From Aurantibacillus circumpalustris (lineage in GTDB: Bacteria > Bacteroidota > Bacteroidia > B-17B0 > Aurantibacillaceae): DNA of 64,000 nt. The translations under genes were made by a program, and so were the position numbers. The DNA is taken from the NCBI RefSeq assembly GCF_029625215.1, contig NZ_CP121197.1:2356001-2420000 (forward strand). Direction: 5' to 3'. Below the pieces are notes generated by a model. That model worked only from the letters and a program-made list of their open reading frames with translations. It did no database searches and was not told the origin of the DNA. Positions 1 through 64,000 of the stretch are shown piece after piece. Position 1 is the stretch's first letter, and every line of letters begins with the position of its first letter.

Positions 1-584
1 TAATAACTAAAAATGCGTTAATAAAAAGAGATTTAGATGTGTTGTCACGTTTAGCAGAACACAATCTCGTACATGTAATGGTGTCTGTTACCGGAACAGA
101 TGAAAAAGTAAAACAACTCTTAGAACCGAGAACTGCAAGCTACAAAAGTAGAATAGGGGTTATTGAAACTTTGTCCAAATATAAAATACCGTGCGGCGTA
201 ATGGTAGCTCCAATTATACCGGGAATAAATTCACATGAAGTTTCTGCTGTGCTTGAACAGGCTGGCAATGTAGGCGCTACAGCTGCGGGAATGACAATTG
301 TGAGATTAAACGGAGCTGTTGGTGATATTTTTAAAGACTGGTTATTTAAGAGTTTTCCTGACAGAGCAGAAAAAGTTTGGTCGCAAATTTGCGACTGTCA
401 TGGCGGTAATGTAAACGATAGTCGATTTGGAGTCCGTATGCGTGGAGAAGGTAAAATAGCTGAATCAATTGCTCAGTTGTACAGAGTGGCAAAAGAAAAA
501 TTTATTAAACCGCTAGAAAATTTTGAATTAAATTGTAATGATTTTAATTACAAGGCAAATCAAATACAATTGAGTTTATTTTAG
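1..584 (+). CDS. PA0069-family radical SAM protein, C-terminal part (5' end outside window)
   Basis: The reading frame is open from base 3, so the gene enters from the left edge. The GTG at 39 is internal, not a start. The visible 193 residues begin ITKNALIKRDLDVLSRLA and continue with HNLVHVMVSVTG, APIIPGINSHE and RFGVRMRGEGKIAESI. These match the C-terminal half of the PA0069/Rv2578c radical SAM family, where the TIM-barrel strands follow the CxxxCxxC cluster motif. That motif would lie upstream and is not visible. The reaction of this family is not established. The gene ends in a TAG and is followed by a degraded palindromic repeat, then convergent hemD. Family assignment is fairly secure; the function is unknown. 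Confidence 0.8.
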   Translation, partial: ITKNALIKRDLDVLSRLAEHNLVHVMVSVTGTDEKVKQLLEPRTASYKSRIGVIETLSKYKIPCGVMVAPIIPGINSHEVSAVLEQAGNVGATAAGMTIVRLNGAVGDIFKDWLFKSFPDRAEKVWSQICDCHGGNVNDSRFGVRMRGEGKIAESIAQLYRVAKEKFIKPLENFELNCNDFNYKANQIQLSLF

Positions 585-591
585 TCAAAAG

Positions 592-645
592 ACTGCCACG
601 GATTACACGAATTAGCGCGAAAGCATTTTCTTTGTGAGAGTTGGT
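592..645. repeat. degraded interspersed palindromic repeat
   Basis: The text between the radical SAM gene and hemD begins GCCACGGATTACACGAATT and ends in GGTGGC, so the termini form an imperfect GCCAC/GTGGC inverted repeat. This pattern (CACGGATTACACGAATT with decayed symmetry) is typical of short intergenic repeats in Bacteroidota genomes. No coding potential is seen. It may act as a bidirectional hairpin between the two convergent genes. Confidence 0.4.
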
Positions 646-692
646 GGCAAAAATCCCGAAGCCAATAGTTATAAGCTCCACCTCTGGGTTAT

Positions 693-1424
693 TTAATTCC
701 CTGAATTTATTTTAGAAGACGGAACTTTTACTTCTAGTTGTTCCACAATGGTGTTTAGTAATCCAATTTCATCGAATGAACTTGGTAAGCCAATATTTTT
801 TATTCCGTAATTTTTTAATTGATTGTAAGTTGTGCTCCCAATGGCAACAAATTTTTGGTCTGCCGCTGGTTTGTATTTTTCTAAGTAGGCTTGAGCGTTT
901 GAAGGACTGGTAAATACAAGTAATTCCGACTGTGGAATTTCAAAATCAATACGGCGGGTTGTTTTGTAAACAAATAAATTGTGACAGATGTTTGTGAAGG
1001 ATAATTGTCTTTGTATAGTTTGCAATGAATCAATTGCTTGTGGAAACAATACAGTGTCGTCCTTAATAAAATCAGCGAATTTTTTAGCAATCAAAGTAAC
1101 ATCAACCCCTTCACCAATAAAATCAGCGGTTTTGCCAAACTCCACTAAGTACTCAGCAGATGAAGGACTCATTACGGCAAATTTAACACCCTCCGCAAGT
1201 TCAGGATTTTGAGCAAAAAAATGACGAATGGAGTTTTTACTAGAAAAAAAGATCCACTTAGTAACGGGTGTATGCGTAAAACGAATTTGACTTACAGTAA
1301 TAAGTGATTCATTTAAAACTTCATAACCCATAGAGTTTAGCTTAATTAAAAGTGGACTTATAGGAGTTAAGTTTCTTGAGATAAAAATGCTTTTCTTATC
1401 AAAGGAAACATCTGAAATTGTCAT
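693..1424 (-). CDS. hemD: uroporphyrinogen-III synthase
   Basis: The 243-residue protein has the two-domain Rossmann-like layout of HemD. An N-terminal segment has IFISRNLTPISPLL, a middle segment has WIFFSSKNSIRHFF (the WxxFTSxNxV-like signature), and the C-terminal half has LLVFTSPSNAQAYLEKY followed by FVAIGSTTYNQLKNYG. These are the typical tetrapyrrole-contacting strands. The enzyme cyclises hydroxymethylbilane with D-ring inversion to uroporphyrinogen III in cytoplasmic haem biosynthesis. The length is normal for the family. Sequence conservation in HemD is always low, so the call rests on overall motif order. No other hem gene lies nearby. A good promoter (TTTG, 22 nt, TATATTTG) sits just upstream on the minus strand. 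Confidence 0.85.
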   Translation of the reverse strand: MTISDVSFDKKSIFISRNLTPISPLLIKLNSMGYEVLNESLITVSQIRFTHTPVTKWIFFSSKNSIRHFFAQNPELAEGVKFAVMSPSSAEYLVEFGKTADFIGEGVDVTLIAKKFADFIKDDTVLFPQAIDSLQTIQRQLSFTNICHNLFVYKTTRRIDFEIPQSELLVFTSPSNAQAYLEKYKPAADQKFVAIGSTTYNQLKNYGIKNIGLPSSFDEIGLLNTIVEQLEVKVPSSKINSGN

Positions 1425-1458
1425 AAACTTAATGCTGTGAATTGTATGATTGTATACA

Positions 1459-1492
1459 CAAATATAAAAAAAATTAAGAAATTTACTTCAAA
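1459..1492 (-). promoter_or_regulatory. promoter of hemD (Bacteroidota -33/-7 type)
   Basis: On the minus strand TTTG (1492-1489) is followed after 22 nt by TATATTTG (1466-1459), matching the TTTG-N17-23-TAnnTTTG consensus of the Bacteroidota primary sigma factor. The predicted start is about 1455, leaving a roughly 30-nt leader before the hemD ATG. Confidence 0.55.
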
Positions 1493-1500
1493 AAAAGCTT

Positions 1501-2538
1501 ATGTCTTTAAGTATATATGGCAAACTGCCTTCTGGTGAACGACTTAGAATAATTAAAAATTCTCCTAATTATAAAAATGGGTCTTTTCAAAATATTTCAA
1601 AAACAAATGCTATGGCAGAAGATGCTTCCTTTTTTAAGACCATGCGCGAGTTTTTAAATAAATCAAAAAATGTAAAGCCTCCAAAAACACTACCCTTTGT
1701 AAAAACAGATCTTAAAAAATTACCAGATGATAAAACCACACTCATTTGGTTTGGACATTCTTCTTATTTATTAAAAATAAATGGCTTAATAATTTTGGTA
1801 GACCCTGTTTTTAGTGGCAACGCAGCTCCTATATCGTTTATGGTGAAAGCCTTTGATGGTTCTAATGAATATCAGCCAGAAGATTTTCCTAAGATTGATA
1901 TTCTTTTATTAACGCATGATCATTACGATCATTTAGATTATAAAACAGTAGTAAAACTTAAACTCAAAATAAATAAAATTGTTTGTTCCTTGGGAGTAGG
2001 CTCACACCTTGAGCATTGGGGATTTTCTCAAAAAATAATTCATGAATTAGATTGGTGGGAAACATTTACTGAACAAGAAATAAATTTGACAGCAACTCCA
2101 GGAAGGCATTTTTCTGGACGCGGAATAAAACGTGGACAAAGTTTATGGTCAGCATTTATTTTAAAAACTAAAAAGTATAATTTGTTTCTGGGAGGAGATT
2201 CTGGATACGATACCCACTTTAAAACTATTGGAGAAAAGTTTGGCCCCTTCGATCTTTCAATTTTGGAATGCGGACAATACAATAAGTCCTGGCCGAATAT
2301 TCACATGATGCCCGAAGAAACTGCCCAGGCCGCGATTGACATTAAATCTAATGTACTATTACCGGTGCATTGGGGAAAATTTACTTTAGCCATGCACGAT
2401 TGGGATGAACCCATAAATCGATTAACGAAAAAAGCCGAAGAACTTAATTTAAAAGTGGCAACGCCAAAAATTGGCGAACCTTTAGTTTTCGAAAAGCCAA
2501 TGCCATCAGAAAAATGGTGGAATTTTAAGAGCAAGTAA
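1501..2538 (+). CDS. MBL-fold metallo-hydrolase, NAPE-PLD/UlaG-like
   Basis: The 345-residue protein is a cytoplasmic metallo-beta-lactamase-fold hydrolase. The metal-binding signature is LLLTHDHYDHLDY (HxHxDH). It is preceded by LIWFGHSSYLLKING and ILVDPVFSGNAAP and followed by a downstream His in PGRHFSGRG, an Asp in FLGGDSGYD and a His in LLPVHWGKF. This order, including HDWDEPINRL near the end, is characteristic of the N-acyl-phosphatidylethanolamine phospholipase D-like branch. There is no signal peptide. The physiological substrate cannot be inferred. The next gene follows after 10 bp, suggesting co-transcription. The ATG at 1501 fits the family start poorly resolved upstream of residue 60. 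Confidence 0.85.
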   Translation: MSLSIYGKLPSGERLRIIKNSPNYKNGSFQNISKTNAMAEDASFFKTMREFLNKSKNVKPPKTLPFVKTDLKKLPDDKTTLIWFGHSSYLLKINGLIILVDPVFSGNAAPISFMVKAFDGSNEYQPEDFPKIDILLLTHDHYDHLDYKTVVKLKLKINKIVCSLGVGSHLEHWGFSQKIIHELDWWETFTEQEINLTATPGRHFSGRGIKRGQSLWSAFILKTKKYNLFLGGDSGYDTHFKTIGEKFGPFDLSILECGQYNKSWPNIHMMPEETAQAAIDIKSNVLLPVHWGKFTLAMHDWDEPINRLTKKAEELNLKVATPKIGEPLVFEKPMPSEKWWNFKSK

Positions 2539-2548
2539 TCCTTTTAAA

Positions 2549-2842
2549 ATGAAAACAAAAAAAATAAGTTTAAGGATTTGTAAAAAGGGACATAAGTATT
2601 CTAAAAGCAGCGATTGCCCGGTATGTCCAATTTGTGAAGCTGAACATAAGCCTGAAAGTGGATTTCTATCATTACTTTCTGCGCCTGCAAGAAGAGCGCT
2701 CGAAGGTAACGGAATTACTAGTTTGAATAGACTTTCGGAGTTTAGTGAAAAAGAGATCTTAAAATTTCATGGCTTAGGGCGGGCATCCCTACCAGTGCTG
2801 AATAAGGCATTAAAAGGTGTGAAATTATCCTTTCGTAAATAA
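2549..2842 (+). CDS. small Zn-ribbon plus RpoA-CTD-like helix-hairpin-helix protein
   Basis: The 97-residue basic protein has two parts. Residues about 10-33 carry CKKGH then CPVCPIC, a likely zinc knuckle. Residues 40-97 (LLSAPARRALEGNGITSLN, then LGRASLPVLNKALK) resemble the C-terminal domain of the RNA polymerase alpha subunit, with its paired HhH motifs that bind DNA or activators. It lies 10 bp after the MBL hydrolase gene and is probably in the same operon. It could be a nucleic-acid-binding or transcription-modulating protein. The role is inferred from the fold only. Such stand-alone proteins are recurrent in Bacteroidota as uncharacterised genes. Confidence 0.6.
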   Translation: MKTKKISLRICKKGHKYSKSSDCPVCPICEAEHKPESGFLSLLSAPARRALEGNGITSLNRLSEFSEKEILKFHGLGRASLPVLNKALKGVKLSFRK

Positions 2843-2920
2843 TCACATAGAGTAGTTGCTTTTTTGTTTAAAAACACGCTCTTAAAATTCTACTATCTTT
2901 ACAAGAGAAACTAATAAGGA

Positions 2921-3739
2921 ATGATAACAGAGAATTATAAAATAGCCGTTTTAATTGATGGAGATAATGCAGAAGCAAATCTTATTGATCAAGTGTTGAA
3001 CGAAGCTTCTAAATTTGGTCGTGTAACTGTAAAGCGTATATATGGCGATTTTACAACGGGACACATGAATAACTGGAAAGATAAATTGAATAGTTACGCC
3101 ATTCGTCCCATTCAAAAATTTGCATATACAAAAGGAAAAAATTCTACCGACACTGCTTTGATTATTGATGCAATGGATATTCTTCACTCAAAATTAGTGG
3201 ATGGTTTTTGTATTGTATCAAGCGATAGTGATTACACTGGAATAGCTCATAGGATGCGTGAAGAAGGTTTGTTTGTGATGGGAATTGGAAAATCGCATAC
3301 ACCCGAGGCCTTTGTAAAAGCTTGTGATAATTTTACCTATACCGAAATTCTTGCACCGAAACAGTACAAGAATGTAAAATCGAAAGAAAATAAAAAGGAA
3401 AAACAACCGAGACATAAAAAGCAAAATCAGGAAGTAAATAAAGTAGTTAAGTCAGATACACCAAACAAATTAGGTTTAACAAATCTTGTTACTAAAAAAC
3501 CGATTGATCTTGATCTTATTGATAGTGCGTTCGAAATGGTGTATGATGACATGACTGGGCAAGCTTTGGCAAGTCAGCTTGGCGCCGCTTTAAAGAAAGT
3601 AGATCCAACATTTGATATACGAAACTATGGGCATTCTTCGCTCGGGGATTTTTTACAAGCCTTAACTCCGCATTTTGAAATTGTCTCTAAAAATGAAAAA
3701 AACGGACAAATTTCAATTAGAAAAGGAAAAGCGCACTAG
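2921..3739 (+). CDS. NYN-domain nuclease-like protein with C-terminal LOTUS/OST-HTH domain
   Basis: Residues about 5-145 form a NYN (LabA/DUF88) PIN-like domain. IAVLIDGDNAE carries the first acidic pair, STDTALIIDAMD the second, and IVSSDSDYTGIAHRM the third cluster, so the expected metal-binding aspartates of a ribonuclease are present. A lysine-rich linker (about 150-185) follows. The C-terminal 80 residues (DLIDSAFEMVYDD ... GHSSLGDFLQAL) match the OST-HTH/LOTUS domain, which binds RNA (G-quadruplex RNA in some members). The protein is presumably cytoplasmic and acts on RNA. The target is unknown. A near-consensus -7 element (TATCTTTA) lies about 20 bp upstream of the ATG. Confidence 0.85.
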   Translation: MITENYKIAVLIDGDNAEANLIDQVLNEASKFGRVTVKRIYGDFTTGHMNNWKDKLNSYAIRPIQKFAYTKGKNSTDTALIIDAMDILHSKLVDGFCIVSSDSDYTGIAHRMREEGLFVMGIGKSHTPEAFVKACDNFTYTEILAPKQYKNVKSKENKKEKQPRHKKQNQEVNKVVKSDTPNKLGLTNLVTKKPIDLDLIDSAFEMVYDDMTGQALASQLGAALKKVDPTFDIRNYGHSSLGDFLQALTPHFEIVSKNEKNGQISIRKGKAH

Positions 3740-3813
3740 TTTAAGAATCGTTTTTTTATAGTTTTATAGTTATGAAGTTCAAAAGAAATTACAGTATTCA
3801 ACTAGCAAAATAT

Positions 3814-3821
3814 TATTTTTG
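3814..3821 (+). promoter_or_regulatory. -7 element (TATTTTTG) before the CLC gene
   Basis: The octamer matches TAnnTTTG exactly. It lies 6 nt before the ATG at 3828, so transcription would begin within a few bases of the start codon. No clear TTTG box is seen 19 bp upstream. Confidence 0.4.
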
Positions 3822-3827
3822 AACGGT

Positions 3828-5609
3828 ATGAAATTTATTTTTTCACTTTTATTTGGCGGAAATAAACCTATTATTTGGATTCAACATAAGCTGAATCCGA
3901 AGCAATTTTTAATTTTTAGTGCGATATTAATTGGACTTACAGCTGGTTTGGCCGCAGTGCTTCTCAAATTATTCGTTCATTTCCTTTTAAAGAATATTTC
4001 TGCTATTTCTAATAACCAGCAAATTTTTATTGCCATGTTTCCAATAGTAGGAATAGCGCTGTGTGCCCTTTATATTCATTACCTAAATGGAAATAAATTG
4101 GGAAAAGGGATTGCGAATATTCTGCATGCCATAGCTAAAAAATCCAGCATTCTACCTAAAGATCAAACTTACAGTCATGTTATTACCAGTGCTCTTACAG
4201 TAGGTTTTGGAGGATCATCAGGATTAGAGTCACCTATTGTGACCACCGGTGCTGCTATTGGATCTAATTTTGGAAGAATTTATAAACTCAGTTATAAAGA
4301 ACGAACTCTTTTATTAGCTTGTGGCGCTGCAGCTGGTATTGCCGGAGCATTTAATACACCCATTGCCGGGGTTTTATTTGCTTTAGAAGTATTAGTTGTT
4401 GAGGCTAACATTACAGCATTTATACCCATTTTAATTTCAGCTGCATCGGGCGCCTTATGCTCTAAAGTAATTTTGCAAGAAGACGTGTTGCTGAATTTTA
4501 GATTAAGAGAACCTTTTGACTATATCAATGTTCCGTTTTATCTTTTGTTAGGGATTGTTTGTGGACTCAGTTCTTATTATTACGCTAAAACTTTCATTAG
4601 AACTGAAAATTATTTTAAGAAGTTTGAGAATAGAAAAATACTGAGAGTGTTGGTTGGTGGTGTTGGACTTTTTGTTTTGATTTGGTTAATTCCACCTCTA
4701 TTTGGTGAGGGCTATAACAGTATTAAACTGCTTGCGAATTTTAATGCAGAATCTGTTTTTAGAAATTCAGGTTTATCCTTTATAAAGTTTACAAAACCAA
4801 TTCTATATTTATCATTAATCTGTGTAGTTCTTTTAAAGCCTATTGCCACAGCATTTACGGTGGGAAGTGGAGGTAATGGTGGAAATTTTGCGCCTTCTTT
4901 ATTTATGGGGGCTTTTGTTGGTTTTCTATTTTCTTCTCTCATTACTGATTTAGGAATTCCACTACCTGTAAGTAATTTTACACTTGTTGCAATGGCTGGA
5001 ATTTTAAGTGGTGTATTTCATGCACCCTTAACAGGTATATTTATTATTGCTGAGGTTACTGGCGGTTATGAACTCATTATTCCGTTGATGATGGTTTCCG
5101 CATTGAGTTATGCTGTTTCAATTTATTTTATGCCGATGAGTATTGACATGATGAAATTAGTGGAAAAAGAAAAAATTGTCACAACAAATATGGATTCCTA
5201 TTTACTAAGCAATATCGATCTTAGCGAATTTGTCGAAAGTGATTTTTCAGAGGTAAAGCACGATGCCACTTTGAGGGGATTGGTAGAATTTATTGCTGTA
5301 TCAAAAAGAAATATTTTTCCTGTATTGGATAAGAATGGGGGATTAAAGGGGTTGATAACTGTTGATGATATACGTGAGGTAATGTTTAAACAAGCTCTTT
5401 ACGATAAAATAACGGTAAAGGAATTGATGCGTAGACCTTCTTATATAATCACCGAAAAAGATGACATTCGTTCCGCGATGAAATTATTTGATGAATCGCA
5501 TCTTTGGAATATACCTGTAGTGATGAATGGTATTTACAGAGGTTTTATTTCAAAATCTACAATTCTTGAGAAGTACAGAGAAGTTTTGATTAAAACTTCA
5601 TTGGATTAA
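3828..5609 (+). CDS. CLC-family chloride channel or Cl-/H+ antiporter with CBS domains
   Basis: This is an integral membrane protein of 593 residues from the ATG at 3828. An in-frame TTG nine bases earlier lies in the -7 element and is less likely to be the start. CLC signatures are present: GSSGLESP carries the gating glutamate (about residue 134) in the GxExP loop, followed by CGAAAGIAGAFNTPIAGVLFALE and, later, GSGGNGGNFAPSLFMGA (GxFxP) and GVFHAPLTGI. About ten membrane helices precede a cytoplasmic pair of CBS domains (about residues 450-590), which often bind adenine nucleotides. Presence of the gating Glu is compatible with either channel or exchanger. The downstream neighbours are unrelated. 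Confidence 0.92.
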   Translation: MKFIFSLLFGGNKPIIWIQHKLNPKQFLIFSAILIGLTAGLAAVLLKLFVHFLLKNISAISNNQQIFIAMFPIVGIALCALYIHYLNGNKLGKGIANILHAIAKKSSILPKDQTYSHVITSALTVGFGGSSGLESPIVTTGAAIGSNFGRIYKLSYKERTLLLACGAAAGIAGAFNTPIAGVLFALEVLVVEANITAFIPILISAASGALCSKVILQEDVLLNFRLREPFDYINVPFYLLLGIVCGLSSYYYAKTFIRTENYFKKFENRKILRVLVGGVGLFVLIWLIPPLFGEGYNSIKLLANFNAESVFRNSGLSFIKFTKPILYLSLICVVLLKPIATAFTVGSGGNGGNFAPSLFMGAFVGFLFSSLITDLGIPLPVSNFTLVAMAGILSGVFHAPLTGIFIIAEVTGGYELIIPLMMVSALSYAVSIYFMPMSIDMMKLVEKEKIVTTNMDSYLLSNIDLSEFVESDFSEVKHDATLRGLVEFIAVSKRNIFPVLDKNGGLKGLITVDDIREVMFKQALYDKITVKELMRRPSYIITEKDDIRSAMKLFDESHLWNIPVVMNGIYRGFISKSTILEKYREVLIKTSLD

Positions 5610-5678
5610 TGTTGTAACTTTTTTAAAAACAAAACATTATACAACTGACATTAAAAAAACCGGAACCAATTTTACGAA

Positions 5679-5948
5679 ATGAAATTTATTTATAAAGTAC
5701 TCATCGTTTTATTTACACTTACAGCCTACCAAACGTACGCTCAGGATGATATGTTTAAAAAAGACCGCAAACGCGTTTGGCGTAAGTGGCGGAGCAACAG
5801 ACAGTCGTACAATCCGTATTTAGATAAGAAAGCTAAAAATAAGCCGAGTGCAAAAATAGCAAGGAGTAGTAAAAAAGATGATAGAAAAATAAACAGGGCG
5901 GTTAGAAAACAAAAGAAAAAACTAAAAAAGAAAAATCCTCATCACTAG
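5679..5948 (+). CDS. small basic secreted protein of unknown function
   Basis: The 89-residue protein begins with a clear signal peptide (MKFIYKVLIVLFTLTAYQTYAQ, cleavage after A21 or Q22). The remaining 67 residues are extremely rich in Lys and Arg, with almost no hydrophobic core. It is likely exported to the periplasm and unfolded or nucleic-acid/envelope-binding, but no family is recognised. The stop codon overlaps the stop codon of the convergent downstream gene through a shared CTAG, so the two coding regions overlap by 4 bp. Confidence 0.6.
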   Translation: MKFIYKVLIVLFTLTAYQTYAQDDMFKKDRKRVWRKWRSNRQSYNPYLDKKAKNKPSAKIARSSKKDDRKINRAVRKQKKKLKKKNPHH

Positions 5949-6607
5949 TTTGTCTTTTTCTTCGGATTGGCGCTCAATTTTCCACTTCGCCACGAATTAA
6001 TAAACTCCGCCCACTTTATAGGATTCAATAAATTATTCATAGGCTGCTGGCCACTAGTATAAACCTTTGTGTAATAGGCTTGCATAACGTATTTGTAATT
6101 TTCAGAAGCACTGGCAGTTTGTGTTCTTTCGAGATAAGAAAGTTCCTCACGTGTTAAATTTTTGTCGGCGCGATCTCCGTCCGTATCATTTAAATCTAAA
6201 GCAAGAAAGGCTCTTTTGAATTCATCACGTGTCGGCCATGAGTATATTTCAACAGTAGGTAATTCGAATGTATCTTTTGTGAGCACTTGAATGGCGTAAT
6301 AATATTTTTGCTTTAGAGTGTCAGAAATTTTATAAGATCTGCTTTTGTGTGTTATTGAAGAAAATTGAATTTCATCACCAGATTTAATAATCAGACTAAA
6401 AAAACCGTTTACAAGACTCACCGTGCCGCGTTCTGTGCCTTTAATAACGATGGAAACAAATGGAATGGGTGTTAAACTATCCTGATCTAGCACCATACCC
6501 GAGAATTGGATAAGAGTAGGGGGAGATTTAGCAACTGATTTGGTTTGTGCTATTCCTAATGCTGTAACTAAACACAGTGCGATTATCGTTTTAATTCTTT
6601 TTTTCAT
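5945..6607 (-). CDS. secreted carboxypeptidase-regulatory-like (CarbopepD_reg_2) domain protein
   Basis: The protein has 220 residues from the ATG at 6607; the in-frame GTG at 6616 is less convincing. A signal peptide (KKRIKTIIALCLVTALGIAQ) is followed by FSGMVLDQDSLTPIPFVSIVI and GTERGTVSLVNGFFSL. This is the beta-sandwich pattern of the carboxypeptidase D regulatory-like domain that Bacteroidota fuse to TonB receptors and other surface proteins. Here it stands alone with a C-terminal charged region of unknown role (YLERTQTASASENYKY). It is probably periplasmic or outer-membrane associated. It is convergent with the small basic protein gene and shares overlapping TAG stops with it. Confidence 0.7.
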   Translation of the reverse strand: MKKRIKTIIALCLVTALGIAQTKSVAKSPPTLIQFSGMVLDQDSLTPIPFVSIVIKGTERGTVSLVNGFFSLIIKSGDEIQFSSITHKSRSYKISDTLKQKYYYAIQVLTKDTFELPTVEIYSWPTRDEFKRAFLALDLNDTDGDRADKNLTREELSYLERTQTASASENYKYVMQAYYTKVYTSGQQPMNNLLNPIKWAEFINSWRSGKLSANPKKKTN

Positions 6608-6736
6608 ATCTGGCACTGATTATTGTTTAGATGGTAATTTTAACAATTTGATTAGGTTAAAAATAATCATAGTTTTGGTGAGGTGAAAACTCTTAACATA
6701 TTTTGGGCGCACCTAACATTGAAGCTTAATTTAAAC

Positions 6737-6744
6737 TAAATTTG
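6737..6744 (+). promoter_or_regulatory. -7 element (TAAATTTG) before the outer-membrane beta-barrel gene
   Basis: It is an exact TAnnTTTG match, with the ATG at 6750 starting 5 nt after the final G. This implies a leaderless or nearly leaderless transcript. Confidence 0.45.
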
Positions 6745-6749
6745 TAGCG

Positions 6750-7466
6750 ATGTCAAGATTTATTTTATACCTGATAATTTTGTTTTTTTCGTGGCATTTT
6801 TCATTTTCTCAGAATTGGAATACTCCCAAAAAAAGCTTGAAGCCGGTTGAAAAAAGACACGCGAAGAAAACCAATCTTGGTTTTGGATTTGGCGTTACGC
6901 GCAGCGTTGTTTATTTAGCACGAAATGTAAAACCTGATAATGACGCAACTGGATTTAATACGTCTCTAGTATACGGCGGTTCTAAATTATTAAGGATTTG
7001 TCTTGAATATACGCGCTATGCAAAAATTGATATAGCGCCTACCTGGTATAACATTAATGCGAATACAATTGAGTTGAATGCGCAAGCCTTAGCACGTTTC
7101 AGGAGTAAGAAAGCTTATTTTTACCCAATGCTTGGTGTTAGTTACAATACGTTTGCCGGAACATATACTGGTATAAACGATTACTTAAATCTTGGAAAGC
7201 TTTATGAAAAAAACGAACGGGTAGTAGCTAGTTGGATAGGGATCAACGTAGGAACGGGGTATGAGTATTATTTTAAACCTGGCAGTATTTTTCTGGATTA
7301 TAAAATGCGAATAGGTTTAACCAAGGGGACTAATCAAATCAATATTCAAGATGTATGCATATCAGCAGGCTTGAGGTTTAATTTAAGGGCGCCATCTTTC
7401 TACAGTATTTTTGCTTACAAAGGAACTCGTAGTCGGTATTTGCTAGATACAAGCGATGAAGATTAA
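6750..7466 (+). CDS. outer-membrane beta-barrel protein, porin-like
   Basis: The 238-residue protein has a signal peptide (FILYLIILFFSWHFSFSQ) and alternating hydrophobic/polar strands with many aromatic residues (for example FGFGVTRSVVYLA, LARFRSKKAYFYPMLGVSYN, VGTGYEYYFKPGSIFLDYK). It closes with LRFNLRAPSFYSIFAY. This is typical of small Bacteroidota beta-barrels with about 8 strands. No ligand can be assigned. It is followed after 6 bp by the antiporter gene, so the two may be co-transcribed, although a functional link is not evident. Confidence 0.65.
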   Translation: MSRFILYLIILFFSWHFSFSQNWNTPKKSLKPVEKRHAKKTNLGFGFGVTRSVVYLARNVKPDNDATGFNTSLVYGGSKLLRICLEYTRYAKIDIAPTWYNINANTIELNAQALARFRSKKAYFYPMLGVSYNTFAGTYTGINDYLNLGKLYEKNERVVASWIGINVGTGYEYYFKPGSIFLDYKMRIGLTKGTNQINIQDVCISAGLRFNLRAPSFYSIFAYKGTRSRYLLDTSDED

Positions 7467-7472
7467 AACCTA

Positions 7473-9629
7473 ATGGAATCCATTCAACATTATTTATTTT
7501 CGCTCAATCAGTTTCTGAATGTGTATTTGCCACTAAAGAATCCGGTTCTGATTTTAGCGCTTACTCTTCTCATAATTCTTTTTTCACCTCTATTATTCAA
7601 ACGCTTTCGAATACCGGGTATTATTGGTCTTATCATTTCAGGCGTTTTAATAGGACCGAATTTTTTTCACATTATCGAGTCCACGAATAGTTTTGAGTTA
7701 TTATCTAAAACGGGTCTTTTGTATATTATGTTCTTGGCAGGACTTGAGATTGATATGCAGGAGTTTAGTAATAACCGAAGTAAGAGTTTAGTGTTTGGTG
7801 CTTTTACATTTTTAATACCAATTTCAATTGGTTATTTGGTTTGTGTGTATGTCTTTCATTTTCCAGTATGGTCGTCCTTATTGCTGGCAAGCATGTTTAG
7901 TACACATACACTTTTGAGTTACCCAATTGTAAGCAATATGGGAATTATTAAAAATCGCGCCGTGCAAGTAACTTTCGGCGGCACTATTATTACAGATTCA
8001 GCAGTTTTAATTCTACTAGGGATAATTACCAACATTGTAACAGGAGAAATCGATAATGGTTTTTGGTTAAAAATTACTATATCCCTTGGCTTACTGCTGT
8101 TCGCAACACTTTATTTATTACCGAGAATAAGTCGCTGGTTTTTTCGAAATATTGAAGCTCAGGCAAGTTCGCATTATATTTATGTGTTAGCAGTTGTTTT
8201 TATTTCCGGATTTTTAAGTGAGTTGGCTGGTGTAGAACCTATTATTGGTGCGTTTTTGGCGGGATTAGGTTTGAATAAAATAATTCCACACACAAGTATC
8301 TTAATGAATCGTGTTGTATTTATAGGTAATACCTTATTCATTCCCTTTTTTCTTATAAGCGCCGGAATGTTGGTTGATCTGAAATTGTTTTTTAAAGGTT
8401 CAGAAGCTTTAATATTCGCAGGGATTTTATCTGCGGTGGGTCTTTTTACAAAATATGCAGCCGCATGGCTTACCTCTAAAGTATACAAATACACAAAACA
8501 CGAACGTAATCTTATATTTGGTTTAAGTGTGTCTCATGCAGCGGCAACCCTTGCTATTATTAAAGTAGGCTTCGATATTAAACTATTTGATCAGAATGTA
8601 GTAAACGGAACAATTATATTAATTCTGGTTTCTTGTCTGGTAAGCTCATTTATAACAGAAAGAGCCGCACGTAATATTGCTATTGAGGAAAAAGAAGTGA
8701 TACTGAAAAACTCAGACAAGGTAGAAAGAATTTTAATACCTGTGAGTAATCCAGACAATATCCAAAGATTAATAGATCTTGCGCTTTTAGTTAAAGATCA
8801 AAAATCGACAGAACCCTTATACCCCTTGTCTATTGTTGAAGACGACGCAGATGCGGACGAAAAATTAAATATTGTTAGAAAGGTAATTGAAGGTGTTGCT
8901 GAACAAATTGCTAGCGGAGATAAAAAAGTTGAGATATTAAAAAAAGTTGACTTAAGTATCGTTGATGGTATAGTTCGAACGTCAAGGGCATATAATATTT
9001 CAGATATATTAATTAGTTACAAAGCTCAACAAGGATCTTCGAATCTATTCGGAAACGTGGCCGCGAGTTTATTAGTAAAGTCAAAACAGTCTATTTTGAT
9101 TTCAAAAATTTTACAGCCTCTAAATACTTTTGAAAGAATCATAGTAATATTATCACCAAATGCCGAACTTGAAAATGGATTTACGCGTTCCGTGTTTAAA
9201 ATCAATGCGCTTATAAAACAGCTAGGAAGCAGCGCTATGATTTATGGAAGTGCAAACACCATTCAAATTTTTTCAGAAATAATTGGGGATAAAAAGAAAG
9301 TGTTTTATAAATACAATAAACTAGAAAACTTTGACGATATAAATGAGTTGAATACTACTAAGGAAGATGATCTGTTTGTATTTTTGAGTGCCCGTAAACA
9401 AACGTTGAGCTACGACTATTTAGTAGATGAAATGCCAAAGAAATTAAATAAGTCTAATGAGTTTACAAGTTTTATAATAATTTACCCTGATATTTCTAAA
9501 ACTTTGCACGAAGGAAGGATAACTGACATAACTTCTACATCCATCGATCAACGCTATGTACAGGTAAAACAGTTTACAGGAAAAATTACTGGTATTTTCA
9601 AAAAAGAAGGTGATGAGGATCTTACCTAG
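7473..9629 (+). CDS. CPA2-family cation:proton antiporter with C-terminal USP-like domain
   Basis: In this 718-residue protein the first about 400 residues are a 12-13 helix Na+/H+ exchanger domain. Motifs include FRIPGIIGLIISGVLIGPN, GLLYIMFLAGLEIDM (the LFLxGLE/D-like helix), TIITDSAVLILLG and EPIIGAFLAGLGLNK. The C-terminal 320 residues are soluble and contain repeated Rossmann-like segments (VERILIPVSNP, RIIVILSPNAE), resembling tandem universal-stress-protein domains rather than the TrkA-N domain of KefB. It likely exchanges Na+ or K+ for H+ at the inner membrane, with the soluble part regulating activity. Ion specificity is not determinable. Confidence 0.88.
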   Translation: MESIQHYLFSLNQFLNVYLPLKNPVLILALTLLIILFSPLLFKRFRIPGIIGLIISGVLIGPNFFHIIESTNSFELLSKTGLLYIMFLAGLEIDMQEFSNNRSKSLVFGAFTFLIPISIGYLVCVYVFHFPVWSSLLLASMFSTHTLLSYPIVSNMGIIKNRAVQVTFGGTIITDSAVLILLGIITNIVTGEIDNGFWLKITISLGLLLFATLYLLPRISRWFFRNIEAQASSHYIYVLAVVFISGFLSELAGVEPIIGAFLAGLGLNKIIPHTSILMNRVVFIGNTLFIPFFLISAGMLVDLKLFFKGSEALIFAGILSAVGLFTKYAAAWLTSKVYKYTKHERNLIFGLSVSHAAATLAIIKVGFDIKLFDQNVVNGTIILILVSCLVSSFITERAARNIAIEEKEVILKNSDKVERILIPVSNPDNIQRLIDLALLVKDQKSTEPLYPLSIVEDDADADEKLNIVRKVIEGVAEQIASGDKKVEILKKVDLSIVDGIVRTSRAYNISDILISYKAQQGSSNLFGNVAASLLVKSKQSILISKILQPLNTFERIIVILSPNAELENGFTRSVFKINALIKQLGSSAMIYGSANTIQIFSEIIGDKKKVFYKYNKLENFDDINELNTTKEDDLFVFLSARKQTLSYDYLVDEMPKKLNKSNEFTSFIIIYPDISKTLHEGRITDITSTSIDQRYVQVKQFTGKITGIFKKEGDEDLT

Positions 9630-9649
9630 CACATCACAAAATAATTGCA

Positions 9650-9681
9650 TTTGAATTTAATGCAAAAAACCCCTATTTTTG
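9650..9681 (+). promoter_or_regulatory. promoter (TTTG-N20-TATTTTTG)
   Basis: TTTG (9650-9653) and TATTTTTG (9674-9681) are separated by 20 nt, a full match to the Bacteroidota consensus. The ATG of the next gene starts 9 nt after the final G, so the leader would be at most a few nucleotides. Confidence 0.65.
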
Positions 9682-9690
9682 GCCGTCCTT

Positions 9691-10398
9691 ATGGAGTTTG
9701 GTACTACATATATTTTTCTGTTTGGCTTCAAATTTTTTGAGCCACTTGTGCTTTTAATGAACACTCTTTTTTTTGTTTTGTGTGCTATTTATTATGGGCG
9801 CTTAACGAAATTCAAACTCCCTTATTCTAAACAAATGGCTTTGTTTATGCTTTTACTTGGAATTAGTAGCTTTTTTGGTGGCATTGGTCATACCGTTCAA
9901 AAACAAATGGGAGATGGTTTTTTTGAAACAATTCTCTTTGTTATGAATGCTTTTAGTATTCTATCCATTTATTTTTGTTTTAAATCGGCATACACTATTT
10001 TTAACTTGGATGTTAGATCGTCGAATAAGTATGTTTATTTTGTAATGGTATGGATATTGCTACTTTTAATTTATTGCGGTGTACAGGGTAGTTTTTTAAT
10101 AATAAAAATTCACGCTGGAATTGTTTTGTTGTACGCACTCATAGTGCATTATTTAGTTTACAGGCGCAATAAAGATAAAGGGAGTGAATTAGTAGTTCTG
10201 GGAATTCTTATTTCTTTTTTGCCCCTCATTGTTCACTCATTACGAATTTCTTTGCACGACTGGTTTAATCACAAAGACATGGCACATGTAATAATGATCA
10301 TTTCTCTTTATGTGATCTACAAAGGAGTGTTTCAAATTTCTAAAGTCTTATCTACTGAAGAACAAGAAACCGAGGAACAAAGCGCAATTAAGATTTAA
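9691..10398 (+). CDS. seven-helix integral membrane protein of unknown function
   Basis: The protein has 235 residues from the ATG at 9691; an in-frame TTG upstream falls inside the -7 element. It is almost entirely hydrophobic with about seven predicted transmembrane helices, for example PLVLLMNTLFFVLCAIYYG, ALFMLLLGISSFFGGIGHTV and FVMVWILLLLIYCGV. The C-terminus is acidic (STEEQETEEQ). Conserved-looking histidines occur in GIGHTVQ, HDWFNHKDMAH and at VHSL. No family is confidently recognised. It is convergent with the TamB-like gene, 3 bp apart. Confidence 0.6.
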   Translation: MEFGTTYIFLFGFKFFEPLVLLMNTLFFVLCAIYYGRLTKFKLPYSKQMALFMLLLGISSFFGGIGHTVQKQMGDGFFETILFVMNAFSILSIYFCFKSAYTIFNLDVRSSNKYVYFVMVWILLLLIYCGVQGSFLIIKIHAGIVLLYALIVHYLVYRRNKDKGSELVVLGILISFLPLIVHSLRISLHDWFNHKDMAHVIMIISLYVIYKGVFQISKVLSTEEQETEEQSAIKI

Positions 10399-10401
10399 TA
10401 A

Positions 10402-13400
10402 TTAGTTTTTTTTAGCGTCTTCTTTTCGTTTTAATTTAGAAAGGTAGTTCCGGTATAAAGATCCGAGCGTTTCAAACTCCAACCTATAAAATAATCCGAC
10501 GCCTTGCGTATAATTTCCACCAGAAAGTGTACTTTGAGTATTATCATTGCTTTTGTTAAAGCCTTTTAATCTGAATCTTCCGTCGGCGGATAATTTGTAA
10601 TCAATATTCACATCTCCAATTAAACCGTTAGAATTATGATTGGTTGCGTTATTGTTTACACCAAAATTACCATCAACACTTACTTTGTTATCTAAAAATT
10701 GTTTACTAAGCGCTAAATCAACTGTTTCGGAACTGGTTTGAGTTCCCGGTCGATAATTTACCCCAAGCTGCAAGTCTCTTATCCCAGTTAGTGTACCGAA
10801 ATGAGTATTTAAAAACTCACTCACACGGTTGCTTAACAATTCACTTCCGGTTGAGGCAGCAGCACCACCTGCAGTAACCCCGCCGCCGTTAGTATTGTAT
10901 ATTAGTGGTTTTGTAAAGGTTCTAAATAAAAGAAAGGAAAAAACCTGCCTATTAAGTTCTGCCTCATCACTAAGCACACTGTTAATCTTACTTCTTTCTT
11001 CGGAAGAAATATTAGGAAAATCAATTTCAAAATTAATGTTAGGAGAAAAAAGTTTTCCAGTAATAATAAGTTTACAATCTACTGGTGTTCGGGTTTTTGC
11101 TGAGTCATTTAACAAGGGTGCTATTGAAGCCCGCTGTTTGTAACTGGCTGTTACATCTATTTCTGCGCCTAAAGGATTACCACTCCATGAAATGCTACTT
11201 CCCGCTTCAATATCAAATTTTTTATTGATAACATTTTCAAGTGTGAATAAATAATCTCCATCCGTAAAAACATAGTCACCTGTCATTTCAAATTTACCAA
11301 GAGTATTTACTTTAATTTTTAAATCACCTTGCCCTTGAACATTTAAAACATCTCCCGCAGCTTTATCGATGATTATTTGCGCTTGTGCATCAGGAGTGGC
11401 ATGAATCAGCATTTCGAGGTTAAAACCGGTTAGTCCGGTTTCTTTTTTAACCGTTGTGGTGTCTCTTTTTACGAATTGAATAAAATCACTTTCACCAATT
11501 TCGGCAGGACCATCAAGTGGTAAATAGAACTTTGTGTTTCTGTTAGTTGTATTTTCAATATTCATATTGAGTTTGTTTATAAACCCATAAATACCGAGTG
11601 TTCCAGTGCCGTATACCTTTCCGTAAAATGTTTTATTTTCCTTTTCGGTAGTATTGAGAATGAGCATGTTTTTATAAGTGATATCATAATCTATTTGCAT
11701 TTTATTAAAATTCGTATGAAATAGATTTCCATTAAGATAACCTTGAGCAAACTTTGTTCCTTTTTCACGAATAGCCATTTCTGAAAACCTTATCTGATCA
11801 GGCATTACTTCTATGTCTCCGGTAATGTTGTAAGTCACATTGGTATAATCCACTTTTACTTCGCTTCTAAATAATCTAAACTTTCCGTCAATTTTTATTT
11901 TGTTTGGAGTTCCGTGCACCTTGCCAGCTCCATTTACAAATCCATCTTTAATTTCAAGAATACCTTCTAGAAAAGGATTTAATAACCGTAAATTAGCTGG
12001 TTTGGCGGCAAAATCAATATCTATAGATTCTGTTTTCTTTTCAGGATAATAGAAACCTTTGAAGGAAATGTTTTTCGACAACTCGCCGCTTTCATTGGTA
12101 ATACCAAGCGATGTGTAACCAGATAAGCGAATTATTTTTTCCTTTGTAAAATAAACCGTATTCACTTGTAATTGCCCAACACTATTATTATTAATTTTTA
12201 ATTGAGTTAAATTTACATCTCCATTAAATGCAAAATTATTGTTCACATTAGAAAGTGTTATATTACCATTGAGTCTACCTTCTAGTTTTAAGCTAAATTC
12301 TTGAAGTAATCTATTAAATTGTTCAAGAACTACATTTTCAGTAGCAATCACAAGACTGTCCCCATTGTGTGTTGACAAAGCCCCAGCTATATTTATACTT
12401 TGAAGTTTATTTACTATAGACATCGGAGCTATAAAAATGGCCCCTGTAGTATCGATTGTGATTTTATTAGATGAAATTAAATTCCAAGTGCTATCATTCA
12501 ATGTAACTGAAAGCTCCTCATTGTTTATTTTAAAGAAAGAGTCTTCTATATTAATTTGACCAGTTATTTTGCCTTTATTCGAAGGTGCTTTAAGATTATC
12601 CCAATCGACGGCATATTTAAATTCTTTGTCAAACGATTTAACAACGCAATTGAAATTTTCAGCGGTTAGACTATCAGCTATATGAAACGACTTTCCTGAC
12701 AATTCTGCAAGAACTGTCTTTTGGTTTTCATTTAAGATTAAAACAAGATCAGTCATAAATAGATCCTTATAATTAAATTTCGGAGACTTAACTTGAAGAT
12801 TTAATTTGTTTTCTGCAGCATTAAAATTACCGTCAAAAATTGTTCCGCTAGCTACCATCACATCGGGAAGAAATAATTCGTTAATCGTTTTAAACTTCTT
12901 TATTTTAATTTGAAAAGTTAGTTCATCCTTATATTTTTTATCTAAAATTGTCTTTTTGAAATAACCAGGGTAATAGGTATTAAGAAAAGATTCAAAGGCA
13001 TGTTGTAAATTACTAACGTTATACCTTCCGTAAATGGCGGCATTGAGGTACTCGGCACTAAGCCTAATTTTTTTATCAGCACTGTTTTGTTCCATTTGAA
13101 TGTTAAACGTGCTTAGTTTAAAGGTTCGGGTTTTTGTTTTGTAAATTGTATTGTCAAAGTTTATTTGCCCGCTTAAGTTATCTATATTATCTCCGTTTAC
13201 TTTCAAAAAAATCTGCGAAGATAAAATACCCGAATCTTTTTGATTTGTAAAATGCAGGGCATGAAGATTGAGTGCATTGATGGTTGAAATAAAATCCATT
13301 TCCGGAAATTTATTTTTAAAATCAATTGTACCGTTGAAATCAAAATCAGCATTGGGATCTTTACTTGTAAAAAGACCATTAAATAAAGCTTCCGAAATAT

Positions 13401-14871
13401 TGCCGTTTAATTTGATGTTATTATAATTGTAGTTGTTATAGGTAATACTGTTTACTTCTCCAACTAGCGTTGCTTTAAGCTCTTTTACATTAATACCTCG
13501 CCCCTTTACCTCTAAATTCATCGTAAGGCTATTAAAATCATTTTGACCCAATAAAGTTCCGAGATTGAAATTTTCTGTTGAGATTTTACCGGTGTAAGTA
13601 ATATCTTTGTTGTTAGTACCAAGTTTCACACTTAATTCAGTTTTAGCTTTACCCAAATCGTTGGTGAAATTTCCATAAGTTGTAAAGTCACCAATAAATC
13701 CATCGAATTTCCCTCTGTAGGATACCGTTCCAAGTCGTTTGATCTCTTCAGGAAGTTCAATTTTTTTGCCGTCAATGAAAGGGTAGTTAGGGATATGAAT
13801 TAAATCATAATAGTTTGATGAAAATTCTTTCGAATCGAAATGAATAAAAGTGGAATTGATATTAGGTAAACCAGTTAAACTTATATTCCCTTTAAAATGG
13901 CTATGATTTCGGTAGGAAAAATTTAGGTTTTTAAGAGTCATGTCGCTTACATAACCTGTTACATTACCCGAAATTTTTACAGTTTCATTTAAGCCATTTA
14001 ATTCGCTCGTAAAAGCAGCAATGTCTGTAAAACTAACATATGTGCTATCCAGAAGATAACAATCGAGTTTTACTTTGTCAATAAAATCCGTATAGTCGTC
14101 CCAACTGTTGTAAGTAAAGTCTATTTTTCCTTTAACAAAAGTACGTGGCGTTTTTAAGTGAATGTCTTCGCACAGAAGTCTGTGATCACTTATTCGTGCT
14201 TTTGTATTTAGTTTCGAAACTTCGAAGCCGCTTTTTTCAATTGCGCTAAAATTGTCGAGTTGAAGTATAATTGTGTCCTTGTCTAATTTGAGATGTGAAA
14301 CTTTGGCAAAAGTGTGCTTTAACCAAACATCGTCGAAATTAATGTTGTTGGTTATTTTGGTGACGAATTTTTCGACACGGTAAACAAATGCAACATTTTC
14401 AAGATAAATATCTCCTAATGTAATTTTCCACTCAGATTTTGACGTAGTATCTGTTGTGCCAGAATCAAAATAATCAATAAGGTGGCTGTAATTATAGGTT
14501 GAATCGCCACTGTACTTTATTAATTTAGAGGTTACATTTTTTAAAGTGATTTTATCAAAACTTAAAGCTTTGTTTTTATAATCTAATTTTTTTAAGTCAA
14601 CTAAAATGTTTCCCTGAAGTATAGTGTCATTATACTTGTCAAGTATAAGTATACCTTCAAGATTGGCTTTAGAGAAAAATTTAAGATTAATTTTGTGGAT
14701 ATAAACCTTAGTTCCTAATTCAGAGCTAAGATAACCAGATGCTTTTCTTCCCAACCAGGTTTGAAATGCGAAACTCTGAATACCAAAGAAGAAAGCAATA
14801 ACGGCTAAAATTACAAATAGCAGTAGGGCTCCTAACGATCTAAAGAATATTCTTTTAACTTTGCGAAACAT
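10402..14871 (-). CDS. TamB-like translocation/assembly module protein (DUF490, AsmA superfamily)
   Basis: The 1489-residue protein has one N-terminal membrane anchor (about residues 9-30, SLGALLLFVILAVIAFFFG). It then has more than 1000 residues of repetitive beta-strand-rich sequence, forming the predicted periplasm-spanning beta-taco groove. The C-terminal TamB domain is recognisable around residues 1190-1430 (VTGDYVF-like FEMTGDYVFTDGDYLFTLEN, then SWSGNPLGAEIDVTASY and LITGKLFSPNINFEIDFP). Family members help insert outer-membrane proteins with a BamA-family partner, or transport phospholipid between membranes. No TamA partner is adjacent. It is divergent from tsaD, with only 49 bp between the two starts. 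Confidence 0.9.
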   Translation of the reverse strand: MFRKVKRIFFRSLGALLLFVILAVIAFFFGIQSFAFQTWLGRKASGYLSSELGTKVYIHKINLKFFSKANLEGILILDKYNDTILQGNILVDLKKLDYKNKALSFDKITLKNVTSKLIKYSGDSTYNYSHLIDYFDSGTTDTTSKSEWKITLGDIYLENVAFVYRVEKFVTKITNNINFDDVWLKHTFAKVSHLKLDKDTIILQLDNFSAIEKSGFEVSKLNTKARISDHRLLCEDIHLKTPRTFVKGKIDFTYNSWDDYTDFIDKVKLDCYLLDSTYVSFTDIAAFTSELNGLNETVKISGNVTGYVSDMTLKNLNFSYRNHSHFKGNISLTGLPNINSTFIHFDSKEFSSNYYDLIHIPNYPFIDGKKIELPEEIKRLGTVSYRGKFDGFIGDFTTYGNFTNDLGKAKTELSVKLGTNNKDITYTGKISTENFNLGTLLGQNDFNSLTMNLEVKGRGINVKELKATLVGEVNSITYNNYNYNNIKLNGNISEALFNGLFTSKDPNADFDFNGTIDFKNKFPEMDFISTINALNLHALHFTNQKDSGILSSQIFLKVNGDNIDNLSGQINFDNTIYKTKTRTFKLSTFNIQMEQNSADKKIRLSAEYLNAAIYGRYNVSNLQHAFESFLNTYYPGYFKKTILDKKYKDELTFQIKIKKFKTINELFLPDVMVASGTIFDGNFNAAENKLNLQVKSPKFNYKDLFMTDLVLILNENQKTVLAELSGKSFHIADSLTAENFNCVVKSFDKEFKYAVDWDNLKAPSNKGKITGQINIEDSFFKINNEELSVTLNDSTWNLISSNKITIDTTGAIFIAPMSIVNKLQSINIAGALSTHNGDSLVIATENVVLEQFNRLLQEFSLKLEGRLNGNITLSNVNNNFAFNGDVNLTQLKINNNSVGQLQVNTVYFTKEKIIRLSGYTSLGITNESGELSKNISFKGFYYPEKKTESIDIDFAAKPANLRLLNPFLEGILEIKDGFVNGAGKVHGTPNKIKIDGKFRLFRSEVKVDYTNVTYNITGDIEVMPDQIRFSEMAIREKGTKFAQGYLNGNLFHTNFNKMQIDYDITYKNMLILNTTEKENKTFYGKVYGTGTLGIYGFINKLNMNIENTTNRNTKFYLPLDGPAEIGESDFIQFVKRDTTTVKKETGLTGFNLEMLIHATPDAQAQIIIDKAAGDVLNVQGQGDLKIKVNTLGKFEMTGDYVFTDGDYLFTLENVINKKFDIEAGSSISWSGNPLGAEIDVTASYKQRASIAPLLNDSAKTRTPVDCKLIITGKLFSPNINFEIDFPNISSEERSKINSVLSDEAELNRQVFSFLLFRTFTKPLIYNTNGGGVTAGGAAASTGSELLSNRVSEFLNTHFGTLTGIRDLQLGVNYRPGTQTSSETVDLALSKQFLDNKVSVDGNFGVNNNATNHNSNGLIGDVNIDYKLSADGRFRLKGFNKSNDNTQSTLSGGNYTQGVGLFYRLEFETLGSLYRNYLSKLKRKEDAKKN

Positions 14872-14920
14872 ACGCTACGCATAAAGATAACAGAAAAATT
14901 GAGCTAGAACGGGCTAAAAA

Positions 14921-15964
14921 ATGCAAAATTTAAACACTTATATATTAGCAATTGAAAGCAGCTGCGACGATACGTCTTGTGCTGTTTTAAGTAATGAATA
15001 TGTTCTTTCAAATGTTACCGCAAATCAAAAAATTCATGAGCAATATGGCGGGGTTGTACCTGAGTTAGCCAGCCGCGATCATCAAAAAAACATTGTCCCG
15101 GTAGTTGATGCCGCCTTAAAAAAGGCAAACATAAGTTTAAAGGATTTAAATGCTGTAGCTATCACACGTGGACCAGGATTAATGGGCAGTTTATTGGTCG
15201 GGCTTTCGTTTGCTAAATCTTTATCACTTGCTCTAAATATTCCGCTAATTGAGGTAAATCACATGCAGGGGCATATTTTAGCTCATTTTATTAAAGAGGT
15301 AAACGAACAAAAGACTCACAATGAGCCCGAACAGCCATCGTTTCCGTTTTTGTGTTTAACTGTAAGTGGCGGGCACACACAATTGGTTAAAGTTTGTGAT
15401 TATTTGAGTTTTAAAGTGTTGGGCGAAACCATTGACGACGCAGTTGGCGAAGCCTTTGATAAAGCAGCGAAAATATTAGGATTACCCTATCCGGGAGGAC
15501 CTTTGATTGATAAATTGGCAAAGGAAGGGGATAAAACAAAGTTTAGTTTTGCGCAGACAAAAGTACCGGGATATGATTATAGTTTTAGTGGTATTAAAAC
15601 GTCATTTTTGTATTTTATCCAAAATAATACTCAAAAAAATCCAAATTTTGTGACAGAAAATCTTGCCGATATTTGTGCCTCCTATCAGCATCATCTCATT
15701 CAAGTTCTTTTAAAAAACGTAAAAGTGGTCTTGAAAGAAACTGGCATAAAACAATTGGCAATTGCCGGTGGAGTATCGGCTAATTCAAGTTTGAGAGTGC
15801 AGGTTAAGGAATTAGAAGGGGAATTAAATATAAAAACCTTTATTCCAAAATTTGAATATTGCACAGACAATGCCGCAATGATAGGAATTACGGCTTATTA
15901 TAAATTTTTGAAAAAGGATTTTTCGGATTTATCAATTACGCCAATGGCGAGAATGCACTTATAG
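14921..15964 (+). CDS. tsaD: tRNA N6-adenosine threonylcarbamoyltransferase
   Basis: The 347-residue protein has all hallmarks of TsaD (YgjD/Kae1): ILAIESSCDDTSCAVL at the start, the metal-binding HMQGHILAHF (HxxxH), LTVSGGHTQLV, the GEAFDKAAKILGLPYPGG segment and the late FIPKFEYCTDNAAMIG with its Asp ligand. It transfers the threonylcarbamoyl group from TC-AMP to A37 of ANN-decoding tRNAs, with TsaB and TsaE. The length is standard. It is transcribed divergently from the TamB-like gene and is not linked to other tsa genes here. Confidence 0.97.
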   Translation: MQNLNTYILAIESSCDDTSCAVLSNEYVLSNVTANQKIHEQYGGVVPELASRDHQKNIVPVVDAALKKANISLKDLNAVAITRGPGLMGSLLVGLSFAKSLSLALNIPLIEVNHMQGHILAHFIKEVNEQKTHNEPEQPSFPFLCLTVSGGHTQLVKVCDYLSFKVLGETIDDAVGEAFDKAAKILGLPYPGGPLIDKLAKEGDKTKFSFAQTKVPGYDYSFSGIKTSFLYFIQNNTQKNPNFVTENLADICASYQHHLIQVLLKNVKVVLKETGIKQLAIAGGVSANSSLRVQVKELEGELNIKTFIPKFEYCTDNAAMIGITAYYKFLKKDFSDLSITPMARMHL

Positions 15965-15983
15965 CGCATTAAATAAGGTATTA

Positions 15984-16286
15984 TTAATCCTGTTTTATAT
16001 CTGTTGTTCCCGAAGGAGTTATGGTCAATGTCCATTTAACAGTTCCCTTGCCTGTAACACTAACAGTTCCAATTAAATCTCCACCTAATTTACTCGATCC
16101 TTCTGGAATGTTTTGGTAGCTTGTTGTTTTGCCAGGGCTAACGAGTCCAAAATTGGCGGCACCTACTATAACGTTTGCCGCTTGCGAAAAATTATTAGTA
16201 ATACGAATACTGTGTTGCGTTTTTACACAAGAACTTAGGCCTACAAAAATTAAACTAATAAACAAAAGGCTGAATAATTTTTTCAT
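15984..16286 (-). CDS. small lipoprotein, promoter displaced by an insertion sequence
   Basis: The 100-residue protein has a lipoprotein signal (KKLFSLLFISLIFVGLSSC, lipobox LSSC). It is followed by an 80-residue beta-rich domain (SIRITNNFSQAANVIVGAANFG ... GTVKWTLTITPSG). It is probably anchored to the periplasmic face of a membrane. The function is unknown. The ATG lies only 8 bp from the left end of an IS3-family element. The sequence on the far side of the element holds a good minus-strand promoter, so the gene is probably silenced or driven from within the element. Confidence 0.6.
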   Translation of the reverse strand: MKKLFSLLFISLIFVGLSSCVKTQHSIRITNNFSQAANVIVGAANFGLVSPGKTTSYQNIPEGSSKLGGDLIGTVSVTGKGTVKWTLTITPSGTTDIKQD

Positions 16287-16315
16287 GATATTGGTGTAAG
16301 CTCCCCAAAATTGGA

Positions 16316-17134
16316 CTACTCAAAAGTAGAATTTTTAATTAAAAGTTCATTATTATATGTATGAGAATGTTGACTTGTTGGAAACTCTTTTCGAGTTTTC
16401 AATAAATCAACATTCTTTAGTTTGAATAGAATTGGGGATAATCCTCCTAGGCTATCATGAGGTCGTTTGTTGTTGTAGTCATGAATAAAAATATCTGTCA
16501 CCTCTCTAACTTCATTAAGATCTTCAAACAAATATGCATCTAGTACATGTCGTCGGTATGTTCCGTTAAAGCGTTCAATATATGCATTCTGAGTTGGTTT
16601 GCCTGGTTGTATATAATGAAAATCGATGTGATGCATCTCACTCCACTCTTTAGTTAATCCGGCAATAAACTCCGGACCATTATCCATTCTTATTGTGCAA
16701 GGCTTTGTTCTTTGGTTAATAAGTCTGTTTAATACCCAAACAACAGCATTGCTTTTTAATGAATGATCAATTTCAATATGTAAAACTTCACGATTGTAAT
16801 CATCTATCACATTAAAGGTTTTAAACTTTCTTCCATTTATAAGGGCATCATGCATAAAATCAATAGACCAGGTGTGATTGATGTATGCAGGAACTACAAG
16901 TGTTTCTTTAGTTCTAGCAGGCAAACGTCTCTTGCCTTTTCTTCTTAGGTTTAATTTCATCGCTTTATAAATTCTATGTACACGTTTATGATTCCAAATA
17001 TTTCCTTCTAATCTAATTCGTCCGTATGCCTTCCAAAAACCCTCTCGTGGATGTTCATCGGCCTTTAAGCGTAATTCATCCATAACTTTTTTATCGTCTT
17101 TCTTGGTTTTATAATAGATGCTTGATTTTCCCAA
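16316..17134 (-). CDS. IS3-family transposase OrfB (DDE catalytic subunit)
   Basis: The 272-residue open frame contains an HTH_21-like segment, then the rve integrase core. The DDE residues are in [10 protein letters not shown] (D), [11 protein letters not shown] (D) and [13 protein letters not shown] (E), followed by the usual Arg-rich helix. The annotated TTG start at 17134 is likely irrelevant. The same frame is open upstream to the orfA slippery site, so the active protein is an OrfAB fusion made by -1 frameshifting. The final residues and stop lie inside the left terminal repeat. Confidence 0.93.
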
Positions 17135-17217
17135 GTTAAGGATCCTGCACGCCCTGCTGATGCGGTAATTACCACTGCTGCATATTTCAGTTGCTATTTG
17201 TTTTTTAACGCAAGGCT

Positions 17218-17484
17218 TTAGAGCTTTTTTTCAATGATCTCCTTTGCCAACTTTAAATCGAGCGCAAGTTCAGCATACATATGCTTTAAGCGCCTGTTTT
17301 CTTCTTCCAGGGATTTCATCTTTCTTAACTCATCAGAGCTCATGCCTCCATAACGCTGTCGCCATTTATAAAACGCAGCTTTGCTAACGCCATGTGTTCT
17401 TACAATTTCTTCTAATGGTTTGCCGGTATCAAACTCTTTGAGGATAGCAGCAATTTGTTCGGGGGTGAATCGTTTTTTCTTCAT
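17218..17484 (-). CDS. IS3-family transposase OrfA (HTH_Tnp_1)
   Basis: The 88-residue protein has an N-terminal helix-turn-helix ([31 protein letters not shown]) and a C-terminal leucine-zipper helix ([21 protein letters not shown]). It binds the element's ends and, alone, usually represses transposition. The 3' end has GAA AAA AAG CTC TAA, giving an A_AAA_AAG heptamer in the correct phase for a -1 shift into the orfB frame, 6 nt before the orfA stop. The start at 17484 is an ATG. Confidence 0.92.
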
Positions 17485-17572
17485 TTTGCTTAGGTTAATT
17501 TATTAGTTTTTTTTCTACTAACAAATAGTCCTAATTTTGGGGGAGCTTACATTGGGATTTAAATTTTGGAGG

Positions 17573-17603
17573 TAAAAATAGACAATTTTCGAGATCGGAC
17601 AAA
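17573..17603 (-). promoter_or_regulatory. stranded promoter of the small lipoprotein gene
   Basis: On the minus strand TTTG (17603-17600), a 19-nt spacer and TATTTTTA (17580-17573) form a near-consensus promoter. It points at the right end of the insertion sequence. Removing the element and one copy of the 4-bp duplication would place it about 25-30 bp before the lipoprotein ATG. Confidence 0.5.
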
Positions 17604-17706
17604 TTATAGGAATATCAAAAATAGTAATTGCATGAAGTGTTTTGTCTTTTTTGCAAATATGAGTAGCTTTAAAAATTGAATTTTACTTTAAAATCAAATT
17701 ATAAAT

Positions 17707-19395
17707 ATGGAACAATTAATTGAATGTGTGCCGAATTTTAGTGAGGGTGTTGATATGCATATTATCAACCAAATTACTGATGAAGTGGAAAGTGTTGAAG
17801 GCGTTAAACTTTTAAATGTTGATCCAGGTAAAGCTACCAATAGAACTGTTGTAACCTTTGTTGGAAATCCAAACGCTGTTATTGAAGCTGCGTTTAGGGC
17901 AATAAGGAAAGCTGGAGAATTAATCGACATGGCTAAACATAAAGGCGAGCACCCTCGAATGGGGGCTACAGACGTTTGTCCTTTAATTCCGATTAGTAAT
18001 ATTACAATGGAGGAGACAGCAAAATATGCTCAGCTACTTGCAAAGCGTGTTGGAGAAAATCTTGCAATTCCTATTTATTTGTATGAAGAAGCACAATCGG
18101 ACAAAAAACGGAGTAATCTTTCTGTTATTAGAAATGGAGAGTACGAAGGTTTTTTCAAAAAGATAAAGTTACCGGAATGGAAACCCGATTTTGGTCCTCA
18201 GGAGTTTGATGCAAAGCGCGGCGCTACTGTTATTGGAGCCCGTGATTTTTTGGTTGCCTATAATGTAAATTTAAATACAACATCAACTCGTAGGGCTAAT
18301 TCTATAGCTTTTGATGTGCGTGAAGCAGGAAGGGTTATGCGTGAAGGTAATCCGATAACTGGAAAAATAGTAAATGCTGCCGACGGTAAACCAAAATTTA
18401 TTCCCGGAAGTTTAAAGTCAGTAAAGGCTATTGGCTGGTATATTGAAGAATACGGTGTTGCGCAGATATCAATGAACTTAACTAACATCAATGTAACCCC
18501 CGTACACATTGCATTTGACGAAGTTTGCAATAAAGCTATTGAGAGAGGTATTCGCGTTACCGGATCTGAATTGGTGGGCTTAGTTCCATTAAAAGCAATG
18601 TTGGATGCTGGTAAGTATTTTCTCCAAAAACAAAAACGTTCAATTGGTGTGAGCGAAAAGGAGTTGATTAAAATCGCGGTAAAATCTATGGGCTTGGATG
18701 AATTAGCGCCGTTTAAACCTGAAGAAAGAATTATTGAATACCTATTAAAAAAACCAGAAGACTCTAAACTCGTTGCAATGGACTTAGTTGCTTTTGCAGA
18801 TGAAACAGCAAGTGAAAGTCCTGCGCCTGGAGGTGGTTCTATTTCAGCTTATGTTGGAAGTCTGGGTATTTCTCTGGCGACCATGGTTGCTAATTTAAGT
18901 TCACATAAAAAGGGTTGGGACGATCGTTGGGAGGAGTTTAGTAATTGGGCTGAAAAGGGACAAGTCATTAAAGATCAGCTAATGAAATTGGTAGATGCGG
19001 ATACTGCTGCTTTTAATAAAATTATGACAGCATTTGGTTTACCAAAATCAACGGAAGAGGAAAAGAAACTAAGAACTCAAACTATTCAAGATGCAACAAA
19101 ATTTGCCATTGAAATTCCGTTTAAGGTGATGGAATTAAGTTTTGAAAGTATGGAAGTTATTAAAGCGATGGCCCAAGAAGGTAATCCGAATTCCGTTACC
19201 GATGCTGGTGTTGGTGCTCTTTGTGCAAGAAGCGCTGTGATGGGTGCTTTTATGAATGTGAGAATAAATGCTGCCGGTTACGATGATAAAAAATTCGTCA
19301 ACGATATTGTTGCAAAAGGAAAATTAATTGAGCAAAAAACCACCGTGAGAGAGGCGGAGATATTGCGAATTGTGAATGAAAAAATTGGGTTGTAG
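17707..19395 (+). CDS. ftcD: glutamate formimidoyltransferase / formimidoyltetrahydrofolate cyclodeaminase fusion
   Basis: The 562-residue protein fuses two enzymes of histidine-derived one-carbon metabolism. Residues 1 to about 330 are the formimidoyltransferase (LIECVPNFSEGVD, HKGEHPRMGATDVCPLIP with the catalytic-region His, GARDFLVAYNVNL). Residues about 355-560 are the cyclodeaminase (FADETASESPAPGGGSISAYVG, ending with MNVRINAAG). Together they transfer the formimino group from formiminoglutamate to tetrahydrofolate and then release ammonia to form 5,10-methenyl-THF. The layout matches the mammalian FTCD fusion. No hutH, hutU or hutI gene is adjacent, so linkage to histidine degradation is not shown locally. 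Confidence 0.95.
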   Translation: MEQLIECVPNFSEGVDMHIINQITDEVESVEGVKLLNVDPGKATNRTVVTFVGNPNAVIEAAFRAIRKAGELIDMAKHKGEHPRMGATDVCPLIPISNITMEETAKYAQLLAKRVGENLAIPIYLYEEAQSDKKRSNLSVIRNGEYEGFFKKIKLPEWKPDFGPQEFDAKRGATVIGARDFLVAYNVNLNTTSTRRANSIAFDVREAGRVMREGNPITGKIVNAADGKPKFIPGSLKSVKAIGWYIEEYGVAQISMNLTNINVTPVHIAFDEVCNKAIERGIRVTGSELVGLVPLKAMLDAGKYFLQKQKRSIGVSEKELIKIAVKSMGLDELAPFKPEERIIEYLLKKPEDSKLVAMDLVAFADETASESPAPGGGSISAYVGSLGISLATMVANLSSHKKGWDDRWEEFSNWAEKGQVIKDQLMKLVDADTAAFNKIMTAFGLPKSTEEEKKLRTQTIQDATKFAIEIPFKVMELSFESMEVIKAMAQEGNPNSVTDAGVGALCARSAVMGAFMNVRINAAGYDDKKFVNDIVAKGKLIEQKTTVREAEILRIVNEKIGL

Positions 19396-20514
19396 TTAAA
19401 ACTCCGCTAAAAGGTTAAAGAGATCTACATTCAAATAAATGATTTCTTTTCCAACTTTTTCTGGAACTACAATTTTGAGTTTTTCAAGCTGTTGCAAATA
19501 CTTTTTCGCTGTGTTTACACTTTTCGTTTCTTTGTTAATGAGAGCTCTTGGACTAATATAGGGTTGTTCAAATATTTTTTCAATCACTTCTTTTTTCATG
19601 GAGGGGTGTTTTTTCCTCACAAGTACAAGAGTTCTGTCAAATAAACGGTCAATCTCATTTATTTTTTTTATGGTGTAGAGGGCGGTTTCTTCAGTGGCAT
19701 TTAGCATGTACAAAACCCAATGATTCCAGTTTCGTTGACTGGTGACTTTGTTTAAATTGGCATAATAATCTTCTTTACTATTGATAATAGATGAACTCAA
19801 ATAAAGAATTGGAAAATCGAGGAGCTCTTTTTGAACCATTAAAAGAACATTGAGAATCCTACCAGTTCTTCCATTCCCATCACGAAAAGGGTGTATAGCC
19901 TCGAACTGATAATGCGCTATGGCCATTTTTAAAAGCGGGTCATAATTGTATTTCTCGTCATTATTAATGAACTCTACTAGGTTTTTTAGTTTTTGTTCAA
20001 TTAATTTTTGCCCCCGTGGCGGTGTATAAACAATGTTTGCTTTTAACGGAGCAGTGCCGCGTTTCATAATAACAGTTTCTGTTTGAGGTGGACGAATACC
20101 ATCCTTTAGTTGTTTGATTTCTCGATAAAGTTTTATCATCATTTCAACGGAAACAGTCTTTTTATTTTTTACTGTTTTAAAACCTTCCCAAAGAGCCTGT
20201 CGGTAGCGCAACACTTCTTTAGTTGTGGGTTCCATGCCAATTTCGTTTCCTGCCAGAGCTTTGTATAGTTTATCATCTGTAGTGAAAATATTCTCGATGG
20301 CAGTACTGGCTTTTGCTTCCCGAATGGCTATTGTGTTTACCAGCATAGATTGATTTGGTAGTTTTTTTGCCAAGCCTTTGAGTTCTGCCAAAGCCTTGTT
20401 AGCAGTATTTAATGCTTTAAGTATTTCAATAGTTATAACCTTTTCATCGGGTGGAGGCAATAAGGGTAGATGATTGTATGGTTTATGGCGGTCAAAAGGT
20501 AGTGGTTGCGACAT
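19396..20514 (-). CDS. Fic-family AMPylase-like protein with C-terminal winged-helix region
   Basis: In this 372-residue protein the Fic active-site motif is HPFRDGNGRTGR (residues 208-219), with the catalytic His and the anion-binding GNGR. An N-terminal inhibitory helix motif (S70-TAI-E74-N75, fitting [S/T]xxxE[G/N]) classes it as an intramolecularly autoinhibited (class II) Fic protein. A Fic_N domain precedes it, and a winged-helix-like segment ends it (ISPRALINKETKSVNTAKKYL). It likely transfers AMP to hydroxyl side chains of unknown targets. The DNA-binding tail and the repeated dyad sites directly upstream suggest autoregulation (inference). The stop lies immediately after the ftcD stop, in convergent orientation. 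Confidence 0.92.
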   Translation of the reverse strand: MSQPLPFDRHKPYNHLPLLPPPDEKVITIEILKALNTANKALAELKGLAKKLPNQSMLVNTIAIREAKASTAIENIFTTDDKLYKALAGNEIGMEPTTKEVLRYRQALWEGFKTVKNKKTVSVEMMIKLYREIKQLKDGIRPPQTETVIMKRGTAPLKANIVYTPPRGQKLIEQKLKNLVEFINNDEKYNYDPLLKMAIAHYQFEAIHPFRDGNGRTGRILNVLLMVQKELLDFPILYLSSSIINSKEDYYANLNKVTSQRNWNHWVLYMLNATEETALYTIKKINEIDRLFDRTLVLVRKKHPSMKKEVIEKIFEQPYISPRALINKETKSVNTAKKYLQQLEKLKIVVPEKVGKEIIYLNVDLFNLLAEF

Positions 20515-20528
20515 GGGATTTTTTTAAT

Positions 20529-20683
20529 TCGTCAAATATACAGATAATTTGACAGTTGTTTTGTTAATTGTCAAAAAATGCTATAATTTGACAGTAAAGA
20601 AATTATCTGTCAAATTCTGACACATATCTCATCAATTGTCAAAAAAGTTAAATATTTGACAGTATGATAGTTTTCTGTCAAAT
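20529..20683. promoter_or_regulatory. regular array of eight TTTGACAG half-sites (three dyads) upstream of fic
   Basis: Half-sites in forward orientation (ATTTGACAG) begin at 20547, 20586 and 20654. Inverted copies ([C/T]TGTCAAA) begin at 20529 (degenerate), 20568, 20607, 20636 and 20675. Every inverted-to-forward step is 18 bp (TGTCAAA-N11-TTTGACA) and every forward-to-inverted step is 21 bp, so the dyads repeat every 39 bp with one phase break between 20607 and 20636. Spacers are not conserved. This is the signature of cooperative operator sites. The site nearest the gene overlaps a TATATTTG -7 element (20540-20533, minus strand). Confidence 0.8.
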
Positions 20684-20794
20684 TGAGTAAATAAATACTC
20701 GTTTGAATAAGTTCTTGGCATTACTAGCACGTTTAACTGCTAATAGACGAGTAAACCTATAATTAATCTAAAATAGAATGGCCTAGCGATTTAT

Positions 20795-21664
20795 TTACAA
20801 AACATTACTTGCTTGTTCTTTGATTTTTTCCAATTCATCCTTCATAAGTACTACGAATTTTTGCATGGGAGCATCGTTGGCTTTAGAACCAATAGTATTA
20901 ATTTCGCGACCAATTTCCTGACTGATAAAATTTAATTTCCTGCCTGGAGAATTTTCTTTACAGGTGTCTATAAAATAATCTAAATGTGTTTTTAAGCGTA
21001 CTTTTTCTTCGTTAATGTCTAACTTCTCAATGTAATAGATTAACTCTTGTTCGAATCTATTTTCATCAATTTTTTCTTTACCAATTACATCGGCTAAATT
21101 ATTACGAATTCTATCTTTAATAGCAGTAATGCGGTGTAAGTCGAGCTTTTTAATTTCTTCTAAATGAATTCCAATTTTACCCAAACGGTCTTCAAAATCT
21201 TTTTGGAGTGATTTCCCTTCCGTATCTCTGAAAGCGTTTAATTGCTTGATTGCATCATTCACACATGCTTTAATAACGTTCCATTCATTTTCATCCGTTT
21301 CTTTGCGTTCACCTTTCAAAACATCTGGAAATTTTAAAATGTGTTGAATGCTGTCTTCTAAAGGTTCTTGTAGTTCAAGCGCTAACTTTTTTAATTGTAC
21401 ATGATAAGCTTTCGCTAACGTTGTGTTTATTTCAATTGGAGCTTCAACTGTATTTGACTCTACGAAAATACTCAAGTCAATTTTACCGCGTTCTAATTGT
21501 TTTGATAAATCATTACGTAATTCTAATTCGTAATTTCTTAGTCCGGATGATAGTCGTAAACTAATATCAGCGCCTTTGCTATTTAGAGCTCGTATTTCAA
21601 CGGTTACAGTTTTGTCTCCGTATTCTGCGGTAGCTTTTCCAAAGCCGGTCATTGATTTTATCAT
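20795..21664 (-). CDS. yicC: YicC/YloC-family endoribonuclease
   Basis: The 289-residue protein starts with the family signature MIKSMTGFGKA and continues with VEIRALNSKGADISLRL. It ends with the DUF1732 part (YIEKLDINEEKVRLKTHLDYF, GRKLNFISQEIGREINTIGSKAND). YicC-type proteins are cytoplasmic oligomeric endoribonucleases affecting RNA stability in E. coli and B. subtilis. The length is standard. Its ATG overlaps the stop of the upstream EamA transporter gene by 4 bp (ATGA), so translation is coupled. In many genomes yicC precedes gmk, which is not seen here. Confidence 0.93.
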   Translation of the reverse strand: MIKSMTGFGKATAEYGDKTVTVEIRALNSKGADISLRLSSGLRNYELELRNDLSKQLERGKIDLSIFVESNTVEAPIEINTTLAKAYHVQLKKLALELQEPLEDSIQHILKFPDVLKGERKETDENEWNVIKACVNDAIKQLNAFRDTEGKSLQKDFEDRLGKIGIHLEEIKKLDLHRITAIKDRIRNNLADVIGKEKIDENRFEQELIYYIEKLDINEEKVRLKTHLDYFIDTCKENSPGRKLNFISQEIGREINTIGSKANDAPMQKFVVLMKDELEKIKEQASNVL

Positions 21665-22554
21665 GCTTTAATTTTTTTTGGTTTTCTATTTATAAGAAAC
21701 AAGCCTAAAATTATCAAAATTCCTGATAATAACTTGGTCGGACTTAATTTATCTTGTCCCATCATTACAGCAAATAAAGATGCAAAGAAAGGTTGAAGAT
21801 AAATATAAGCGCTAACGGTATTTGGACTGAGTTCTTGTAAGCCGTATATGTTAAGAAAATAGGCGAAAAAAGTAGTTGCAATAACCACAAAGCAAAGAGC
21901 AAAAATAGCATGACTCGTAAATCCTTCCCAATTAGTATGCAGTGTTTCTGTAAAGCCAATTGGTAAAATGTATAAACTTCCAAATAGAAACATCCAGCGC
22001 ATGGCCGTAGCTGTATTATACTTCATCATAATGGGTTTAACCATTACAGTGAAAATTGCCCAGGACGTCGAGTTTATCAAAGTCATAATATCTCCAACAA
22101 TTGTATCGCTACCAATTTCGAAATTACCCCGATAACTGAGAATTATTAAAGCACCAATAACAGCAAGGCTTAAGCCACTTAACTTAATTAATGTAATACG
22201 TTCTTTTAAGAGAAACAAAGTGAAAATAAAAACCAAAATCGGATTAGAAATCATGATAATGGAAGAGTTTATTGGAGTGGTAATACTTAAACCATAAATA
22301 AAAAACAGTTGATTAATTACAACACCAAACAAAGCCAACAAAGCCATTCGTTTCATGTCTTTTTTTTCAACCTTTTGCGTTTTTACAAAAAGTGAAAGAA
22401 CCCAAAACAAAAGGCCGGCTCCAAGAATCCGCATAAATACTAAAGCAACGGGACTGACAAAATTAGGCATGAGTCCTTTAGCAATAGAATAATTAAGCGC
22501 ATAGATAATTTGCGCTACAAATAAGGCTATATGTCCTTTAAAGGCTTTTGTCAA
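21661..22554 (-). CDS. EamA-type (DMT superfamily) transporter
   Basis: The 297-residue protein has ten predicted transmembrane helices in two EamA repeats, the first around FVAQIIYALNYSIAKGLMPNFVSPVALVFMRI and the second around GDIMTLINSTSWAIFTVMVKP. The late segment ELSPNTVSAYIYLQPFFASLFAVMMG is typical for the family. It resides in the inner membrane. Members export or import small metabolites such as amino acids or nucleotide precursors, and the substrate cannot be read from the sequence. It is translationally coupled to yicC downstream by a 4-bp overlap. Confidence 0.88.
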   Translation of the reverse strand: MTKAFKGHIALFVAQIIYALNYSIAKGLMPNFVSPVALVFMRILGAGLLFWVLSLFVKTQKVEKKDMKRMALLALFGVVINQLFFIYGLSITTPINSSIIMISNPILVFIFTLFLLKERITLIKLSGLSLAVIGALIILSYRGNFEIGSDTIVGDIMTLINSTSWAIFTVMVKPIMMKYNTATAMRWMFLFGSLYILPIGFTETLHTNWEGFTSHAIFALCFVVIATTFFAYFLNIYGLQELSPNTVSAYIYLQPFFASLFAVMMGQDKLSPTKLLSGILIILGLFLINRKPKKIKA

Positions 22555-22617
22555 AATCGCAGCAAATATAGATAGAGTTAGGAGATAATTGCTTAGAAAG
22601 AATTATTTTTACTGACG

Positions 22618-23415
22618 ATGCTCAACTACAAAGATCAACTCGGAAATGTTATTCAACTAGCCAAAAAGCCATTGCGAATTATTTCAGTAGTACCTTCGCA
22701 ATCAGAGTTTCTATGGGATATTGGATTAAGAGACGAGTTGGTTGGTATTACTAAGTTTTGTATTCATCCCAAAGAAATGCGTGTAAGTAAAGCAAGAGTG
22801 GGGGGAACTAAAAAGTTGAATCTTAAAAAAATAAGAGAACTAAAGCCTGATTTGATTATCGGAAACAAAGAAGAAAATGACCAATTTCAAATTGAAGAAT
22901 TACAAAAGGAATTTCCTGTTTGGATGAGTGATATTTACACCTTTCAGGATGCTTTTAAAATGATGGAGGGTTTGGGGATTCTTTTAAATAAAGAACCTGA
23001 AACAATGCAGGTGGTGAATGAATTAAAAATGTCGTTTTTAAGAATTCAGGCAATTTTAAAAACTCAAAAAGTAGCTTATTTTATTTGGAACAAACCTTAT
23101 ATGTTTGCTGCAAAAAATACGTTTATCGATCATGTATTAAATTATTTAGGATTGGAAAATGCCTTGAGTTATTACGAAAGATACCCAGAGTTGGATGAAA
23201 CAGCTTTAAAAAGAATAAATCCTGATTTGTGTTTTTTGTCGAGTGAACCTTTTCGTTTTAAAGAGATACATGTAGATGAGTTAAAAAAATTATTACCAAA
23301 TTCTAAGATTTTAATTGTCGATGGTGAAATGTTTAGTTGGTATGGCACTCGTTTATTGTTTTTGGAAAAGTATGTACAAGATCTAATTAATTCCCTGAGA
23401 GAAGCGAAACGTTGA
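22618..23415 (+). CDS. helical-backbone metal receptor (BtuF-like) without signal peptide
   Basis: The 265-residue protein is related to ABC-transporter periplasmic binding proteins of the BtuF/FhuD class: RIISVVPSQSEFLWDIGLRDELVGITKFCIHP, VGGTKKLNLKKIRELKPDLIIGNKEEN and YIWNKPYMFA-like strands. The long backbone helix expected between lobes is present. Unlike genuine BtuF, the N-terminus (MLNYKDQLGNVIQLAKKP) has no signal peptide or lipobox, so it is predicted to be cytoplasmic. No permease or ATPase is adjacent. A corrinoid- or metal-related role is possible but unproven. Confidence 0.75.
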   Translation: MLNYKDQLGNVIQLAKKPLRIISVVPSQSEFLWDIGLRDELVGITKFCIHPKEMRVSKARVGGTKKLNLKKIRELKPDLIIGNKEENDQFQIEELQKEFPVWMSDIYTFQDAFKMMEGLGILLNKEPETMQVVNELKMSFLRIQAILKTQKVAYFIWNKPYMFAAKNTFIDHVLNYLGLENALSYYERYPELDETALKRINPDLCFLSSEPFRFKEIHVDELKKLLPNSKILIVDGEMFSWYGTRLLFLEKYVQDLINSLREAKR

Positions 23416-23527
23416 GGTAAATTACAGGAAGCGAAAGCTCAGTTAAGAGCCTTATCTGAGCAGTAAGTTTGAATTTTTTGAATTAGGATAAAAAATAGTT
23501 CCATAATTAAAATATAAAAGTTACTTT

Positions 23528-23556
23528 TAGCTTTTGAAATTCTTCCGCTAGCGGAA
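23528..23556 (+). promoter_or_regulatory. putative pyrB promoter -7 region with 14-bp perfect palindrome at +1
   Basis: TAGCTTTTG (23528-23536) resembles the -7 element. It is followed at the expected start point by TTCCGCTAGCGGAA (23543-23556), a perfect 14-bp palindrome ending 13 bp before the pyrB ATG. It could be an operator or, in RNA, a short UUCCG/CGGAA hairpin with a CUAG loop near the start codon. Confidence 0.4.
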
Positions 23557-23569
23557 TCAAAAAACATAA

Positions 23570-24499
23570 ATGAGTAATTTAAGCGTCAATCACCTCCTCG
23601 GAATAAAACAGCTCAACAAAAACGACATTGAATTAATATTAAGCACTGCTCAAAATTTCAAAGAAGTAATTAACCGCCCTATTAAAAAAGTTCCTTCTTT
23701 ACGCGACCTTACCGTTGCAAACTTATTCTTCGAAAACTCTACACGTACCCGATTATCTTTTGAACTTGCGCAAAAGCGCTTAAGTGCTGACGTAATTAAT
23801 TTTTCAGCATCTAATTCTTCGGTAAAGAAGGGTGAAACGCTTGTGGATACTGTAAATAATATTCTAGCCATGAAAGTGGATATGATAATTATGCGTCACG
23901 CAAGTCCAGGAGCTGCTATGTTTTTGGCAAAAAAGGTAAACGCGAAAATAATTAATGCTGGCGATGGCGCTCATGAGCATCCAACACAAGCCTTATTAGA
24001 CGCCTTTTCAATGCAAGAAAAATTGGGAAATCTAAAGGGGAAAAAGGTTGTAATTGTTGGAGATATTCTTCATTCCAGAGTGGCGCTTTCAAACATATTT
24101 TGCCTACAAAAATTAGGAGCCATTGTAAAAGTGTGCGGTCCTTTAACGCTTATCCCAAAATTCATCACCTCACTTGGAGTGGAGGTAGAGCCAAATCTTA
24201 AAAAGGCACTTGAGTGGTGCGACGTAGCAAACATGTTGCGCATTCAGCTAGAACGTCAGGATATCAAATATTTCCCTTCATTGCGTGAATACACAATGAT
24301 GTATGGTTTGGATAAAGAACTTCTCGATAGTCTTTCAAAAAAAATAGTTGTGATGCATCCAGGACCAATTAACCGTGGGGTTGAAATTACCAGTGATGTT
24401 GCTGATAGCAAACAATCCATTATTTTAGAACAAGTAGAAAACGGCGTTGCTGTGCGAATGGCGGTAATGTTTCTGCTGGCGGGCCGACAAAGCGATTAA
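23570..24499 (+). CDS. pyrB: aspartate carbamoyltransferase catalytic subunit
   Basis: The 309-residue protein has the carbamoyl-phosphate binding motif FFENSTRTRLSFE (SxRT), followed by KKGETLVDTVNN, HPTQALLDAFSM, the aspartate-site region VANMLRIQLER and HPGPINRGVEI. It catalyses condensation of carbamoyl phosphate and aspartate, the committed step of pyrimidine synthesis in the cytoplasm. The length fits class B/C catalytic chains. No pyrI regulatory chain follows. Bacteroidota often lack linkage or use an unregulated trimer. The ATG at 23570 lies 13 bp after a perfect palindrome. Confidence 0.97.
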   Translation: MSNLSVNHLLGIKQLNKNDIELILSTAQNFKEVINRPIKKVPSLRDLTVANLFFENSTRTRLSFELAQKRLSADVINFSASNSSVKKGETLVDTVNNILAMKVDMIIMRHASPGAAMFLAKKVNAKIINAGDGAHEHPTQALLDAFSMQEKLGNLKGKKVVIVGDILHSRVALSNIFCLQKLGAIVKVCGPLTLIPKFITSLGVEVEPNLKKALEWCDVANMLRIQLERQDIKYFPSLREYTMMYGLDKELLDSLSKKIVVMHPGPINRGVEITSDVADSKQSIILEQVENGVAVRMAVMFLLAGRQSD

Positions 24500-24514
24500 T
24501 TTCTTTAAGTAAAT

Positions 24515-25507
24515 TTAAAAATCCCCCATCATTAAGTTACAACCGCGAACGTCGCTATGGTCGTATCGCCCCATTAACTCCAAGGCGCCATCTTCATTCA
24601 CTCTACCTAAATCTTTTGTGGCGATAAACGAGCAAGAATAAATGTTTGCAAGATCAATCACGTTAATACCACCGGTTTTGTGATCAGTTCTTAATTTTAA
24701 AGGGTCATCTACTTCGCGTGTATAGAATCGCATCCAGGGTGGAGCTTCGAACAAGCCGTTTTTTTTACTATAGGCTTGACTCAATAATTCGGTCATGCCG
24801 TATTCACTATGAATAGTGTTTCCCTTAAATCCTTTTTTTAAAAAAGCGTGTAATTCAGGTTTCAACATTTCTTTGCGTGCGCCTTTCATTCCACCTGTCT
24901 CCATCACGATAAAACTATCAGTTAACTGAAGGTTGTGACTACAAAGATCCATTAGTGCATAGGAAACGCCAATTAAGATAATCTTTTGATTGGTGTTTTT
25001 GAGCCGATTTATTTTTGAAATTAAATCTGTAATGTTATCCAGAAAAAATCCACTGAATGGGTGGGTTGAAAGCCCAATTAGTTCCTTGCACATGTATACC
25101 AAAGACGAGCCACTTCTTTGCAAGTAATTTGGAAGCAGTGCCAGTATGCAATACTCTTTTGGGTCTCCATAAAACAATTCAAATGTTTTTAGAAAGCTTT
25201 TTTTGTATAAGTCCACTGAGTTTACATAGTGTGTCGCTGGAACCTGCGATGTTGTTGAGCTGCTGGTAAAACTAACAGTTTTTGAATTTATTGGTGAAGA
25301 AACGACTTCAAATTTTTTAAAAAATTCAATGGGTAGAAATGGAATTTTATCTAAAGCATTAACCGTATCAGGATTTGTCTTTATAAGATCGGTCCATTTC
25401 TTGTAAATGAGATTGTTTTGGTATTGAAATTGAAAAATAGACAAAGCTTCGGCTAAAAACTGCTCTTCTGAGGCAATATCGAAGATGGTATTTTCGTTTT
25501 TTAACAA
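24515..25507 (-). CDS. LuxE-like acyl-protein synthetase / acyltransferase
   Basis: The 330-residue protein matches the LuxE domain family seen widely in Bacteroidota outside luminescence: IPFLPIEFFKKFEVVS, VSFTSSSTTSQVPATHYV (the ST-rich AMP-binding-like loop), LPNYLQRSGSSLVYM and a late GMTELLSQAYS with AxxxxxRFYTREVDDP. LuxE itself activates fatty acids as acyl-AMP and passes them to the reductase. Here no luxC partner is present, so the acyl substrate and acceptor are unknown. It may act in surface polysaccharide or lipid modification, as is common for homologues. The coding region is intact and the protein is cytoplasmic. Confidence 0.8.
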   Translation of the reverse strand: MLKNENTIFDIASEEQFLAEALSIFQFQYQNNLIYKKWTDLIKTNPDTVNALDKIPFLPIEFFKKFEVVSSPINSKTVSFTSSSTTSQVPATHYVNSVDLYKKSFLKTFELFYGDPKEYCILALLPNYLQRSGSSLVYMCKELIGLSTHPFSGFFLDNITDLISKINRLKNTNQKIILIGVSYALMDLCSHNLQLTDSFIVMETGGMKGARKEMLKPELHAFLKKGFKGNTIHSEYGMTELLSQAYSKKNGLFEAPPWMRFYTREVDDPLKLRTDHKTGGINVIDLANIYSCSFIATKDLGRVNEDGALELMGRYDHSDVRGCNLMMGDF

Positions 25508-25559
25508 GCAGCTTTATTTTGAACCTATTTAATGCGTAAATTTATATATTGATTTTAGA

Positions 25560-26054
25560 ATGACACGTTTTATTACCATAATATTTTTGATTGGTCTATT
25601 TTCTTTTTCTTGCGTAAAACCAAAAACAGAAAATCCAGTTCCTGTAATTGAATTCGAAGATTTATTGCATCTGCAAAAATCTGAGTTTACCGGATCAGAT
25701 ACAGCTGTTATGTCTTTAAAATATGAGGATGGAGATGGAGATATTTTTCTTGATGACAATAGTAATGGACCAAATGTTATTTTCACACCTTTCTTTTTTA
25801 ATACTGCCACTAAAAAATTTGATTTTACTAAGGACCCAATTACTTTAGACACTTTAAGAATTACAGCTTTTGTAAAACAACCCGATGACGGTTATTATAA
25901 GGGCAAATCAATTAAGGGTAATATCTATGTTCCCATGCGACAATACAGAACCGGTGATTCGATTAAGATTATTTACTTAAGGGGTCTTGTAATTGATTCA
26001 AAAGGGAATAAATCGAATACAGTTACTAGCCCTACCTACACACTCAATTTTTAA
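25560..26054 (+). CDS. lipoprotein of unknown function
   Basis: The 164-residue protein starts with a lipoprotein signal (TRFITIIFLIGLFSFSC, lipobox FSFSC). The mature part is rich in Asp and includes YEDGDGDIFLDDNSNG, an acidic loop that looks Ca2+-binding, followed by beta-strand segments. It is likely anchored in the periplasm or outer membrane. No known family is recognised, though similar short lipoproteins with DGDGD segments are common in this phylum. The 3' end overlaps the convergent dehydrogenase gene by 11 bp. Confidence 0.65.
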   Translation: MTRFITIIFLIGLFSFSCVKPKTENPVPVIEFEDLLHLQKSEFTGSDTAVMSLKYEDGDGDIFLDDNSNGPNVIFTPFFFNTATKKFDFTKDPITLDTLRITAFVKQPDDGYYKGKSIKGNIYVPMRQYRTGDSIKIIYLRGLVIDSKGNKSNTVTSPTYTLNF

Positions 26055-26991
26055 GATTTAAAACAGCAATCATTTTCTCGGCAATACCTTTACTCATTTT
26101 GTAATTGCTTTCGTGTGTCCAGCCAGCAATGTGTGGACTTAAAACGACTTTATTGGAATTTATAAGATAATGCATTGCAGCTGGTATTTCAGAAGTATTC
26201 ATGCCTTCAAAAGATGTTTTTTCATACTCTAATACATCCAAACAAGCCCCTTTTATTTTGCCAATTTTAATAGACTCTACCAGGTGATCAGTATTGACGC
26301 ACTTTCCGCGGGCTGTATTTATAAAATAAATTTTCTTTTTAAACTTTTCAATAAATGACTTATCTATTATATAATGAGTTTCTTCTGTTAATGGAAGATG
26401 AATACTAAGAATATCGCTTTCTTCAAACACTTTGTACAGAGACGATTCTTGGACGTAAGTATCCCCGAAGTTTTTTTTGTATTTGTCGTAGGCTAAAATT
26501 TTACATTCAAAACCAGAAAGTTTTTTTGCAAATGCCGAGCCCATATTTCCATAACCTATTATACCAACAGTTTTTTCTTTTATTTCGAAACCGCGATTTT
26601 CTGCACGCAACCAAATACCTTCTCTCACTTCTGCATCGGCTTTTTTTAAATTGTTCATCAACATGAGTAACATGCCCAGCGCATGTTCACCAACGGCATC
26701 TCTGTTGCCTTCTGGAACGCATAAACATTTTATATTCTTTGTTTCAGCATAAGGCACATCAATGTTTTCCATACCAGCACCGACTCTACCAATACATTTA
26801 AGCTGTTTACAGGTATCGAGAATTTCTTTAGTGATTTTAAAACGACTTCTTATAACGAGTCCATCATATTGACGTAAAAGGGTTATTAACTCTTCTGTGG
26901 ATTTTTCCCAAAAAAGATCACAAGAAATACCTGCAGCAATTAAAGTTTCATGAAGAACGGGATGATTAGAGTCGGCAAACAAAACACGCAT
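26044..26991 (-). CDS. D-2-hydroxyacid dehydrogenase, phosphoglycerate-dehydrogenase-like
   Basis: In this 315-residue protein the NAD-binding glycine motif is VGIIGYGNMGSAFAKKL. The substrate region is CIGRVGAGMENIDV, the catalytic Arg is in NTARGKCVNTD, and the catalytic His is in VVLSPHIAGWTHES. The fold and order match SerA-type dehydrogenases, but it lacks the C-terminal ACT domain and is therefore a short form. The likely reaction is NAD-dependent oxidation of 3-phosphoglycerate or a related 2-hydroxyacid. No serB or serC is adjacent, so the exact substrate is uncertain. Confidence 0.85.
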   Translation of the reverse strand: MRVLFADSNHPVLHETLIAAGISCDLFWEKSTEELITLLRQYDGLVIRSRFKITKEILDTCKQLKCIGRVGAGMENIDVPYAETKNIKCLCVPEGNRDAVGEHALGMLLMLMNNLKKADAEVREGIWLRAENRGFEIKEKTVGIIGYGNMGSAFAKKLSGFECKILAYDKYKKNFGDTYVQESSLYKVFEESDILSIHLPLTEETHYIIDKSFIEKFKKKIYFINTARGKCVNTDHLVESIKIGKIKGACLDVLEYEKTSFEGMNTSEIPAAMHYLINSNKVVLSPHIAGWTHESNYKMSKGIAEKMIAVLNLKN

Positions 26992-27271
26992 AAAACTAGA
27001 TACTAAAATTAATTACTATTCAAACACGAATTTCTCTACAATTCTTTAATTAATTGAAAATGAATCCTATTAAACAATTAACATTTACCTAACATAGCTC
27101 TTGTTCAAAATTGACTTTTTATCTTATTAACAACGTTATGAAGTCTTAAAGCCTAATAACAATGGGCTATAACATAGAGATTATATTTATGCACAACTTA
27201 TGAATAAGACTGAGACTTTTGTAAATTTATTATGAATCATTTTTTTGCACTTTTGCCCTCCACACAAGTTT

Positions 27272-28858
27272 ATGAATCAAGACAATCAAAATAAAACACG
27301 CAAACGCATTTTAACTTCAAGTCCTCAAAGTACGAATGAAATTGGAAAACTACCCCCTCAGGCTGTCGAACTTGAGGAGGCTGTTCTTGGTGCCATGTTA
27401 CTTGAAAGGGAAGCCTTAAGCACGGTAATTGATATTTTAAGCCCCGAGGCATTTTATAAAGAACAAAACGGCCGTGTGTTCGCAGCCATGATTACTTTGT
27501 TTAACCGCTCTGAGCCTGTAGATATTTTAACCGTAACACAAGAATTAAAACGTACAGGCGAACTCGAAATTGTAGGAGGTTCTTATTACGTATCAGCTCT
27601 AACCAACCGTATCGCATCTTCTGCAAACATTGAATTTCACGCTAGAATTGTTGCGCAAAAATATTTACAACGCGAACTTATTCGTTTAAGCACTGAAACT
27701 ATTAAAGTTGCCTACGAAGACAGTACCGATGTGTTTGAATTATTGGATGAAACAACAAAAAATATTTTTGAGATTTTAGATTCTAACGTGCGTAAACAGC
27801 ACGATAAAATGAGTACGCTTATTGCAAAAGCCATTACTGAAATTGAAAGTGCGGCTAATCAAAAAGACGGACTCTTAGGTGTTCCAAGTGGCTTTACTGC
27901 TATGGATAGAATTACAGGCGGTTGGCAAAAGTCAGATTTACTAATTCTTGCTGCAAGGCCAGGTATGGGTAAGACTGCGTTTGTAGTATCAATGGCAAAA
28001 AATGCTGCGGTTGAATTTAATAAACCAGTTGCTATTTTTAGTTTAGAGATGAGCAGTTTGCAATTGGTAAAACGTTTGATTTCGAGTGAAACCGAAATTT
28101 CTCAGGATAAAATTTTAAAAGGAAATTTAGATAACCATGAATTTGTTCAATTAAATGAACGTATTAAGAAGCTGGCTGTAGCCCCTTTATTTATTGATGA
28201 TACACCCGCTCTTTCTATTTTTGAATTACGTGCTAAGGCTCGTCGTTTAAAAGAAAATCAAAAAGTAGAGTTAATTATTATTGACTACCTACAATTAATG
28301 AGTGGCGGTCCTGACGGTAAAGGAAACCGTGAACAGGAGATTTCTCAAATTTCACGTGGGTTAAAAAGTTTAGCGAAAGAATTAGAGATTCCAATCATTG
28401 CTTTATCGCAGTTAAGTCGTCAGGTAGAAAACAGACCCGGTGGAAGTAAGCGTCCGCAATTAAGTGATTTACGTGAATCTGGAGCCATCGAACAAGATGC
28501 CGATATGGTAATGTTTATATACAGACCAGAGTATTATGGTTTAGAGGTGGATGAAAACAACGAGCCAACGCGTGGACGAGCCGAAGTAATTATTGCGAAG
28601 AATAGACATGGATCTTTGGAAACAGTTAAACTGCGTTTCATTGGTCAATATGCGAAGTTTGCCGATTTAGATTATACCGAAGGACAGGATATTATTTACA
28701 ATCAAAATAATCCAGGAGCACTGCAACAAAACGATGAGTTTTTAAATACTGGAACGAAAACGGTAGCTTCAAAAAATTGGGATAGGATTGAAGATAGTCC
28801 AAGTTCTGATATCATTAAACGCAACGATATAGAAGATTTTAACGAGCCGCCTTTTTAA
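27272..28858 (+). CDS. dnaB: replicative DNA helicase
   Basis: The protein has 528 residues from the ATG at 27272; an in-frame TTG 27 bases earlier is less likely to be the start. An N-terminal primase-interaction domain (LPPQAVELEEAVLGAMLLE) is followed by the RecA-like ATPase with Walker A ARPGMGKTAFVV, Walker B region LIIIDYLQLMSG, and QLSRQVENRPGG with the arginine-finger region. It unwinds DNA at the fork as a hexamer. The 280-bp upstream region is AT-rich and contains one DnaA-box-like TTATGCACA but no cluster. The C-terminal tail (after residue 480) is poorly conserved and Asn/Ser-rich. Confidence 0.97.
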   Translation: MNQDNQNKTRKRILTSSPQSTNEIGKLPPQAVELEEAVLGAMLLEREALSTVIDILSPEAFYKEQNGRVFAAMITLFNRSEPVDILTVTQELKRTGELEIVGGSYYVSALTNRIASSANIEFHARIVAQKYLQRELIRLSTETIKVAYEDSTDVFELLDETTKNIFEILDSNVRKQHDKMSTLIAKAITEIESAANQKDGLLGVPSGFTAMDRITGGWQKSDLLILAARPGMGKTAFVVSMAKNAAVEFNKPVAIFSLEMSSLQLVKRLISSETEISQDKILKGNLDNHEFVQLNERIKKLAVAPLFIDDTPALSIFELRAKARRLKENQKVELIIIDYLQLMSGGPDGKGNREQEISQISRGLKSLAKELEIPIIALSQLSRQVENRPGGSKRPQLSDLRESGAIEQDADMVMFIYRPEYYGLEVDENNEPTRGRAEVIIAKNRHGSLETVKLRFIGQYAKFADLDYTEGQDIIYNQNNPGALQQNDEFLNTGTKTVASKNWDRIEDSPSSDIIKRNDIEDFNEPPF

Positions 28859-28932
28859 GATTTTGATATAATTGTTTTTTGTGCATTCGCTAATGGGTGG
28901 ATGCGGTTAGTGAGAATTAAAAAATATTCACA

Positions 28933-29412
28933 ATGACTAAAGGCCAATTTATTGCTGACAGACTTCGCGAAGTCTATTTGAACGGCAAGTGGATTGCTAA
29001 CACCAATTACAAAGAACAATTATTAAGTATAAATTGGCAACAAGCCACTCAAAAAATTGAAAGTTTAAATACCATTGCCGCACTTACTTTTCACATAAAC
29101 TATTACTTGCAGGGATTGTTACCGGTACTGAATGGTGGGAAACTTGAAATTAGCGACAAATTTAGTTTTGATCTTCCTCAAATTCAATCGGAAAAAGATT
29201 GGAATAAACTAGTTAACGAATTTTTGTTTAATGCTGAGAAGTTTGCGGATCGTGTAGAAAAATTATCTGATAAAGACTTAAACAAGATTTTTGTTGAAGA
29301 AAAGTATGGAACCTATCAACGAAACGTAGAAGTAGTTATTGAGCACAGTTATTATCATTTAGGGCAGATTTCTCTTATAAAAAAAATGATACAAGGAAAT
29401 AATTCAAACTAA
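28933..29412 (+). CDS. DinB-like superfamily protein (DUF1572 type)
   Basis: The 159-residue protein is a predicted four-helix bundle. Potential metal-ligand histidines occur in LTFHINYYLQG and in the C-terminal EHSYYHLGQISLIKKM helix, the HxxxH-like triad pattern of the DinB/YfiT superfamily. Members are often thiol- or metal-dependent transferases. The specific reaction is unknown. It is probably cytoplasmic. It is a single gene or loosely linked to the downstream YdeI-like gene. Confidence 0.75.
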   Translation: MTKGQFIADRLREVYLNGKWIANTNYKEQLLSINWQQATQKIESLNTIAALTFHINYYLQGLLPVLNGGKLEISDKFSFDLPQIQSEKDWNKLVNEFLFNAEKFADRVEKLSDKDLNKIFVEEKYGTYQRNVEVVIEHSYYHLGQISLIKKMIQGNNSN

Positions 29413-29497
29413 GGCGAAAATAAAATAGTAAAAGGTTGTTTGTTTAGTTTGCTAGCACTTTGGAATCAAATTGTGGTATTTTAACCTATCTAAGAAT

Positions 29498-29983
29498 GTG
29501 GTAGATAAATTTAAAGCTGAAATTGAACTTGCTGGTATAAATCCTTTTGTACTCATACCAGATAAAATTTTGGTAAAAATATTTAAAAAGGCTGGGAAGG
29601 ATAAAGGACCTATACCTATTAAGGGCAAAATAAATAGGGTAGCTTATGTACAATCTTTGGTAAGATTAAAGGGAGTTTGGCGATTATACATCAATGCAAG
29701 TATGCTCAAAAATTCCCCAAAAAGAATTGGCGAATTTATTGAGGTAATGATAGAATTTGATTCCACAGATAGAACTATTAAGCCGCATCCAAAATTCACA
29801 AAGGCCCTAAAAGAAAACAAAGAAGCTAAAGCTGTGTTTGATGGATTAAGACCTTCTTTGCAAAAAGAAATCATAAAATATTTATCGTTTCTAAAAACAG
29901 ACAAAAGTATTAACGAGAATGTTATAAAAGCAATAGGTTTTTTGCTGGGTAAACAGAGGTTCATCGGTCGATCTAAGCCATAA
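29498..29983 (+). CDS. DUF1905/YdeI-like protein
   Basis: The frame is open from TTG 29471, but the region upstream of GTG 29498 resembles a promoter and carries no family similarity, so GTG 29498 (161 residues) is preferred. The N-terminal part (DKFKAEIELAG ... VLIPDK) and MLKNSPKRIGEFIEVMIEFD match DUF1905. The C-terminal part (LRPSLQKEIIKYLSFLKTD) is the Omp-associated YdeI/OmdA-like helix region. Two-domain proteins of this type have no settled function; YdeI homologues have been linked to peptide resistance. Start choice is uncertain. Confidence 0.7.
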   Translation: MVDKFKAEIELAGINPFVLIPDKILVKIFKKAGKDKGPIPIKGKINRVAYVQSLVRLKGVWRLYINASMLKNSPKRIGEFIEVMIEFDSTDRTIKPHPKFTKALKENKEAKAVFDGLRPSLQKEIIKYLSFLKTDKSINENVIKAIGFLLGKQRFIGRSKP

Positions 29984-30068
29984 AATTTTTGGTGCAAGTT
30001 ATGACATTAGCAAGTATCAGATTTTTAACGCTATTAAGATTAGCGATATTTGTAAATAAATTATTGAA

Positions 30069-30911
30069 ATGAGTTCTCAAGATAATATCAATTATTGCCG
30101 AATCGCTGAAGCCATAAATTTTATAAAAGATAATTTTAAGTCGCAACCCAGCTTGGATGAGATCGCAGAACAAATTAATTTAAGTCCGTATCATTTCCAA
30201 CGACTATTTACTGATTGGGCCGGGACGAGTCCGAAGAAATTCCTTCAATACATTAGTATTGAACACGCTAAAAAACTTTTAAAGGGACATCAAGCGTCAC
30301 TTTTTGACACGGCACACGAAACCGGACTTTCAGGAACAAGTCGCTTGCATGACTTATTTATCACTATTGAAGGTATGACGCCTGCCGAATATAAAAATGG
30401 CGGAAAAGATTTAGCTATAAATTACAGTTTTGCAAAAAGTCCATTTGGGAATATTTTGGTTGCATCAACAGAAAAAGGAATTTGTTATATGGCTTTTTCG
30501 GAGGATGAACTTATTTCGATTTCTGAATTGAAAAAACATTTTCCAAATGCTACTTATAGAAAAAGGATAGATTTATTTCAGCAAAATGCGCTTTGTGTTT
30601 TTACGAACGATTGGGCAAAATTGGACCAAGTGAAATTACATTTAAGAGGAACAGATTTTCAACTTAAAGTATGGCAAACCCTTTTAAAGATTCCACAAGG
30701 TCAGTTGTCAAGTTATGGTGTCATTGCAAACGAGATTGAAAAACCAAAAGCTTCAAGGGCTGTTGGCACGGCTACTGGATCTAACCCTGTGGCGTTTCTG
30801 ATTCCTTGTCATCGAGTCATTCAAGGTAGCGGAAACTTAGGTGGTTATATGTGGGGAAATACGCGTAAGTCTGCCATTATTGCTTGGGAAAGCGCTAAAG
30901 TAGATTCTTGA
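30069..30911 (+). CDS. Ada-like AraC-HTH/O6-alkylguanine-DNA alkyltransferase fusion
   Basis: Residues 12 to about 105 form an AraC-type helix-turn-helix (SLDEIAEQINLSPYHFQRLF). Residues about 125-280 form the methyltransferase, with the alkyl acceptor Cys247 in the FLIPCHRVIQ motif (PCHRV). It repairs O6-methylguanine by suicide transfer to this Cys. Unlike E. coli Ada, the N-terminal zinc domain that senses methylphosphotriesters is missing, so induction by the classic route is unlikely. The AlkB-type repair gene follows 9 bp downstream, forming an alkylation-repair operon. Confidence 0.95.
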   Translation: MSSQDNINYCRIAEAINFIKDNFKSQPSLDEIAEQINLSPYHFQRLFTDWAGTSPKKFLQYISIEHAKKLLKGHQASLFDTAHETGLSGTSRLHDLFITIEGMTPAEYKNGGKDLAINYSFAKSPFGNILVASTEKGICYMAFSEDELISISELKKHFPNATYRKRIDLFQQNALCVFTNDWAKLDQVKLHLRGTDFQLKVWQTLLKIPQGQLSSYGVIANEIEKPKASRAVGTATGSNPVAFLIPCHRVIQGSGNLGGYMWGNTRKSAIIAWESAKVDS

Positions 30912-30920
30912 AATTAAAGT

Positions 30921-31532
30921 ATGATGGAATTATTTGACAAAGAGTTTGATCCAACTATTAATCTTCTGCCCAAAGATGGAATGGTAAATTATCATGGAAA
31001 ATTAATTTCCGTTAGAGAAGCCAACTATTATTTCGAAAATTTATTAAACACCATTCAATGGAAGAATGATGAGGCTGTTATTTTTGGTAAATTGATAGTG
31101 ACTAAACGAAAAGTGGCTTGGTATGGCGATACTGATTTCGACTACACCTATTCAAATACTACCAAAAAAGCTCTTCCTTGGACTAATGAACTTTTAGAAT
31201 TAAAAAAATTGATTGAAGAAAAAACGGGAGAAACTTTTAATTCTTGTCTGCTTAATCTTTATCACAACGGTGACGAAGGAATGGCTTGGCATAGCGACGG
31301 AGAAAGGGATCTTAAAAAAAACGGAGCGATTGCCTCGCTGAGTTTAGGTGCCGAGCGCAAATTTTCATTCAAACACAAAGAGAATAAAGAGAAAGTTAGT
31401 TTGATTTTAGAAAATGGTAGTTTATTAGTAATGACGGACGAAACGCAAAGTCATTGGTTACACAGACTACCACCAACAAAACTCATTTTAAAACCAAGGA
31501 TAAATCTTACTTTCAGAACAATTGTTTTGTAA
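30921..31532 (+). CDS. AlkB-family 2-oxoglutarate/Fe(II)-dependent dioxygenase (DNA repair)
   Basis: The 203-residue protein has iron ligands His124 and Asp126 in GMAWHSDGERD (HxD) and a distal His181 in QSHWLHRLPP. The 2-oxoglutarate-binding arginines are in RINLTFR near the end. It resembles the AlkB2/AlkB3 branch found in bacteria and eukaryotes, which demethylates 1-methyladenine and 3-methylcytosine in DNA or RNA. It sits 9 bp after an Ada-like gene, so both products likely act together on alkylation damage. The length is typical. Confidence 0.93.
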   Translation: MMELFDKEFDPTINLLPKDGMVNYHGKLISVREANYYFENLLNTIQWKNDEAVIFGKLIVTKRKVAWYGDTDFDYTYSNTTKKALPWTNELLELKKLIEEKTGETFNSCLLNLYHNGDEGMAWHSDGERDLKKNGAIASLSLGAERKFSFKHKENKEKVSLILENGSLLVMTDETQSHWLHRLPPTKLILKPRINLTFRTIVL

Positions 31533-31562
31533 AGAATAAGGAGATATTGAAATAAAGATTGT

Positions 31563-34500
31563 TTACCTAAACAGTGTCACATGCCCATCAAGGATTTTCA
31601 TTTCACCACCGAGGCTTGATACTTTAATTTGCCACACGTACACATCGTCTTTGCAGGGCTCGCCGTTAAAAGTGCCGTCCCAGCCCTTATTTAGTTCAAA
31701 GGTTTGAAACACTTTATTTCCCCAACGGTTAAACACATTTAACTCGTAGAATTTAATTCCAGTACAAACCGGTAAAAAGGTAGGATTAGTATTATCATTA
31801 TTCGGTGTAAAAGCATTAGGCACATACACATTAAAATCGGTTTCAATTTTAATAGCCTTTACAATGGTATCAGCGCAGCCCCATTTGTTTTTAATGAGCA
31901 GAGCCACAGGGTAAATTCCTGCATTCTTAAAGAAATAAGAGGTGTTTTCTTGTTTTGAAATCTTACCCTTATCATTAATAAAATACCAGTTCCATTCACT
32001 GAGTTCTAATCCTGAAGATTTGTTTGTGAAATATACCTCGTCGATGCCCTCCACAGGTCTTTCGGGAGAGGTAACAAAATCAGCTACCGGAATTTCTCTG
32101 GCATGCACCACAAAACTTGCCGTGTTAGCACAAGTGCTAATGGTATCAATAAAAGTACCGCGAATAATATAATCTCCAGCAACAGTAAAAGGACGCGAGA
32201 AATTTTTGCCTTGAATAACAGACTCATTGTTTATTTGCCACTGGGTAGCAATATTGGTTGTGGTAGAACTAGAGAAATAAGAAAAATCAGAACTAAACGG
32301 AACACAAGCATCCATGGTAGTTCCAAGTAATGTGCCATCTGGCAAAGGATCAAAAGAAATACTGGTTTGAGTAGAATTACTACAGCCCAAAGCATCAGTA
32401 GCAATTAAGGTATAACTGCCCACATAAGAGGGGCTGCTTAAAGTAAACGTAAACACCTTTTGATTATGATTAAAATTGCTTGGGCCTTTCCACTCGTAAG
32501 AACTGCCACCAAAACCTTCCAGAGATATTTCTTTATTTAAACACACTTTTGTAGCTGGGTAAACACTCAGCCAAGGAGTTGGTAGTGGGGTGGTGCTAAT
32601 ACTAGCAGTGGTAGTAGAAGTACAGGAATTCGCTGCACCACCAATAACGGTGTAAATGGAAGGAGCAACGCTTGTGGCATTTTTAATTAAAGTAATAGCT
32701 TGATTAGAATAATAAAAACCCGGTCCGGTCCATGTATAAGTACTAGCTCCACTTACTTTAAGGGTTGCTTCGTTATTAAGACAGACCGTTGTACTTACCG
32801 GACTTAAAATAGGGTTTGTATAAATATTTACGGCCAGTGTTGCAGAGTTTTGACAAGAGTTTGCATCAATAACACTTAAACTATAAACTCCTGAAAAATG
32901 AACCTTGGCAGAATCTCGTACGATGTTTTGAGACTGACTACCAGTAAAACTCATTACCGATGAAGGTTGCCATAAATAAGAAACAGCATTACTAACCGCA
33001 GTTGCATTCAAAAATAATTTTTCTGTCTCACACACGTGCGAGTTACTACTTAAACTAAAACTTGGTAAAGGATTAATCACCACAACATGGGTTGCAGTAT
33101 TTATACAAGGCCCCGTTGTAACCTGCAGCGTATACACGCCGCCATTACTTACTATGACACCATAAATACTTGTATTCTGAAATGCGGAACTAAATCCGAC
33201 AGGTCCAGTCCAAGAGTAGGAAGTTCCACCACTACCATTAAGATTTAAATCAGTACCAAAACATTTAGGACTATTACTCGTGATGGTAGGAATTGGCACA
33301 GCGGTTACCGTTACATCGGCTGTAGCGGTATTGGTGCAACCCACCGCTGAAGTTGCTTTTACGGTGTAAATACCAGAAGCAATTACAGATGGATTAGCAA
33401 CCGAAGGGTTTTGAATATTAGACGTGTAGGAATTAGGTCCTACCCAAAAATAAGAAGCGCCTACAAAAGAATTTGAAAATAGGTTCAGTGTCTGGGTAAC
33501 ACATACCGTACTTCCAAAAGCAGACAGAGTAGGTGTTGGATTCACCACAACCGTGTTGGAAGTGCTGGCTGTACAACTGTTAGCGGCAGTTACCGTTAGA
33601 TTGTACACGCCACTATTGTTAGGAATAGCTCCTGCAATAATTGGATACTGTTGTGATGAAGAATAACCTACCGGTCCGTTCCAAAAATAAGATTGCCCAC
33701 CATTGGCAAACAGACTTAAATTTTGTCCGTTACAAATAGGACTGTTACTACTCATTAAAGCAAAAGGAACTGGCTTTAAAATAATGCTTGCCGTGGCAAT
33801 AGAAGTACAACCCAAAGCACTTCCAACAACAGAGTATTGCTGGGTTACATTGGGATTATCAGCAAAGCTATTACCAATAGCGGTTCCGTTCCAAGTATAT
33901 GAGCTTGCCCCGTTAGCTGTAAGAGTGCCTGTTTGCAATGGACAAATAGAAACGTTACTTACCGAGAGAACAGGGTTTTGAATAAAATCGACAGAAATGG
34001 TTTGGCTGACAAGACAGTTTAAAGAATCTCTGCTACTCAAAGTGTAAACAGGTGTTCCTGCAACAGCCTGACTAACGGTTCTGGTGTTGTTTATCACGCT
34101 GCCTGTCCAAGTATATGTATAACCACTACCAAGTAAATAAGGAGTTCCACCTGAGTTAACACCACTCAAAGTAACGCTGGTTCCAGCGCAAGTGGTAGGA
34201 CTCGAGGAGGAAAGAACTAAATTTAAAGGAGGTGGTTGACTGATGTAAAACGATTGATTAATGTCGCAACCAGTAAGAGCGTCAGTGACGGAAATAGACC
34301 AGATCCCGGCACTCAAAGAAGGTGTGGGACTAGTGTAGGTGGTGGTGAGACTTGTCCACAAATAATTTACAGAACCTGATCCTCCACCAATATTAGTAAC
34401 ATTGGCGGTGGCTGTATTTGCTCCGTTGCAAGTAACACTGCCAGCATAATTTAAAGTCCCTGTGAGTGGAATAAGTGAGGTAAATAAGGTGGTAGCGGTG

Positions 34501-36227
34501 TAAGTATAATTGTTTCCAAAGTCAAACACAGTAAGCGTGTATGTGCCAGGACTTAGACCAGTAGCCACTGAATTTGCTTGAGCAGAAGGCATCCAGGTGT
34601 AAGAAAACGGGCCTACGCCACCTGTAGCAACTACAGTTGCGGAGCCAAGGTTAGCACAGGTAATAGAGGTGCTCGTAACAGAAATACAAGGTTGATTAAT
34701 ATTAACCACTTGTTTTATTGTATCAGTACCGCCACCACAACTATAATATAAAATAAGATTTACAGAATAAGTACCAAGATTTGTAAACGCGTGAACAGGT
34801 GAAACGAGTGTTGATGTGTTTGCCGAACCCGAAGCCGGATCGCCGAAATTCCATTGTAGGCCGGTAAGAGAATAACCAGACGAGGAACACCCAACTGTAG
34901 TGATGGAAGGGTTGTAAGAAGAATTAAATAGAGCAGATTGACAACCGTAGCTGTTACTAACCGTATAAGTGTATGGGGTTGGCGTAGGATGCTGTACAAA
35001 ATAACTGCACATAAAATTAGGAAGGCCGTACCAAGAAGTTTTTGGAGTGGTGGTTTGCCCAAGGGCAGTAAAACCGCACGCCGCTCCTAAGGCATTCGGG
35101 TTATTAATAACGTCAAGGTTAGTCGTGTTATAAACTGGATAGTATATTTTACCATTCCGAGCTAACTGCAAAGAGGTTGCCCAGTAGCCTGATGCTAATG
35201 ATACGGTATAAATGCTTGCGGCAATTGCAGTTGGTGATCCTGCACATAAATTCCATTGAAGTAATTCTGTAGTGTAAGAAGGGCTTATGTAGTAATAACG
35301 GGCGCCGTAAAATTTTGTTCCATCGGGAGAAAACTCGCAAGCCATACCGCCACCGTTCCAGTTGTTATTTAGTACCACCGTGGAAACTGGAAGAGAAAGC
35401 GAATTTGAAACAACTCCCGTAGTATTATCAAAATCATAAAGCTCAAAAGATTGGTTGAGGTTTATATTATTAATATTATTGTTGTTATAATTTGCAACTC
35501 CTAATTTTTTACCATTTGGTGAAAATTTAATATTCCCCCAATAGTCATAATTTCCATTATTCCAAACGGTATAAGTAGAAGCCGGGGAAACAATTGCAGT
35601 GGTATTAATTCCCGTGGATGTTAAAAGATACGCCCGAAAATTTGGTGTATAGGTACCAGTGTTAATTGAACTGTTCCAATAAGATTCTTTGATTAGAATC
35701 CAAATATCGTTCCCGTTGCAATGCCTGGTTGCAGTTACTTTACTACCAACACCTGCTGAGGATGTTAGGGTTGTGTACAGTGTGGCATTCTTTGTGGTTA
35801 CAGATCCTTGACCTGCCGCTAAACTCATGTCAACGACAGAATAATAAATGGTACTGGTGCAATTAAAACAATTGTTCCATTGCATATAAACCACATAGTA
35901 TAGGTTTGTATTGCCAGGTTGTTTTAAAATAATACAGTTTTGAGGGCCATTCCAACCCAATAAACCACTTCCATTTGCCATAATAGCATGGGTATTGTCC
36001 CAAATATTTTGGCCATTCGCGTAAAATAATAAATTACCGTTTGCATCTGACATTGTAGCTGAAGAGTAATTGCTACTCATTGTGCTGGTAGTTAAAGGAG
36101 TCGGAGGATTTGTACTAAAACTTAACCCTGCTCCATTGCCAAAATACCAGTTATTGGTTTGATTTTGAGAGAGTCCAGATAAACTGAACAAAGTGAAGAA
36201 AAGAAGTGTTGAGATTTTTTTGATCAT
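31563..36227 (-). CDS. large T9SS type B surface protein with SprB/Ig-like/PKD repeats
   Basis: The 1554-residue protein has a signal peptide (KKISTLLFFTLFSLSGLSQ). The first about 400 residues are an N-terminal propeller-like domain (NNWYFGNGAGLSFST ... GNLLFYANGQNIWDN) common in gliding-associated proteins. About a dozen cysteine-bearing beta-sandwich modules follow, including two SprB-like repeats, a PKD-type module near the end and many with SYxWxGPxGF. The C-terminus (VYVPNAFTPNNDN then FNRWGNKVFQ and GWDGTFNGEPC) is the CHU_C, type B sorting domain that directs T9SS export. It is likely displayed on the cell surface as an adhesin-like or matrix protein. Ligand unknown. Confidence 0.93.
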   Translation of the reverse strand: MIKKISTLLFFTLFSLSGLSQNQTNNWYFGNGAGLSFSTNPPTPLTTSTMSSNYSSATMSDANGNLLFYANGQNIWDNTHAIMANGSGLLGWNGPQNCIILKQPGNTNLYYVVYMQWNNCFNCTSTIYYSVVDMSLAAGQGSVTTKNATLYTTLTSSAGVGSKVTATRHCNGNDIWILIKESYWNSSINTGTYTPNFRAYLLTSTGINTTAIVSPASTYTVWNNGNYDYWGNIKFSPNGKKLGVANYNNNNINNINLNQSFELYDFDNTTGVVSNSLSLPVSTVVLNNNWNGGGMACEFSPDGTKFYGARYYYISPSYTTELLQWNLCAGSPTAIAASIYTVSLASGYWATSLQLARNGKIYYPVYNTTNLDVINNPNALGAACGFTALGQTTTPKTSWYGLPNFMCSYFVQHPTPTPYTYTVSNSYGCQSALFNSSYNPSITTVGCSSSGYSLTGLQWNFGDPASGSANTSTLVSPVHAFTNLGTYSVNLILYYSCGGGTDTIKQVVNINQPCISVTSTSITCANLGSATVVATGGVGPFSYTWMPSAQANSVATGLSPGTYTLTVFDFGNNYTYTATTLFTSLIPLTGTLNYAGSVTCNGANTATANVTNIGGGSGSVNYLWTSLTTTYTSPTPSLSAGIWSISVTDALTGCDINQSFYISQPPPLNLVLSSSSPTTCAGTSVTLSGVNSGGTPYLLGSGYTYTWTGSVINNTRTVSQAVAGTPVYTLSSRDSLNCLVSQTISVDFIQNPVLSVSNVSICPLQTGTLTANGASSYTWNGTAIGNSFADNPNVTQQYSVVGSALGCTSIATASIILKPVPFALMSSNSPICNGQNLSLFANGGQSYFWNGPVGYSSSQQYPIIAGAIPNNSGVYNLTVTAANSCTASTSNTVVVNPTPTLSAFGSTVCVTQTLNLFSNSFVGASYFWVGPNSYTSNIQNPSVANPSVIASGIYTVKATSAVGCTNTATADVTVTAVPIPTITSNSPKCFGTDLNLNGSGGTSYSWTGPVGFSSAFQNTSIYGVIVSNGGVYTLQVTTGPCINTATHVVVINPLPSFSLSSNSHVCETEKLFLNATAVSNAVSYLWQPSSVMSFTGSQSQNIVRDSAKVHFSGVYSLSVIDANSCQNSATLAVNIYTNPILSPVSTTVCLNNEATLKVSGASTYTWTGPGFYYSNQAITLIKNATSVAPSIYTVIGGAANSCTSTTTASISTTPLPTPWLSVYPATKVCLNKEISLEGFGGSSYEWKGPSNFNHNQKVFTFTLSSPSYVGSYTLIATDALGCSNSTQTSISFDPLPDGTLLGTTMDACVPFSSDFSYFSSSTTTNIATQWQINNESVIQGKNFSRPFTVAGDYIIRGTFIDTISTCANTASFVVHAREIPVADFVTSPERPVEGIDEVYFTNKSSGLELSEWNWYFINDKGKISKQENTSYFFKNAGIYPVALLIKNKWGCADTIVKAIKIETDFNVYVPNAFTPNNDNTNPTFLPVCTGIKFYELNVFNRWGNKVFQTFELNKGWDGTFNGEPCKDDVYVWQIKVSSLGGEMKILDGHVTLFR

Positions 36228-36531
36228 TTTCGAGCTAAAACAGTTCCTAAAAGGTTCAATATAGCTAAAATGGGTTAAAAAATCAAGTGGTTTTAATCAC
36301 TGAAAGCACTAATTCAATCAATTAAAGGTATGGTTCACCGTTCCTTTAGGTGAAATATCACTACGCCAACCAAATAAAAATAGAAAATATTTGTGATATA
36401 TTTAATAAACGGCTCTAAATAAAACTAAAGAAATAATTAGTAAAAAGGATTATGTTTAACTTAGTGATACCCTAGTTTAAACCAATAGCATTGATATATT
36501 GACAATTATTTTATCTTTGACCTCCTAAACT
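36228..36531. other. intergenic region between the T9SS type B gene and plsC-like gene
   Basis: In this 304-bp AT-rich stretch no open frame of note is seen. It holds the plsC-like promoter at its right end. At its left end is a minus-strand -7-like TATATTGA, with a TTG about 20 nt upstream, that probably serves the T9SS gene. A short TTCACC/GGTGAA inverted repeat lies near 36346-36365 without a U tract. Confidence 0.4.
36491..36519 (+). promoter_or_regulatory. promoter (TTG-N18-TATCTTTG)
   Basis: TTG (36491-36493) and TATCTTTG (36512-36519) are separated by 18 nt, a good match to the Bacteroidota consensus. The ATG of the acyltransferase gene starts 13 nt after the final G. Confidence 0.6.
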
Positions 36532-37398
36532 ATGGAGAGTAAAAAGTTTATTGATATTGATAAAGTTCTTAAAGAAAAAGCATATAAACTGTATAGATGG
36601 TTGCCTAGGTTCACCATAAACTGGCTAAAGAGAACATTACACGAGAAAGAAATTAATGCTGCTATGGAGCAGTTAAAAAACGATAAGGGTCTTGATTTTA
36701 ACAGGAAGGCTTTAGAAATCCTTGAAGCAAAAGTCGAATCGGTAAATCCTGAAAACATACCTCTAAAAGGAAATGTAACGGTGGCATCTAATCATCCACT
36801 TGGAGGATTAGATGGTATGGCACTCATAAAAGCGGTTGGCGAGTTACGCCCTGATGTTCATTTTTTCGTCAATGATATCTTAAAAAACCTTACGAATTAT
36901 GGTGATGTTTTTGTTGCTGTAAATAAGTTAGGGGCTGCTTCTGCTGGTTCTCTGAGAACAATGGAGGAGATTTTTCGTCAGGGGGGAGCGGTTCTTATTT
37001 TTCCTGCGGGATTGGTTTCAAGAAAACAGGAAGGTGTTGTTAGAGATTTGAGTTGGAAAAAGAGTTTTGTTACTCAAGCAATAGATCATAAACGCATAGT
37101 GGTACCAACGTTTATCGAAGGTGTGAATTCGAATTTTTTCTACAATTTTGCCTATTGGAGAAAGCGTCTTGGTATAAAGGCTAATATAGAAATGCTCTTT
37201 TTACCCGATGAAATGTTTAGCGCAAACAAAAAAACCATACGTATTCATTTCGGTAAACCTTTTAGTTATGAAGTGTTTGATTCTTCAAAAAGCCATAAAG
37301 CCTGGGCAGATTGTATTTATAAGTTTATTTATTCCCCAGAGTTTATGACAGGTATGCCATTCGAAGAATTTATAAAACTCACAAAAAAGAACAACTAA
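36532..37398 (+). CDS. PlsC-like glycerophosphate acyltransferase family protein
   Basis: The 288-residue protein has the acyltransferase catalytic motif as SNHPLGGLDGMALI (an HxxxxD variant with His and Asp), preceded by IPLKGNVTVASNH. The acyl-acceptor site motif is GGAVLIFPAGLVSRK (an FPEGxxS-like block). Later VVPTFIEGVNSNFFY matches motif IV. This is the lysophospholipid/1-acylglycerol-3-phosphate acyltransferase superfamily. Bacteroidota contain several paralogues, some for ornithine- or glycine-lipid synthesis, so the acceptor is uncertain. It is peripheral or membrane-associated. Confidence 0.85.
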   Translation: MESKKFIDIDKVLKEKAYKLYRWLPRFTINWLKRTLHEKEINAAMEQLKNDKGLDFNRKALEILEAKVESVNPENIPLKGNVTVASNHPLGGLDGMALIKAVGELRPDVHFFVNDILKNLTNYGDVFVAVNKLGAASAGSLRTMEEIFRQGGAVLIFPAGLVSRKQEGVVRDLSWKKSFVTQAIDHKRIVVPTFIEGVNSNFFYNFAYWRKRLGIKANIEMLFLPDEMFSANKKTIRIHFGKPFSYEVFDSSKSHKAWADCIYKFIYSPEFMTGMPFEEFIKLTKKNN

Positions 37399-37454
37399 AT
37401 CAAAGATTTTTGTTAGCGTGTTTTTTGATTTAAATAGACCAGTAAGATAATTTA

Positions 37455-37562
37455 AACAAAAAAAGAGGGTAAAAAAACCCTCTTTTTGAATAAGTTGGCG
37501 GAAACAAGAAACAGACGAGAGTCTGCAAGATCTTACCCAAAAAAGACCTCTCATTTCCGCCA
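37455..37562 (-). ncRNA. candidate structured small RNA (three-way junction plus terminator)
   Basis: On the minus strand a perfect 9-bp helix (UGGCGGAAA at 37562-37554 with UUUCCGCCA at 37504-37496) encloses two hairpins. The first is a 7-bp stem AGGUCUU/AAGAUCU (37549-37543 with 37534-37528; one G-U pair, 8-nt loop). The second is a CAGAC/GUCUG stem with a UCUC loop (37525-37512). A 9-nt linker leads to an 11-bp hairpin ending in a run of U, an intrinsic terminator. A TACATTTG -7 element (37573-37566) would start transcription at or next to 37562, exactly at helix P1. The function is unknown. Flavo-1 and other Bacteroidota motifs should be compared. Confidence 0.6.
37460..37487 (-). terminator. 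intrinsic terminator, usable on both strands
   Basis: An 11-bp stem AAAAAGAGGGT/ACCCTCTTTTT with a 6-nt loop has T-rich tracts on both sides. On the minus strand it ends the candidate RNA. On the plus strand it can end the acyltransferase transcript. Confidence 0.8.
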
Positions 37563-37565
37563 CAG

Positions 37566-37573
37566 CAAATGTA
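37566..37573 (-). promoter_or_regulatory. -7 element (TACATTTG) of the candidate small RNA
   Basis: It is an exact TAnnTTTG match on the minus strand. A TTTC, one mismatch from TTTG, lies about 19 nt upstream. The first pairing base of the RNA is 4 nt after the final G. Confidence 0.5.
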
Positions 37574-37676
37574 GTATTTTGATTGAAAGAATGAAATAAT
37601 TTGTGATAAATTTCAATTTGTCCTAAAAACTTGATAATTCTAAGTAAAACACTCTACCAAGCAGTTTAATCGCAAA

Positions 37677-38597
37677 CTATTTTCTAATTATCAGTTCATT
37701 AAAAAACTCGGTTTCGTCTTTTAACAAACGCACCAAGTAAATTCCATCTGGCGTTGAAAGCAAGCTAAACGGAATTGTATACTTACCCTGGTGTTGAGCC
37801 TTAATATCGACTAGCGTTTTGATCCGTTTTCCGTTTGAGTCCAAAATTTCAAGAATTATATCGCATCTCTTCGATAAATCATATTGAACAAAAAACTCAC
37901 CTTTAGAAGGATTAGGATAGACACTTAAATCAGTGTTTTCTTCAAAGAATTCATACGACTCTTTCTCAGTCGGAAATGTTTCTTTATTTGTCAGAATCGT
38001 TTCTCCCATTGTAAAACATTCCGAAGTGTTTTGTGCTTCAATAACTGGCGGCATGACTGCTTTAGTAATTGTGTCTTCAGCTAGAGGCATAGCTATATAT
38101 CTTAAACCACCATTAATCATTGATTCGATTTCTATTTTGGTTGAGCTTGTGTCAATTGCTCGAATAGTATCGTCTCTCGTAACTTGGCTCTGAATTTTTA
38201 TTTTACCTTTAGCGTAGTGTTTGGTTTGTGTTGTTTTCACTTCTATTTTCCCTATTGTCTGACCTTGTATATCCGTGCAACTAAATAATAAACTGCCAAA
38301 TACAAGAAATAAAGCAATGCCAAAACTCTTTGTAGTACTTATATTTTTAGGAAGTTTATTTAGATCGACATGAATCTTAATAGGCCTGTTTAACTGACTC
38401 TTTCTAAAATGTCCACAAATATTTTCTCCCTTCTTTTCGAGTAGTAAGTTATTAATTTCCAGGTCTGTTTTGGAGGAAAAATCTATAACAGATTTGTTGC
38501 AAGTTTCGCAATGTTTTCCCTGTAAATTTTCTTGCATGTTATTCCAATCCTCATGGCAAGGCTCTGGAATTTGAATATAATAACTGTCGTTTTTCAT
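37677..38597 (-). CDS. membrane-anchored Cys-cluster protein with T9SS type A sorting domain
   Basis: This 306-residue protein does not begin with a signal peptide. It begins with a soluble segment containing C14HEDW, HCETCNKSVIDFSSKTDLEI and C61, a likely zinc-binding module of the type HCxxCxKxVxDFS recurrent in Bacteroidota. A single hydrophobic helix follows at about residues 91-107 (GIALFLVFGSLLFSC), then a linker. The C-terminal Por-secretion-like domain is VYPNPSKGEFFVQYDL ... GIYLVRLLKDETEF. The topology suggests an N-in anchor with a periplasmic T9SS tail, or a long atypical export signal. Function unknown. Confidence 0.75.
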   Translation of the reverse strand: MKNDSYYIQIPEPCHEDWNNMQENLQGKHCETCNKSVIDFSSKTDLEINNLLLEKKGENICGHFRKSQLNRPIKIHVDLNKLPKNISTTKSFGIALFLVFGSLLFSCTDIQGQTIGKIEVKTTQTKHYAKGKIKIQSQVTRDDTIRAIDTSSTKIEIESMINGGLRYIAMPLAEDTITKAVMPPVIEAQNTSECFTMGETILTNKETFPTEKESYEFFEENTDLSVYPNPSKGEFFVQYDLSKRCDIILEILDSNGKRIKTLVDIKAQHQGKYTIPFSLLSTPDGIYLVRLLKDETEFFNELIIRK

Positions 38598-38776
38598 GAT
38601 ACTGTATTTTTAATTAAGATGCAGAGGACTTAATTTTTCCATAAAAAGAAACACTTTGCATTAATAAATTATTGTGGTTTATTCTCTAAAGGTTTTTTTC
38701 GATTCGAAATATGATTTAAAGGATTAAATTCGTGTAATGCAAAGTTTAATTTAACCTAAGAAATTGCAAGTGATTT

Positions 38777-39193
38777 ATGGCTAATAAAAGCTCCATTCAA
38801 AAAATAACAGACACTGAACAAGTAACCGAATGGATGCTTAATTCTATTTATCCTTTAAAACCTGAGATAGAAAAATTAAGAACAATAATTAAAAACTCGG
38901 ATAAAAGAATAAGCGAAAGAATTAAATGGAACGCGCCAAGTTATTATTACATGGAAGATATTGTAACATTTGGACCTGACAGGAAAGGAAGAATTTTGTT
39001 AGTATTTCACCACCCTTATGTTGTTAAAATAAAATCAGATTTATTAGAAGGGAACTATAAAGATAGACGATTAGCCTATTTTTCTGACTCAAAAGAGGTT
39101 CAGTTAGGTAAAAAGGAACTTGAAAGAATAATTAAAGAAATAGTAAATACGATCGCGAAAAAAGTGAATAATGTCGATTTTAGAATTGAATGA
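38777..39193 (+). CDS. DUF1801 (YdhG-like) domain protein
   Basis: The 138-residue protein has YPLKPEIEKLRTIIKNSDKRISERIKWNAPSYYY, the core signature of the DUF1801/YdhG fold, here with the characteristic EKIKWNxPxF-like block. IxTFxxxKxxxxLxF is replaced by IVTFGPDRKGRILLVFHHP. It is a small cytoplasmic protein with an SRPBCC-like or DUF1801 fold related to the frataxin-like group. The biochemical role is unknown. A signal for the upstream T9SS gene on the opposite strand shares the intergenic region. Confidence 0.8.
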   Translation: MANKSSIQKITDTEQVTEWMLNSIYPLKPEIEKLRTIIKNSDKRISERIKWNAPSYYYMEDIVTFGPDRKGRILLVFHHPYVVKIKSDLLEGNYKDRRLAYFSDSKEVQLGKKELERIIKEIVNTIAKKVNNVDFRIE

Positions 39194-39226
39194 AATCTAA
39201 CCTAAAAGAATAATTTGCACCAGAAA

Positions 39227-39787
39227 ATGGACAGTGAAAAACAAAAAATGCTTGATGGAGAACTGTACTCTCCCTTTTCAAAGGAGTTAAATGATGATCG
39301 GGTAAAAGCGAAAAAACTGCTTCATAAGCTAAATGTTACCGAGTACTTAATGAGTGCTAATTCAGCTTTGATTTTAAAAGAACTGCTACCGAATGCTCCA
39401 AAAGATATTTACATTGAGCCGCCTTTTCATTGCGATTATGGTTATAATATTCACTGTGGAAGTCGCGTATATTTTAATGTTAACTGCGTTGTTCTAGATG
39501 TTATGAAAGTAACCATTGGCGAAAATGTTTTGTTTGGACCAGGAGTTAATATTTATACGGCTTCGCATCCACTTGACGCTAAAACAAGACGCACAAGGGC
39601 ATTAGCCAAGCCAGTAACCATTGGTAACGATTGTTGGATCGGAGGAGGGGCAATTATCTGTCCTGGGGTTACAATAGGCAACGGTTCGGTAATTGGGGCG
39701 GGGGCTGTTGTAATAAATAGTATACCCGAAAATTCACTTGCCGTCGGTAATCCAGCTAAAGTAATCAGGAAATTAAACCAGAGCTAA
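39227..39787 (+). CDS. sugar O-acetyltransferase (maltose/galactoside acetyltransferase family)
   Basis: The protein has 186 residues from the ATG at 39227; a TTG 12 bases upstream is unlikely to be the start. It opens with EKQKMLDGELYSPFSKEL, the Mac domain signature. A left-handed beta-helix of hexapeptide repeats follows, with the active-site His in NIYTASHPLDAKTR. It ends with IGNDCWIGGGAIICPGVTIGNGSVIGAGAVV. It transfers acetyl from acetyl-CoA to a sugar hydroxyl as a trimer. The precise sugar is unknown. It is probably linked transcriptionally to the upstream DUF1801 gene. Confidence 0.92.
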   Translation: MDSEKQKMLDGELYSPFSKELNDDRVKAKKLLHKLNVTEYLMSANSALILKELLPNAPKDIYIEPPFHCDYGYNIHCGSRVYFNVNCVVLDVMKVTIGENVLFGPGVNIYTASHPLDAKTRRTRALAKPVTIGNDCWIGGGAIICPGVTIGNGSVIGAGAVVINSIPENSLAVGNPAKVIRKLNQS

Positions 39788-39852
39788 GTTTCAAGTTAAT
39801 CCAATGAAATTGTTAAGCCTAAATTACCTGTGCAAGAATGCCAGTTTTTAGG

Positions 39853-39860
39853 TATATTTG
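39853..39860 (+). promoter_or_regulatory. -7 element (TATATTTG) of the cold-shock gene
   Basis: It is an exact TAnnTTTG match. The start at about 39865 would give a leader of about 60 nt before the ATG at 39926, longer than the very short leaders of neighbouring genes. This is plausible for a temperature-responsive 5' UTR. Confidence 0.45.
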
Positions 39861-39925
39861 CACATCTGGTAGTGTTCCTTTCGAATATTAATAAAAACAG
39901 GTGTAACAAATTTTTTTTAAAAAAC

Positions 39926-40381
39926 ATGAGTAAATCACAAGAAACATACAGTAAAAAAGAAAAAGAAAAAAAGAAACAATTAAAGCGCAAAGAGAAGGAA
40001 GAGAAAAGAGAAGAACGGAAAGCTAACTCCAAAAAAGGAAAAAGTTTTGAAGACATGATAGCATATGTAGATGAGAATGGTCAATTATCATCCACACCTC
40101 CTGATCCAAACAAAAGAAAAGTAATTAATCTAGAGGACATTCAGTTAGGAGCCCGTGTAGAGCAAGCTATTGAACCTGCTGACATATTAAGAAAGGGTAA
40201 AATAACTTTTTATAATAGCGAAAAGGGTTACGGTTTTATTAAGGATGAGCGTTCTCAAGACAGCGTGTTTTTTCACGTAAATGGTTTAAATGGCCCTGTT
40301 AAAGAAAATGACAAAGTTAATTTTGAGACAGAAATGGGTCAAAAAGGCATGGTAGCTATTAAAGTTACCGTGATCATATAA
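39926..40381 (+). CDS. cold-shock-domain protein with lysine/glutamate-rich N-terminus
   Basis: The protein has 151 residues from ATG 39926 (MSKSQETYSKKEKEKKKQ). An upstream in-frame ATG at 39830 precedes the -7 element and is rejected. The first 35 residues are a highly charged Lys/Glu helix. The C-terminal 65 residues form a cold-shock domain with KGYGFIKDE (RNP1) and VFFHVNGL (RNP2), so it is an RNA/ssDNA-binding chaperone. The N-terminal extension is characteristic of a Bacteroidota variant, and its role is unknown. A strong terminator follows 25 bp after the stop. Confidence 0.9.
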   Translation: MSKSQETYSKKEKEKKKQLKRKEKEEKREERKANSKKGKSFEDMIAYVDENGQLSSTPPDPNKRKVINLEDIQLGARVEQAIEPADILRKGKITFYNSEKGYGFIKDERSQDSVFFHVNGLNGPVKENDKVNFETEMGQKGMVAIKVTVII

Positions 40382-40405
40382 TTCACTTTTTTTAATAAAA
40401 TTAGG

Positions 40406-40438
40406 AACAATAGAGCTAAGTCTATTGTTTTTTTTTTT
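40406..40438 (+). terminator. intrinsic terminator after the cold-shock gene
   Basis: A 9-bp stem AACAATAGA/TCTATTGTT with a 6-nt loop is followed by a run of ten or more T residues on the plus strand. Confidence 0.85.
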
Positions 40439-40520
40439 GCTTTTTATCGACTGTTATTCCAATATTTAGGACATCCACTTTTTTTTGTACCTTTAATCTA
40501 ACACACTAAAACAAACCTCA

Positions 40521-41015
40521 ATGAAAAATTTTGACTGGACTGGCTTTTCCCTCAAAATATTGGTGAAAGCAAAACTAAATACTGTTTACGATGCCTGGAC
40601 TAAGTCAGGAGAAGCTGAAAAGTGGTTTCTTAAAAAAGCGAACTATCTTGATAAGGAACGAAAAGCATTGGAGAAAAATGTGGCAACTGAAAAGGGGAAC
40701 TTATATGAATGGAGTTGGTATTTGCATGATGTTGTTGAGCGAGGAAGAGTGTTAGAAGCAAATGGACTAGATCATTTTCAGTTTACATTTGCCGGAGATT
40801 GCATTGTTGATGTGAAGCTTTCTGAAAAGGACGGAAACGTACTAGTAGAGTTGTCACAAAAAGATATCCCTACAGATGAAGATTCAAAAAAGGAAGTAAG
40901 GTTGGGATGTCACGACGGTTGGTCATTTTATTTGGTGAATTTAAAATCGATTTGTGAGGGTGGTTTAGATCTAAGAAATAAAAATGAAATGTATAAGCGA
41001 ATGGTAAATAATTAA
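40521..41015 (+). CDS. SRPBCC/AHSA1-like START-superfamily protein
   Basis: The 164-residue protein has FSLKILVKAKLNTVYDAWTKSGEAEKWFLK near the N-terminus, the classic AHSA1 (Hsp90 ATPase activator homologue 1-like) opening. It is followed by YEWSWYLHDVVERGRVLEANGLDHFQFTF and LGCHDGWSFYLVNLKSICEGG at the end. It has a helix-grip fold with a hydrophobic cavity and is cytoplasmic. The ligand or partner is unknown. A near-consensus -7 (TACCTTTA) lies upstream. It stands alone. Confidence 0.85.
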   Translation: MKNFDWTGFSLKILVKAKLNTVYDAWTKSGEAEKWFLKKANYLDKERKALEKNVATEKGNLYEWSWYLHDVVERGRVLEANGLDHFQFTFAGDCIVDVKLSEKDGNVLVELSQKDIPTDEDSKKEVRLGCHDGWSFYLVNLKSICEGGLDLRNKNEMYKRMVNN

Positions 41016-41410
41016 ATTTTCAAGTAATTATATTTAACTGAGGGAAAATGAATAAGAATTTTTTTTATTCGTTAACATTTAAATGGCCCGGTAAAACTGA
41101 ATAAATCATAAAAAATTATCGCGCCACGAGAAAAGTCAACTAGAATAAGGTCCGAAAAAAAAATACCATTAAAACCTCCTCTAGCTTTGCCTTTAGGTAA
41201 GAGAGTCTGAGCATAATTTTGAAGAATTATTTCTTGTTTCATGAAGTCAGTAAATTATGTTTTATCGATACCTTATCTAATTCTGTAATACTTCATCTAT
41301 CTGCAAGTGCTGATAAATTGATTTATGTAATAGAAATAAAATCTCAGTGAATTTATAATTTTTGTATTTTGCACTTCGCAAAAAAACAGTTACACTTAAA
41401 TAATCTTCCT
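41016..41410. other. 395-bp intergenic region
   Basis: It is AT-rich. It contains a 56-codon minus-strand open frame (41072-41242) of uncertain reality, and near its right end TAATTTTTG/TATTTTG elements (41356-41371) that probably form the promoter of the next gene. No RNA structure or repeat is convincing. Confidence 0.3.
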
Positions 41411-41932
41411 ATGCAAATTTTCCTTAAAACGGAACGCCTTATTTTAAGAGAAATTCTTCCAAGTGATGAAATGGAAATGTTTGAACTAGATTCTGATAAA
41501 GATGTTCACAAATACCTGGGAAATCAACCATTCACAAGAATTGACGACAGCAGAGAAATTATCAGTTTTATTCGAAAACAATATGAAGATGCTGGTATTG
41601 GACGTTGGGCGGTAATAAACAAAACAACAAATGAATTTATGGGTTGGGCTGGACTTAAACTCGTAAAAGATTTAACCAACTATCATATTAATTATTATGA
41701 TTTAGGGTATCGTTTCATTAAACGGTACTGGGGAAATGGTTATGCAACTGAAGCAGCAAAAGCAATTATTTCTTATGGGTTTAGTCAAATGAAATTAAAT
41801 GAAATTTACGCCATGGCAGACGTAAATAATTTAAAATCAATAAAAGTGCTTGAGAAATCTGGATTAATTTACGTAGAGGATTTCGATTTTCAGAAAGAGC
41901 CGCATGTTTGGTATAAAATTAGTAAGCCTTAA
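41411..41932 (+). CDS. GNAT-family N-acetyltransferase (RimJ/RimL-like)
   Basis: The protein has 173 residues from the ATG at 41411; an upstream TTG in the promoter region is rejected. It opens with FLKTERLILREILPSDEMEMFELDSD, typical of RimJ/RimL-type acetyltransferases. The acetyl-CoA-binding region is YRFIKRYWGNGYATEAAKAIISYGF, followed by NNLKSIKVLEKSGLIYVED. It acetylates an unknown amine or protein N-terminus in the cytoplasm. It is followed by a terminator shared with the convergent deoxyhypusine-synthase-like gene. Confidence 0.9.
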   Translation: MQIFLKTERLILREILPSDEMEMFELDSDKDVHKYLGNQPFTRIDDSREIISFIRKQYEDAGIGRWAVINKTTNEFMGWAGLKLVKDLTNYHINYYDLGYRFIKRYWGNGYATEAAKAIISYGFSQMKLNEIYAMADVNNLKSIKVLEKSGLIYVEDFDFQKEPHVWYKISKP

Positions 41933-41952
41933 GCTAAATTAATTCGAAAAAT

Positions 41953-41981
41953 AAAAAAGCGGAGTAATATTCCGCTTTTTT
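41953..41981. terminator. bidirectional intrinsic terminator
   Basis: GCGGA/TCCGC with A/T tracts on both sides (AAAAAAGCGGA and TCCGCTTTTTT) serves both convergent genes. Confidence 0.8.
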
Positions 41982-42010
41982 AATAATAGACTTAAATTCA
42001 ACTATCATTA

Positions 42011-43003
42011 CTACCAACCCAAGATCCAGGCAAAAATTAATGGTGCAACAATGGTCGCATCACTCTCCACAATAAATTTAGGAGTATTGATGTCTAACTT
42101 ACCCCAGGTGATTTTTTCGTTTGGAACTGCTCCAGAATATGAGCCGTAAGAGGTCGTTGAATCTGAAATCTGACAAAAATAACTCCAAAAAGGAATATTA
42201 GTCATTTCCATATCTTGATAAAGCATTGGCACAACACAGATTGGAAAATCACCTGCAATGCCGCCGCCAATTTGAAAGAAACCAACGCCTTTGCCACCGC
42301 TATTTTTAGGATACCAATCTGCCAACCAAGCCATGTATTCAATACCACTTTTCATGGTAATGGCTTTTATTTCATTTTTAATAACATAAGAAGCAAAAAT
42401 ATTTCCCATGGTACTGTCTTCCCATCCTGGTACAACAATTGGAAGATTTTTTTCAGCAGCGGCAAGCATCCAACTGTCCTTTGGATCAATTTCATAATAC
42501 TGCTTTAACTCACCACTGTTTAAAATCTTGTACATGTATTCATGCGGAAAATAACGCTCTCCCGCAGTATCAGCATCTTTCCAAATCTTGTAAATATGTT
42601 TTTGTAAACGACGAAATGCTTCTTCTTCGGGAATACAAGTATCTGTTACACGATTGTAATGGTTTTCTAAAAGATCCCACTCGTCTTGCGGTGATAGATC
42701 ACGGTAGTTTGGAACGCGTTTATAGTGACTATGTGCTACTAAATTCATGATGTCTTCTTCAAGGTTTGCACCAGTGCAAGAGATTATATCTACTTTATCC
42801 TGACGAATCATTTCAGCCAATGATTTCCCTAATTCAGCAGTACTCATTGCGCCAGCTAATGTTATCATCATTTTACCGCCTTCGGTTAAATGTGTTTCAT
42901 AACCTTTTGCCGCATCAACCAAAGCAGCTGAATTAAAGTGTTTATAATGATGAGCAACGAAATTTGAAATGGGCCCTTTTTTTGCTAATGTTGAATCTGA
43001 CAT
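42011..43003 (-). CDS. bacterial deoxyhypusine-synthase-family protein
   Basis: The 330-residue protein shares the DHS fold signatures: MMITLAGAMSTAELGKSLAEMI, DIISCTGANLEEDI, the NAD-binding-like region PIVVPGWEDSTMGNIF, and GVGFFQIGGGIAGDFPI. The catalytic lysine block SGAVPNEKITWGKLD has Lys302 aligning with the Schiff-base Lys of eukaryotic DHS. Bacteria lack eIF5A, so the substrate must differ. Related bacterial enzymes make homospermidine from putrescine or spermidine. The cofactor is probably NAD. A consensus -7 element precedes the gene. It is separated by 164 bp from the upstream phosphatase gene. Confidence 0.9.
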   Translation of the reverse strand: MSDSTLAKKGPISNFVAHHYKHFNSAALVDAAKGYETHLTEGGKMMITLAGAMSTAELGKSLAEMIRQDKVDIISCTGANLEEDIMNLVAHSHYKRVPNYRDLSPQDEWDLLENHYNRVTDTCIPEEEAFRRLQKHIYKIWKDADTAGERYFPHEYMYKILNSGELKQYYEIDPKDSWMLAAAEKNLPIVVPGWEDSTMGNIFASYVIKNEIKAITMKSGIEYMAWLADWYPKNSGGKGVGFFQIGGGIAGDFPICVVPMLYQDMEMTNIPFWSYFCQISDSTTSYGSYSGAVPNEKITWGKLDINTPKFIVESDATIVAPLIFAWILGW

Positions 43004-43020
43004 AATTTTATTTTAAAGCG

Positions 43021-43028
43021 CAAAGATA
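43021..43028 (-). promoter_or_regulatory. -7 element (TATCTTTG) of the deoxyhypusine-synthase-like gene
   Basis: It is an exact TAnnTTTG match on the minus strand, 17 nt before the ATG. No convincing TTTG is visible at the -33 position. Confidence 0.5.
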
Positions 43029-43084
43029 AAATTTTTTGTGGACAGGAGAGAATGAAAATTTGTAGCGGAATAAAGAATATTTAT

Positions 43085-43120
43085 GTGAAAAAATGAGCGA
43101 AAATTGAGCGATTTTTTCAC
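43085..43120. repeat. 10-bp perfect inverted repeat between ptp and DHS-like genes
   Basis: GTGAAAAAAT (43085-43094) and ATTTTTTCAC (43111-43120) are separated by 16 bp containing GAGCGA twice. It lies about 57 bp upstream of the DHS-like -7 element and could be a regulator site or the end of the phosphatase transcript. Confidence 0.4.
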
Positions 43121-43167
43121 TTCAGGCTGACCAAAAATTGAATTGTATTTTTTAGTGGACTAACACG

Positions 43168-43626
43168 TTATAATTCTTTAATTCCCGCCAATTGCTCGCA
43201 TTTTTCATACACCAGCCAAAAAACATTTTCAAAATCACTTTCTGTTCCGTAATAAGGATCTGGAACTTCATCTTCATAGGAAGGTTCACCGCTTAAAAAC
43301 AAACTCACCTTGTTTTTATGAGACTCTTTCTTCGCTAAGGCTAAAATATTTTTAAAATTATTTTTATCCATCGCATAGATCTTATCAAAATTTTCAAAGT
43401 CAATAGCGCTGAACTGACGAGCCCTCAAAGAACTTAAATCGACACCTTTTTTTTTGGCATTGGCAATTGTGCGCCTATCAGGGGCTTCACCAACGTGATA
43501 GTTAGCTGTACCTGCCGAATCTATTTCGAGTTGAAGGTTATGTTTGCTTTTTAAATGAAGCATAATTCCTTCCGCAAGGGGGGAGCGACAAATATTGCCA
43601 AGGCAGACAAAGAGTATTTTTTGCAT
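43168..43626 (-). CDS. low-molecular-weight protein-tyrosine phosphatase
   Basis: The 152-residue protein has the active-site P-loop FVCLGNICRSP, giving C8-X5-R14. The general-acid Asp is in VPDPYYG, the DPY motif of the family. It dephosphorylates phosphotyrosine, usually on kinases controlling exopolysaccharide or stress. It lies directly downstream of the htrA-like gene on the same strand, separated by a terminator hairpin. The length is standard. Confidence 0.95.
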   Translation of the reverse strand: MQKILFVCLGNICRSPLAEGIMLHLKSKHNLQLEIDSAGTANYHVGEAPDRRTIANAKKKGVDLSSLRARQFSAIDFENFDKIYAMDKNNFKNILALAKKESHKNKVSLFLSGEPSYEDEVPDPYYGTESDFENVFWLVYEKCEQLAGIKEL

Positions 43627-43642
43627 AGTAGGAAAAGGATAA

Positions 43643-43673
43643 AAATAAAAAAGCGAATCAGTTTGATTCGCTT
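43643..43673 (-). terminator. intrinsic terminator after the htrA-like gene
   Basis: On the minus strand AAGCGAATCA/TGATTCGCTT (43673-43664 with 43660-43651, 3-nt loop) is followed by TTTTTATTTTT, a clear U tract. Confidence 0.8.
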
Positions 43674-43691
43674 ATTGAAATTAATTTTTGG

Positions 43692-45140
43692 TTATAAAGA
43701 AAAACTGTAGGAGGCTCTCATTCCATTAGTGTAGAAACCCTCAATTAGTATTGGACCTGATTTCTCAAGACGTTCTTTCATCTGAACAGATGAATTCATT
43801 TTCTTTTTATCAATATGTGTGATAATGAAACCTGGTTGAATCCCTGTTTGGGCTAATTTGCCTGGATTTATTTTTTGAATTCGCACACCATTTTCAACTT
43901 TCATGGCTTCCAATTCATCTAAGCTAAGATCTTGAAATTCGGCTCCAAGAATATTGGTTTTTACTATTTCTGTCTTTTTTACAAGGTTGGTTGTATTATT
44001 AAGTGTTTTTAAAACTACAGGTACAGTAACAGTTTTATTATTGCGCATTACGTTTACGTTTATTTTATCACCTGGACGGTAACGACTTATTTGTTCCTGT
44101 AATTCACTAACAGAACTTATAGCAATATCTTGTATCGAAGTAATCACGTCACCTTCCTCAATTCCTGCCTCTTCAGCGCTACCTCCACTAGTAAGCCCGT
44201 TTACATAAACACCCGTTAATTGTTTAAGTTTTCTATCTGCTGCAAATTTGGCGTCAATGTCCTGAATACTTACCCCAATATAGGCACGTTGAACGGTTCC
44301 AAATTCAACCATATCACTCACTACTTTCTTAACTATATTAACCGGTACCGCAAAAGAATAACCTTGGTAAGAACCGTTATTTGAAGCAATGGCGGTATTT
44401 ATTCCAATAAGCTCTCCATCAGTATTTACAAGTGCTCCACCACTATTTCCAGGATTAACAGCAGCGTCGGTTTGGATAAAAGATTCAATCGGACGTTTAT
44501 TTCCATTCAAAATATTGTTACGTCCTTTTGCACTTATAATACCTGCCGTTACAGTGCTATTTAAGTTAAAAGGATTTCCAACTGCAAGCACCCATTCGCC
44601 AACTCTTACGCCATCACTGTTACCATAAGCCATGAAGGGTAAGTTTTTTTCTTTTATTTTTATAAGGGCCACATCAGTACTGGCATCGGCACCAATAATT
44701 TCAGCTTCATAAGTCCTTCGATCATTAAGAACAACTTCAATTTTATCAGAGCCAGAGATCACATGGTTGTTGGTTACAATGTAACCATCTTCACTTATAA
44801 TGACGCCACTGCCACTTCCTTGCTGTACATATGTTTGTTGCCGTTTCTGTTGTCCAAAAAACAATTCTGCAAAAGGATCATAAGAAAGATTGTTTACATG
44901 TTCGCTGACGGTCTTTATATGCACAACAGCATTCACAGATTTTTCAGCAGCCATCGTAAAATCATTCATGGTGCCCGCCGAAGCGCTCCCGGAATAATTA
45001 ACTAGTTTATAAACAGAAGAGTTTTGAGGGTTGGTAAGTTGATTAGCAGTACCCTTTTTTCCGTTAAGAAATTGGTAACCAGCTAAGGCAATAACTCCAC
45101 CAAAGCAAGCTACAAAAATGGATGAAACTATTTTTTTCAT
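43692..45140 (-). CDS. DegP/HtrA-like periplasmic serine protease
   Basis: The 482-residue protein has an N-terminal signal or anchor (IVSSIFVACFGGVIALAGYQF). The trypsin-like domain contains His126 in IVTNNHVIS, Asp156 in ASTDVALIKI and nucleophile Ser233 in NPGNSGGALVN. Two PDZ-like regions follow (about 270-370 and 400-480, the latter degenerate). It degrades or refolds misfolded envelope proteins. The catalytic triad is complete. A consensus -7 element (TACTTTTG) lies 33 bp upstream. A terminator separates it from the phosphatase gene downstream. Confidence 0.95.
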   Translation of the reverse strand: MKKIVSSIFVACFGGVIALAGYQFLNGKKGTANQLTNPQNSSVYKLVNYSGSASAGTMNDFTMAAEKSVNAVVHIKTVSEHVNNLSYDPFAELFFGQQKRQQTYVQQGSGSGVIISEDGYIVTNNHVISGSDKIEVVLNDRRTYEAEIIGADASTDVALIKIKEKNLPFMAYGNSDGVRVGEWVLAVGNPFNLNSTVTAGIISAKGRNNILNGNKRPIESFIQTDAAVNPGNSGGALVNTDGELIGINTAIASNNGSYQGYSFAVPVNIVKKVVSDMVEFGTVQRAYIGVSIQDIDAKFAADRKLKQLTGVYVNGLTSGGSAEEAGIEEGDVITSIQDIAISSVSELQEQISRYRPGDKINVNVMRNNKTVTVPVVLKTLNNTTNLVKKTEIVKTNILGAEFQDLSLDELEAMKVENGVRIQKINPGKLAQTGIQPGFIITHIDKKKMNSSVQMKERLEKSGPILIEGFYTNGMRASYSFSL

Positions 45141-45172
45141 ATCAAAATATTTTTTTAGTTACTTGTATAACA

Positions 45173-45180
45173 CAAAAGTA
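45173..45180 (-). promoter_or_regulatory. -7 element (TACTTTTG) of the htrA-like gene
   Basis: It is an exact TAnnTTTG match on the minus strand. The short leader contains GTTATACAAGTAAC, an imperfect inverted repeat, which might be a stress-regulator site. Confidence 0.45.
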
Positions 45181-45306
45181 ATGCTGAAATTATTTTGGCA
45201 GTTTGTTTTTAACAATCCTTAACCAGCAAGGGATACGGGCTGTTAAAAATTCAAAATATTAATATAAAGGACTTCGCTATTTTTACTAAATTTACAAATA
45301 AAATTA

Positions 45307-45942
45307 ATGAGATTGAAAAGGAAAATACCACCGTTTATTTTTGGAGTGTCTATAGGTTTAATCATTAGTGCTGCATTTTTTTTCTTCAAACTCAATGAGG
45401 TTTTTAACCGTTTAAAATCTACAGGAGCTGGGCAAATTACCGTTATCGAACAGTCTGTAAAGAATGAAGATGTGAAGGACAAAAAGGATAAGAAAAAAAA
45501 CAAAGAACGCTTCAAAATAAATGTTTCCAAAAGCCCAAACATAAACTACAAAGAAGTAGATAGCCTTATAGCACTCGATTCAAAAATAAGTATTGCAACC
45601 GATGAATTATTGTCAGTTAAAAATGTTAAAGTAATTAACATTGGTGACAATATAACAGGAAGAGATTCTCTAGCAGCGAAACTAGCAAAGGTGGACAACA
45701 ATTATTCAAATTTATATTTTATCGAATTTTGGAAAACACCTCTTAACTCAAAAGGCTATAAGTTTTCAAAAAATAAAATAATGCTTTACGGTTTTTTAGA
45801 TTTTAATAATGTTCTTCTCTATCAACTTGATAACGCTTATTATATAAAGTGTTCAGATCAAGTCTATAAATTATTCTACGGAGGTGATTTTAGAAAGTTA
45901 GAAAAAGTAGTTGATACCGACCTTCTTGCAAAAATCAATTAA
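45307..45942 (+). CDS. membrane-anchored protein of unknown function, dapF operon
   Basis: The 211-residue protein has a single N-terminal transmembrane helix ([22 protein letters not shown]). A Lys/Asp-rich linker ([15 protein letters not shown]) leads to an about 140-residue extracytoplasmic domain rich in Asn, Lys and Tyr ([22 protein letters not shown]). No family is recognised; similar proteins occur upstream of dapF in related genomes as hypothetical proteins. The stop overlaps the dapF ATG by one base (TAATG), so it is translationally coupled to cell-wall precursor synthesis. Confidence 0.6.
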
Positions 45943-46724
45943 TGGAAATTAAATTTCAAAAATATCAGGGTACTGGAAACGACTTTATCATGATTGATAA
46001 TCGCTTTAATCCGATTTCTCTCTCAAACGAACAAGTTGCATTTTTATGCCACCGCCGTTTTGGTATCGGAGCCGATGGTCTTATTCTTCTTGAATCAGAA
46101 CCTGGTTTCGATTTTCGAATGGTTTATTACAACAGCGATGGCAATTTAAGCAGCATGTGCGGTAACGGTGGTAGGTGCCTTGTAGCTTTCGCGAAAGATC
46201 TGGGTCTTATTTCTAGCAAAGCTAAATTTTCAGCTATCGATGGGGAACATGAAGCCACACTAGAAGATGGCAAAGTGTCCCTGAAAATGAATGATGTTAA
46301 AAGCATGGAGTTGGGTGAAGATTATTTTTACCTGAATACAGGTTCACCGCACTATGTAAAGTTTGTTGAAGACGTTGAAAATTACGATGTTTTTAATGAA
46401 GGAAAAAAAATAAGATACAACGATCGTTTTAACGAAGAAGGAACAAATGTAAATTTTATTGAAAAGAATAACGAAGAGTTATTTGTGCGCACATACGAAC
46501 GCGGAGTGGAGGACGAAACATATTCTTGTGGTACCGGTGTAACTGCCGCTGCTCTGGTCGCTGCTGTTAAGGGTATGTCTACCGGAAAAAATTCATGCCT
46601 TATTAAAACTAAAGGGGGAATGCTTGAAGTTACTTTCGATAAAGTACTTGAACAAAACTTTTATAACATCTGGTTATCAGGCCCAGCAATGTCTGTTTTT
46701 AAAGGGGTAATAGAATTAGAATAA
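45942..46724 (+). CDS. dapF: diaminopimelate epimerase
   Basis: The 260-residue protein has the two catalytic cysteines: Cys73 in [12 protein letters not shown] and Cys196 in [15 protein letters not shown]. The N-terminal [12 protein letters not shown] is the family signature. It converts LL- to meso-diaminopimelate for lysine and peptidoglycan synthesis. Members of the same operon (mltG and an upstream membrane protein) also relate to the envelope. Start and length are typical. Confidence 0.97.
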
Positions 46725-46786
46725 AAGTTCAATCTAAGTGATTGTTTACTTTTTATAATTTAATCCTAAAAAATAAAAATCAATTT

Positions 46787-47317
46787 ATGTTTTTATCCGG
46801 AAACCTAATTTCTTTACGGGCCTTGGAACCTTCTGATGCTGAAATCCTATACCGTTGGGAAAACAACCGTGATATATGGCCTGTGAGCTTCACACAAATT
46901 CCTTTTAGTAAATTTATTCTGGAAGAGTTTACCAATGCTTCACATGCAGATATTTACACGAATAAACAACTTCGCTTAATGGTTAACAAACTGAATTCTA
47001 ATGATACAATTGGAATGATTGACCTTTTTGATTTTGATGCACAGCATCAGCGCAGTGGTCTTGGTATTTATATCTATGAAACATTTCGTAAGTCAGGTTG
47101 TGCGCTTGAGTGTGTAGAATTAATCAAAGACTATTGTTTTAAAACCTTATTACTGAAGCAACTTTTTGTACATATTAATGAATCTAACCCAGCCAGCGTT
47201 GCTTTGTTTGAAAAGGCAGGATTCGAGAAAAGCGGTCTAAAAAAATCTTGGACCAAAACAGGCTTAAATTCTTACGAAGATGTTTGGTTTATGCAATGCA
47301 TTAATAAAGGTGCCTAA
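46787..47317 (+). CDS. GNAT-family N-acetyltransferase
   Basis: The protein has 176 residues from ATG 46787; the frame is also open from a TTG at 46742. Motifs are LISLRALEPSDAEILYRWENNRDIWPVS at the start, GLGIYIYETFRKSGCALECVELI for acetyl-CoA binding, and NESNPASVALFEKAGFEKSG. It resembles SpeG-like spermidine/protein acetyltransferases, but the substrate is unknown. Its 3' end overlaps the next gene, so it is probably in the dapF operon. Confidence 0.85.
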   Translation: MFLSGNLISLRALEPSDAEILYRWENNRDIWPVSFTQIPFSKFILEEFTNASHADIYTNKQLRLMVNKLNSNDTIGMIDLFDFDAQHQRSGLGIYIYETFRKSGCALECVELIKDYCFKTLLLKQLFVHINESNPASVALFEKAGFEKSGLKKSWTKTGLNSYEDVWFMQCINKGA

Positions 47318-49313
47318 ATTTTTTTTCATATTTCGTTCTGTAATTTTTGCAGTTTCTCTTATCTGTTTAATTGCGTGTGATTCTGAAATGACGCCCAATT
47401 CCATAAAAGAAAAAAAAGATACATTAGTTTATTTAAATCATTCTGATACCGCGAAATATATTGGAATGAATACATGCAGACAATGCCACCAATCTATTTA
47501 CAATACTTTTATAGAAACAGGAATGGGAAAATCTTTCGATGTGGCTTCGCGCAAAAAATCTTTCGGTGATTTTATATCCGCTTCTATTTATGATAGGATT
47601 GCTAACCTACAGTATAGGGCATATTGGAACAAAGACAGTTTGTTTATCAAGGAATTTCGCCTTAGTAAAAAGGACACAACACATACAAGAACTGAAAAAG
47701 TAAATTATATTATTGGATCTGGGCAACACACAAACTCGCACATGTATTCCGTAAACGGTTATGTCCATCAAATGCCAATGACCTATTACACGCAAAAAAA
47801 GCACTGGGATCTTCCCCCAGGTTTTGAAAATGGTGTGAATACCCGATTTTCAAGAAAAATTGGGTTAGAGTGTATGTCCTGTCATAATGCCTACCCAGAA
47901 TTTGTAAAGGGTTCTGAAAATAAATTTACACGTTTACCAAACGGAATAGATTGTGAGCGCTGTCACGGTCCAGGTAGCATTCACGTTGCCCAAAGAAGTA
48001 CAGGAAGTAAAGTGGATACATCAAAATACATTGATTATTCAATTGTAAATCCTGCCAAACTTTCTATAGATGCACAATTTGATATTTGCCAGCGTTGTCA
48101 TTTACAAGGAAATGCAGTTTTAAAAGAAGGTAAATCATTTTACGATTTTAAACCTGGACAAAAGCTAAGTGACTTTATATCGGTGTTTTTGCCCAAATAT
48201 AAAAATGCAGACGACGAATTTATTATGGCTTCTCATGCCGATCGTTTAAAACAAAGTGCTTGTTTCATTAAGTCGTATGAGAAAGTGAAAGATAATCGTT
48301 CATTAAAACCTTATAAAGAGGCTTTAACCTGTGTTACTTGTCATAATCCGCATGTGAGCGTTAAACAAACCAATAAAAATGTGTTCAATGATGCCTGCAC
48401 TAATTGTCATAGTAATGCAAGCGAAATTAATAATGTACACAATGAATTAAAAAATAATGAATTAAAAAACTGTGTGAGTTGTCATATGCCTGCGTCTGGT
48501 TCTACAGATATTCCTCATGTTTCGGTGCATGATCATTATATCCGGAAACCAATTACAAAAAAAGAAAAAGATAAAATAAAAACCTTTATAGGATTGTTTT
48601 CAATAAATGAAAAAAATCCAGATAATTTGACCAAGGCCAATGCATACATTGACCAATATTCTAAATTCGAACAAAGCGCATCGTATCTAGATTCGGCCAT
48701 ATTTTTCTTAAAAAGTATTCCAGGTAATAAAAAAACACTGAGTAGTTTTATTCAAATTTATTTTATCCAACAAAAATATACCGAACTAATCGCATTGATA
48801 AAAAATCAGGGTGAACAAGTTTGTGATTCTGTTTTTAGTAAGGACTCCTATGATAATAAAGACGCTTGGGCGGCTTACCGAATAGGAGAAGCTTTTTCTA
48901 ATACAAACGATAATACAAATGCTTTAAGATGGTTTAAAAAAGCGGCTAAATTGGCGCCCTATAATCTTGACTTCAGAAATAAGTTAGGTTCAAGTCTAGC
49001 AGCAGAATCTATGCTGAAAGAGTCTATAGAACAGTTTGAATTTATTTTAAATGAAAATCCAAAATTTGTATCTGCATATTCTAATTTAGGTTACATAAAG
49101 TTGTTACAAGGATTTCCCGCGGAAGCTTTGAGATTATATAAAGTAGGTGAAAAATTAGATCCTGATAATGAAGCACTTTTATTAAATTTAGCTGCTTATT
49201 ATTTGAATACAAAAGAGAGACTTTTGGCAAAGAAGTATTTAGAAGAGGTGATAAGGGTAAATCCAAAAAACAAAAAAGCTCTTGCAGCAATACAGCAATT
49301 GAATAGTTTATGA
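47310..49313 (+). CDS. heptaheme c-type cytochrome lipoprotein with C-terminal TPR domain
   Basis: The preferred start is GTG 47310 (overlapping the GNAT gene by 8 bp); ATG 47280 is possible. The signal ends in a lipobox, CLIAC. Seven CXXCH haem sites are visible: CRQCH, CMSCH, CERCH, CQRCH, CVTCH, CTNCH and CVSCH. The N-terminal 450 residues resemble the cytochrome c554/octahaem superfamily. Residues about 530-667 are TPR-like (AAYRIGEAFSNTNDNTNALRWF, AYSNLGYIKLLQGFPAEALRLY). It is probably an envelope-attached electron carrier or oxidoreductase acting with partners docked by the TPR. No assigned substrate. It overlaps mltG by 4 bp. Confidence 0.85.
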   Translation: MPKFFFIFRSVIFAVSLICLIACDSEMTPNSIKEKKDTLVYLNHSDTAKYIGMNTCRQCHQSIYNTFIETGMGKSFDVASRKKSFGDFISASIYDRIANLQYRAYWNKDSLFIKEFRLSKKDTTHTRTEKVNYIIGSGQHTNSHMYSVNGYVHQMPMTYYTQKKHWDLPPGFENGVNTRFSRKIGLECMSCHNAYPEFVKGSENKFTRLPNGIDCERCHGPGSIHVAQRSTGSKVDTSKYIDYSIVNPAKLSIDAQFDICQRCHLQGNAVLKEGKSFYDFKPGQKLSDFISVFLPKYKNADDEFIMASHADRLKQSACFIKSYEKVKDNRSLKPYKEALTCVTCHNPHVSVKQTNKNVFNDACTNCHSNASEINNVHNELKNNELKNCVSCHMPASGSTDIPHVSVHDHYIRKPITKKEKDKIKTFIGLFSINEKNPDNLTKANAYIDQYSKFEQSASYLDSAIFFLKSIPGNKKTLSSFIQIYFIQQKYTELIALIKNQGEQVCDSVFSKDSYDNKDAWAAYRIGEAFSNTNDNTNALRWFKKAAKLAPYNLDFRNKLGSSLAAESMLKESIEQFEFILNENPKFVSAYSNLGYIKLLQGFPAEALRLYKVGEKLDPDNEALLLNLAAYYLNTKERLLAKKYLEEVIRVNPKNKKALAAIQQLNSL

Positions 49314-50353
49314 GTAAGAAAAAGAAAAATAGTTTTATAATGTCTCTTGTAGTAATCGTAATCATTGTATTTGCCGCAATGTATGTTTATAAGAAGTTTT
49401 TAAAAGGAATTGATTTAAAAGATAAAAATTACACTTACATCTATATAGGAAAAAACGATTCGTTTGAAGATGTAATGAATAGTATTAATTCGGAAGATAT
49501 TATTGAAAACCCAACAGCATTTTCCTGGCTTGCTAAAGAAATGGATCTAGAAAAGAATATAAATCCTGGTAAGTACAGAATTATTGACGGAATGAACATG
49601 CGTCAGATTATAAATTTGATTAAATACAATAAACAAGAAAAAGTTAAACTTACTTTTAATTCTCAAATTCATAATCTTGATGAATTTGTTGAATACGTTG
49701 ATGATAAATTGGAATTGAGTAATTCTGAACTGGAAGACGTTTTAACCGATGAGAAAAAACTTCGTGAATGGTTTAAATTAGATCCGGATAATTCTTTTGC
49801 ACTCATTATTCCTGGTGTTTACGAGCTTAGCTGGGCTGTAAGCACTGACGATTTTTTTAAAATTCTAAAAGAAAAGTTTAATAAAGTATGGAACTCTACA
49901 AGATTAGCGCAAGCAAAAAAATTAGGCTATAAAGTATCAGAAATTATTACAATGGCTTCTATCGTGCAGAACGAAAGTGCTATTGAAAGCGAACAGGAAA
50001 AAATTGCAGGAGTTTATTTTAACCGCTTAAAAAAAGGAATGCGCCTTGAAGCTGATCCTACCTTAAAATTTGCGAATAAAAATTTTGGTGTAAAGCGTGT
50101 TTATAATATTGACAAGGAAATTAATTCCCCATATAACACTTATCGATACAAAGGTTTACCACCCGGGCCAATTTCTTTAGTAAACACGCAAGCACTCGAT
50201 GCAACTTTAAATTACAATAAACATAATTTTATCTTTTTTTGTGCTAAACCACAGCTTAATGGCTTCTCCGACTTCTCTTCTACTTACGATCAGCATAGGA
50301 GGTTTGCATCGGCATATCAAAAGGCAATGAATAAAAAAGGTATTGGTCGCTAA
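49310..50353 (+). CDS. mltG: endolytic murein transglycosylase
   Basis: In this 347-residue protein the N-terminal membrane helix (IMSLVVIVIIVFAAMYVYKKFL) is followed by a LysM-like region. The YceG catalytic domain has ASIVQNESAIESEQEKIAGVYFNRLKKGMRLEADPT (catalytic Glu within the IVxxE block) and YNTYRYKGLPPGPISLVN. It cleaves nascent glycan strands to terminate peptidoglycan polymerisation. The first codon overlaps the cytochrome stop (ATGA). It is the last gene of the dapF operon. Confidence 0.93.
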   Translation: MSKKKKNSFIMSLVVIVIIVFAAMYVYKKFLKGIDLKDKNYTYIYIGKNDSFEDVMNSINSEDIIENPTAFSWLAKEMDLEKNINPGKYRIIDGMNMRQIINLIKYNKQEKVKLTFNSQIHNLDEFVEYVDDKLELSNSELEDVLTDEKKLREWFKLDPDNSFALIIPGVYELSWAVSTDDFFKILKEKFNKVWNSTRLAQAKKLGYKVSEIITMASIVQNESAIESEQEKIAGVYFNRLKKGMRLEADPTLKFANKNFGVKRVYNIDKEINSPYNTYRYKGLPPGPISLVNTQALDATLNYNKHNFIFFCAKPQLNGFSDFSSTYDQHRRFASAYQKAMNKKGIGR

Positions 50354-50360
50354 TAATTTG

Positions 50361-50401
50361 TATTTTTGAAACTCATATCTCTGTTAGATTTAAACAGAGA
50401 T
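50361..50401 (+). promoter_or_regulatory. promoter element and 9-bp inverted repeat before tryptophan 2,3-dioxygenase
   Basis: TATTTTTG (50361-50368) is an exact -7 match. Immediately downstream, ATCTCTGTT (50377-50385) and AACAGAGAT (50393-50401) form a perfect 9-bp inverted repeat in the 5' leader, 22 bp before the start codon. It may be an operator or RNA hairpin and has no U tract. Confidence 0.45.
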
Positions 50402-50422
50402 TAATATATTAAATCCTTAACA

Positions 50423-51424
50423 ATGGAAAAGAATATTGAAGATAAAATAAAACTACTTGAAGATAAATATGCTCAAATGGGTCAGGATATTAACAGTTAT
50501 CTTGATGGGTTGTTACTGTCAAATTACCTCACATATTGGGATTATACGCAGGTTGAGACATTGTTAACACTACAAAATCCAAAAACAGATTATCCTGACG
50601 AGTTAATTTTTATCATGTATCACCAAATTACGGAGTTGTATTTTAAACTCTGTATGCATGAGTTTGAGCAGTTAGGTAATAATGGAAAAATTATTTCTGA
50701 AAGCGGAAAAGATGAAGGCTGGAAGTCTGACCTTGATAGCACTTTTTTTGTAGAACGTGTAAACAGAATTAACCGCTACTTTGAAGCGCTTACAAAATCT
50801 TTTGAGATAATGATTGATGGTATGGAAAAGGAGCAATTTTTGAAATACCGAATGGCTCTGTTACCTGCAAGCGGATTCCAGAGTGCACAATATCGAATGA
50901 TTGAGATATGCAGCACAGATTTTATCAATTTGGTTGATAAAGATGTTCGTTCTGAATATACAGGAAAGAACGCTCCGATAGAAGAGCTATTCAAATACAT
51001 TTATTGGAACAAAGGTGCAACTGAATTAGCTACTGGAAAAAAGACACTCACACTAAATCAGTTTGAGAAAAAATACGGAGAAAAATTTATCGCGTTAGCT
51101 CAAGAATACCAAACAAAAAATATTTACCAAAAATATTTAAGTTTACCCGAACACGACAGAAACAATCCTAAAACAAAAAACGCTTTAAAGCAGTTAGATG
51201 TGAATGTAAATATTAACTGGCCTTTGGTACATTATAAAAGTGCGGTGCGTTATTTACAACAAAATACTGGAGATATTTCAGCTACAGGAGGAACGAATTG
51301 GCAGAAATATTTACCACCACGTTTTCAAAAAAGAATTTTTTATCCAGAACTATGGACAAAAGAAGAAATGGAAGACTGGGGAAAGGGCTGGGTTGAAACC
51401 AATGTGTTTAAAGTAGAAGGTTAG
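50423..51424 (+). CDS. kynA: tryptophan 2,3-dioxygenase
   Basis: The 333-residue haem enzyme has LSNYLTYWDYTQVETLLTLQNP, the substrate-binding MYHQITELYFKLCMHE (His67), ASGFQSAQYRMIE and the haem-ligand region NWPLVHYKSAVRYL (His270). TGGTNWQKYLPPRFQ follows. It oxidises L-tryptophan to N-formylkynurenine in the cytoplasm. The length and motifs match bacterial TDO. No kynB or kynU gene is adjacent. A promoter element and a perfect inverted repeat precede it. Confidence 0.95.
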   Translation: MEKNIEDKIKLLEDKYAQMGQDINSYLDGLLLSNYLTYWDYTQVETLLTLQNPKTDYPDELIFIMYHQITELYFKLCMHEFEQLGNNGKIISESGKDEGWKSDLDSTFFVERVNRINRYFEALTKSFEIMIDGMEKEQFLKYRMALLPASGFQSAQYRMIEICSTDFINLVDKDVRSEYTGKNAPIEELFKYIYWNKGATELATGKKTLTLNQFEKKYGEKFIALAQEYQTKNIYQKYLSLPEHDRNNPKTKNALKQLDVNVNINWPLVHYKSAVRYLQQNTGDISATGGTNWQKYLPPRFQKRIFYPELWTKEEMEDWGKGWVETNVFKVEG

Positions 51425-51467
51425 GAATTATCAATCTTTTTCGAATAAAAATAATTGAGTACATAAA

Positions 51468-52370
51468 ATGTCAATTAGTGTAAGTAATATTAGTAAGTTA
51501 TACGGTGCTCAGAAAGCGCTTAATAACATTTCCTTCGAAGTGGGAGGTAATGAAATCATTGGATTTCTAGGACCCAATGGAGCCGGCAAAAGTACCATGA
51601 TGAAAATATTAACTTGCTATATTCCGCCTAGCGAGGGTAGTGCTAAAGTTTGTGGTTTTGATATTTTGGAGCAAAGTCTTGATGTTAGAAAGCAAATAGG
51701 GTACCTACCTGAACACAATCCTTTATATCTTGATATGTATGTGAAGGAATTTTTAGAATTTGTAGGTAATATTCACAAAATAAAAAATGTTACTGGCCGT
51801 GTGAAAGAAATGATTGATATCACCGGTTTACAGCTTGAGCAAAATAAGAAAATTGGCGCTTTAAGTAAGGGGTATCGTCAGCGTGTTGGTTTGGCACAGG
51901 CTATGATCCATGATCCCAAAGTATTAATCATGGATGAACCAACTACCGGTTTAGATCCAAATCAATTGGAAGAAATACGAAGTCTTATTAAATCTTTAGG
52001 TAAACAAAAAACGGTTATGCTTAGCACGCATATTATGCAGGAAGTTGAAGCTATTTGTGACAGAGTAATTATTATAAACAAAGGTGAAATTGTTGCAAAT
52101 GATGAAACGAAAAATCTTCAAAAAAATACTACGCGACAAATTGTTACGGTAGAATTTGATAAAGAAATAAAAACGGATTTATTAAAGACTATTGAAGGGG
52201 TTGAACAGGTTAAATCTCTTACAGAGACTACATGGCAATTATTTTCTTCTGCTCAGGTAGATATCAGAAAAGAGATCTTCAATTTTGCTGTGGCCAATAA
52301 TTTAAGCGTATTAACACTCAATAAAGAAGAACAAAAAATTGAGGACGTTTTTAAAGAGCTTACTAAGTAA
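51468..52370 (+). CDS. gldA: GldA-type gliding-motility ABC transporter ATPase
   Basis: The 300-residue cytoplasmic ATPase has Walker A GFLGPNGAGKSTMM, Q-loop YLPEHNPLYLDMYV, signature LSKGYRQRVGLAQAM and Walker B VLIMDEPTTGLDPNQ, then the His switch STHIMQEVE. It starts MSISVSNISKLYGAQKALN, as in GldA of flavobacteria. GldA works with GldF and GldG, whose genes are not in this window. The assignment as GldA rather than a generic ABC ATPase rests on close similarity of the N-terminus to flavobacterial GldA, and is moderate. Confidence 0.8.
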   Translation: MSISVSNISKLYGAQKALNNISFEVGGNEIIGFLGPNGAGKSTMMKILTCYIPPSEGSAKVCGFDILEQSLDVRKQIGYLPEHNPLYLDMYVKEFLEFVGNIHKIKNVTGRVKEMIDITGLQLEQNKKIGALSKGYRQRVGLAQAMIHDPKVLIMDEPTTGLDPNQLEEIRSLIKSLGKQKTVMLSTHIMQEVEAICDRVIIINKGEIVANDETKNLQKNTTRQIVTVEFDKEIKTDLLKTIEGVEQVKSLTETTWQLFSSAQVDIRKEIFNFAVANNLSVLTLNKEEQKIEDVFKELTK

Positions 52371-52402
52371 ATTAAACTTAATAACTCTGTAAAAACCTGT
52401 TT

Positions 52403-53500
52403 CTATGGCCTAAAAACCAAGGTGTATTCAGCCAAGGTCTCACTGGAAGTAGGATTAGTAAACTTAAATTTATCGAGCCCCTTTAAAAGCTCTGTTACTT
52501 GTGATTGTTGTTCTTTACTCAAATCAAAACTATTAGTATAAACTACTTTATCCACTTTCCCTTCTGCAGTAATATAAAGCGTGGCATCAAATTTTTGTAA
52601 AAGATTTTTAGCCTTTAAACGGGTGTTAAGTTCCTTGATTAACGCGCTTTCACCACCAGCGTATTGACATGTATTTACATTGCTTAAATCCGCAGATGAA
52701 ATGCTGACGCCTGCTGCCATTGCGTCGTCATCTTTTTTTGTTCTGCTTGTCTTGGCAAGACCTTCTTTTTTTTTGGCTCTTATGCTAGCAACTTCCTCTT
52801 CTTCCTCTAAAGTCTTGTTTTGTTTGTTTTCAGCTAAATCTTCTTTGCTAACATACCTATCATCAGCGGCTACTGGTGCGCTTACCATTGGAACTGCTTT
52901 AACTCTCATTACGTTATTAACTGCCAAAGCAGATTCATTTATTGTTGCAGGAAGTTCCTTATCGGCAGTACTAACAAGTTTTTGATCTGCACTACGGATT
53001 TCTTTATTATTTTCTGCCTCTGGTTCCTTTTGATTATTTTTAAAAGTCATCGCATTTTTTTCCTGCGGTTTTTTAGCAGAGACTGTTTCGTTATGTTTCA
53101 GTTCGTCAGTGAGTACAGACGAAGACGTTTTTTCATTTTGAGTTTCAAGTGTTTTTTGAATTTCATCCTTTGGCAAAGAATTAGATTCAAGAGCAAGATC
53201 TTCTCTTTTTGACAAAGAGCTATTTAGGATAAAATAAATACTAAAACCAACTACAAGAAATAATCCGGCTGCTGCATACCAATAAGCCATGTTAGATTTT
53301 TTTTCAGTAATAAAGATTTCAGAATAGGCCCGGGAATCTAATTTGGTTTTTAAGTCAAGAATTTCCTCCTCGTCAAGATTAGCAAAGCCCTCCATAGCTT
53401 CTTTATCAAAATCATCCATGGGAGCATTGGAATCATTTTTGGATGAGTTCAAAAAGTTCTTAATTGGTTTGTTATCGCTATTATCCTTCTGGTTGTTCAT
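52403..53500 (-). CDS. membrane anti-sigma-like protein with TonB-like C-terminal region
   Basis: The 365-residue protein overlaps the ECF sigma gene by 20 bp. An N-terminal cytoplasmic segment has DDFDKEAMEGFANLDEEEI, a motif common to Bacteroidota anti-sigma or sigma-coupled membrane proteins. One transmembrane helix lies at about 71-92 (AYWYAAAGLFLVVGFSIYFIL). A long low-complexity Lys/Glu/Ala linker leads to a C-terminal domain (YITAEGKVDKVVYTNSFDLS) resembling TonB/energy-transducer C-terminal folds. It is likely a one-pass inner-membrane regulator of the sigma factor. The mechanism is inferred. Confidence 0.65.
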   Translation of the reverse strand: MNNQKDNSDNKPIKNFLNSSKNDSNAPMDDFDKEAMEGFANLDEEEILDLKTKLDSRAYSEIFITEKKSNMAYWYAAAGLFLVVGFSIYFILNSSLSKREDLALESNSLPKDEIQKTLETQNEKTSSSVLTDELKHNETVSAKKPQEKNAMTFKNNQKEPEAENNKEIRSADQKLVSTADKELPATINESALAVNNVMRVKAVPMVSAPVAADDRYVSKEDLAENKQNKTLEEEEEVASIRAKKKEGLAKTSRTKKDDDAMAAGVSISSADLSNVNTCQYAGGESALIKELNTRLKAKNLLQKFDATLYITAEGKVDKVVYTNSFDLSKEQQSQVTELLKGLDKFKFTNPTSSETLAEYTLVFRP

Positions 53501-54068
53501 TTATTAAGGATTCTATTTTTATTTTCAAATTACGTTTACCATTCTGAATGTAACTTTTTACATCGTTATTACTAAATCCAGTTACTTCGCTAATTTCAAT
53601 GTAAGATTTGTTTTGGAAGTAAAATAGCTCAATACACATTTTTTGTTCCTTGTTTAAAAACTGTATTGCACTTTCCATCATTCCAATTTGCCTCTCCTTT
53701 TCTTTTAGATGATCTAAATCGGGCATATCCACAAAAAAGTGAGCATTTTCTTTCAATTCGAGCTCTTTTTTGAGTAAACTCTGCCTTTTTCTCAACTCCA
53801 TAAGGCAGAAATTTTTACTATAGACGTATAACCAGCTCTTAAAGTACTCAATTTTGTGTTTTTTGAGGTCTTGTAGAAGTTTTGTGAATATTTGTATAAC
53901 AGCATCCTCAGCCTCATTTTTGTTCTTTAGGTATTTGAAGCATAAACCAAGCACAAGATGGCTATAGCGCTGATAAAGAATACCAACGTATCTATTATCA
54001 TCCGTCTCAGAAAAAAAAGTAATGAGCTCTTTGTCGGAAGAATTTGTGTATTTGTTGTCAAAAACCAA
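53481..54068 (-). CDS. ECF-family RNA polymerase sigma factor
   Basis: The protein has 195 residues from TTG 54068. The frame is open to 54215 with an ATG at 54155, but that extension overlaps the divergent gene's promoter and lacks similarity. Region 2 is ILYQRYSHLVLGLCFKYLKNKNEAEDAVIQIF; region 4 is FLNKEQKMCIELFYFQNKSYIEISEVTGFSNNDVKSYIQNGKRNL. Length and motifs fit group-4 sigma factors. It is followed by the anti-sigma-like gene. It is divergent from the YfiR-like operon, so the two transcription units share about 94 bp of regulatory DNA. Confidence 0.88.
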   Translation of the reverse strand: MVFDNKYTNSSDKELITFFSETDDNRYVGILYQRYSHLVLGLCFKYLKNKNEAEDAVIQIFTKLLQDLKKHKIEYFKSWLYVYSKNFCLMELRKRQSLLKKELELKENAHFFVDMPDLDHLKEKERQIGMMESAIQFLNKEQKMCIELFYFQNKSYIEISEVTGFSNNDVKSYIQNGKRNLKIKIESLINEQPEG

Positions 54069-54115
54069 AAAATCGGTGGATTTATTGACTAAGTTAATAA
54101 AATAACCAATAATAA

Positions 54116-54145
54116 TTTGGCATTTAAAATCAAATATTATCTTTG
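54116..54145 (+). promoter_or_regulatory. promoter (TTTG-N18-TATCTTTG) of the YfiR-like operon
   Basis: TTTG (54116-54119) and TATCTTTG (54138-54145) are separated by 18 nt, a full consensus match. The start would be about 54149, which puts the first in-frame start candidates of the YfiR-like gene (ATA 54154, ATA 54157, CTG 54163) directly at the transcript's 5' end. Confidence 0.65.
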
Positions 54146-54162
54146 TAAGATTCATAATATAT

Positions 54163-54693
54163 CTGTCAAAATCTTTTAAATATTTACTTGTTGTTTTTTG
54201 TCTGATTTCTTTCAAATTTCAACAACCTTCATCCTTTGATGCAAATGCAAAAATCAGAGCGGTGTTCATCTATAATTACACCCGTTATTTTGAGTGGCCG
54301 GATAATAAAAAGGTCGATAATTTTATTATTTACGTTGTAGGTAAGAACGAAAACCTAATTACGGAATTAAAAAATCTCGCCGGCAAGAAAAAAGTGGGTA
54401 ATCAGGAAATTGAAATTAAGAACTCTTTGAGTTTTGATCCTGGTATTACTTCTCATATTATCTTCTTAACTCCAGAAGCTTCTCGTTCGATAGGTGATGC
54501 CGCCTCGAAAAATAAAAACAAAGGAGCATTAGTAGTTTCTGAGGCTCCCGGTGGTTGCAAGTCTGGAGCCAGTATTAATTTTATCACACTAGATAGCAAA
54601 CTAAAATTTGAATACAATAAAAACGCTGCAGTTAAAGCAGGCTTAAAAACGAACGAAGATTTTAAGGCTTTAGCGGCTGTTAATATTGATTAA
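54163..54693 (+). CDS. YfiR-like periplasmic protein (DUF4154) with non-ATG start
   Basis: The family core begins KIRAVFIYNYTRYFEWP at about residue 30 and continues with VGKNENLITELKNLAGKKKV, and ends KTNEDFKALAA. The nearest standard start, GTG 54262, would delete the signal peptide and half of this motif. The frame is open upstream and encodes SKSFKYLLVVFCLISFKFQ, an excellent signal peptide, but without ATG, GTG or TTG. CTG 54163, or ATA 54154 or 54157, must initiate if the protein is exported. In P. aeruginosa, YfiR represses YfiN in the periplasm. Here the downstream genes include a HAMP-SpoIIE phosphatase. Confidence 0.72.
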   Translation: MSKSFKYLLVVFCLISFKFQQPSSFDANAKIRAVFIYNYTRYFEWPDNKKVDNFIIYVVGKNENLITELKNLAGKKKVGNQEIEIKNSLSFDPGITSHIIFLTPEASRSIGDAASKNKNKGALVVSEAPGGCKSGASINFITLDSKLKFEYNKNAAVKAGLKTNEDFKALAAVNID

Positions 54694-54703
54694 TACTTTA
54701 AAC

Positions 54704-55633
54704 ATGTGCAAATTGCGCCATATAAATAAAAACTTACTTCTAGGCATCTTGTTGCTTTTTAGTGCAGGCTTATTTGCGCAAGAGGAGAAGTTAAACAGAG
54801 CGACGCAATTATTTCGATCAAAAGCCCCGGGCTCAGTTGAATTAGCTGCACGAGCAATTGATAGTGTTGTTTTGCATCCACAAACAAAAGTTGATTTTAT
54901 GGCATGGACTACGAGAGCTTTTATTTATTTTGATCTATATAAATCGAGTGATAAGTTTGTTTTAAACTCTGCTTACAGAGATACAATAATCAATTCCCTT
55001 TTGGTATCAAATAAGTTGCAACCAGATTCAAGTTATTTTGTTCAAAACAACAAGCTTCTATTAAATCTTTCAAAAAATTATTTTAATTTATCTGCAGCAT
55101 TATTACAGGATTCTACAAATTATCAGAGAAGTGAAATTGCTTTTAAGCGTTATAAAATGGTTCATCGTTTAGTAGAGCCAAAAATGGATTTTAGTTCTGA
55201 TGATGTTAAATATTATACCGCAGTTGGTAGTCAGTTTTCTGCAGTGTTTATTAAAGACAACAACGATAGTAAATCACATGAAATTGCAATCGCTGCGTTA
55301 TTAAAGGTACTTGAAATTCAGCCTGATAATACAGCAGCAAATGTTAATATGGGGCTCATGTATTATAATCAAGCGGTTAATATGAGTAAATCTCTCGACT
55401 ATGGTGCAGATTTTTCTCAGATTGACATTGTACAAGAGAATATGGTAAAATTAGCCAAACAAGCTGAGCAATTCATTCATAGGGTTTACGCTAATGATAA
55501 TAAGAATTTAAAGGCTGTGGAAGCGCTTTATTATATTTACCGTATGTTAAATGATAATGCAAAATCAGATGACTTTAAGAAAAAAGGGGAAGAGCTTGGA
55601 ATTAAATTTTCGGAGCAAGCAGTAGATAAATAA
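54704..55633 (+). CDS. secreted TPR-like protein
   Basis: The protein has 309 residues from ATG 54704, 10 bp after the YfiR-like stop. A signal peptide ending LLLFSAGLFAQ is followed by helical repeats (LNRATQLFRSKAPGSVELAARAIDS, AIAALLKVLEIQPDNTAANVNMGLMYYNQAV, ALYYIYRMLNDNAKSDDF). It is probably a periplasmic scaffold in the same signalling operon. No enzyme motif is present. It is likely co-expressed with the phosphatase that starts 5 bp after its stop. Confidence 0.78.
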   Translation: MCKLRHINKNLLLGILLLFSAGLFAQEEKLNRATQLFRSKAPGSVELAARAIDSVVLHPQTKVDFMAWTTRAFIYFDLYKSSDKFVLNSAYRDTIINSLLVSNKLQPDSSYFVQNNKLLLNLSKNYFNLSAALLQDSTNYQRSEIAFKRYKMVHRLVEPKMDFSSDDVKYYTAVGSQFSAVFIKDNNDSKSHEIAIAALLKVLEIQPDNTAANVNMGLMYYNQAVNMSKSLDYGADFSQIDIVQENMVKLAKQAEQFIHRVYANDNKNLKAVEALYYIYRMLNDNAKSDDFKKKGEELGIKFSEQAVDK

Positions 55634-55638
55634 GTAAA

Positions 55639-57420
55639 ATGAAAATGAGATTTACCATAGGAAGAAGGATAGGATTGGGTTTCGCCATTTTTATTTTACT
55701 AACCGTAATTGCCTTCATACTTACCGTTGTTATTCTCAACAAAAGTAAAAGACGAACAGAAACGGTTGTTGGACAAGTAGCGCCAAGTGTAGCTGAATTA
55801 AAGGAGTTAAATCTTTTATTGCAACGTTCTCACACAAATGTTTCAAAATGGTACTATAACAAGAGTTTTAACGACATCGAATTCAGGGATGAGCTAAAAA
55901 ATATCATTAGCAAAGAATACCCTAAGAAGAAAGCCGTACTTATAGAATTTTCTGATGATTGGTCTATTGAAGAAAAAAAGCAACTTGAAATTATTTTTAA
56001 TCGAATTGAGTCTTTATTTAAATTGTATAAAGACGAAATCATAGACCAGTTAAATTCACCAGAGGCTTATGATGATCCAAGTATTTATTTAATGGCCAGG
56101 CTTCCGTACGACGATTCGGAAATCAACATAAAAAAAATATACAAGAACCTGAATTCTCTTATTGAACTAAAGAAAAATTATTCAATCAGTGTAACCGAGG
56201 AAATGTTTTCCTCTATCAATTTCTTAAAAACATTCGTTCAGCTTCTTGGTATCACCTTGGTAATAGGAGGAATACTCATTGCGTTTTTCACCACGCGTTC
56301 AATTACAATCCCAATTCAAGTTCTTAAAAAGATGCTTTTATCAATGGGTTTGGGGATTTTACCTAAAGAGAGGGTTAGTGCCACGAGAGATGAGATTGGC
56401 GAAATGGGAAATGCACTCAATGACCTTATTCGATCTATGCAACACACTACTGATTTTGCAAAAGAAACGGGAGCTGGTAATTTTGATGCTGAATATACAC
56501 CTTTAAGTAAGGATGATTCTTTAGGTCACGCTTTGTTAAAAATGCGTGTAGATCTAGCTGAAAATGAACGATTCTTAGAGCAAAAAGTTATAGAAAGAAC
56601 TGAGGAGGTTGTTCGACAAAAGTCAGAGATCGAAAACAAAAACGAAGAGCTTGAAATCCTTTACAAGCAAGTAACAGACAGTATTCATTACGCTAAGCGT
56701 ATTCAAGATGCTATTCTTCCAACAGAGAATTTTGTGAAGAGATTATTACCGGATGCTTTTATTTTATTTAAGCCAAAAGACATCGTAAGCGGTGACTTTT
56801 ATTGGATTGAAGAAAAAGATAATCTAGTATATTTTGCGGCTGTTGATTGCACAGGACATGGTGTTCCCGGCGCATTTATGAGCTTGGTTGGACATAACAT
56901 TCTTAAAGACATCCTTAAAAATTCTTCAGCAACAATGCCGGGTGAAATACTTGATCGCTTAAGAGAGGGGATTGTAAACGCCCTTAGAGTAGACGATTCT
57001 GGTAAGCAAGCAAAGGATGGTATGGATATGACTTTGTGCGCAATTGATTATAGCACTATGGAGCTTCAGTACGCTGCCGCTTTTAATCCATTATATATTG
57101 TAAGAAACAGTGAACTTATTCTCCACCCTGCAAATAAATTCCCAATAGGTTCCTTCATTGGTGAAAAAGCTAATTTTGATAATCACGTTTTAAAATTGCA
57201 AAAAGGAGATCAAATCTATATCTTTAGTGATGGTTACGCCGACCAGTTTGGTGGACCTAACGGAAAAAAATTTATGGTTGGAAACTTTCGTAAATTATTA
57301 GTTCAAATAAGCGATCTGCCTTCTGCAGAACAAAAAGTGAAGTTGGATTCTACTTTACTTACTTGGCAAGGTGGACAAGAACAGGTAGATGATGTACTTG
57401 TTATTGGAGTAAAAGTCTAA
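55639..57420 (+). CDS. HAMP-containing SpoIIE/PP2C phosphatase
   Basis: The 593-residue protein has TM1 at about 13-35, a periplasmic helical sensor at 36-195, TM2 at about 197-218, HAMP at about 219-275 and a coiled coil at about 300-355. A SpoIIE-type PP2C domain covers residues 370-593, with metal residues in AVDCTGHGVPGAFMS (Asp403), DGMDMTL (Asp463), SDGYADQFGG (Asp531) and VDDVLVIG (Asp584/585). All phosphatase acidic positions are conserved. Such proteins dephosphorylate Ser/Thr, classically anti-anti-sigma factors. Here the operon context suggests that envelope signals from the YfiR-like and TPR proteins gate it (inference). Confidence 0.92.
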   Translation: MKMRFTIGRRIGLGFAIFILLTVIAFILTVVILNKSKRRTETVVGQVAPSVAELKELNLLLQRSHTNVSKWYYNKSFNDIEFRDELKNIISKEYPKKKAVLIEFSDDWSIEEKKQLEIIFNRIESLFKLYKDEIIDQLNSPEAYDDPSIYLMARLPYDDSEINIKKIYKNLNSLIELKKNYSISVTEEMFSSINFLKTFVQLLGITLVIGGILIAFFTTRSITIPIQVLKKMLLSMGLGILPKERVSATRDEIGEMGNALNDLIRSMQHTTDFAKETGAGNFDAEYTPLSKDDSLGHALLKMRVDLAENERFLEQKVIERTEEVVRQKSEIENKNEELEILYKQVTDSIHYAKRIQDAILPTENFVKRLLPDAFILFKPKDIVSGDFYWIEEKDNLVYFAAVDCTGHGVPGAFMSLVGHNILKDILKNSSATMPGEILDRLREGIVNALRVDDSGKQAKDGMDMTLCAIDYSTMELQYAAAFNPLYIVRNSELILHPANKFPIGSFIGEKANFDNHVLKLQKGDQIYIFSDGYADQFGGPNGKKFMVGNFRKLLVQISDLPSAEQKVKLDSTLLTWQGGQEQVDDVLVIGVKV

Positions 57421-57429
57421 ATATATACC

Positions 57430-58962
57430 ATGCGGTTTTTATGCACATTTGTGGTTCTTTGTTTAACCTTATCACAGAGGTTATTACCGCAAATGCAGGT
57501 TGAAAGTATAAAAATTACTACAACTCAGGTCGGCGTTTCTGCCATTAGCGTAAACAGTCTTATTGCAAAAACATACAAACTTAACTACCCGCTTTATGAC
57601 TACAAGATTGATACAACTACCAAACAATTGTTTTTTTCTGGACGACAAAAGGGCGAGTCAGGTAGTAACAATTACTTAAGTCGTGGTTTTTTCGCGGCTT
57701 TAAGTACACTTAATGATTCTGTTAAATGGATTAACGAATCAAGTCTATACAATATCAGAGTCTCAGGAAATAATCTTCTATTATCAAATGAAGTAAAGTC
57801 CGTAAGGTATAACAAGTCGCATGGTTATGACGAAATTCGTTATGATTCTAAGATATTTTACACTATACCTAAGTATAACAGAGGCTTTGTCTATGATAAA
57901 ACACAAGAAAATGTGCTTAATTGTGTGAATTTGGCAGTAGGTAATACTGTTTGGAGCTGTAAAATTCCAAAAGATGAAAATTGGGTGGACACTCAATTTT
58001 TGAACGATACAACATTATTAATTGCTGCGGGCGGCCTTCACGCAGTGAGTATAAAATCGGGCCTAGTATGGTCTTTTCCTTTAACAACTGCAATAAAAAC
58101 AAATCGCTCTTTTATTTATTCTAACGCAAAATTCAAGACCATACAACAAATAAGTTCGGTGATTAAAACATCAAGTGATGATAACATTGTTAGACAAATA
58201 GCTTCTAATATATTAAAAAGTGAAAATCTAATTTATTTTGCGGCGAAAGAAAAATTAATCGCCGTAACACCTGCTGGTAAAATGGAATGGGAGGTTGATT
58301 TAAAGAATTATCCAACCTCTAAAATGTTAATTACAAAAACAGACTCTTCCTTAATCCTTGTAAATTTTGGTCTTGCAACGCATAGCAACAACTTTGTTAC
58401 ATGGGGCAAACCATTTATTATAACACTAGATCCTCAAACCGGAAAAATATTAAATCAGTACGACTTAAGTCATATTGAGAATCTTGCGGATTTTGTTAGA
58501 ACTGACAAAGCTTTTATATTCGCAACTAAAAATGATGTTCAAGCTGCAGTGCCTGGAAACAGTGAGATTCGAACCGTTTTATCTCTGGGCGAACATAAAT
58601 ATGGAGAATTTGTTGAATTTATAAATGGTGACGAGTATTATATATTAAGGGAGGGTTATTTTGTACCATTGAATTTTATTAACGATCAGGTAAATTATTT
58701 TAGAGCAGATAACAATAAAATATACGGTATTGAAGGAGAGGATCTTAAATACGAATACCATTATACAGAGTTGTTTAAGTTGGATAAAAAATACAAAGGC
58801 AAAACCATTTTATACAATGATCAAAAGACCCTCATTACGAATAATTTGTTTGAATTACTTTTTACCATTAATCTTCCTGATAAAAACGTAATCTTAAATA
58901 ACAAAATGTTCTTTATGAGCGATTATAGAATTTATATGCTCAATCTTGACGACTTAAAGTAA
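57430..58962 (+). CDS. secreted PQQ/WD-like beta-propeller protein
   Basis: The 510-residue protein has an N-terminal signal peptide (RFLCTFVVLCLTLSQRLLPQ). Repeating beta-strand blocks follow, such as TVWSCKIPKDENWVDTQFLNDTTLLIAAGGLHAVSIKSGLVWSF and KEKLIAVTPAGKMEWEVDL, the pattern of PQQ-like propellers (AxDxxTGxxxW variants). No catalytic cofactor residues are evident. It lies 9 bp after the phosphatase gene and is probably the last gene of the operon. It may be an extracytoplasmic ligand-binding or scaffolding component. Confidence 0.72.
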   Translation: MRFLCTFVVLCLTLSQRLLPQMQVESIKITTTQVGVSAISVNSLIAKTYKLNYPLYDYKIDTTTKQLFFSGRQKGESGSNNYLSRGFFAALSTLNDSVKWINESSLYNIRVSGNNLLLSNEVKSVRYNKSHGYDEIRYDSKIFYTIPKYNRGFVYDKTQENVLNCVNLAVGNTVWSCKIPKDENWVDTQFLNDTTLLIAAGGLHAVSIKSGLVWSFPLTTAIKTNRSFIYSNAKFKTIQQISSVIKTSSDDNIVRQIASNILKSENLIYFAAKEKLIAVTPAGKMEWEVDLKNYPTSKMLITKTDSSLILVNFGLATHSNNFVTWGKPFIITLDPQTGKILNQYDLSHIENLADFVRTDKAFIFATKNDVQAAVPGNSEIRTVLSLGEHKYGEFVEFINGDEYYILREGYFVPLNFINDQVNYFRADNNKIYGIEGEDLKYEYHYTELFKLDKKYKGKTILYNDQKTLITNNLFELLFTINLPDKNVILNNKMFFMSDYRIYMLNLDDLK

Positions 58963-58979
58963 AAAAGAGATTAAAAACA

Positions 58980-59798
58980 CTAGTTAATCAATTTTATTTT
59001 CATTCTAATGTCTTTTAGAGGTCTGTCTCTTTTATCTGTTTCTGCACTAGCAATTTTATCAATTACATCAAGTCCTTCGATAACTTCCCCAAATATTGTG
59101 TAGCTGCCATCTAGGTGCGGCGTACCGCCAACCGTAGTATACGTTTCAATTTGTTCTTTATTAAAGGTGTATTTAGTTAGGTTAGCTTCGATAAGACTCG
59201 TGATATGAGCATTCACCAACGAGGCACTATCTAATTTGTTTTCCGATTTTAACCGGTTGAAATGCTTTTGAAGCCGTTTTCCTTCATCACTTTTTAGAAA
59301 TTTAGCCTCAAAACGTGCGTACTGAGCCTTATTGATGCGATCTTCATATTTTTTAAGGTCTTCCATAGTTCGGGTTTTTCCCATCACAATATAAAATTGT
59401 GATGGGCTAGATTCCTGGTTTGGATTTATATCATCACCGTCTCTGGCGGCGGCTAAACGACCTTTTTTGTGAATGATTGTCCTTTTAAATTCAGCGGGTA
59501 ATAAATATCCAATATCTCCATGCCCCAAACTATCACCTGGTTTGGCAAATTTGCTTAGATGGTCGCCACCTTGTATCATAAAATTATTAATTACCCTATG
59601 GAAAAGTAATGAATCGAAATAGTGTTCGTTGACCAGTTTTAAGAAGTTGGCTTTGTGTAAAGGTGTTTCCTCATATAATTTTATTTTCATATTGCCATAA
59701 GAGGTTTCAATTAAGATGGTTTCCTTACTTAATGTCTGAGACAGCAACGACATCCAAAAGCCTGAAAAAAGGAGTGTGAGAGAAATAAAATTTTGCAT
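58980..59798 (-). CDS. cyclophilin-type peptidyl-prolyl isomerase, secreted, with insertion
   Basis: The protein has 272 residues from ATG 59798 (MQNFISLTLLFSGFWMSLLSQ); the frame is also open from ATG 59837. The cyclophilin core is TSYGNMKIKLYEETPLHKANFLKLV, FHRVINNFMIQGGD and SSPSQFYIVMGK. A helical insert of about 80 residues (MEDLKKYEDRIN ... KYTFNKEQIETY) splits the domain before GGTPHLDGSYTIFGEVIEGL. It is probably a periplasmic foldase. The insert is common in this phylum and of unknown use. Confidence 0.9.
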   Translation of the reverse strand: MQNFISLTLLFSGFWMSLLSQTLSKETILIETSYGNMKIKLYEETPLHKANFLKLVNEHYFDSLLFHRVINNFMIQGGDHLSKFAKPGDSLGHGDIGYLLPAEFKRTIIHKKGRLAAARDGDDINPNQESSPSQFYIVMGKTRTMEDLKKYEDRINKAQYARFEAKFLKSDEGKRLQKHFNRLKSENKLDSASLVNAHITSLIEANLTKYTFNKEQIETYTTVGGTPHLDGSYTIFGEVIEGLDVIDKIASAETDKRDRPLKDIRMKIKLIN

Positions 59799-59929
59799 AT
59801 GAAACAATTTTTTTATATTTGTTAGGCTAATATCCATATTTATTTTGGAGATGGAAGCCTTAAAAAATTTTGATGCGTTTTTAACTATTTTGAGGTAAAT
59901 TCATTTAAAAAAAACTCTAACACACACTC

Positions 59930-60310
59930 ATGAAATCATTCTTGGTCTTGTTTTCTGGTATACTAATTTCGGCATTCGTTTTAACTGGAGTTTCTTGTCA
60001 AAAAGAAACGGATTGCAAGGCAACCATAAAATGTGTGGACTCTCTTGGAAGTGTCGTTGCGAATGCGCGCGTGCAACTGTATGCTGTGGTTAAAGATCCT
60101 AATGACCCTAAAGGGATTGCTACTTTTACCGCAGATGTGAAAGCCGACGGTAATACCGATGGTGGGGGAGAAGTTAAGTTCACATTCAAACTCCCAGCTA
60201 TATATGATATTAAAGCGACTTCAACACTTGGATCCAAAACGTATACTGGCGCTAGCATTGTGAAATTAGAAGAAGGCGAGACTGTTAGTAAAACGGTAAC
60301 GATTAAATAA
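59930..60310 (+). CDS. small lipoprotein with Ig-like fold
   Basis: The 126-residue protein has a signal ending in lipobox TGVSC. The mature part (DSLGSVVANARVQLYAVVKDPNDPKGIATFTAD ... FKLPAIYDIKATS) has the layout of a small carboxypeptidase-regulatory/Ig-like beta domain. It is likely anchored on the outer membrane or periplasm. No family is certain. The two lipoprotein genes that follow are close by. Confidence 0.6.
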   Translation: MKSFLVLFSGILISAFVLTGVSCQKETDCKATIKCVDSLGSVVANARVQLYAVVKDPNDPKGIATFTADVKADGNTDGGGEVKFTFKLPAIYDIKATSTLGSKTYTGASIVKLEEGETVSKTVTIK

Positions 60311-60357
60311 TTAAAGCAAATTAATTCAGAATTTAGTAGTTACTTTAACGTAATAGT

Positions 60358-61050
60358 TTGATCAATCATACATTAATAAAGCGTGTAGTTTTCTTTTCAG
60401 GTTGTCTCCTGTTACTTTCATTGTTTTATTGTTGCGGCAGTGATGAAAGGAGTGGTTCTAAAGGTGAGGGTTTAATTGAGTTTGATACCAAGGGTGTTGA
60501 TCCAACACACCCTCTTTATGGCTTTGCACCAAGTTCTGCCACGTTTAAATTTAAAGAGGACAAATTTATTATCGAAATGAGTACCATGGGTATGTTTAAT
60601 ACTTCGGTGATACTCGATTCTAAAGCAAAAACAATAGCCCAAACAGTAAAATTTCTTGATATCAAACAGGCTTGTATTGAAAATGAACAAGATTTGGTTG
60701 AAGAAAACGCTGATTACGCATTAAAGATTGAAGAAACTAAAGAAACAAAAGTAATTATTGGTCTTAAAGCATACAAAGCTCACGTTACTAAAATAAGTGA
60801 GCCAAATGTTAAGTTTGATGTATGGTATACGAAGGAATTAGGAATGGAAAATGTTAATGCACTTACACCATATGCTCAATTAAAGGGAATTCTTCTTGAT
60901 TACCGGGTAAAAAAAATGGGCATGGAACTTCATTTTGCCGCTAAGTCTTATAAAGATATTAAGATTCCTGATAATGCATTTGAAATTCCGGCCTCCATGA
61001 AAATTGTTTCTAAAACAGAAATGGAAGAATTTATTAAGAATCTTCAATAG
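60358..61050 (+). CDS. DUF4412-like lipoprotein
   Basis: The protein has 230 residues with a lipoprotein signal (KRVVFFSGCLLLLSLFYCCG). No ATG is available; the frame starts at TTG 60358, and an ATA at 60373 would give MKRVVFF... with equally good signal properties. The mature domain (STMGMFNTSVILDSKAKTIAQTVKFLD, IIGLKAYKAHV) resembles the DUF4412/GLPGLI-like beta-rich family. It is similar in architecture to the next gene. Start remains uncertain. Confidence 0.62.
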   Translation: MINHTLIKRVVFFSGCLLLLSLFYCCGSDERSGSKGEGLIEFDTKGVDPTHPLYGFAPSSATFKFKEDKFIIEMSTMGMFNTSVILDSKAKTIAQTVKFLDIKQACIENEQDLVEENADYALKIEETKETKVIIGLKAYKAHVTKISEPNVKFDVWYTKELGMENVNALTPYAQLKGILLDYRVKKMGMELHFAAKSYKDIKIPDNAFEIPASMKIVSKTEMEEFIKNLQ

Positions 61051-61103
61051 CCTTTTTACCCTAAAAATTTCTCGCTAAGTTTTTCCTTTATCTATCAGAT
61101 ACG

Positions 61104-61111
61104 TATATTTG
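61104..61111 (+). promoter_or_regulatory. -7 element (TATATTTG)
   Basis: It is an exact TAnnTTTG match, 21 nt before the ATG at 61133. The leader contains GGTG/CACC as an imperfect dyad. Confidence 0.45.
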
Positions 61112-61132
61112 GTGTAACTAAATCACCACATC

Positions 61133-61888
61133 ATGACTCACTCAGTAATTTCAAAATCATATCTACAAAAGGTGAAACAATCTTTGGATAAATTTTTAGT
61201 TTCAGCCACTCTTATTTTTATTAGCGGCTTTGCGATAGCTCAGGATAATTTTACAATAAAGATGTCAGTTAAGGCAGAAGGTTTGCCTCCAGAGTATGCG
61301 GCTTATGCGGAACAAGATGTTATCATTTATATTAAAGGGGATAAAATAAAAAGTGAAAAAAATGGAATGATGGGAAGTAGTGTTACTCTTTACGATGGAA
61401 AGAAAATGACCTCACTAATGGAGAACATGGGCACTAAATTTGGCTATACAGCTACTAAAGAAGAGCTAGAAACAACTGGTAAAAGTGACAAAAGTGAAAA
61501 ACCTAAAATTGAATATACCACTGAGAAAAAAATGATTGCTGGCTATGAGTGCGCGAAAGTTGTTGTGACTTCTATTGGAAAAGATAAAAAGGAATCGACA
61601 ACAATTTTATGGGTGACAGATAAAATTAGATACAATCATGCCGAGTATTTTAAAGCAGCGGCTAGAGGTATGTCAGATCTTAGTGAGTTAAAGGGTTATG
61701 CACTGGGAATGGAAATGCAACAAAATGCGCAAGGTGGTATGGAAATTAAAATTATTATGAATTCAACGGAGATAACTACAACCGCTTTAAATGACTCTGT
61801 TTTTAATGTCAGTAGCGATGGTTATACGATGATGACCTATAAAGAAATGTTAGACAAACAAAAAACCATGATGGGTGGCGGAAAGTAA
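61133..61888 (+). CDS. DUF4412 domain protein, secreted
   Basis: The 251-residue protein has a signal anchor near residues 17-36 (LDKFLVSATLIFISGFAIAQ). The mature part has GDKIKSEKNGMMGSSVTLYDGKKMTSLMENMG, then IEYTTEKKMIAGYECAKVVVTS and GYALGMEMQQ, matching the DUF4412 family of secreted beta-rich proteins. The function is unknown. It is a paralogue-like neighbour of the preceding lipoprotein, although the two differ clearly in sequence. A terminator follows 19 bp after the stop. Confidence 0.7.
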   Translation: MTHSVISKSYLQKVKQSLDKFLVSATLIFISGFAIAQDNFTIKMSVKAEGLPPEYAAYAEQDVIIYIKGDKIKSEKNGMMGSSVTLYDGKKMTSLMENMGTKFGYTATKEELETTGKSDKSEKPKIEYTTEKKMIAGYECAKVVVTSIGKDKKESTTILWVTDKIRYNHAEYFKAAARGMSDLSELKGYALGMEMQQNAQGGMEIKIIMNSTEITTTALNDSVFNVSSDGYTMMTYKEMLDKQKTMMGGGK

Positions 61889-61906
61889 TTAGTTTTATTT
61901 TATTAA

Positions 61907-61929
61907 GAAGCGGCTTTAGCCGCTTTTTT
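61907..61929 (+). terminator. intrinsic terminator
   Basis: AAGCGGCT/AGCCGCTT with a 2-nt apex is followed by a T run on the plus strand. It ends the DUF4412 transcript. Confidence 0.8.
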
Positions 61930-61954
61930 AGTTTCAGATACACCGTAGCTATAA

Positions 61955-62085
61955 AATTAAACCACATAGGCACATAGGCACATAGTATTTATAAAAGTAA
62001 CTCTGAATTTAAAGCAAAGCTTCAAATATCTATGTTCATCTCTGTTTATTCAGTTAGCTGATCCTATGCCTCTATGTGGTTTAAT
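61955..62085. repeat. MITE-like interspersed palindromic repeat, 131 bp
   Basis: The left end reads ATTAAACCACATAGGCACAT (61955-61974) and continues with GGCACATA, an 8-bp unit repeated nearly three times. The right end, read as complement, starts ATTAAACCACATAG. The ends therefore form a 14-bp perfect plus extended imperfect inverted repeat with an about 85-bp middle. It has no coding capacity. This family (AAACCACATAG termini) recurs between genes in Bacteroidota genomes. Confidence 0.7.
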
Positions 62086-62112
62086 TTGTCAACCATTGTT
62101 TTTTACAACTCC

Positions 62113-62739
62113 TCAACGCGTCACATATTTTCTGGTATAAAACATTGCTAAAGGTGATAGCACAAAAGTAGGCGCTAACCAAACTATCCATGCTGGAAAA
62201 GAAATAGTACTAAAATAATTGCTATTCACTACCAAAAATGCCGTAAACGTTGCGGTAAACGCTCCCATCATCATACCAATATGTCTCTTTAGCCACAATC
62301 TTTCTTCCAAAGCTTCGTTATGTAAAACCTTAATATTGCTTTGAATATTTTGAAAAACTGCATAAAATCCCAAAACGCCAAATACAACTAAAATAACATT
62401 CATAGAATAAATCATAAAAAAGCCATTAACTGCTGCAATACATAACATTATCCAATCACTAACATTCGGTTTTAAAGATTTATTTTTTATAGCACGATAT
62501 CCAACATAATTGAGAAAGAAGGAGAATACTCCAATCATCAATAAAAATCGGTTGTTTTTTATGATCGAAATAAACACAGAGCTAACACACACACCGATCA
62601 TACTATAAAAAAATAGTTTGCCAGAGTTTCGATGGATTTTCCCTCCTTTTTTACTGATTACAGAAACGCTTCCACTAAAAAGTGCTAAACAACCTGATAG
62701 AATGTGCAGGTACAAAGTGATTTTATAACTTATTTCCAT
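62113..62739 (-). CDS. DUF2306-like integral membrane protein
   Basis: The 208-residue protein has about six transmembrane helices (ITLYLHILSGCLALFSGSVSVIS at the start, then LFFYSMIGVCVSSVFISII and VNGFFMIYSMNVILVVFGVLGFYAV). HRNSGK and the late RLWLKRHIGMMMGAFTATF are typical of the DUF2306 family in Bacteroidota. It is in the inner membrane and its function is unknown. It is followed, on the same strand upstream, by the LytTR regulator 117 bp away. Confidence 0.78.
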   Translation of the reverse strand: MEISYKITLYLHILSGCLALFSGSVSVISKKGGKIHRNSGKLFFYSMIGVCVSSVFISIIKNNRFLLMIGVFSFFLNYVGYRAIKNKSLKPNVSDWIMLCIAAVNGFFMIYSMNVILVVFGVLGFYAVFQNIQSNIKVLHNEALEERLWLKRHIGMMMGAFTATFTAFLVVNSNYFSTISFPAWIVWLAPTFVLSPLAMFYTRKYVTR

Positions 62740-62856
62740 ATTTCCTTTTTTCTACAAAGGTGAGCTGGAAACAAACCAGAAACAAGCTATTTGGTAATAA
62801 CAGCAGGCTTTGGGCTGAATGGTAGCCTGTTTGGGGTGAACCGTTTTTGTTAGGGA

Positions 62857-63741
62857 TTAATTGTTAAGTTTCTTTTTTAAAGAATCGCTGCAAGCTCGCG
62901 CTACAGGGATTAGTTTATTACCGCCTTCAAGTTTTAATTTATAGCCTTGAGCGTTTCCTGAGACATGTTTTACACGTTTCAGGTTCACCAAATAACTTTT
63001 ATGGCAACGAAATAAATCAGGGTAGCTTTCCAATTGTTCAGTAACTGCTTTTAAAGAACTACGGATTAGTTTTTTGCTAGAAACGTCTTTCATCATATAA
63101 TGCACTTCCACATAATTGTCAGATGATTGCACATAGATAAGGTCGTTTACCTCCAGTTCCAGTGTTTCTTTTTCATTTTCTGAAACTAGTTTTAATGATA
63201 CCGCCTGAGTAGTCGGTTTAATTTCTTTTGCATGTTCTTCTATATCGGCATTTAATTCCGCCGATTGATGGCCAAATTGGTTATTTAGTCGCGATTCTTT
63301 TATTAATACAGTAACGGTAACGGGAATCACAGCAATACTGATTGTGTACAATTCAAAAATTAAAATGGCGTACGGACTAAAAGGGGCTATTCCTATAAAT
63401 GAACTATACAGCGCATTCCCCAGTCCAATCAATAAAACATTTGTCATGTTCCAATAAATTTCTCTTTGTACATTCCACCGTTCTTCAGAAAAAAAATTAG
63501 GAAACTGTGAGAGAAGGGCTACATTTAATAAAACCATAATCACAAAAGTGGTGAGTGCATACCCAAGGGAGACGGTTAGAATTCCTTGTTGCAGAGTGTT
63601 CAAGCCAAAAGGCCGGAATACAAAAAGAAATAAAAAAACAAAAGTGGCAAATAATAAACTGTTTAACCAACGTTTGCGGGGAAGTGTTTCTAGGTAATAA
63701 GGTTTGTTTAACCGGCTGAAAAAGGATCTTTTAGTTGTCAT
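62857..63741 (-). CDS. membrane-anchored LytTR-family transcriptional regulator
   Basis: The 294-residue protein has four predicted transmembrane helices in its first about 150 residues (LNSLLFATFVFLFLFVFRPFG, LTTFVIMVLLNVALLSQF, NVLLIGLGNALYSSFIG, LIFELYTISIAVIPVTVTVLI). A linker leads to a C-terminal LytTR DNA-binding domain (LIYVQSSDNYVEVHY, LFRCHKSYLVNLKRVKHVSGNAQGYKLKL). There is no receiver domain, so sensing is direct from the membrane. Such one-component regulators often act on adjacent membrane genes; the DUF2306-like gene is a candidate target. Confidence 0.9.
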   Translation of the reverse strand: MTTKRSFFSRLNKPYYLETLPRKRWLNSLLFATFVFLFLFVFRPFGLNTLQQGILTVSLGYALTTFVIMVLLNVALLSQFPNFFSEERWNVQREIYWNMTNVLLIGLGNALYSSFIGIAPFSPYAILIFELYTISIAVIPVTVTVLIKESRLNNQFGHQSAELNADIEEHAKEIKPTTQAVSLKLVSENEKETLELEVNDLIYVQSSDNYVEVHYMMKDVSSKKLIRSSLKAVTEQLESYPDLFRCHKSYLVNLKRVKHVSGNAQGYKLKLEGGNKLIPVARACSDSLKKKLNN

Positions 63742-63769
63742 AGCGTTGTTCGGTTAAGTGAAAATTTAT

Positions 63770-64000
63770 TTAATTCATTTTTTCTTTAAAGACGACGCCA
63801 TTTTCTTCAAGCTCTTTAAGCATGGGTTCGTACATTTCTTTTTTTGTTGGAATTTGAACCCCGCTTAATTTGAATTTACCAATGAGGAAGTTTTTAACCG
63901 TAATGGCTAATGGTAATCCAACTGTCTGCGCCATAGCCGTGTGGTTTTCATCTTTTCCAATTACTACTAACGACGAATCTAATTTTTGAACGTCGTTTAC
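63770..64000 (-). CDS. saccharopine-dehydrogenase-like protein, C-terminal end (partial)
   Basis: The last 76 residues are visible, ending in TAA at 63772-63770. The gene enters from the right edge exactly on a codon boundary. DENHTAMAQTVGLPLAIT and GVQIPTKKEMYEPMLKELEENG match the C-terminus of saccharopine reductase/dehydrogenase proteins (Lys9-like and bifunctional AASS). The reaction would join or split saccharopine in lysine metabolism, or a related N-carboxyalkyl amine. The rest of the gene lies outside the window. Confidence 0.8.
   Translation of the reverse strand, partial: VNDVQKLDSSLVVIGKDENHTAMAQTVGLPLAITVKNFLIGKFKLSGVQIPTKKEMYEPMLKELEENGVVFKEKMN

Follow-up and report, generated by a model that had tools for sequence, protein, structure and literature searches.

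A YfiR-TPR-phosphatase operon of Aurantibacillus circumpalustris that may join a Yfi-type periplasmic input to a Sia-type output

The presence of a yfiR-like gene beside a gene for a HAMP-PP2C phosphatase, instead of the HAMP-GGDEF enzyme of the Pseudomonas aeruginosa Yfi system, raised the question of which genes at this locus belong together and what the phosphatase may listen to and act upon. The original prediction had proposed that six genes at positions 52403-58962 of the window (the whole stretch of 64,000 nucleotides analysed) form one envelope-signalling system. Using the sequence, its open reading frames and a Pfam scan of the window, we found all six genes in the places and orientations that had been described:

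52403..53500, minus strand: 365-aa membrane protein, single-pass and anti-sigma-like, that retains an anti-sigma finger remnant without zinc ligands (DDFDKEAMEGF); assigned by position and family
53481..54068, minus strand: ECF sigma factor, TTG start inferred, reading frame open to 54215; Sigma70_r2 8.3e-10, Sigma70_r4_2 5e-9
54138..54145, plus strand: -7 box (TAnnTTTG) for the primary sigma of Bacteroidota, ahead of yfiR; from motif counts in relatives
54163..54693, plus strand: yfiR, with an apparent CTG start; the product is YfiR/HmsC-like and periplasmic and carries a signal peptide; PF13689 3.2e-24
54704..55633, plus strand: secreted TPR protein, 309 aa, signal peptide predicted from sequence; TPR_11 below cut-off, TPR profile matches
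55639..57420, plus strand: HAMP-PP2C/SpoIIE phosphatase, arranged as TM, periplasmic helical bundle, TM, HAMP, coiled coil, PP2C; from Pfam and a structure model
57430..58962, plus strand: secreted beta-propeller protein, a genus-specific companion outside the core; from survey and model

What stood of the earlier interpretation is a conserved unit of YfiR, TPR protein and HAMP-PP2C phosphatase; the six-gene set, redox sensing and the link to the sigma factor were not supported by the neighbourhood survey and sequence comparisons described below.

The survey used the best 80 of 205 loci, picked by YfiR similarity alone. The TPR gene directly followed yfiR in all 80 and, since the loci had been picked on YfiR similarity only, this pairing goes beyond chance. 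The phosphatase gene came after the TPR gene in all 75 loci where the contig continues; 74 of the 80 fell within the distance filter, and among the six misses five had a contig ending 0-139 bp past the TPR gene and the sixth (L178) a phosphatase reading frame overlapping it. In the reciprocal set, chosen by the TPR protein and spanning many families, yfiR preceded a separate TPR gene in 74/74 loci and the phosphatase followed it in 73/74, the exception being L092. The order yfiR-TPR-phosphatase is fixed across many families, and we conclude with near certainty that the core is a three-gene operon of these genes. A six-gene system was rejected: the propeller was present in 29/150 genomes but in only one of 66 genera, that of A. 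circumpalustris itself, and lay on a different contig than the operon in four of the 29, while the sigma factor adjoins the operon in 46/80 loci and is separable from it in at least 10 genomes, so that both the propeller and the sigma pair are accessory. A phylum-wide system was likewise rejected, YfiR and full-length TPR orthologues being sparse among 198 genomes drawn over the phylum. Among the matches listed, at most 17 candidates per genome, YfiR occurred in 20/198; full-length TPR orthologues occurred in two genomes including our own (among the matches listed, at most 11 candidates per genome), while in the remaining 56 of 58 genomes the TPR matches are partial and lie inside longer reading frames of 366-518 aa. 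In the wider list of 205, those yfiR genes that lie outside the operon have different partners.

The first two products have the features of periplasmic proteins. YfiR matched PF13689 with 86.1 bits against a curated cut-off of 24.9, which places it in the YfiR/HmsC-like family, and its profile recovered the P. aeruginosa YfiR structures at 8e-5. The apparent CTG start is found at the same place in 26 loci; no paper on a CUG start codon in Bacteroidetes was found among open-licence PMC papers. The mature protein contains no cysteine or a single one in 74 of 81 sequences, whereas P. aeruginosa YfiR has two cysteine pairs (PMC4655355). Because of these counts YfiR is unlikely to be a redox sensor, as had been suggested, and that candidate was set aside. 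The TPR protein gave a weak Pfam match (TPR_11, 4.5e-4, below cut-off), but its family profile matched consensus TPR chains. Two TPR-SpoIIE fusions contribute PP2C columns to the local TPR profile, which makes PP2C proteins score weakly for TPR, so TPR genes were identified by their position and main score.

The third product is a phosphatase by its domain make-up. It matched SpoIIE (PF07228) at 1.4e-19, 71.2 bits against a cut-off of 25, and the original claim that all metal-site residues are present was borne out, D386, D403, G406, D531, G532, D584 and D585 being invariant in an alignment of 62; over 71 sequences, three of the five PP2C motif patterns occurred in all 71 and two in 69, where neighbouring letters differ. 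SiaA-PP2C (6K4E) was its closest solved relative both by sequence (1.3e-56; next PP2C 2.3e-4) and by structure (Z 31.6; next 23.4), and with two TM segments, a HAMP match (1.5e-3, below the Pfam cut-off) and a PP2C domain nearest SiaA it has the layout of a SiaA-type protein. This kinship is unlikely to be specific to the operon phosphatase, because the PP2C domains at 28 of 29 other SpoIIE loci of this genome resemble it (37-56% identity). In the structure model (pLDDT 82.7) the periplasmic part, at about residues 33-195, is a helical bundle. Structural alignments hardly cover this part, one chemoreceptor model aligning to residues 2-269. A CHASE8 sensor was considered and rejected, since the Pfam scan gave no match at E 0.05 and the model is helical; no GGDEF match was found either.

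Given these features, we propose that a periplasmic input of the Yfi type controls, through the HAMP-PP2C phosphatase, partner switching of the Sia type, a reading to which we assign a probability of roughly 0.6. YfiR and the TPR protein would be exported to the periplasm and there control the state of the helical bundle of the phosphatase, most likely by binding it directly in the manner of YfiR with YfiN; this state would be relayed through TM2 and HAMP into the PP2C domain in the cytoplasm, which, being of the SiaA kind, would most likely dephosphorylate a SiaC-type phosphoprotein and so oppose a SiaB-type kinase. We infer that YfiR and the TPR protein make physical contact with the phosphatase, and by analogy with YfiN the direction of control would be inhibition. 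It speaks against this reading that YfiR would have to bind another fold than in YfiN, because the periplasmic part is helical and lacks a CHASE8 match. The operon shares with YfiBNR (TpbB) of P. aeruginosa an exported YfiR homologue and a two-TM HAMP effector; it differs in having PP2C as output and no GGDEF, a helical sensor domain in place of PAS/CHASE8, no conserved cysteine pairs in YfiR, and no OmpA-like YfiB lipoprotein among the operon neighbours of yfiR (TPR, PP2C and propeller), the secreted TPR protein taking the third place.

On the output side, SiaA of P. aeruginosa, which contains two TM segments, HAMP and PP2C, targets SiaC in opposition to the kinase SiaB (PMC7647112). The likeness to SiaABCD lies in the two-TM HAMP-PP2C phosphatase, with SiaA-PP2C its nearest solved relative, and in SiaB and SiaC homologues, which are present in the genome and stand beside the operon in one lineage; the differences are that yfiR and the TPR gene precede the phosphatase gene here and that siaB and siaC lie elsewhere than in the window, where neither was found beside the operon as in SiaABC(D). 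The genome encodes four SiaC and five SiaB (DUF6272) homologues, the phospho-threonine of SiaC being kept in the aligned copy (L280, Thr of the NTSS motif). In two relatives (L090 and L224) a siaB-siaC pair lies just upstream of yfiR on the same strand, ending 62 bp and 143 bp, respectively, before the open yfiR frame, and is closest to the pair of our own genome at L280, where siaB spans 925-1473 and siaC 1486-1866. The phosphatases of these two are 82% identical and of one lineage, and because of this the linkage may be a single event; at L094, of the same lineage, the sigma gene stands in that place instead. Within two sets of 80 loci, siaB/siaC were seen only at these two and at L100, about 3.5 kb off. 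Altogether a SiaC-type phosphoprotein is the most likely substrate.

The same input could instead feed classical partner switching with an RsbV-type STAS antagonist and an RsbW-type HATPase_c_2 kinase, which we consider unlikely. The genome does hold a single small STAS protein that stands alone and has a serine at what we take to be the expected place, and one strong stand-alone RsbW-like kinase (1.2e-26), but at 171 kb and 88 kb their genes are far from any SpoIIE gene. The searched loci contained no STAS gene, and no adjacent STAS and RsbW pair was seen beside operon loci; weak RsbW matches, in reading frames of kinase length, were confined to two YfiR loci outside the operon (L235 twice, L253), and the PP2C domain is nearer to SiaA than to RsbU/SpoIIE structures.

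Still less probable is the originally predicted output, in which YfiR and the TPR protein sense the condition of the envelope and the phosphatase in turn affects the pathway of the divergent ECF sigma and its anti-sigma. The sigma factor is a true ECF sigma, with regions 2 and 4 both above Pfam cut-offs, and its divergent position 94 bp away is exact given the sigma TTG at 54068, inferred by comparing N termini, and the yfiR CTG at 54163. The neighbour is plausibly its anti-sigma. It gave no Pfam match over cut-off and its sequence lacks the HxxxCxxC ligands of a zinc finger; the label is supported indirectly, because the counterparts that adjoin orthologous sigmas in other families carry HxxxCxxC by eye, zf-HC2 in 3/8 scanned (below the Pfam cut-off) and TonB_C over cut-off in 4/8 scanned. 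The divergent pair thus resembles ECF sigmas with finger/TonB_C anti-sigmas elsewhere, differing in that the anti-sigma in the window has lost its zinc ligands and that the pair can stand apart from the operon. Among the best 80 of 205 loci, the sigma adjoins the operon in the 46 already given and an anti-sigma of the same family and position in 45. In the set chosen by the TPR protein, L088, L093 and L094, from two other families, also have the divergent sigma; yet 15 of 18 yfiR-TPR loci outside the family of A. circumpalustris have no adjoining sigma. In at least ten genomes (G042, G045, G050, G053, G059, G063, G066, G069, G082, G104) the sigma (E 3e-57 or better, tables compared by eye) and the operon are on different contigs or the operon was not found, absences being soft in these drafts, and in all nine of these that were fetched the sigma is still followed by its anti-sigma. 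The sigma and its anti-sigma form a module of their own that frequently neighbours the operon. Moreover, the anti-sigma is neither a kinase nor a STAS protein but a membrane protein of another type, and no kinase or antagonist gene links phosphatase and sigma at the locus. An ECF-driven operon was rejected as well: by eye, the intergenic sequences share no motif besides the primary-sigma box. This box, TAnnTTTG, the Bacteroidota -7 consensus (PMC9723704), lies upstream of yfiR whether or not the sigma is nearby, in 46/47 loci with it (5.5 expected from mononucleotide shuffles) and 28/32 without (4.2 expected), 79 of 81 loci being testable. A link from the phosphatase to the sigma is unsupported, and the evidence points rather to a SiaC-type target.

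It is very improbable that YfiR and the TPR protein serve envelope maintenance and share no more than a transcript with the phosphatase, exerting no direct control, for which one may cite that TPR proteins are common in the periplasm and that the genus-specific propeller at the operon end resembles BamB, but against which stand the three-gene order fixed over many families and the fusion of YfiR in a single chain with SpoIIE, kinase or cyclase outputs. The propeller itself, predicted as a neighbour and present, has no Pfam match; its AlphaFold model (pLDDT 88.3) consists almost wholly of beta structure and is similar to the BamB propeller, with TM-scores of only about 0.3-0.45, and it is not co-conserved beyond the genus.

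The pairing of YfiR with the phosphatase is reinforced by fusions of YfiR to SpoIIE. Our own genome encodes two YfiR-TM-SpoIIE fusion proteins, and others were found by Pfam (L268, L269) and by local profiles (L270-L274); the TPR protein, too, is fused to SpoIIE at L115 and L116, and elsewhere YfiR is fused to kinase or guanylate cyclase outputs. In relatives it also adjoins CHASE8-HAMP histidine kinases, which are alike in placing YfiR beside a HAMP effector and differ in the kinase output, the CHASE8 sensor and the lack of an adjoining TPR gene of the operon family. A wider reading, which we hold tentatively and as somewhat short of an even chance, is that the operon is one trans-envelope pathway in which the TPR protein replaces YfiB ahead of a Sia-type output, and that YfiR is a general periplasmic plug-in of Bacteroidota, coupled to PP2C, kinase and cyclase both in trans and by fusion. 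Malone et al. (2012) proposed a modular YfiR-YfiN core with GGDEF-EAL, Hpt, histidine kinase and MCP outputs (PMC3375315); SpoIIE is absent from the text of that paper and its relevant passages name no PP2C output, and our observations extend the concept to protein phosphatases and directly fused sensors. Among open-licence PMC papers we found none joining YfiR with PP2C, none joining it with SpoIIE or a histidine kinase in Bacteroidetes, and none on SpoIIE with partner switching in Bacteroidetes; among the matches listed for DUF4154 or SpoIIE, none names DUF4154. The operon appears to combine the input side of one known Pseudomonas system (Yfi) with the output side of another (Sia), and would provide one of the approximately 30 SpoIIE-type phosphatases of this genome with a specific input from the periplasm and a target in the cytoplasm that can be tested. 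At two further loci (L241, L252), YfiR stands beside a TonB receptor and divergent from another SpoIIE gene, both identified by Pfam.

The genome of Aurantibacillus circumpalustris, a single contig of 4.6 Mb, carries here four codirectional genes with gaps of 10, 5 and 9 bp and a divergent gene pair, all six of which the original prediction had combined into one envelope-signalling system:

54163-54693, plus strand, yfiR, with an apparent CTG start at 54163
54704-55633, plus strand, TPR gene
55639-57420, plus strand, HAMP-PP2C (SpoIIE) phosphatase gene
57430-58962, plus strand, propeller gene
divergent from yfiR, ECF sigma gene
divergent from yfiR, membrane-protein gene beside the ECF sigma gene, the ends of the two overlapping by 20 bp

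As for the predicted domains, sigma, YfiR and SpoIIE scored over their Pfam cut-offs while HAMP and TPR fell below theirs; signal peptides and transmembrane segments were read from sequence and model. Using profiles of the window proteins, we marked 80 stretches from relatives around TPR or propeller matches. With L120-L123 (propeller stretches) and L115 and L116 (TPR-SpoIIE fusions) left out, yfiR lay immediately 5' of the TPR gene in 74 of 74 loci, and a phosphatase gene, entire or contig-cut, lay 3' of it in 73, the exception being L092. Because this set had been chosen by TPR, we also examined loci chosen by YfiR alone, the best 80 of 205 relatives. Most of these 80 records are genomes assembled from metagenomes, and their titles name Bacteroidota except for L154 ('bacterium') and L213 ('Candidatus Saccharibacteria'). 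In these best 80 the TPR gene directly followed yfiR in every case, and the phosphatase gene lay within the distance filter in 74; five of the six misses were contigs ending 0-139 bp past the TPR gene, and in the sixth (L178) the phosphatase ORF overlapped it. The two sets have contigs in common and thus are not independent samples. It is nearly certain that yfiR, TPR and phosphatase genes form an operon conserved as a unit; these three genes are the core.

The six-gene set does not hold beyond this core, since the propeller was found in 29 of 150 genomes, every one of our organism's own genus, four of which (L120-L123) carry it on a different contig from the operon, and the sigma pair behaves as a module of its own. 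YfiR occurred in 114 and a TPR match in 108 of the 150 relatives; among 198 genomes sampled across the phylum, YfiR occurred in 20 and full-length TPR orthologues in two, own genome counted. Therefore, the operon is frequent in some lineages of the class and not general.

With regard to the divergent pair, sigma adjoined the operon in 46 and anti-sigma in 45 of the best 80 YfiR loci, only three of the 34 sigma-less loci being near a contig end, and among the 18 yfiR-TPR loci from other families three (L088, L093, L094) had sigma beside them. However, the pair is separable: in at least 10 genomes, by comparison of tables by eye, sigma was matched strongly (E 3e-57 or better) on a contig other than that of the operon, or no operon was found, absences that are soft because these genomes are drafts. 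We fetched the sigma loci of nine of ten such genomes and of six others. A protein of the same family followed the detached sigma in 9 of 9 genomes (weakest score 29 bits, L296). Partner proteins of distant pairs contain HxxxCxxC, by eye, and in eight that were scanned zf-HC2 appeared below cut-off in L296, L298 and L302, and TonB_C over it in L291, L296, L297 and L302. The window membrane protein is thus most likely a zinc-less derivative of an anti-sigma, and the pair is an independent module; a link between phosphatase and sigma is unlikely.

Upstream of yfiR, the TAnnTTTG motif, given as the primary-sigma box in PMC9723704, was present in 46 of the 47 sigma-containing loci (5.5 by mononucleotide shuffle) and in 28 of the 32 that lack sigma (4.2), 79 of 81 loci being testable. 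Judging from the alignment, yfiR seems to begin at a conserved CTG, found at the same position in 26 loci (window, 54163-54165; L154-L174, L176, L177, L180, L205), 24-28 codons 5' of mature YfiR and invariant though leucine has six codons. By eye, no other ATG, GTG, TTG or CTG occurs within 33 codons except in the hydrophobic stretch; in-frame starts further 5', seen in a few loci, precede the promoter box. At this position the codon is TTG in sister lineages and ATG or GTG in distant ones; none of the four codons is present there in L175 and L201, and L199 is ambiguous. For the ECF sigma gene, too, the start codon in members of the own genus appears by eye to be TTG (or GTG; window, 54066-54068), and in some sister lineages ATG.

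The phosphatase was predicted to retain its metal residues, and these were indeed invariant across 62 aligned phosphatases, which apart from the window protein itself are 47-84% identical to it. In its AlphaFold model (pLDDT 82.7, pTM 0.45) one long helix crosses the membrane and is followed by a bundle of helices in the periplasm; a second TM helix then leads to HAMP, a coiled coil of poor prediction quality and the PP2C fold. The nearest solved relative is 6K4E (profile 1.3e-56, Foldseek 8.3e-17; by VIA Z 31.6, rmsd 2.4 over 242 aligned residues, versus Z 23.4 for Rv1364c), which PMC7647112 confirms as SiaA-PP2C of P. aeruginosa; SiaA likewise has two TMs and a HAMP, according to the same source. 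Since the window's PP2C domain is also matched, with 37-56% identity, by 28 of the 29 other SpoIIE loci of the genome, this kinship is probably common to the expanded family. The genome holds about 30 SpoIIE-type phosphatases (L124-L153) in 4.6 Mb, but has a single small STAS protein and, among stand-alone RsbW-like kinases, a single strong one. YfiR likely acts on the phosphatase; the direction of control would follow by analogy with YfiN.

YfiR is also found with other outputs. Two more YfiR domains in the own genome are both fused to SpoIIE, by eye with a TM segment between. Among long YfiR ORFs of other genomes, chosen by length (L265 and L267 outside the scan), there were fusions to SpoIIE (L268, L269 by Pfam; L270-L274 by local profiles) and to histidine kinases (L264, L266). 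Off the operon, we took 20 stretches with YfiR matches and scanned neighbours in 13 (leaving out L235, L240, L243, L248, L250, L251, L253): CHASE8-HAMP kinases adjoin YfiR in L234, L236, L237, L238, L239 and L244; TonB receptors adjoin it in L241, L246 and L252; SpoIIE is close to it in L242 and a HAMP-SpoIIE lies past a TrkA gene in L247; in L245 and L249 the neighbours are a periplasmic binding protein and an ATP-grasp enzyme. CHASE8 kinases also adjoin YfiR in four further loci, L275, L277, L278 and L279. This variety fits the modular YfiR concept of Malone et al. 2012 (PMC3375315), whose named outputs do not include PP2C. In L241 and L252, perhaps also L242 and L243, a TonB receptor-yfiR pair is divergent from a second SpoIIE phosphatase family, another YfiR-phosphatase arrangement. 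Adjoining the fusion gene of L269, a second ORF (3362-5194) joins YfiR to an adenylate/guanylate cyclase domain. Immediately 5' of yfiR and the CHASE8 kinase in L244, with a SpoIIE gene upstream, is a PD40-propeller/OmpA protein (6614-9265), a possible YfiB-like partner.

As candidate output we considered SiaB and SiaC, of which the own genome has five (DUF6272) and four homologues, some encoded 0.5-2.5 kb from a SpoIIE gene; 14 control genomes gave no match to either. Of the fetched loci, those of two relatives have siaB-siaC immediately 5' of yfiR:

L090:6063-7013, same strand as yfiR, siaB-siaC before yfiR-TPR-phosphatase, 62 bp before the yfiR open frame
L224:6867-7824, same strand as yfiR, siaB-siaC before yfiR-TPR-phosphatase, 143 bp

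This linkage may be a single event, because the two phosphatases are 82% identical; L094, third member of the lineage, has sigma in the siaB-siaC position, and in L100 siaB/siaC lie about 3.5 kb upstream of the operon. SiaC of L090 and L224 is nearer to the own-genome copy in L280 (5e-68, 2e-68) than to that in L281 (7e-30, 4e-30), and the L280 protein keeps the aligned Thr of the NTSS motif, which we equate, from a count of residues, with T68 in PMC7647112. The chances that the phosphatase substrate is a SiaC-type protein are about even.

Elsewhere in the window, 47280-49313 encodes a protein that bears several haem-like CxxCH motifs and, at its C-terminal end, TPR-like repeats, in a gene order retained in part of the genus; the genes downstream we take, from their sequences, to be mltG-, tryptophan dioxygenase- and gldA-like.
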